Below are positions 1-20,948 of a stretch of DNA of 20,948 nt, piece by piece (within the stretch, counting starts at the first letter, position 1; the number at the start of each line of letters is the position of its first letter). The stretch covers positions 1-20,948 of IMG/VR virus record IMGVR_UViG_3300020034_000074; one strand, given 5' to 3'. This DNA is from a virus. The notes beneath the pieces were generated by a model. It was not told the origin of the DNA. It saw nothing but the letters and a program-made list of their open reading frames with translations, and did no database searches. A program made the position numbers and the translations under genes.

Positions 1-2609
1 GGCTCCTCGATCCGGTTGAGAACCTTCACCGTCTCGGTGATCTGTTGCAGCAGGATCGCCTCTTCCCAATCGGCGCTCTCCTGCCCCAGCGCGTCGATGG
101 TCTTGATCATGAAGGTGCCGGCGCGCGTCGGCGTGGTGACTTGCGTCGTGTTGCGATTGACCTGCGCAATGCTGGTGACGGCGCGTTCCCACGTCGCGGT
201 GCCATCGGTGCGCGGCGACCACTTGACCCAGTAATACACGACATCGATCTCGCCGGTCGGTATCCACGTCAAGGTCGTGACCGGGCCGTTGGGCGTGAGA
301 TAGAGCGCGGCCGGCGGCAACGGCAGATCGAGCAGCCCGCGCGGCGTGAAATTGTAAACCACCGGCTGCGCACGACGGCCGATGTTGTCGAACGCGATCA
401 ACACGGCTTGCCACGGGCCCTGCCGCATGGTCGGCACGTCTTGGATCACGCCCGCGATCTGGCTGTATCGCCGATAGTCGCCGGCAGGGCCGCTCAATTC
501 GAGTTGGTAGCGAGCCACCCGCGCGTCGGGCGATGCGCTCCACGACAGGATGACGCCGAACTGCGGCCAGCCTTGGCCGTCGAGGTAAATATACTCCGTA
601 TGCGTGAGGTTCGATGGCGGCAGCAGCGGACCGCTCGGCGTGAGCGAGAATGGCGGCGGCGGGATCAGAACGCCGTTGATGATGTACTCGAATTTTTGCC
701 ACAGCCATTGCGTGGCCGTCACTTCGTAGAGGGCCTGCCCGAGGTCCTTGACGCCCGAGACGCGCCACGATGTCGGCTGCACGGCGGCTTCGGCGGCGAG
801 CCACATCGAGCCGATGGGGATCGGCTGGGTCAACCCGCTGCCGACTTGGATGCGACCAGTCGCTTGATCGATCATCGCCAGATTGGTCAGCGTAAGGATC
901 ACAGGCGGCACGACGCCCGCCGCCGATCCGACCGTCACGTAAATCGTCCAGCCCGTCATGTTGGCGAGCATCGCGTCGGGCAGTCGGTCGAGCGCGATGG
1001 CGTTGGGCAACGGCTCGGCCAGCGTTCGCCCAGCAAGTCGTGCGCCTGCGCGCTGCGGATCGGAAATGTCGATGATGTCGCCCGGCCGCAGATCGGCATT
1101 CTCCAAGCCGGTGCGGAAGGTCACGACCTCGGTCTCGAATTGGTTCGTATAGATCGCCCATCGACCGAAGCGCTGGGCCTGCCCGCGCGACGTGCAGCCG
1201 AAGGCGTTCTGTGTCGGCGCTTCGCGGTAGCCCTGCTGCGCCACCATCGCCTGATCGACCACCAACTCGGTCGCCTGATTGTATTGATCGTCGGGGTCGA
1301 TCCATGTGACCGGCACCGCCGTCCAGCGCGAGCGATAGTCGGAGCCGGCATAGTCGAACAAACCGCCGATGACATCGGCCGGACCGAACAGTCGCGCCGC
1401 GATTGGCACCGTGCGGTCTTGCGTCAGGAACACGGTGCCGTTGGCGAAGTAGAGTTGCCCGATCATCGAGGACGCCACGGCGTTCAACACCGTGAGCGCA
1501 TCCTGCCGCGTGTTGATGACGCAATTGCAGGCCCACAACGGCTCGTAGCCGCCGAGGCCGTTCGGCACCCAGGTATCGTTGTTCACCGCCGCTTCGTAGA
1601 AGCTCCACTTATCGACCGCGTTCACATCGAGGAAGCGGCCGAGCCCCCATCGTTCGTTGGTCAGCAGCGCATACAGGATCCACGCCGGATTGTTGGTCCA
1701 CTGGACATAGAAGCCGCCGTTCCAGTCGCCGCTGTAGGTGCGGGCGCGCGGATCATAGTTGTTGGGGATTTCGACCATGATGCCGTCGAGCAGGTAGGCG
1801 CGGCTCGGCACACTCGGGAATTGCTGGGCGTCGACCGTGAGGGTGACGACGCACGTGTCGTCATAGGCGATGTTGCCGTCGACGATCTCGACATAGCTCG
1901 ACCAGATGATGCTCGACGCGGTGTCCGACGATGGCGGCGGCTGAAGGTTCTCGACGCGGATTTGGATGCTGCCCTCGGTGTAGGGCAGTTCGATCCGCAT
2001 CGCCCGCTGATAAGGCGACATCGTCTTGCCGCTGATTTGCTCGGTGAGCACGTTGGTCCACGTGCCGCCGTTCACGCTGATGTCGATGGCGAAGGTCGCC
2101 GTGGTGCCGACCACGTCGCCGTTGCTCATGTTCACATAGAGCGCCGGGATTTGCAGGACGATCCGGCATGCCGACAACGGCACGTTGAGATTGCGCACGA
2201 CCGGCTGGGCGAACAGGCACTCGACGCCGACGCCAAACGGGCTTTCGGCAATCGAGAAGCCCGAGAAGGCGTCTTGGCTCGGGTAGCCCCAGCGGAAGTC
2301 GCCGGCCAAGATCGTGAATTGAAAATTGCCGGCCGGGTCTTGCACCACCGTGCCGTCGAGATAGATGCCCTTCCAGATGGTGTCGACATTGGCGAAGCCG
2401 TAGACCACGCCCTCGCTCAAGACCTCGACGATGCGCACCGTCGAGCGGCTGCGCAGCGTGTTCGGCATCTCGACCGGCTGATGCGGCGTGGTTTGCGCGC
2501 CCGAGGTGCCGCCCGACTTGCCGGTGCCCTTGGCGGCCACGCGGTTGAGGTTGCGGGGATCGGCGATGCGACGAACAACGATCTGTGGGTCGTCGTCGCG
2601 CTGGGCCAT
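1..2609 (-). CDS. J: Tail tip host-specificity protein, lambda gpJ-like (3' end beyond window)
   Basis: Forms the central tail-tip hub and fibre that contacts the host receptor. The reading frame starts at an ATG one base after the stop of the gpI-like gene and stays open for about 869 codons to the left edge, so the C-terminus is missing. The N-terminal part contains the family-typical stretches IVEVLSEGVVYGF and YLDGTVVQD. The middle has a gpJ-like region with PARTYSGDWNGG-type and WILYALLTNERWGLGRF motifs, followed by FGCTSRGQAQRFGRW. The region beyond about residue 670 reads as two fibronectin-III-like repeats (ILSWSASPDARV and LTWIPTGEI), as in lambda gpJ. The last visible residues (LLQQITETVKVLNRIEE) look like the start of a coiled coil, probably leading into the fibre. 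A very long plus-strand frame over this gene is an antisense artefact. The family is clear; receptor specificity cannot be inferred. Confidence 0.93.
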   Translation of the reverse strand, partial: MAQRDDDPQIVVRRIADPRNLNRVAAKGTGKSGGTSGAQTTPHQPVEMPNTLRSRSTVRIVEVLSEGVVYGFANVDTIWKGIYLDGTVVQDPAGNFQFTILAGDFRWGYPSQDAFSGFSIAESPFGVGVECLFAQPVVRNLNVPLSACRIVLQIPALYVNMSNGDVVGTTATFAIDISVNGGTWTNVLTEQISGKTMSPYQRAMRIELPYTEGSIQIRVENLQPPPSSDTASSIIWSSYVEIVDGNIAYDDTCVVTLTVDAQQFPSVPSRAYLLDGIMVEIPNNYDPRARTYSGDWNGGFYVQWTNNPAWILYALLTNERWGLGRFLDVNAVDKWSFYEAAVNNDTWVPNGLGGYEPLWACNCVINTRQDALTVLNAVASSMIGQLYFANGTVFLTQDRTVPIAARLFGPADVIGGLFDYAGSDYRSRWTAVPVTWIDPDDQYNQATELVVDQAMVAQQGYREAPTQNAFGCTSRGQAQRFGRWAIYTNQFETEVVTFRTGLENADLRPGDIIDISDPQRAGARLAGRTLAEPLPNAIALDRLPDAMLANMTGWTIYVTVGSAAGVVPPVILTLTNLAMIDQATGRIQVGSGLTQPIPIGSMWLAAEAAVQPTSWRVSGVKDLGQALYEVTATQWLWQKFEYIINGVLIPPPPFSLTPSGPLLPPSNLTHTEYIYLDGQGWPQFGVILSWSASPDARVARYQLELSGPAGDYRRYSQIAGVIQDVPTMRQGPWQAVLIAFDNIGRRAQPVVYNFTPRGLLDLPLPPAALYLTPNGPVTTLTWIPTGEIDVVYYWVKWSPRTDGTATWERAVTSIAQVNRNTTQVTTPTRAGTFMIKTIDALGQESADWEEAILLQQITETVKVLNRIEE

Positions 2610-2610
2610 T

Positions 2611-3240
2611 TCAGAAATCCTCCGCAGTGAGCGCGGCAGAGATCACGACCGAGCCGACGAGATGCGTGCCGAAAACCAGCGGCACCGGGCCGCCCTGCTG
2701 GCTGTTGTTGGTCACGCCGTTGAACAGGAACGACGGTCGATCTTCCGGCCGCGCAAAGTCGGTCGGGCTCTCCTGGCCGACTTGTGCCTGCGGTGATTGC
2801 GTGAGCAGGCCAGCGACCCCGCCCAGCACCATCGACGCGCCCACGGTGACGAGGCTGCCGTAAGACAACCCGCCGATCAGCGGCGCGGCGAACGCTGCAC
2901 CGAGACCGCCGGTCGCCACGATGGCCGCGCCGATCAGCACCGTACCGGCAATGATGCCGCCGATGCCCTTGCCATCACCGCCACCCGCCGCGCCGGTCGC
3001 GGGCACGAGATGGATCGGCATGTCGGGCACGTTCATGCCGAGCGCACCCGGTGGCAGCGCGTTTCGAATATGCGGCGCGCCGACCACGATCCGCCAGTTG
3101 CCCGCGCGCAGCGCCTGCCGCATGCCGGGCCGAAGCATGATCAGCGCGCGCACCGCTTCGGCCGGCGAGCCGACGTCGATCTGGAAGTGGCTGCCGTGTT
3201 GTCGACCGACTGCTCCGTAGACGAACACGTCGCGGATCAT
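2611..3240 (-). CDS. I: Tail assembly protein, lambda gpI-like
   Basis: This 209-residue tail-tip assembly protein lies between the K-like and J-like genes, as in lambda. Its ATG overlaps the stop of the K-like gene by 4 bases (ATGA), so translation is probably coupled. Residues about 20-80 form the soluble N-terminal part. Residues about 91-146 are Gly/Ala-rich and strongly hydrophobic (GIGGIIAGTVLIGAAIVATGG), the glycine-rich hydrophobic segment typical of gpI. The C-terminus carries FLFNGVTNNSQQGGPVPLVFG followed by GSVVISA, the conserved gpI tail in which an 'FNG..N...QG.PVP..FG' pattern is expected. In lambda, gpI acts with gpJ, gpK and gpL to build the tail tip and is not found in the virion. 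Assignment rests on these motifs and strict gene order. Confidence 0.88.
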   Translation of the reverse strand: MIRDVFVYGAVGRQHGSHFQIDVGSPAEAVRALIMLRPGMRQALRAGNWRIVVGAPHIRNALPPGALGMNVPDMPIHLVPATGAAGGGDGKGIGGIIAGTVLIGAAIVATGGLGAAFAAPLIGGLSYGSLVTVGASMVLGGVAGLLTQSPQAQVGQESPTDFARPEDRPSFLFNGVTNNSQQGGPVPLVFGTHLVGSVVISAALTAEDF

Positions 3241-3992
3241 GGGTGGCGCAGCGCCAGCGAGACGTGGCGGATGTAGCGCGTGCGCGGCACGAAGCCCGAG
3301 AGCCGCGTCGGATCGACCGCGCGCTGACCGGCGGCATGCTGCAGGATCAACGTCTTGTCGTGCACCAGCGCGCCGTGCATCGGGACTTGATAGTTGAAGT
3401 TCATCAACAGCACGTCGCCGGGCTGGGTCGCCTCGCCGACGCCGATCTTGACGAAGCCCGCGCGCTCGAAGTTGTCGAGGTAGAGATTTTTGCCGGCGCT
3501 CCACCACGACCAGTCGCGCGGGCCATCGTGGAACACGATGCCCTTCTCCCGATACCAGTCGCGAATGAGCGAGCAGCAATCGTGCACGCCGTGGCGGAAG
3601 CCGCGGCCCAGCAACGGCGCTGGGGTGAGCATGTCGCCCCAATAGAAGAAATCGAACAGCGGCCAGCACATCACGAAGAACGGGATGCCGAGTTGCTGCT
3701 GATAGACCATGTCGGTTTCGGACGGGCAGCCGAGGCCGTCCGGGTGACTGTGAAAGAACGCCTCGGCCTGGGCGGCGCGCATCAAGTCGTCATCGGTCAA
3801 CAGCACGTCGCGCTCGGGCGTGCGGCTGCGATTTTCGAGCGCGACATAGGCCCCGCCCTCGACGATGCCGACCGCCTCGTTGGGATAGGCGCTGCCGGTG
3901 TGCGCGATGGCGGCGTCGTGCACCTCGAGCGTCCAGCACGCCGGCAGCACGGGCGACAACGGCGCGAGCGCGGGCTTGAGGTTGTGTTGCAT
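3237..3992 (-). CDS. K: Tail tip peptidase, lambda gpK-like (JAMM + NlpC/P60)
   Basis: This 251-residue protein has two peptidase domains. The N-terminal JAB1/MPN-type metalloprotease domain has Glu39 and the zinc-binding motif HSHPDGLGCPSETD at residues 81-94, giving His81, His83, Ser91 and Asp94 in canonical spacing. The C-terminal NlpC/P60 domain has the nucleophile in HDCCSLIRDWY (Cys139, with an extra Cys140), a candidate catalytic His206 in MHGALV and His219 in LQHA. The family cuts peptidoglycan peptides and is needed in lambda-like phages for tail-tip assembly and probably for local cell-wall opening during injection. The start is chosen from the ATG sharing one base with the stop of the L-like gene (TGATG); a longer upstream frame exists but would run deep into the L-like gene. 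All expected catalytic residues of both domains look present. Confidence 0.93.
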   Translation of the reverse strand: MQHNLKPALAPLSPVLPACWTLEVHDAAIAHTGSAYPNEAVGIVEGGAYVALENRSRTPERDVLLTDDDLMRAAQAEAFFHSHPDGLGCPSETDMVYQQQLGIPFFVMCWPLFDFFYWGDMLTPAPLLGRGFRHGVHDCCSLIRDWYREKGIVFHDGPRDWSWWSAGKNLYLDNFERAGFVKIGVGEATQPGDVLLMNFNYQVPMHGALVHDKTLILQHAAGQRAVDPTRLSGFVPRTRYIRHVSLALRHP

Positions 3993-4717
3993 CACTTCAC
4001 CTTTCCGACGCCGGGGAAGAACCGCGCCGGCAGAACGCCGAAGCGGCCGAAGCGCAGCGTGCAGCCGTTGAAGGTGCGCGAGCATTGATCGTTCTGCGCG
4101 CCCGTGCCTCGGTCGTTCACATCGAAGTAAGCGCCGCCGGTGTAGGGACAGGTTGCGTGGGTGTAGTCGAAAAAGCCGGCCGGGTTCCAGACGCGATAGA
4201 CGTGGCTGCACACGTCGCGGAGGATTTGGCGACGCGGCAGTTGCGTGCCCTCTTGATCCATCCGGGTTGCCAGTTTGAACACGATGGTCGTGGCGTTGTG
4301 GCTGGTCTTTTGCGCCACCACGAAACGGTCGAGCGAGATGTACGCCATGTAGTTGGGCGTTGCGCCATCGTCGAGGAAGCGGCGCAGGGTCAGGATGCGA
4401 TAGAGATCGGCCCCGATCAGGCCACGATAACTGTCGAGCAGCAGATTGCCGGCGCCGAAGATGTTGGAAATCGAAATGTTGGGCTGCGGGAACGCGCCCT
4501 TGGTCGTCATCTCGAAACCGTCCGCCTGCATCGGCAGCGGCGAGTAGAGTTGCCCGCCCCAATAGATGTCGGTGTCGGCGTCGGTGGCGCTGGTGAAGTA
4601 GAACATCTGCCCGCCAAGCTGGGTCGTGTCGAGCCAGTAGAGCGTGATCAGGCCCTCGGTGACGAGGATCTGGTCGCCCGTGAACGGGTGGTCCGCTGGC
4701 GCTGGCGCGTCGGTCAT
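3992..4717 (-). CDS. L: Minor tail protein L, lambda gpL-like, with four-cysteine cluster
   Basis: A 241-residue tail-tip protein. Its start ATG overlaps the stop of the M-like gene by 4 bases. The N-terminal two thirds (ITLYWLDTTQLGG, ISISNIFGAGN, GLIGADLYRILTLRRF) match the gpL/DUF-type beta-rich tail-hub fold. The last third has four cysteines: Cys170 (RDVCSHVYR), Cys190 (HATCPYTGG), Cys212 (NDQCSRTF) and Cys219 (NGCTLRFG). Lambda gpL binds an iron-sulfur cluster through conserved C-terminal cysteines, and this arrangement is consistent with the same chemistry, although cluster binding here is inferred. It lies in the canonical M-L-K-I-J order and should sit at the junction between tail tube and tip. 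Confidence 0.9.
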   Translation of the reverse strand: MTDAPAPADHPFTGDQILVTEGLITLYWLDTTQLGGQMFYFTSATDADTDIYWGGQLYSPLPMQADGFEMTTKGAFPQPNISISNIFGAGNLLLDSYRGLIGADLYRILTLRRFLDDGATPNYMAYISLDRFVVAQKTSHNATTIVFKLATRMDQEGTQLPRRQILRDVCSHVYRVWNPAGFFDYTHATCPYTGGAYFDVNDRGTGAQNDQCSRTFNGCTLRFGRFGVLPARFFPGVGKVK

Positions 4718-5097
4718 GGCGGCGGGAGCGGCTGCGGGTTGAATGAGCGCGTGAAGGTGGCCTTCAAGGTGCCGACGATGCCGGTGTCGAGATTGCGGTC
4801 CGTGACCGAGGCCGACCATGTGTCGACCGTCACCAGCACATAGTCGGTGCCATCGGGCGGCATGATGTAGAAGCCCGCCCCCGCCCACTCGGTCAGAAAA
4901 TCGTCGAGCGTCTTCAACTCGTCAACCGAGGTGAACGGGAACGACAGGTCCCAAGCCGGCCGTGCCGGGTTGAGCCCGCGCGTCGCACGATGCACGTAGC
5001 CGTCGCCATAGTCGGCGGTGTCGACGGTGAGCTTGGTCGTGCGACCCGCGCCCGGCATCGGGCACCACGGCCAGAAAGGTTGCGGAGGATTTGCCAT
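4714..5097 (-). CDS. M: Minor tail protein M, lambda gpM-like
   Basis: A 127-residue protein between the tape measure and the L-like gene. A GAGGG ribosome-binding site overlaps the tape-measure stop, and the start is 7 bases after that stop. Motifs such as FWPWCPMPG near the N-terminus, TADYGDGYVHRATRG, and ATFTRSFNPQP at the C-terminus fit the gpM/Phage_min_tail family, in which the protein begins with a short W/P-rich segment and carries a 'FGDGY..R...G.N' type motif. In lambda, gpM helps form the tail-tip ring onto which the tube polymerises. The protein ends in a short proline tail. The length is close to lambda gpM (about 110 residues). Function follows from family plus synteny. Confidence 0.85.
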   Translation of the reverse strand: MANPPQPFWPWCPMPGAGRTTKLTVDTADYGDGYVHRATRGLNPARPAWDLSFPFTSVDELKTLDDFLTEWAGAGFYIMPPDGTDYVLVTVDTWSASVTDRNLDTGIVGTLKATFTRSFNPQPLPPP

Positions 5098-5104
5098 GTG
5101 ACCC

Positions 5105-7342
5105 TCACGCGCTCTTGCGAACGTACAGCGTGCCGCCCGGCCGCTTCTCGTTGTTCACGACGTCGAGCACCGCGGCCTTGACCTTGCGGCTGAACTCGAC
5201 CGCCTGGCCGGCATCGGCGGGCTGCTGACCGCCGCTCATGTTCAAGGTCACGCTCACGTCGCCGGAATTGCTGTTGGCCGGAAGGATGGTGCCGGCGGTG
5301 CCCGGCACGAAGGTCTCGGGGCCGCGCTCGCCCACGGTGTAGGCGCGCCCACCCATGACGGGGCCGCCATCGGCAAAGAACCCGCTAAACAGTTTCGTCA
5401 AAAAGCCCGCGCCTTGCGCCACCACCGCGCCGCCGCTTGGGCCTTGCGGCCCGCCGCCGGCCGCGAAGCCCGAGGCGTTGGCAGTCGGGTCGCCGCTCGC
5501 GCCGCTGATCAGCGCGTTGAACGCCGCCGTGGCGATCCAGCGCGCCGCCATGTCGGCCAGCATCGCCGCAAACGATTGCGCGAGCTTGGCGAAGTTGATC
5601 GTGCCGGTCGTCGCGAACTCGGAGATCGCCGACGACATGATCTGGAAGCTCGAGGTGAACAGTTGCTCGCCCTGCTTGAAGGACGTTTGGCTTTGCGACA
5701 TCTGCAACGCCGCGTGAGCGAAGCCCGCGCCCATCTGGTCGAGCCCCGTGCCGAGGCCCTTGTTGACTTCGGCCTGCAGCGCGGCCGCGTCGGTCGCGTC
5801 TTTGGTGGCTTGCGTGTAGGCGTCGGTGTTGATCTTGCCGTCGGCGTAAGCCTTGTTGAGGTAGTACATCGTGTCGGCCAGCGCCTTGGTGCCGTCGCTG
5901 TACTTCGTGTTGATCTGGTCGGCCTGCTGCTGCGTTTGCTTGAGATCGTCGAACTGGAATTTCGCCTGCACCAGTTGCTCGACCAGCGGCTTAAGCTGAT
6001 CGCGCTGGGCGATGGGAATGTCCTTGAACTTCGCCATCTCAAGGCCGACGTCCTGCGCCGCCTTGGCGATGCGCTCGGCCTCTTTGGTCGGCAGATTGCT
6101 CGACGCATTGAACGCATCGATGCCGGCCTTGGTCGCGGCAAGCTCCTCATTGAGCCGCTTCACCGCCTCGGCATACTTGTCGACGCCGGTCGCCTTCGCG
6201 GTCGGGAAGTTGTTGAAGCCGCCGCGCGGTGCCGTGACCGTGGTCGTTGGCAGCACCGGCGTGCCGCCGGTCTCGCCGACTTGCGGCGACATGCCCTCGC
6301 GGAACCGCTTGAGCGCCAGCAGCTTGTCTTGCACCCCGTTCTCGAAGTCCTTGGCGTTGGCAGCGCCGAACAGGCCGCGCAGTTTGCCGATCAGGTCGGT
6401 GAGCACGATGTCGCCCACCATCCCCCATTCGGTCCACGCCTTGATCATGTCGTGCACCCAGCCGGTGCCGCTCGACAGCCAGTCGACGAGCCCCTTCAAC
6501 TCGTCGTTGGTGCGCGTCACCATCAAGGCGAACTGATCGCCAGCGGTGGTCGCGGCATCTGTCGAGCCCTTCAATCCCGCCATCGCCTTGCCGATCAGGT
6601 CGATGGTCTGCTGGATCGCCGCCACCAGATTGGGCGAGAAGAAATCGTTGATGGTGATGGCGGCTTCGGCCTTGGCCTTTTGCTTCGCCAGCAACAGCGC
6701 GTCGGAGAACGCATCGAAGCGCTTGATCACATCGTCGGGAATGATGGCGTCGGCATACTTGGCGCGCAGTTCGTCCGCCCCGGCCGCCAGTTCCTTGAGC
6801 GCCGGGATGGCATCGCGCCCCGACTTGCCCATGAACGTCGAGGCGAGCGCGACACGTCGCGCGGGATCTTCGACCTTGAGGATGGCGGCGGCAGTGCGCT
6901 GCACCACGTCGGCCATTTCGGCCGCGTTGCCCTTGGCATCGATCAAGCCGACGTTGAGTTGCTTGAAAAAGTCGATGGCTTCCTTGTTGCCCTCAAGCGC
7001 CGTGCCGACCGTGCGCGCCGCCTTGCCCAAGAGCGCGCCCGCCTGATCGGCCGCCACGCCCGACTGCTGCAGGGCGACGGTGAACGCCTGCATCTGTTCG
7101 GCGCCGAGCCCCATCGTCTCGGCCTTTTCGCCGAGATCGCCCACCTCCTGCACAAGCTCGCGGATTTTATCGATGCCCTGCTCAATCGAGAAAATCCCGA
7201 TGGCGGTTTTCAGGAGATCGCCAACCTTCTCGACGGTGTGGCCGAAGCCCTCGACCACCTGGCTCATGTCGCTGAAGTCCTTGCGGACCTTGGCGACATC
7301 GGCGGCGACATCGATCAGCAGCGAGGCAACCTTGGCGGCCAT
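5105..7342 (-). CDS. H: Tail tape measure protein, lambda gpH-like
   Basis: This 745-residue protein is expected to set tail length and act in DNA ejection. It has a strong ribosome-binding site (GGGGAGG) and starts 10 bases after the stop of the T-frame product. The N-terminal 250 residues are rich in amphipathic helices (VAADVAKVRKDFSDM, MGLGAEQMQAFTVAL, KEAIDFFKQLNVGL). A helical, coiled-coil-rich middle follows (about 380-520: KRLNEELAATKAGIDAF, FDDLKQTQQQADQIN). Near residue 590-625 there is a hydrophobic helix (MAARWIATAAFNALISG). The C-terminus has the lambda-family signature FADGGPVMGGRAYTVGERGPETFVPG at roughly 655-680, which is the best single identifier. If the length rule of about 1.5 angstroms per residue holds, the tail would be fairly short, near 100-110 nm; this is a rough inference that ignores proteolytic trimming. 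Confidence 0.93.
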   Translation of the reverse strand: MAAKVASLLIDVAADVAKVRKDFSDMSQVVEGFGHTVEKVGDLLKTAIGIFSIEQGIDKIRELVQEVGDLGEKAETMGLGAEQMQAFTVALQQSGVAADQAGALLGKAARTVGTALEGNKEAIDFFKQLNVGLIDAKGNAAEMADVVQRTAAAILKVEDPARRVALASTFMGKSGRDAIPALKELAAGADELRAKYADAIIPDDVIKRFDAFSDALLLAKQKAKAEAAITINDFFSPNLVAAIQQTIDLIGKAMAGLKGSTDAATTAGDQFALMVTRTNDELKGLVDWLSSGTGWVHDMIKAWTEWGMVGDIVLTDLIGKLRGLFGAANAKDFENGVQDKLLALKRFREGMSPQVGETGGTPVLPTTTVTAPRGGFNNFPTAKATGVDKYAEAVKRLNEELAATKAGIDAFNASSNLPTKEAERIAKAAQDVGLEMAKFKDIPIAQRDQLKPLVEQLVQAKFQFDDLKQTQQQADQINTKYSDGTKALADTMYYLNKAYADGKINTDAYTQATKDATDAAALQAEVNKGLGTGLDQMGAGFAHAALQMSQSQTSFKQGEQLFTSSFQIMSSAISEFATTGTINFAKLAQSFAAMLADMAARWIATAAFNALISGASGDPTANASGFAAGGGPQGPSGGAVVAQGAGFLTKLFSGFFADGGPVMGGRAYTVGERGPETFVPGTAGTILPANSNSGDVSVTLNMSGGQQPADAGQAVEFSRKVKAAVLDVVNNEKRPGGTLYVRKSA

Positions 7343-7352
7343 GTTGCCTCCC

Positions 7353-7685
7353 CTATTGCTTGATCACCGCGCGCATGCGCTCGGCAATGGTGCGCGGCTC
7401 GACGGGCTTCTCGACGCTGCGCCCGAGCACGAAGAAATCCTTGGGCGCGTAAGTCGGCGAGCCCTTGCCGGCCCACGCATTGGCCACCAGCGACATCAAC
7501 ATCGCGTTGTGGATGTCGGCGAGATCAGCCGGCAGCGGATGACCTTGATTGACGAACAACTGCCAATCGACGAACTCGGCGATGGGCATGTCGCGCTCGA
7601 TCTCGGTCACGGTGCGCCCGAGCGCCAGCGCCAGCCGGTGCAGGAAGAACCGCTCGGGCTTTAGTGGGAAGGGTGATGCTCCCCC
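7353..7685 (-). CDS. T: Tail assembly protein T segment, made by -1 frameshift from G
   Basis: A minus-strand frame of about 110 codons directly downstream of, and in the -1 frame relative to, the gpG-like gene. It has no ATG with a ribosome-binding site before the internal Met of MPIAEF, so it is most likely expressed only as a G-T fusion of 211 residues (7987 to 7353 with one base read twice). The segment begins GASPFPLKPERFF and continues HRLALALGRTVTEIERDMP, typical of the gpT/GT region ('RLALALG.TV.EL...M....EW'). It ends with a segment resembling the Asn/Gly-rich 'NANRGKG..F.PEDF' end (NAWAGKGSPTYAPKDFF). In lambda, gpGT bridges the tape measure and the tube protein during tail assembly and then leaves. 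The fusion mechanism is inferred from frame and context. Confidence 0.82.
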   Translation of the reverse strand, partial: GGASPFPLKPERFFLHRLALALGRTVTEIERDMPIAEFVDWQLFVNQGHPLPADLADIHNAMLMSLVANAWAGKGSPTYAPKDFFVLGRSVEKPVEPRTIAERMRAVIKQ

Positions 7686-7987
7686 GCGCCGTTGGTCGTG
7701 ATCGGCTGGCTGGGCGCGCGCGAGTTGACCTCCTGCGCGCCCGTGATCAACGGCAGGATGTCGGGCGTGTCGCACATCGGCCACGCCATCACGGCGCGCC
7801 AGTCCGCGAACACCTTCTCGCCGTTGTCGAGCCAGAACGCCGACGCGGCCAGGACGACCGACGCGGCGGCGTAGTTGTTGCCGCCCGTGGCCGTCCGGAC
7901 ATCGTTCATTTCGAAAGCGGCCTCGCAGCCGCACTGCCGAAGCTCGACAGTGCGACCCGCCAGCGGCAACTCAATCGTTCGTGCCAT
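7661..7987 (-). CDS. G: Tail assembly chaperone, lambda gpG-like
   Basis: A 108-residue protein starting 7 bases after the tail-tube stop with an AGGTGAT ribosome-binding site. It begins MARTIELPLAGRTVELRQCGCEAAF and has a helical centre (NNYAAASVVLAASAFWL) and a second helical stretch with FADWRAVMAWPM. Its position between tail tube and tape measure, its length, and the overlapping -1 frame that continues as a gpT-like segment mark it as the G member of the G/GT chaperone pair. Such chaperones coat the tape measure before tube polymerisation and are absent from the virion. The family is poorly conserved, so identity is mostly from position and frame arrangement. Confidence 0.78.
   Translation of the reverse strand: MARTIELPLAGRTVELRQCGCEAAFEMNDVRTATGGNNYAAASVVLAASAFWLDNGEKVFADWRAVMAWPMCDTPDILPLITGAQEVNSRAPSQPITTNGAGEHHPSH
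7679..7685 (-). other. Probable -1 programmed ribosomal frameshift site in G/GT
   Basis: On the minus strand the sequence GCGGGGGAGCATC holds the heptamer GGGGGAG, read in the zero frame as G GGG GAG. Slipping back one base re-pairs the P-site glycine codon perfectly (GGG to GGG) and the A site as GGA. Zero-frame translation ends six codons later (CAC TAA), while the -1 frame enters the long T segment. The slip run of G residues resembles the lambda G-GT site in position and logic, although the heptamer is not identical to lambda's GGGAAAG. The exact slip position could differ by a codon. Confidence 0.6.
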
Positions 7988-7994
7988 CGATCAC

Positions 7995-8714
7995 CTATGC
8001 GCTGGGCTGCGCGGCCAGTGTCGTCGGCCCTTGCATGAGCGGCGCTTCGACCGCGACCATGGTGGGATCGATCGGCAGGTCGGTGATCGGGCCCGAGATG
8101 TTGCCGCCCACGGTGTAGGCGATCGCCTGATCGACGCCGACGCGCACGTCGAAGCTGTTCACGCTCGCCTTGAACATGAAGCCGCTGCCGTCGTTGAAGA
8201 TGCACTTGAAAACCACGTTCTGCCCCGAGCGGTAGAGATCGCGCAGGGTCTTTTGCATCGGATCGGCGGCGTCCCAGAAGCCCGTTGCTTGCCACGTCGA
8301 GACGGCCGGCAAGCCGCTGATCGTTTCGCGCGCGGTATCGCAAAGCGTGGTGACATCGATGGTCGTGCCGGCGGGCGACGTGAACGTGAGCGTCGCCATG
8401 CAGCTTTCGCCAAACGTCACCTCCGACAGCGTGCCCAGCGTGGCGGCGTTCAACTCGCCCGTGGTGTCGCTGCCGACAAGCTCAACGGTGAACGGGTCGG
8501 CGCTCGACACATCGCCCACGGCGAACGGCCGCCCGTCGAGCGAGCGCCAGCCGAAGCCGTTCGGCACGACGACATCGCCCTCGACGATGCCCGCAGGTGC
8601 CGCAGCGAATGTGATCTCGGCGGGCGCTGCCTTGCTCGCAGCAGTCGCGGCAGCGGTCGGCGCACCGGCCGCAGATTGCACGAAGAATTTCGTGCCCTGG
8701 CTCGACAGTCTCAT
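7995..8714 (-). CDS. Major tail tube protein
   Basis: A 239-residue structural protein expected to polymerise as stacked hexameric rings forming the non-contractile tail tube. The start MRLSSQGTKFFVQSA is chosen because a GGGAG ribosome-binding site precedes it at good spacing. A longer upstream frame would overlap the gp10-like gene and has shadow-like Arg-rich composition. Motifs expected for the siphophage tube family are visible: GDVVVPNGFGWRSLDGRPFAV, LSEVTFGESCMATLTF (domain core), WQATGFWDAADPMQKTL and VVFKCIFNDGSGFMFKASV. The C-terminus has YTVGGNISGPITDLP, similar to the 'G.....G.VT' end found in this fold. It sits just before the G/GT chaperones, the normal place for the tube gene in lambda-like clusters. 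Confidence 0.87.
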   Translation of the reverse strand: MRLSSQGTKFFVQSAAGAPTAAATAASKAAPAEITFAAAPAGIVEGDVVVPNGFGWRSLDGRPFAVGDVSSADPFTVELVGSDTTGELNAATLGTLSEVTFGESCMATLTFTSPAGTTIDVTTLCDTARETISGLPAVSTWQATGFWDAADPMQKTLRDLYRSGQNVVFKCIFNDGSGFMFKASVNSFDVRVGVDQAIAYTVGGNISGPITDLPIDPTMVAVEAPLMQGPTTLAAQPSA

Positions 8715-8725
8715 GGATAGCTCCC

Positions 8726-9253
8726 TTACTTGGTGAGTTGAGCCGCCTCGCGTTCGGTCTCGGCGTTGAACACCTTGGCGAACTGATCGATGGCGGCGTT
8801 GTCGGTGGCGTCGAACGCGGGCACGACCCACGGCATCGCGGGCACCGCGCCGCGATTGGCTCCGCTCTTTGTCGAGCGCTGCGCGGTTCCCTTCTCGAGG
8901 AAGCGCCAGTAGAAGGCCGCCATCTCCGTGGCGTTGTTGAGCTTGGCCTTGCGATGATGGCGCACGAGCCGGGCGACCTTGGTGTTCCCCGACACGTCGA
9001 CCGGCCGCATGATGATCTTGCCGGTGATCACGTTGGCCTTGCTCGACACGCTGATCGCCTGCGAGCGCACCAGAAGCCCGGTGATCCTGTGACGCGGCCC
9101 GCCATAGGTGGTCGACTTCACGGCGGCGGCGATGATCTTCGTGGCAGCGCGCACCGCCTTCCGCGCCACCCGCTTCTCGACGGCGTCGGCCATGTCCTTG
9201 AGGTTCGCTACTGCTTTGGCGATGCCGACGATGCGCATGCCGCCGTTAGCCAT
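8726..9253 (-). CDS. HK97 gp10-like head-tail / tail completion protein
   Basis: A 175-residue basic protein overlapping the end of the preceding gene by 8 bases. It opens GGMRIVGIAKAVANLKDMADAVEKRVARKAVR, which fits the 'G...L...L..L.......A...A...A' start of the HK97 gp10 family. It also carries FYWRFLEKGTAQR and later AVPAMPWVVPAF, matching the family's 'fleyGT....PA.PF.rPA' signature. This family is found in siphophage neck regions and is thought to help complete the head-tail joint, perhaps as a tail-side neck protein. Here it follows the tail-terminator-like gene instead of preceding it, a minor local swap. Family assignment is good; biochemical role is only known by analogy. Confidence 0.85.
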   Translation of the reverse strand: MANGGMRIVGIAKAVANLKDMADAVEKRVARKAVRAATKIIAAAVKSTTYGGPRHRITGLLVRSQAISVSSKANVITGKIIMRPVDVSGNTKVARLVRHHRKAKLNNATEMAAFYWRFLEKGTAQRSTKSGANRGAVPAMPWVVPAFDATDNAAIDQFAKVFNAETEREAAQLTK

Positions 9254-9707
9254 CGGGCGTCCCTCGCCAGTCGGCCGCGCCCGTCACGGGCACGGGCTCG
9301 ACGCGACGCGACCACACGACGTAGGGCACGACGAAGGCGAGCCGCCACCATTCGCCGTCCGCCATCGGATCGATGTCTTGCGGCCCGACGACGCCGCGAA
9401 ATTGCAGCGTGTTGTCGGTCGTCATGTAGCCGTGGAAGATGTCGCGCAGCGCGACCACGGCGGCGTCGAGCCCTTGCGATCCCGTGCCCGACTTGGCGAA
9501 CAGAGCGGCGATGATCTCGCCCGCTTCGTCGACGTGCGGCGTGCCGCCCAAGCTCACATCGGTTCGCGCCGTCGAGGTCAGCAGCGCCGAGCCCCACGTG
9601 TCGGGCAGGCCGTCCGTGACCACGGCGAGGTTGATCACCTCGACGAACAGCGGCAGCGGCGGCGAGTTGGCGCGCCAGCGCGCGATGAACTGGTCGAGCG
9701 GCTTCAT
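9246..9707 (-). CDS. Tail terminator-like neck protein (putative)
   Basis: A 153-residue protein whose ATG overlaps the previous stop by ATGA. It starts MKPLDQFIARWRANSP, then FVEVINLAVVTDGLPDTWGSALL, and later has LRDIFHGYMTTDNTLQFRG and WWRLAFVVPYVVWSRR. A small alpha/beta protein of this length, with an antiparallel strand at the C-terminus, located between connector proteins and the tail tube, is what a tail terminator (lambda gpU / HK97 gp10-region type) would look like. I recognise no diagnostic motif, so the assignment rests on position and size. An alternative is a second head-tail joining component. Confidence 0.5.
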   Translation of the reverse strand: MKPLDQFIARWRANSPPLPLFVEVINLAVVTDGLPDTWGSALLTSTARTDVSLGGTPHVDEAGEIIAALFAKSGTGSQGLDAAVVALRDIFHGYMTTDNTLQFRGVVGPQDIDPMADGEWWRLAFVVPYVVWSRRVEPVPVTGAADWRGTPDG

Positions 9708-10066
9708 TGATGGCCCCCGCGCAACAGCAGCTTGAGCACGACGGGCGCGCCGCCATAGGCGGGTGCGGCCCGCCATTCCTCGACGGTGTAGTTGGCCGCC
9801 ATCGGCCCGGCGGTGCGCACCTTGTCGAACTTGAGCGGGCGCGGCCGCGCGGGAAACGCCAGAGCGAACGCCGACGCATCGACCACGCCAAGCTGGTCGG
9901 ACTGCAGCGCAGCGCCCCACGTGTCGTCGACGCCGGTCATGCCGCGAATGAACATCTTGACCGACACGGTGCCGCCGCCGTCCGGCTGTTCGTAGTTGAC
10001 CGCGTCGCCGAAGAAATTCACCAGCGAGCGCCACGCCTCCGCTGCGATGTCGACGCCGGTGCTCAT
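9704..10066 (-). CDS. Head-tail joining protein (putative adaptor)
   Basis: A 120-residue protein starting MSTGVDIAAEAWRSLVNFFGD, with ATGA overlap to the connector stop. The central and C-terminal parts (FALAFPARPRPLKFDKVRTAG then YTVEEWRAAPAYGGAPVVLKLLLRG) follow the pattern of phage head-tail joining proteins, where a 'P.P..gD.v...g..y.V......' motif is followed by an 'lkl.l' terminal strand. In HK97-like and lambda-like phages such a protein (gpFII-like) binds under the connector ring and prepares it to accept a tail. Similarity is to pattern, not to a specific sequence I can name, so this is moderate confidence. A longer in-frame upstream extension would lie wholly within the connector gene and has shadow-like composition. 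Confidence 0.6.
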   Translation of the reverse strand: MSTGVDIAAEAWRSLVNFFGDAVNYEQPDGGGTVSVKMFIRGMTGVDDTWGAALQSDQLGVVDASAFALAFPARPRPLKFDKVRTAGPMAANYTVEEWRAAPAYGGAPVVLKLLLRGGHQ

Positions 10067-10806
10067 GGCGGTGGTGCCGGTGCTGGGACCGCCTCGGTCG
10101 TGGGCTGGCCCTCGTTGCCGATGCGCACGCGGTGATCGATGTAGAGGTCGAGCATGTTCACGTACGGCCCCAACAGCGGATCGCTGGTGCCGCCGCCCGA
10201 TTTCGCGGCGCTCGTCACGAACAGGTTTGCCTCGGAGAGCTTCACCTGGCCGACGTCCGCCACGGTGATGTCGCTGATGGCACCCATCAGCCCTGCGCCC
10301 GCGCCGCCGGCTTTCTTCGTCGCCCACAGCGGCTGGATTGCGCCAAGCACCACTTCATAGAGATCGGCGGGAATGTCGGCCCACCCGGCGGTGTACGTGA
10401 TGCGCGCTTGGCTCTGGCGCAGCGTCTGCGACAGATCGTGCACCCACGAGTTTTCGATCAGCGTGAACAATTTGCCGGTGCGCGCATCGAAGCGCACCAC
10501 GGCGGCGTCGCTCGCGTTGCCGTGCATGATCACGTCGTCAATCGACACGACGGGAAAGCAGCGCAGAAACACCGAGCCGCGCGGCGGATAGTGCAGCATC
10601 GGCGGTTCCATGTAGTAGCGATGCGTGGTGACGATGTTGCCCCAATCGTCGGCGAACTTTTGCGGCGGCGCACAGAGCGCGCGCGAGGTGTACGCCTCCA
10701 TGCGCGCCCAAATGCCGGCGATGCGTCGGTTCAGCCAATCGTCGCTCAAGTCGTCGGTGACGCCGAGATCGCCCTTGATCTCGTCGAGGATGTCGGGCGC
10801 GCTCAT
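10063..10806 (-). CDS. Head-tail connector, HK97 gp6-like
   Basis: A 247-residue protein with ATGA overlap to the upstream gene. The N-terminal helix-rich part (ILDEIKGDLGVTDDLSDDWLNRRIAGIWARMEAYTSRAL) is the classic signature of gp6-like connectors, which begin with a short acidic helix, a D-D-x-L-x-x-x-I type pair and an E-x-Y/F-x-x-R motif. The middle has FPVVSIDDVIMHG and ITYTAGWADIPADLYEVVLGAIQ, also typical ('Y.aGy..iP.dl..a'). The C-terminus is proline-rich and unlike the core. The protein should form the dodecameric ring attached to the portal. It is somewhat longer than HK97 gp6 because of an insertion of about 60 residues in the middle and the Pro tail. Confidence 0.85.
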   Translation of the reverse strand: MSAPDILDEIKGDLGVTDDLSDDWLNRRIAGIWARMEAYTSRALCAPPQKFADDWGNIVTTHRYYMEPPMLHYPPRGSVFLRCFPVVSIDDVIMHGNASDAAVVRFDARTGKLFTLIENSWVHDLSQTLRQSQARITYTAGWADIPADLYEVVLGAIQPLWATKKAGGAGAGLMGAISDITVADVGQVKLSEANLFVTSAAKSGGGTSDPLLGPYVNMLDLYIDHRVRIGNEGQPTTEAVPAPAPPP

Positions 10807-11423
10807 GCCGGCACCAGATCGCGCAGCAGATTGGCGACCAGCGGCTTGATGGTGCCGATCTCGTGACCGTTTTCGAACAGCGTGCCGTCATCGTCGAGCT
10901 TGAACGACACGGCGCGCGCGGTCTTGCCCGTGACCTTGATCCAATGGCCGTCGTTTTCCGCCCCGTTCGGCATGATGCCCTTCGAGGCTTTCGCGGCCTG
11001 CCAGTCGCCGAAGCGCAGCACGCGGTCGCCCTCGACGTAGTCGACATCGGGCAGCCAGAAGCCGCGCGCAATCGGCACGGCGAAATCGCGCTCGGTCTCG
11101 ACCGTCGTGCCGTCGCTCAACTCGACGCGCAACGTCATGTGACGATCATCGGCCCATGTGAAGCCGACCGTGGCGATGCCGACCAGCAGCGGCAGCCAAG
11201 CGTCGGTCGGTGGCTCGTCGCTGGTGTCGCGACGCGCGCTGAAAAGCCCGTTGCGATGACGCACCACAGCGCCCGCAGCGTGTCGGCCCGCGACCCAGAT
11301 CGGCGGCGGCACGAAGGGCGGCAACGCCTTCTCGGCGACCATGCGCTCGATGTCGGAGCGGAACCGTTCGAGGTGTTCGCCCAGCACGTCGGCGACCAGC
11401 GTGTCGAGATCGGCGCGGTTCAT
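10803..11423 (-). CDS. Unknown protein with two carbohydrate-binding-like aromatic repeats
   Basis: A 206-residue protein between portal and connector, with ATGA overlaps on both sides, so it is surely co-translated with neck genes. A short helical, acidic N-terminus (1-35) is followed by PPPIWVAGRHAAGAVVRHRNGLFSA and a conserved Trp76 after TSDEPPTDAW. A second similar module at 121-163 reads GFWLPDVDYVEGDRVLRFG, WQAAKASKG and ends NDGHWIKV. Both follow a 'W...G.y..Gd.V...g..w.A......P....W' pattern like type-3 chitin/cellulose-binding (CBM5/12) modules. The linker between them (residues 85-118) is probably beta-rich. I infer a decoration or neck-fibre role; no catalytic motif is seen. The repeat similarity is by eye only. 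Confidence 0.55.
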   Translation of the reverse strand: MNRADLDTLVADVLGEHLERFRSDIERMVAEKALPPFVPPPIWVAGRHAAGAVVRHRNGLFSARRDTSDEPPTDAWLPLLVGIATVGFTWADDRHMTLRVELSDGTTVETERDFAVPIARGFWLPDVDYVEGDRVLRFGDWQAAKASKGIMPNGAENDGHWIKVTGKTARAVSFKLDDDGTLFENGHEIGTIKPLVANLLRDLVPA

Positions 11424-12796
11424 GCTGCCCTCCGTAGACGTTGATCCAGCAGCAGGCGCACGCGCGCCGGACTGATCGATGCGCCCTCGCCCGTGTCGGG
11501 CGCTGGTGTGGGCGCGGGGTCGGCCGGCTCGTTTTCGGCTTGCGACAGCGGCACGTATTGCATCTGCACGCGCGGCTCATCGCCGCCTTCGACCGGCGGC
11601 AAGCCTTCCTCGGCGCGCACTTCGTTCGCTGCCAGCCAGCCGCCGTTCAGGCCCTGCGCATAGGCGGCATATCGAATGTCGATCTCGGTGCGCAGCATCG
11701 CCGACAGATCGAAGCGGATTTGATATTCCTGCTCGAAGCCGAAGGCGTATTCGAAGCGCTGCTGGATCGCTTCGAGGTGGCCGGACAAGCACCCGGTGAG
11801 ATAGGCGCGCGTCAACATTTCGGTGTTGCGGTAGGTCACTTTGGTCATGTCGCCGAGCATGAACGTCGGCACCCGGAACACGCGCGCCACGTCCTCGACG
11901 CTGTAGCGCAACTGTTCGATCAGTTGCGCGTCCTGCGCCGTGATGGTGAGCGGCTGCCAGCGCATGCCGCCGCCCAGCAACGCGGTCTTGCCGAACTCCT
12001 GCCCGCGATAGCTTTCGTCCCACTCCTGTTTGTAGCGCTTGGCGAGATCGTCGCTGATGTGCTGATCGCTCGACAGCAGGCCGGACGGGCGCGACGAGTT
12101 GCCGAAAAACTGTTGGCTGTCGCGCAGAATTTGCAGGCCCAGGCCGCTCGACGCCGACGCGGCGAAAATCGGCGTGACGCCCAGCAGCGGATAGCCCGGC
12201 ATGAGCGCCAGTCGATGGTGGATCATGTCGCGCTCGGGGACGACGGTGTTGGGCACCAGCCCGGCCAGAAAATCCTCGCCGCACTCGTAGAAGATTTGCC
12301 CGTCGTCGTTCAGCAGCGGCTTCACCCGATACGGGTTGAGCACGTGCAACTCGGTGGGCTCGCCGCGCCCGTTGCGCCGGCTGATGTAGCAATAGGTATT
12401 GCCCTGCAGCAGATACGATTGAACGAACGCCAGCAGGAAGTCCGCGCACGTCTGGAAGTTGTTGGGCCGGCGGAACAGTTGCACGTAGTAGTCGCGGCGC
12501 TGCAGCGTGCGCGCGCCATCGTCGAGGTCGACTTGGAAAATCTGGATCGGCAGCTTGGCGATGTCGGTCGCAATCGTGTTCACGCACGCATAGACCGCCG
12601 AGAAGGCGACCAGCTCCAAGCCACGATGCGCGCCGTTGCGGTTCATTTGCCACGCGCCGATCTGGCCGCGATCACCGTTGCCCCACGGTGGCGAGGGCCA
12701 CAGCCAGCCCGCGCCGCGCGACTGCCCGGTGGCGCGCAAGATCGTGTGGGCGAGCATGCCGCCCATCCGCTGCAGGAGCGTCGGACGGTCAGCCAT
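11420..12796 (-). CDS. Portal protein, HK97 family
   Basis: A 458-residue portal protein, expected as a dodecamer at one capsid vertex where DNA enters and leaves and where terminase and the neck bind. The motif set is typical: AVYACVNTIATDIAKLPIQIF near residues 66-87, FLLAFVQSYLLQGNTYCYISR, LNPYRVKPLL, DMIHHRLALMPGYPLLGVTPI, QFFGNSSRPSGLLSSD, and the C-terminal clip/helix region FRVPTFMLGDMTKVTYRNTEM. The C-terminus (from about 405) is Pro/Glu-rich and then basic. Its start overlaps the 59-residue gene by 8 bases and no strong ribosome-binding site is seen, which suggests coupling. The gene lies after the capsid gene, which is unusual for an HK97-type head module. Confidence 0.95.
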   Translation of the reverse strand: MADRPTLLQRMGGMLAHTILRATGQSRGAGWLWPSPPWGNGDRGQIGAWQMNRNGAHRGLELVAFSAVYACVNTIATDIAKLPIQIFQVDLDDGARTLQRRDYYVQLFRRPNNFQTCADFLLAFVQSYLLQGNTYCYISRRNGRGEPTELHVLNPYRVKPLLNDDGQIFYECGEDFLAGLVPNTVVPERDMIHHRLALMPGYPLLGVTPIFAASASSGLGLQILRDSQQFFGNSSRPSGLLSSDQHISDDLAKRYKQEWDESYRGQEFGKTALLGGGMRWQPLTITAQDAQLIEQLRYSVEDVARVFRVPTFMLGDMTKVTYRNTEMLTRAYLTGCLSGHLEAIQQRFEYAFGFEQEYQIRFDLSAMLRTEIDIRYAAYAQGLNGGWLAANEVRAEEGLPPVEGGDEPRVQMQYVPLSQAENEPADPAPTPAPDTGEGASISPARVRLLLDQRLRRAA

Positions 12797-12968
12797 CGGT
12801 CGGCTCGCGCTCGACCGGCCGCGCCATGTTGAGCGCGCGCATGTCCGCCGCTTCGGCCTTGGTCATCGTCACGACTTCGCCCGTGCGAATGAAGATGCCG
12901 CGATGCTTGAAGCCGGCAATCGCCTGCACCTCGATCTCGTGGGCAGCGGGCTTGATGCGCTTCGCCAT
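12789..12968 (-). CDS. Small protein of 59 residues between capsid and portal
   Basis: Begins MAKRIKPAAHEIEVQAIAGF with a strong GGGAGG ribosome-binding site located right after a terminator-like hairpin. The protein is short and mixed-charge (HRGIFIRTGEVVTMTKAEAADMRAL) and ends by overlapping the portal start by 8 bases. The beta-strand-like centre 'HRGIFIRTGEVVTMTKAEA' resembles short phage proteins of unknown role found near head genes that adopt a small beta-barrel or Rho-like fold. I do not recognise a defined family. Its start signal and tight overlap make it very likely to be real. Confidence 0.72.
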   Translation of the reverse strand: MAKRIKPAAHEIEVQAIAGFKHRGIFIRTGEVVTMTKAEAADMRALNMARPVEREPTDG

Positions 12969-12987
12969 TCGTGCCTCCCAAAAAAGA

Positions 12988-13021
12988 GGGAGCGCGGGCC
13001 CCCAGAAAAGCCCGCGCTCCC
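12988..13021 (-). terminator. Minus-strand terminator-like hairpin after the capsid gene
   Basis: A perfect 12-bp stem: GGGAGCGCGGGC pairs with GCCCGCGCTCCC across a 10-base loop. On the minus strand it is followed by TCTTTTTT. The stem is very GC-rich, so this is a strong intrinsic terminator candidate placed 43 bases after the capsid stop and just before the 59-residue gene. On the plus strand only TTTC follows, so it is directional. It would lower expression of portal and neck genes relative to capsid unless read-through or antitermination occurs. Confidence 0.75.
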
Positions 13022-13063
13022 TTTCAAAAGACGACGCGCACGGAGTGAGCGCGCCGCCCCCTC

Positions 13064-14482
13064 TTACGGTGCCGGGAAGCCGGTGATTTCGACGATGCCG
13101 GCGGCGCGGCGCATCATCCAATAGATGAAGCGCTCGGCTTTGATGCCCAGCAGGTTCTGTTGCCAGAACGAGACGAGCGGCGTGGGCGGCGTCGCCGGCG
13201 CGCTGTCCATCTGCACCGATGCCTCGGTCGAGGTATCGATCAGCACCTCGCCGTCGTCGGCCACCATCAACTGGGTTTGCTCCAGCAGATCGATGACGCC
13301 CGCCGGCACGTTGCCCGACGTGATGACCGGGATGCCCATGAGGTTCTGGCTCGTGCCCTGCGACACCGCCTCGGTCGAGCCGCCGCCCGGCTGGATGCCG
13401 CCGGTCGATCCCATGCCCATGCCGGGGAACGCGAACACGTCCTGAGCCGTGCGCAGCGTGGCAAGGAACATCGAAACGGTCGGCGACATCAGCCACACCG
13501 GCCGCGTCAACGGGATGTTGTTGGCGACGTTCGTCATGTAGAGCATGGCGGTGGCGAGATCGGTGGTGACGTCCGCGACGGTCGAGCCCGTCGACGGCAC
13601 CTTGTGCGCCGCGTTGGTGATCGATGCCGGGCGCACGCCAGCAATGGCGGTCACGGTATCGTCCAGCAACTGGGTGTCCATGAACTGCGCGATGGTGGCG
13701 AGCATGTCATCCCGCACCAGCATTTCGGCGCTGGGCGTCGAGAAGCGCGCGAGCTCCTGTGTGATGACGACGATGACCGCGATTTTCGCCCACGGGATCG
13801 TCACGTCATCGAAGCTCAATCGGCTGACAGGCTTCGAGAGCCCTTCGCCGACCCACCCGGCCGACGCGCCCGCCGTCTGTCGCGGGATCTTCACGTTGAA
13901 CGGCACCGTCCGATAGCCGCTCAACCGGCCGAAGATGGTGAGCGGCCGCAGGAGGTCGATAAATTCCTGCACCATCACCTGATAGACGATCAGTGGCGAT
14001 GCCCATGCCGGGTCGGTGGTGGTGCCCGTCGCGACCGCCGCACGCTGCAGCCACGCGGCCGGGTCGTTGGTGTTGCCGATGGTCGCCGCATGGCGCAGCA
14101 CCTGCATCACTTCCGGCGTCTCGTGCTCCCAGCGCTTGGCGATCTCAAGCGCCTGCATGAGATTGCCCTTCGACAGCGCGAGCGCGCCGACGAAGCGGGT
14201 GAACGTCTGACCGGGGAACGTCTTGAACTTCCGCGCGTCGGCAGTCGCCGGCAGCAGCGGGTTCGGTGCCGGGCGCGCCGTGCTCATGGCCTGGCGCTCG
14301 GCTTCCTCGAGGCGGACGACTTGCGCATCGATGTCGCGCACCTCGCCCTGATCCTTGTCCCATGCCTTCTGTTCATCCTCGGTGAACAGCCGATTGTCGT
14401 TGGCTACCAGATCGGACAGCGCCGTCATGGCATCCATGTGCGCGTTGCGCTTTTTGCGCAGCGCTTCGATGTGCTTTCGCAT
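13064..14482 (-). CDS. Major capsid protein, HK97 fold
   Basis: A 472-residue capsid protein, start MRKHIEALRKKRNAHMDAM chosen by a GGGGGA ribosome-binding site. The protease stop lies 11 bases upstream, so longer starts are rejected. Residues 1-95 are a charged, helical, coiled-coil delta/scaffold domain (QKAWDKDQGEVRDIDAQVVRLEEAE) likely cut off by the prohead protease, with the cut probably near the Pro/Ala-rich linker PAPNPLLPATADARK (about 71-84). The mature part has the HK97-family blocks WASPLIVYQVMVQEFIDLLRPLTIFGRL, VPFNVKIPRQTAG, GWVGEGLSKPVSRLSF (including Lys and loop residues near the E-loop) and AVIVVITQELARFS, followed by MLVRDDMLATIAQFMDTQLLDD. The exact cleavage site and any cross-linking are not provable here. 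Confidence 0.95.
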   Translation of the reverse strand: MRKHIEALRKKRNAHMDAMTALSDLVANDNRLFTEDEQKAWDKDQGEVRDIDAQVVRLEEAERQAMSTARPAPNPLLPATADARKFKTFPGQTFTRFVGALALSKGNLMQALEIAKRWEHETPEVMQVLRHAATIGNTNDPAAWLQRAAVATGTTTDPAWASPLIVYQVMVQEFIDLLRPLTIFGRLSGYRTVPFNVKIPRQTAGASAGWVGEGLSKPVSRLSFDDVTIPWAKIAVIVVITQELARFSTPSAEMLVRDDMLATIAQFMDTQLLDDTVTAIAGVRPASITNAAHKVPSTGSTVADVTTDLATAMLYMTNVANNIPLTRPVWLMSPTVSMFLATLRTAQDVFAFPGMGMGSTGGIQPGGGSTEAVSQGTSQNLMGIPVITSGNVPAGVIDLLEQTQLMVADDGEVLIDTSTEASVQMDSAPATPPTPLVSFWQQNLLGIKAERFIYWMMRRAAGIVEITGFPAP

Positions 14483-14493
14483 TGGTCGTCCCC

Positions 14494-15114
14494 CTACCCA
14501 GCGCGCAGCCGGGCGAGTGTGAGTGAACGACGCCGGCTCTCCGCCGCGACCCGCGCTAATGCGCTGGGCTCGTGGTGGAACAGTCGACGGATGGTCGTGT
14601 CGCTGGCGACCGACCGAGCGAGGGCGAGCGCCGCCGGATTGGCCGGCACGGGCACCACGCTGTTTTCCAAAAGCTCTTGGCCGATGAACTCGTAGCCGGT
14701 CGGCCATCCTTCGTGTTCGGGATCGTCGTCGGCCCAGATCGCCTTGGGCATTTCAGTCGGCAGGAAGCCGACCGACATGGCGCGCAGTGCGCCCGCGTCG
14801 ACGATGCGCCAGATTTCATCGGCGAAGTCCGACACGCCTGCCGGCAGGAACGTCGCATCGGCAATCAACTGCGTGCCCTCGACGCGCACGTCGGTCGTGC
14901 CAATCGGCGGCTCGCGGCTGTTGTGCCCGAACAGCATCACGGGATTTTTCTTGTACTGCGTGAGGTCCCAGCCGGACGCGCGGATGATGTCGCCATAGCG
15001 ATCGACGGTCTCGTCGCTGGCGACGAAGGAGATCGTGCGCGGCTTGTCGGCCGACTTCTCGATCTCGGCGGCACGATAGACGCGCTCGCCCTTCTGCGGT
15101 GCTTCACGCTTCAT
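14494..15114 (-). CDS. HK97-family prohead protease
   Basis: A 206-residue S78-type serine protease that matures the capsid by removing delta domains. It starts by ATGA overlap with the upstream 56-residue gene. Expected features are visible in order: the conserved DRYGDIIRASGWDL strand-helix, then FGHNSREPPIGTT containing the catalytic His, then the catalytic Ser in ALRAMSVGFLP, and the acidic residue in ELLENSVVPVPANPAA that completes the family's triad pattern. It lies directly before the capsid gene, 11 bases away, which is the norm for its family. The C-terminal 40 residues are Arg-rich and may be trimmed autocatalytically. Confidence 0.94.
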   Translation of the reverse strand: MKREAPQKGERVYRAAEIEKSADKPRTISFVASDETVDRYGDIIRASGWDLTQYKKNPVMLFGHNSREPPIGTTDVRVEGTQLIADATFLPAGVSDFADEIWRIVDAGALRAMSVGFLPTEMPKAIWADDDPEHEGWPTGYEFIGQELLENSVVPVPANPAALALARSVASDTTIRRLFHHEPSALARVAAESRRRSLTLARLRAG

Positions 15115-15281
15115 GGCGTCCTCCGGGGCTGGCGTGCGACGGGCGCGGGCTTGGCCGATGTCACTCGATTGCGATTGCGCGCGGGCTTCGCCGACTTGTT
15201 GATCGTGCGGCTGCCTCGCATGTCGCTCGTCATCGAGCCGTGCACGCCGCGTGGGCGCGCGCTTCCCTGTTTCGTGGGCAT
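15111..15281 (-). CDS. Small basic protein (56 residues) coupled to the protease
   Basis: Starts MPTKQGSARPRGVHG, preceded by GGGGAAA at suitable spacing. A longer in-frame extension exists but overlaps the opposite-strand gene at 15345. The stop overlaps the protease start as ATGA. It contains 14 Arg/Lys and only one acidic residue (Asp20), so it is extremely basic and Ser/Thr/Pro-rich, with no hydrophobic segment. It may bind nucleic acid or the capsid interior, but I recognise no family. The coupling to the protease makes it credible as a gene. Confidence 0.55.
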   Translation of the reverse strand: MPTKQGSARPRGVHGSMTSDMRGSRTINKSAKPARNRNRVTSAKPAPVARQPRRTP

Positions 15282-15305
15282 AGGTTTCCCCGATGTTGTG
15301 GTGGG

Positions 15306-15319
15306 CAACGTGGTGTTAC
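15306..15319 (+). promoter_or_regulatory. 14-bp shared element, copy 1
   Basis: CAACGTGGTGTTAC, 25 bases before the start at 15345 and 24 bases before the oppositely oriented start at 15281. It differs at one base from copy 3 and three from copy 2. The pattern CAAC-N5-GTTR has partial dyad symmetry. It could be an operator or a promoter part; I see no consistent -35 partner. Confidence 0.4.
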
Positions 15320-15344
15320 AGTCGCGAGCGAAAGGAGACCGCCT

Positions 15345-15641
15345 ATGAACTTCGCTCACTTGCGATTTGCCGATGACGTGTTCGCCGTCGTGCAAGCGCT
15401 GCAGGCGGTGCGGCCGATTGCGGCGAAGGATGCGCGCGAGGTGTTCGACGGCGCACCCGAAGGCTGGTTCGTTGTGGTGATGCAGATTGATCAGCCGCTC
15501 GACATCATCCGCATCGTCAACAAGGTGACGCGCGCCGGCCCGTTCGATGACGGTCTACTGAGTGCGCAAGTCGAGCCCGAGGGCGATCACTACGTCGCCA
15601 CGTTTCCCAATCTGCGCGGCCATCGGCAGACGGTGCACTAG
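15345..15641 (+). CDS. Unknown 98-residue protein, plus-strand moron
   Basis: A plus-strand gene inside a minus-strand morphogenesis operon. The start MNFAHLRFADDVFAVVQAL is chosen by an AAAGGAG ribosome-binding site at 15331-15337. A longer in-frame extension would run back over the protease-upstream gene and lacks such a site. The protein is mixed alpha/beta with a hydrophobic strand pair (GWFVVVMQIDQPLDIIRIV) and acidic turns. It shows no membrane segment or catalytic motif that I recognise. It converges with the small membrane-protein gene and shares the palindromic CTAG that supplies both stop codons. Its independent regulation is suggested by the upstream 14-bp element. Function unknown; it could be a lysogenic-conversion or anti-defence factor, but this is only context. 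Confidence 0.68.
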   Translation: MNFAHLRFADDVFAVVQALQAVRPIAAKDAREVFDGAPEGWFVVVMQIDQPLDIIRIVNKVTRAGPFDDGLLSAQVEPEGDHYVATFPNLRGHRQTVH

Positions 15642-15838
15642 TCGTCGAATTGCAGCAGCGCGGCGATCACGAAGCAGAGCGCGGCGGCCCACAGCAGCCA
15701 GCCCAAGATGCAGCCGAGCTTGATGTCGGATTGCAGCGGTCGACGCGGCGGCGTGCGCTCGACCCGCACAAAGCAGAACGTGAGCGCGGCGAAGCCCAAG
15801 ACGCCGAACGCGATAGCGGCCTTGGTCGCTGCACTCAT
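15638..15838 (-). CDS. Small two-helix membrane protein (66 residues)
   Basis: A short protein starting MSAATKAAIAFGVLGFAAL, with GAGG 9 bases before the ATG, 16 bases after the terminase stop. There are two hydrophobic helices: about 5-24 (TKAAIAFGVLGFAALTFCFV) and about 42-62 (CILGWLLWAAALCFVIAALL), joined by a basic loop containing RVERTPPRRPLQSD. The size and topology fit a class-II-type holin, a superinfection-exclusion protein or another small phage membrane protein. No endolysin gene is visible nearby, so holin function is not supported by context. Its stop and that of the convergent gene share CTAG. Confidence 0.62.
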   Translation of the reverse strand: MSAATKAAIAFGVLGFAALTFCFVRVERTPPRRPLQSDIKLGCILGWLLWAAALCFVIAALLQFDD

Positions 15839-15854
15839 GGTCGTCGCCTCGTGA

Positions 15855-17585
15855 CTAGATGATGTGCAAGCTCGGCTGCGCGGCGTTGTCGAGGTAGCGC
15901 CCTATCGCCATGATCAGCGCGCACATGCCATCGATGCGCCCGGTCGACTGCGCCTTGTGTGGCATTTCGTTGAGATTTTTGTCGCGCTGCACTTTCAAAT
16001 TCGACGCCATCACCCGCAGCACCGGATTATCGCCGTGGTCGAGGCGACGCCCTGCCAGCAGCGCGCCCAACTCCTTCGTCGGCTCGCTGTACGACCTCGA
16101 GCCCTGAATAAACTCCGCCATGTTGACGCCGTGGCTCTGACACTCGACGGACATCTGGGTCGCGTTCCACGGGTCGAACCCGATCGATCGGATGTTGAGG
16201 CGCTTGGCGTCGGCCAGGACGGCGTCGCGGATCACGCCGTGATCGATGACGTTGCCGGGCGTGCTTTCGATCCAGCCCTCGTCGACCCACTGGCGATACG
16301 GCATGCGGTCGCGGTCGGCGCGCTCCTCGATGGTGTCGCTCGGCATCCAGAAACGACAGGCGATGTGGTGGATGCCGGCCGCGTCGGCGGCGTAGAGCTT
16401 CACATAAGCCGAAATGTCGATCTTGCTGCTGATGTCGAGGCCGCCCCACACGTCGCAGCGGTCGAGCTTGTCAGGATCGAACGGGCCGCGGCTGTTTTCC
16501 GCCCACTGATCCATGTCGATTGCGCGCTCGGTCATCGGCGAGCGCACGTTCAGCCGCAGTCGCTTGAACGCCGCCAGCGCACCGGGCGAGCGTGACGCCT
16601 TGGCGGCCTGCCGTTCGAGGTCGTCGAGCTTCACCGATATGCCGATGTTGGGATTGGCTTTCGCCCACGCGATGGGATCGTCCCACTTGTCGTCCTTGTC
16701 GATGGTGGCGATGAACGCAAAGCAGGCGTCATCGATCACCGTGCCTTCCAGCACCTTCACGGCGTAGTCGTTCTCCTGGCTGTAGACGCTCTCCGGGTCG
16801 TCATCGCCCGCCGTCGTGATGATCCACAGCAGCGGTTGCCGGCGAGCGCCGAGCGCAGTGTCGAGCACGTCGAGCAGCGCGCGCGTCCGATGGCGGTGCA
16901 ATTCGTCGATCAGCACGCAATGGGGATTGAGACCGTCGAGCGTGCGACTGTCCGACGACAGCGGCTCGAATTTCGATGACGTATGCTCGACGTTGAGGTT
17001 GAGCTTGAACCGGGCCACGGCGTTGCGCAGCGTCGGCGACGCCGCCACCATGCGCTTCGCCTCGTCGAAAATAATCCGCGCCTGTTCGCGCTTCGTGGCC
17101 GCCGCGTAGACTTCGCCGCCGGGCTCGCCGTCACACACCAGCATGTCGAGCCCGACGCCCGCCAGCTTGGTCGACTTGCCATTTTTGCGCGGCACTTCCT
17201 CGTAGACCCAGCGGAAGCGTCGCGTGCCATCGGCGCGCTTCCAGCCGAACACGCTGCCGATTGAAAACTTTTGCCAGCCCGACAGGTGCACCGGCTTGCC
17301 GCCCCACTCGCCTTTCGAGTGGCGCAGGAAGCGCGGATAGAACCCGATGCGATGTTGAGCCGCTCGACGATCCCACTTCAAGCCGCGCGCGGGCCCCTCG
17401 ATCAGGTCGCGCAAGTGTCGCTCACAAGCGAGCTTGATATAGCGACACGCGACGATCTCTCCCGAGACAACCGCACGCGCCCAAGCTGTCACTTCGTCTT
17501 GTCCCGCGCGCTCTGCTGCGCTCGGTTTTGCGCTCCCGTAAGCCGGCGTGCGTTTTAAGTGCGACACTTTGCGGCGTGGTTTCAT
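15855..17585 (-). CDS. terL: Terminase large subunit, HK97 type (Terminase_1)
   Basis: A 576-residue packaging motor with ATPase and nuclease domains. The ATPase region has a divergent Walker A, EEVPRKNGKSTK at residues 129-140, and a Walker B CVLIDELH at 223-230 with the acidic pair; ITTAGDDD (256-263) fits the coupling motif. The C-terminal RNase-H-like nuclease has Asp384 in GGLDISSKIDI and Asp471 in GFDPWNATQ, as expected for metal ligands. The N-terminus (WARAVVSGEIVACRYIKLACERHLRDL) matches the usual start of this family. No clear ribosome-binding site precedes the ATG; a start a few residues later is possible. It lies downstream of the small subunit but is separated from it by a plus-strand histone-like gene. 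Confidence 0.95.
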   Translation of the reverse strand: MKPRRKVSHLKRTPAYGSAKPSAAERAGQDEVTAWARAVVSGEIVACRYIKLACERHLRDLIEGPARGLKWDRRAAQHRIGFYPRFLRHSKGEWGGKPVHLSGWQKFSIGSVFGWKRADGTRRFRWVYEEVPRKNGKSTKLAGVGLDMLVCDGEPGGEVYAAATKREQARIIFDEAKRMVAASPTLRNAVARFKLNLNVEHTSSKFEPLSSDSRTLDGLNPHCVLIDELHRHRTRALLDVLDTALGARRQPLLWIITTAGDDDPESVYSQENDYAVKVLEGTVIDDACFAFIATIDKDDKWDDPIAWAKANPNIGISVKLDDLERQAAKASRSPGALAAFKRLRLNVRSPMTERAIDMDQWAENSRGPFDPDKLDRCDVWGGLDISSKIDISAYVKLYAADAAGIHHIACRFWMPSDTIEERADRDRMPYRQWVDEGWIESTPGNVIDHGVIRDAVLADAKRLNIRSIGFDPWNATQMSVECQSHGVNMAEFIQGSRSYSEPTKELGALLAGRRLDHGDNPVLRVMASNLKVQRDKNLNEMPHKAQSTGRIDGMCALIMAIGRYLDNAAQPSLHII

Positions 17586-17599
17586 GGGATGGGTGCCGA

Positions 17600-17611
17600 C
17601 GGCTTAAGCCG
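17600..17611. repeat. 12-bp perfect palindrome CGGCTTAAGCCG
   Basis: Lies 15 bases upstream of the large-terminase start and 66 bases upstream of the histone-like start, in a short divergent intergenic region. It could be an operator for either gene. No other copy was noticed. Confidence 0.35.
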
Positions 17612-17634
17612 CCTCTCCTAGATTGAGTGCTCGT

Positions 17635-17648
17635 CAACGCGCTGTTGC
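17635..17648 (+). promoter_or_regulatory. 14-bp shared element, copy 2, within an inverted repeat
   Basis: CAACGCGCTGTTGC, matching copy 3 at 12 of 14 positions. It lies inside a wider inverted repeat: TCAACGC (17634-17640) and GCGTTGA (17647-17653) separated by 6 bases. The start at 17677 is 28 bases downstream. An operator or 5' leader hairpin role is equally possible. Confidence 0.4.
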
Positions 17649-17676
17649 GTTGATTAACACCCAAGAGGAACTACAA

Positions 17677-18042
17677 ATGGCTACGAAGACTGACACGACG
17701 AAGACCGCTCCCGTTGCCCCCGTTGCTGCTGCCCCCAAGGCCGCAGTGAAGAAAGCCGCCAAGAAAGTCGCGACGAAGAAGGCCGCAGCAAAGCGCGCAC
17801 CCCGCGCGAAGCCCGATCCGAAAGTCGTGGCCGAAGCTGTCGCGCTGCTCAAGACGAAGAAGGGCGCGACTTACGCCGAGATCGCTGCAGCGCTCAAGCT
17901 CAAGTCTAAGGGTGACAAGCCGCATCAGTCACCCGCAGCGCAAGTCCGCGCGCTTGTGCGTGATCGGGTGCGCATCGCGCACGAGATCACAGACGGCGAC
18001 TATGATGCCGAGCGCGGCGGTCAAGTCTATCTGATCAAGTAA
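17677..18042 (+). CDS. Histone H1-like Lys/Ala-rich DNA-binding protein, plus-strand moron
   Basis: A 121-residue protein with start MATKTDTTKTAPVAPV chosen by the GAGG sequence at 17665-17668. Residues 1-47 form a disordered Lys/Ala/Pro tail with repeated AAKK/KKAA blocks (AVKKAAKKVATKKAAAKR), as in bacterial H1-like proteins. Residues 48-121 look like a compact winged-helix/HTH-type domain (VVAEAVALLKTKKGATYAEIAAALKL then AQVRALVRDRVRIAHEI) ending with a strand-like GGQVYLIK. The gene sits between the two terminase subunits on the opposite strand and ends at its own terminator, so it is an independent transcription unit. Its likely role is binding host or phage DNA, perhaps as a nucleoid-type silencer, packaging helper or transcription modulator. 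The fold and role are inferred. Confidence 0.78.
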   Translation: MATKTDTTKTAPVAPVAAAPKAAVKKAAKKVATKKAAAKRAPRAKPDPKVVAEAVALLKTKKGATYAEIAAALKLKSKGDKPHQSPAAQVRALVRDRVRIAHEITDGDYDAERGGQVYLIK

Positions 18043-18063
18043 GCAATCCCCCCGACTGCAAAG

Positions 18064-18088
18064 CCCCCGCTCAACGGGGGTTTTTTTT
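18064..18088 (+). terminator. Intrinsic terminator of the histone-like gene
   Basis: Perfect 6-bp stem CCCCCG / CGGGGG with loop CTCAA, followed by eight T residues on the plus strand. It lies 21 bases after the stop at 18042. On the minus strand the hairpin is followed by only CTTTG, so transcription from small to large terminase should not be stopped by it. Confidence 0.88.
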
Positions 18089-18141
18089 GGGCTGCGTCGC
18101 GCGCGTCACGCTCTGCCCCCTATTCCCTAGCTCGGGATATA

Positions 18142-18639
18142 TCAGTTGAGCTTGTCGGGCTTCTCGTCGAGATAGGCCGCGAGATCGCCCGAGATCAGCG
18201 AGCCCCGAGGCCCGATGTCCCCGTGCGGGGCTGCTGCCCCCAGATGCGCGCGCGCTGCTGGCGAGAACCCGATCTCGCCGCACGTGCGCAAGATGATCTG
18301 CGCTTGCGCGTTCATCACTCGCATATAGGGGTTGATCCCGACGCTGCCGTCCGAGCGCTGCACGACTTGCCCCAAGCGGGCGACTTCGCGCGCTGCCCTG
18401 CGGTGCTCGACGTTCGCCAGACACCACACGATCATCACATCGCGATCAGTCCCCGATAGCAGCCCCATCGGCGCATGGTCGACCGCGTAGCGCCACGCCG
18501 CGCGTTGCTCGTCATCGAAATCATCCGGGCAGGCCCAGAGATCGCCGACGCCGGGCGGCTCGTCGGGGATCGGCCGATGTGCCGGATTGCCGCGCAACTT
18601 CACAAGCGCTGCTGGTGTATTCGGTTTGGTTCGTGCCAT
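18142..18639 (-). CDS. terS: Terminase small subunit, P27 family
   Basis: A 165-residue DNA-recognition subunit that selects the packaging site and loads the large subunit. The start MARTKPNTPAALVKLRGNPAHRPIPDEP is the classic P27/Terminase_4 beginning, in which 'kLrGNPgkRplp..EP' is conserved. It continues with DFDDEQRAAWRYAVDH (helix), GLLSGTDRDVMIVWCLA and a helical region ending FSPAARAHLG, the usual C-terminal block before a variable tail. It is preceded by a GAGGGGG-type ribosome-binding site. The opposite-strand element at 18655 lies 15 bases before its ATG, so it may be divergently regulated with the ASCH gene. It would normally be adjacent to the large subunit, but the histone-like gene separates them. 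Confidence 0.93.
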   Translation of the reverse strand: MARTKPNTPAALVKLRGNPAHRPIPDEPPGVGDLWACPDDFDDEQRAAWRYAVDHAPMGLLSGTDRDVMIVWCLANVEHRRAAREVARLGQVVQRSDGSVGINPYMRVMNAQAQIILRTCGEIGFSPAARAHLGAAAPHGDIGPRGSLISGDLAAYLDEKPDKLN

Positions 18640-18654
18640 TGTCCCGCCCCCTCA

Positions 18655-18668
18655 CAACGTGGTGTTGC
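18655..18668 (+). promoter_or_regulatory. 14-bp shared element, copy 3
   Basis: CAACGTGGTGTTGC, ending only 5 bases before the start at 18674 and 15 bases from the divergent small-terminase start. It is followed by CAACG, so the CAACG motif is repeated either side of a GTTGCCAAC dyad. The position overlaps where a ribosome-binding site would be, which would suit a leaderless transcript or an operator over initiation. Confidence 0.4.
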
Positions 18669-18673
18669 CAACG

Positions 18674-18985
18674 ATGGACAAGACGCCCCCTCTTTTCGTG
18701 CCACTCCGTGCAGAATATTTCCGCGCCTTCGCAGAGGGCAGCAAGACCGTCGAGTGGCGCAAATTCGGCCCGCGCTTCAACGATAAGACGCTCTATCGCG
18801 GCCGCTCCATCACGCTGTCCAACGGCTACTCGGGCGCTCGCCTCTATGGTCGCATCACGGCGCTTGAGCTTAAGCCGGCCGAGGCGGTGCCCCATGCCGG
18901 GACGATTTACAAGCCGAAGGACTTGTTGGTCGGCATTCACGTCAAGTTGATCTCGCTCAAGCCGCAGCCTCCGCAGCGCTCGTGA
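18674..18985 (+). CDS. ASCH/PUA-like domain protein, plus-strand moron
   Basis: A 103-residue protein starting MDKTPPLFVPLRAEYFRAF. The 'PLFVPLRAEYFRAFAEGSKTVEWRKFG' opening with a KTVEWR motif at 24-29 and the 'RSITLSNGYSGARLYGRI' strand pair match ASCH/PUA-like domains, which bind RNA or nucleotides and are common in phage and prophage accessory regions. The shorter start is chosen because it matches the family; a longer in-frame extension lies over the small-terminase gene. No ribosome-binding site is seen. Its 3' end overlaps the convergent ABC-GNAT gene by 29 bases. ASCH proteins may sense modified nucleobases or RNA; the specific role here is unknown. Confidence 0.78.
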   Translation: MDKTPPLFVPLRAEYFRAFAEGSKTVEWRKFGPRFNDKTLYRGRSITLSNGYSGARLYGRITALELKPAEAVPHAGTIYKPKDLLVGIHVKLISLKPQPPQRS

Positions 18986-20084
18986 GCCCGGCCGCCGCCG
19001 CCTCGTCTTTCGTCGAGGCTTCGCCGCAGTAGGAAAACACCGCGTTGGGCCGGCCGCCCATCGTGCCGCCCTGGCCGAGCGCCGAGCGCGACACGTTGCC
19101 CTTGAGGCCCGGCTTGCTTTCGAGCTTCCACACTGTCGAGTGATCGAAGGATCGGATCAGCGCCGGGTGCGCCGGGTATGTGCGCAATTCGAGCCCGGCC
19201 GCGCGATAGAGCCCGCCCAGCTTGTCGACCAGCGCGAGCGCGAGGCCAAGTCCCTGCCAATCGGGCAGCGTGACGAGGCGAGACACGCCCTTGATGTCGT
19301 GTCGCGCTCGGTGCGGCCGATGCAGCACGCCAGCGAACGCGGTCGGGCGCCCCTCGACGAACAAGCACCAGCAGGCCGCCGAGCGGTGGAGCTCGCGCGT
19401 CAGATAGTGAAACGGAGCGAATAGGTCCCACGTGCGGATGCCGACGCGCCGTAACTCGACCGCCACGGCTGGTCGTCGTTGAACCGACCTCCATTGGAAA
19501 GTCATCGTCGCCGGCTCAAGCACCCAATCGGGCTGCAGCCATTCGACGATGTCGTAGTGGCACGACGCCGCCACGAATTGCTTGCCGTTGCGCCGCACGG
19601 CTTTCTGGACGGCGTGCGCGCCGATCTGCGCGACTTGCCTGTCCACGACGCTGGTGAACTCGTCGACGACAATCGTGCCTTCGATCTCGAGGATGCGCCG
19701 CGCAAGGTCGACGCGGAACTGTTCGCCATTCGACAGCACGGCGTGCGGCCTGAGCCACGCCGGGATCGTGTTGAAGCCCACGGCCTGACATGCGGCGGCG
19801 ATCTCCCTCATGGCGAGCGTGTTGTCGAAGTCGTCGACCACGCTCGGCTTGCCCCAGATCAGCGACGGCATTGCGCCGAATATGCTGCGCAGGATCGTCG
19901 ACTTGCCCGAGCCCGATGGCCCGACGATCAGGCCGACCGACCAATCACGCTCGTCTATCGGCAACTCGCCCTTCCATGTGAGCCGCACCGCTTCGGCGGA
20001 CGGCACATCGAACATCGCCTCAAGCTGGCGAGCGCGCGCCGACTGCGAAAGTTGGCTTTCGACCGCGAGATCGATGCTCGGCAT
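18957..20084 (-). CDS. ABC-type ATPase fused to GNAT-like acetyltransferase domain
   Basis: A 375-residue fusion. The N-terminal half is a stand-alone ABC ATPase: Walker A GPSGSGKST at 55-63, signature-like LSNGEQFRVDLAR at 117-129, Walker B TIVVDEF at 137-143 followed by a D-loop region (TSVVDR), and an H-loop His at 176 (ASCHYDI). It has no membrane segments, so it is not a transporter. The C-terminal half (about 205-375) has a GNAT-like arrangement with ACWCLFVEGRPTAFAG and an acetyl-CoA-loop-like region WQGLGLALALVDKLGGL near 276-292. This matches proteins annotated as ABC-type ATPase fused to a predicted acetyltransferase. The gene starts one base after the stop of the Acb2-like gene and lies downstream of the ParB-like gene. 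A role in DNA/base modification, as in Mom-like systems with a GNAT fold, is a reasonable inference but unproven. Confidence 0.82.
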   Translation of the reverse strand: MPSIDLAVESQLSQSARARQLEAMFDVPSAEAVRLTWKGELPIDERDWSVGLIVGPSGSGKSTILRSIFGAMPSLIWGKPSVVDDFDNTLAMREIAAACQAVGFNTIPAWLRPHAVLSNGEQFRVDLARRILEIEGTIVVDEFTSVVDRQVAQIGAHAVQKAVRRNGKQFVAASCHYDIVEWLQPDWVLEPATMTFQWRSVQRRPAVAVELRRVGIRTWDLFAPFHYLTRELHRSAACWCLFVEGRPTAFAGVLHRPHRARHDIKGVSRLVTLPDWQGLGLALALVDKLGGLYRAAGLELRTYPAHPALIRSFDHSTVWKLESKPGLKGNVSRSALGQGGTMGGRPNAVFSYCGEASTKDEAAAAGLTSAAEAAA

Positions 20085-20085
20085 T

Positions 20086-20283
20086 TCAGTCGCCTTTCCA
20101 GATCAGCGCACGAACGGCGCAGTCCTTGGCCTCCAAGAGCTTGCGCAACGCCACGGTGCGCTCGGGATTGCGCGGCAGCGTGTCGACGATGATTGTCGCC
20201 AGCGCGTGGAACTGGATCGACACGTCCTGCAGCTTGGGCGGCAGGTGCGCGTATTCAAAGAACTGCAGCATGGGATCGCTCAT
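20086..20283 (-). CDS. Acb2/Tad1-like small protein (putative cyclic-nucleotide sponge)
   Basis: A 65-residue protein preceded by GGAGAG at good spacing. It has a short start (MLQFFEYAHLPPKLQDVS), a helix (FHALATIIVDTLP) and a terminal helix with PERTVALRKLLEAKDCAVRAL. This pattern, a short loop then two helices with an 'R..AL.KL.EA...A..A' motif, is the Acb2/Tad1 hairpin family. Characterised Acb2/Tad1 members bind cyclic di- or tri-nucleotides or gcADPR-type signals and thereby block CBASS or Thoeris defence. The gene is sandwiched between ParB-like and ABC-GNAT genes. The family call is by motif; ligand specificity and activity are inference. The normal conserved ligand residues cannot be verified without an alignment. 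Confidence 0.7.
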   Translation of the reverse strand: MSDPMLQFFEYAHLPPKLQDVSIQFHALATIIVDTLPRNPERTVALRKLLEAKDCAVRALIWKGD

Positions 20284-20296
20284 CGTCCGCTCTCCA

Positions 20297-20908
20297 TCAC
20301 GAGATCAATGCTCGACATCGCAGTCCATCCCGTTCGAGACGTTCAAGCACCTCGCGTTGATGTTGCTCCGACGTGCACGTGATCAGCACCGAATAGCCGA
20401 GACCATCGCCCAACTGCATCGAACTGTCGCCGGCCGACGTGGCTCTGCGCAGCGCCTGCTCGACCGATTTCTTTTCGAAGCCAATCGACTTGAGATCAAC
20501 GCCCAGCTTCTGCAGCGAGCCGATTTCCAGCGCCAGCAGGTTCTTATCCCACGCGCTCAAGTCGTGCAGCCGATTGTCGGCGATCAGGAAGCCACGCTTG
20601 TCCTCGTCCGACCAGTTGACCGTCACAGCCACGGGCACCTGGCCCATGCCGACCTTGAGCGCCGCTTGCACCGCGCCGTGCCCGGCGATGATCGTGTCGT
20701 CCTCATCGATCAGCACCGGCTTGGCGAAGCCGAACTGTTCCAGCGACGCCGCCAGCATGTCGATTTGGCGCGCGGTGTGCCGCCGGGAATTTTTTGGATG
20801 GGCTTTCAACACCGCCGGGTCGCGCATTTCCCCGGTGCGCACCCACGGCTCGTCGCCGTGCTCGGGCAGCGCGGGCTTGGCGGCAACGCGGCGCGGCTTC
20901 GAAGTCAT
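20297..20908 (-). CDS. ParB/Srx-like nuclease-fold protein
   Basis: A 203-residue protein starting MTSKPRRVAAKPALPEHG, preceded by GGAG about 10 bases upstream. The ParB/Srx core spans about 25-125: LKAHPKNSRRHTARQIDMLAASLEQFGFAKPVLID, the diagnostic IIAGHGAVQAALKVG (73-87) and FLIADNRLHDLSAWD (107-121). A C-terminal segment (GYSVLITCTSEQHQREVLERLERDGLRCRALIS) is shared by phage ParB-like proteins of this type. Phage members of this fold have been linked to nuclease, CTPase or DNA-modification-associated roles; they are not plasmid-partition proteins, and no ParA gene or parS site is visible here. It is the first gene of a tight cassette (13 bases before the next gene). No gene is visible in the 40 bases upstream. 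Confidence 0.85.
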   Translation of the reverse strand: MTSKPRRVAAKPALPEHGDEPWVRTGEMRDPAVLKAHPKNSRRHTARQIDMLAASLEQFGFAKPVLIDEDDTIIAGHGAVQAALKVGMGQVPVAVTVNWSDEDKRGFLIADNRLHDLSAWDKNLLALEIGSLQKLGVDLKSIGFEKKSVEQALRRATSAGDSSMQLGDGLGYSVLITCTSEQHQREVLERLERDGLRCRALIS

Positions 20909-20948
20909 CGGGCGATTTCTCCGAAAAACGCGATGGAAAAAGCGGCGC

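Follow-up and report, generated by a model that had tools for sequence, protein, structure and literature searches.

P0002, a protein of 65 residues encoded on a viral genome fragment, is with high confidence a distant homologue of the Acb2/Tad1 hairpin, and its family is a separate, very widespread subfamily that carries no name in existing libraries. The most likely reading, to which we give a probability of about one half on the combined analysis, is that P0002 is a stand-alone homologue of the hairpin that would act in a sponge-like manner on a small nucleotide signal that is not 3'3'-cGAMP. Acb2/Tad1-type sponges decide phage survival against CBASS and Thoeris; the P0002 family has at least 593 copies in IMG/VR, labelled merely 'hypothetical' in sequence libraries, and if it is a family of sponges it would rank among the commoner counter-defence genes.

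The window (the whole stretch of DNA analysed, a 20,948-bp IMG/VR virus fragment) carries the P0002 gene on the minus strand at 20086-20283, from an ATG at 20283-20281 to a stop codon at 20086. The translated product (MSDPMLQFFEYAHLPPKLQDVSIQFHALATIIVDTLPRNPERTVALRKLLEAKDCAVRALIWKGD) belongs to the family described by PHROG 1761 and PHROG 5120. A Shine-Dalgarno sequence, GGAGAG, can be read at 20295-20290 of the minus strand, with a 6-nt spacer to the ATG. This Shine-Dalgarno sequence, the tight spacing to both neighbouring genes, and the hundreds of homologues confirm that the open reading frame is real and not a chance one. The initial annotation had the coordinates and the protein right and left out the strand; the N-terminus and the C-terminal string that it quoted agree exactly with the translation.

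P0002 is the middle gene of an operon. Upstream (20297-20908, minus strand) is the gene for a ParB-like protein of 203 residues, whose stop lies 13 nt ahead of the P0002 start; the protein matches phrog_620 at 1.7e-39, phrog_498 (N-terminal part of a DNA methyltransferase) at 1.1e-34, and PF02195 (ParB_N) at 0.0044, below the cut-off. Downstream (18957-20084, minus strand), with an ATG 1 nt past the P0002 stop, is the gene for a 375-residue fusion of an ABC-type ATPase (PF00005, 5e-7) and a GNAT acetyltransferase (PF00583, 2e-5), which matches phrog_11143, labelled as of unknown function, at 7e-96. Since relatives of this fusion adjoin DNA methylases in Streptococcus phages, the two flanking genes are possibly a DNA-modification cassette, and such a context would be weakly consistent with a counter-defence role for P0002. 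The wider context is an HK97-type morphogenesis module comprising the large terminase subunit (TerL), portal, prohead protease, capsid, and tape measure genes. TerL (15855-17585, minus strand; PF20441 at 2e-43, PF03354 at 6e-36) is 41-42% identical to the TerL proteins of Marinobacter AS1 and mEp235, and the small subunit (TerS) is encoded at 18142-18639 on the minus strand (PF05119, 3.4e-11). Two further open reading frames lie on the plus strand, opposite to the late genes: one at 18587-18985 encodes a 132-residue protein with an ASCH-type-like reading (LFVPLRAEYFRAFAEGSKTVEWRKFGPRF...), for which Pfam gave no match at E<=0.1 and PDB sequences gave chance matches only, and the other, at 17623-18042 between TerL and TerS, encodes a protein of 139 residues, rich in Ala and Lys and resembling histone H1, which has a C-terminal segment and no Pfam match.

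Relatives of P0002 are found in at least 593-596 contigs or stretches of IMG/VR, in 315 named phage records (E<=1e-3), in 65 GTDB genome contigs from many phyla, and in 24 plasmid records; they include phages of alphaproteobacteria, vibrios, Acinetobacter, actinobacteria, and Bacteroidota, as well as jumbo phages; Gordonia phage DumpsterDude and Vibrio phage martha 12B12 are two of the carriers. Nearly all are annotated as 'hypothetical protein', and a few bear names acquired by chance, 'anti-TRAP' and 'occludin homology' among them. P0002 itself matches PHROG 1761 at 2.7e-26 and PHROG 5120 at 1.1e-18, both labelled 'unknown function', and both profiles are matched by every one of the 118 diverse members from which the conservation, profiles, and column counts given here were derived. 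A search of the literature on newly described sponges yielded no known name for the family. No neighbour is conserved, at most seven of about 150 loci sharing a gene family within five genes, and with its scattered positions the gene behaves like a mobile accessory gene.

Homology to the Acb2/Tad1 hairpin emerges from remote comparisons. PF24729 (Acb2_Tad1_hairpin; cut-off 27 bits), the curated family into which the initial annotation would have placed the protein, matches P0002 nowhere even at E<=10, a result that, taken alone, speaks against that proposal. The same model matches only five of the 118 family members, weakly (best E 0.037), fewer than the 11 matched by the unrelated helical model Occludin_ELL, and direct Pfam and NCBIfam scans of P0002 and its family gave no usable match. 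The link is instead made by PHROG 1454, whose profile detects typical PF24729 proteins, among them a prophage protein (L178; 8.5e-24) and a phage protein that is a PF24729 member above the cut-off (L082; 4.2e-11). PHROG 1454 matches P0002 at E=2.7e-4 and 108 of the 118 members (best 2.2e-5); each other PHROG outside the family is matched by at most 10. T4 Acb2 (Vs.4), which has been established as a sponge by experiment and belongs to PF24729 (7e-20), matches PHROG 1454 at 7.1e-4, so P0002 and T4 Acb2 lie at about equal distances from the family core.

Profile-profile comparison by hhalign supports the same relationship. Against the TFEYL subfamily of PF24729 (16 sequences) the P0002 family scores 33.6 (P 4e-6), compared with 15.9 for the reversed control, 20.0 for the highest of 100 column-shuffled controls, and 27.7 for Acb2-like sequences against the same subfamily as a yardstick. 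The score against a pool of 27 sequences is 32.7, with one of 100 pool shuffles aberrant at 131.9; the comparison with five Tad1/FSYHPP-type sequences is marginal (P 0.007), and for five Acb2-like sequences taken by themselves significance is not reached (P 0.14). The P0002-family profile, searched against complete genomes of phages encoding PF24729 proteins, recovered those proteins in two of the genomes (E 0.004 and 0.009). An N-terminal aromatic residue and the pattern LP..P[DE][RK]T..LRKL[RL]E are common to the P0002 family and PF24729 proteins. The motif 'R..AL.KL.EA...A..A', on which the first suggestion of kinship was based, does align with the final helix of T4 Acb2 (LTIAKTKLKEASMWACRAV), with 9 of 19 residues identical over TVALRKLLEAKDCAVRALI. 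What survives of the Acb2/Tad1-like assignment is thus remote homology and a shared fold, as seen with PHROG 1454, the profile-profile comparisons, AlphaFold2, and a viral fold search; membership in curated PF24729 does not. At residue level, P0002 departs from the known family in two features, and it is not filed in PF24729. As the P0002 family demonstrates, the Pfam model does not cover the whole Acb2/Tad1 superfamily.

The predicted fold is that of the hairpin. An AlphaFold2 monomer built on the 118-sequence alignment (pLDDT 96.2, pTM 0.82) has helices at residues 4-9, 16-35, and 40-61, that is, a short N-terminal helix followed by two long antiparallel helices, without an N-terminal beta domain. 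The published Acb2 protomer consists of a short N-terminal helix and two antiparallel helices (PMC10419184, PMC12043709), and the modelled P0002 protomer matches it. In a search of viral folds (BFVD), members of the P0002 family are among ranks 1-6, and 12 of the top 40 matches bear the name 'Acb2/Tad1 hairpin domain-containing' (ranks 7, 10, 12-16, 18, 20, 29, 38, and 40), a raw, unnormalised count; the best of these hairpins aligns at TM 0.78/0.78, with probabilities up to 1.00. Foldseek against the PDB, for which a hairpin of 65 residues makes a poor query, returned nothing significant and no Acb2/Tad1 chain at E<=10, and phmmer and sequence-profile searches of PDB sequences likewise returned no Acb2/Tad1 chain and only chance helical matches.

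The residues of the putative binding site were mapped in a merged alignment of the 118 P0002-family members with 26 PF24729 members. In T4 Acb2, the Y8A variant is binding-deficient and T68M lowers binding affinity (PMC12657230). Tyr8 corresponds to Tyr11 of P0002, a position that is Tyr, Phe, or Trp in 110 of the 118 members, and Thr68 corresponds to Arg47, invariant in 118/118; in PF24729 members this position is Arg in 16 and Thr in 10. Lys23 of helix 2, which is Lys or Arg in 26/26 PF24729 members, corresponds to Ser22 (115/118), a register with which hhalign agrees. Its equivalent in Pseudomonas phage Acb2, Lys26, presumably contacts cGAMP. Met75-Trp76 on the last helix (Met in 26/26 and Trp in 25/26 PF24729 members) is replaced by Asp54 followed by Cys or Ala at position 55 in all 118. 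The earlier suggestion that the ligand range may differ from that of known members is strengthened by these replacements of residues near-invariant in PF24729. Judged from the alignment, the site looks rewired, yet it is strongly conserved: 11 residues (F9, H13, L14, E41, R47, E51, K53, D54, A56, V57, and R58) are invariant in 118/118, and four of them, R47, E51, D54, and R58, occupy positions i, i+4, i+7, i+11 and would therefore form a single polar stripe on the last helix.

According to the preferred reading, P0002, which was modelled as a monomer alone, would assemble as an oligomer, probably a hexamer, as do Acb2 and Tad1; the oligomer would hold, between its protomers, a small immune signal of nucleotide type, and with the signal captured the host effector would not be triggered. 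Given the differences in the pocket, binding of 3'3'-cGAMP in the manner of Acb2 is improbable. Sponges are themselves sensed by Panoptes (PMC12657218, PMC12657230). A broader proposal is that the P0002 family is a second major branch of hairpin sponges, spread across diverse phages, that binds a nucleotide immune signal outside the Acb2/Tad1 range and possibly undescribed; this proposal is speculative and, on balance, unlikely. Should P0002 be a sponge, its rewired and highly conserved pocket would suggest a signal in wide use among bacteria and missed by the known sponges.

The main competitor to the sponge-like reading, a substantial minority possibility, accepts Acb2/Tad1 ancestry and fold and assigns P0002 a non-sponge function, as a small adaptor, a regulator, or the binder of a constant cellular target; the stripe R47-E51-D54-R58 would then touch the target or seal the oligomer. 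Invariance of 11 residues over very diverse phages suggests a fixed partner and is unusual for an arms-race protein, so it counts against a sponge. The loss of residues near-invariant in PF24729 acts in the same direction and is the reason why the sponge claim is made at reduced strength. Family members in which the hairpin is fused behind other N-terminal segments, zinc-ribbon-like (L191) or beta-rich (L101, L145) among them, also fit an adaptor or regulator; a zinc-ribbon-like N-terminal domain is present in the member from Ochrobactrum phage OH. Against such a function are the scattered, accessory distribution of the gene, with no fixed partner gene, and the conservation of the positions equivalent to Tyr8 and Thr68. 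To our knowledge, all characterised relatives of the Acb2/Tad1 hairpin fold are nucleotide sponges, and this precedent favours the sponge-like reading.

The reading of P0002 as a standard Acb2 that binds the customary ligands (3'3'-cGAMP, cA3, and relatives) is improbable. Fold, remote homology, and the retained Tyr8 equivalent are in its favour, but the helix-2 Lys/Arg has become Ser22, Met-Trp has become Asp-Cys/Ala, and the comparison with Acb2-like sequences alone falls short of significance; the differences at residues near-invariant in PF24729 were the ground for demoting it. Least credible is an unrelated amphipathic helical hairpin that resembles Acb2 by convergence, a disfavoured explanation to which the weak matching of short helical proteins to many helical models (as with Occludin_ELL and 11 members) and the lack of any match to solved structures by PDB sequence profile or Foldseek lend something, but which is opposed by PHROG 1454 being the sole outside family matched by most members, by an hhalign score above the reversed and all 100 shuffled controls, by the concentration of fold matches on Acb2/Tad1 hairpins, and by the N-terminal aromatic residue and loop-helix pattern held in common with PF24729 proteins.

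Among known proteins, the TFEYL subfamily of PF24729 (L082, L151-L170; PHROG 1454), with which the profile-profile match is significant, is among the closest to P0002: both are helical hairpins with an N-terminal F.Y, a loop LP.GPDKT followed by LRKLRE, and Arg at the Thr68 position. PF24729 members have the helix-2 Arg, Met-Trp, and a VAITREADG.PR tail, whereas the P0002 family has Ser and Asp-Cys/Ala and lacks the tail. Acb2 (T4 Vs.4, PDB 7UQ2; Pseudomonas phage p26, PDB 8H2J/8IXZ) shares with P0002 the short N-terminal helix and two antiparallel helices, a C-terminal helix of the form T.A..KL.EA...A.RA, and the ligand-contacting Tyr. It differs in length (88-93 residues compared with 65, the inter-helix loop being much shorter in P0002) and at Lys23 (Ser22 in P0002), Thr68 (Arg47), and Met75-Trp76 (Asp54-Cys55), and no pairwise or PDB profile match between the two is significant. 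Tad1 (PDB 7UAV, 8KBE) carries the PF24729 hairpin at its C-terminus behind an antiparallel beta-sheet domain that P0002 lacks; some members of the P0002 family likewise have a beta-rich domain ahead of the hairpin (L101/L208, L254, L204). A Tad1-like architecture for these fused relatives was considered and set aside, the model being of low confidence (pTM 0.48) and showing no match to Tad1. Synteny with T4 acb2 (vs.4) was also rejected, since in the T4-like phages ZZ1 and phiAS5 the position differs.

Co-occurrence of the P0002 family with PF24729 proteins over the cut-off, at 2 of 50 IMG/VR records and 0 of 10 named phages, indicates neither enrichment nor clear exclusion, and in Alphaproteobacteria genomes the two are about equally prevalent (5 and 3 of 385, respectively, the 5 including the search centre). 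In one phage (L082, 1092-1692; L008/L009), a P0002 homologue and an authentic PF24729 protein are encoded within three genes of one another, immediately behind the gene for the major capsid protein. The sequence SHKVV.AAKI...YPDGYISW.P.KAFEE.Y (PHROG 9467/872/11049) marks a small beta-type domain seen at L145, L204, L089, and L008 (gene +1); in some phages it is fused ahead of the hairpin, and in others it is a separate gene just downstream. Two members of the P0002 family (L229 and L278, around 1001-1228) have a tip-loop insertion between helices 2 and 3, for example GEMPEGTAVQFPLPRNPERT, at the place where the long loop of T4 Acb2 stands.
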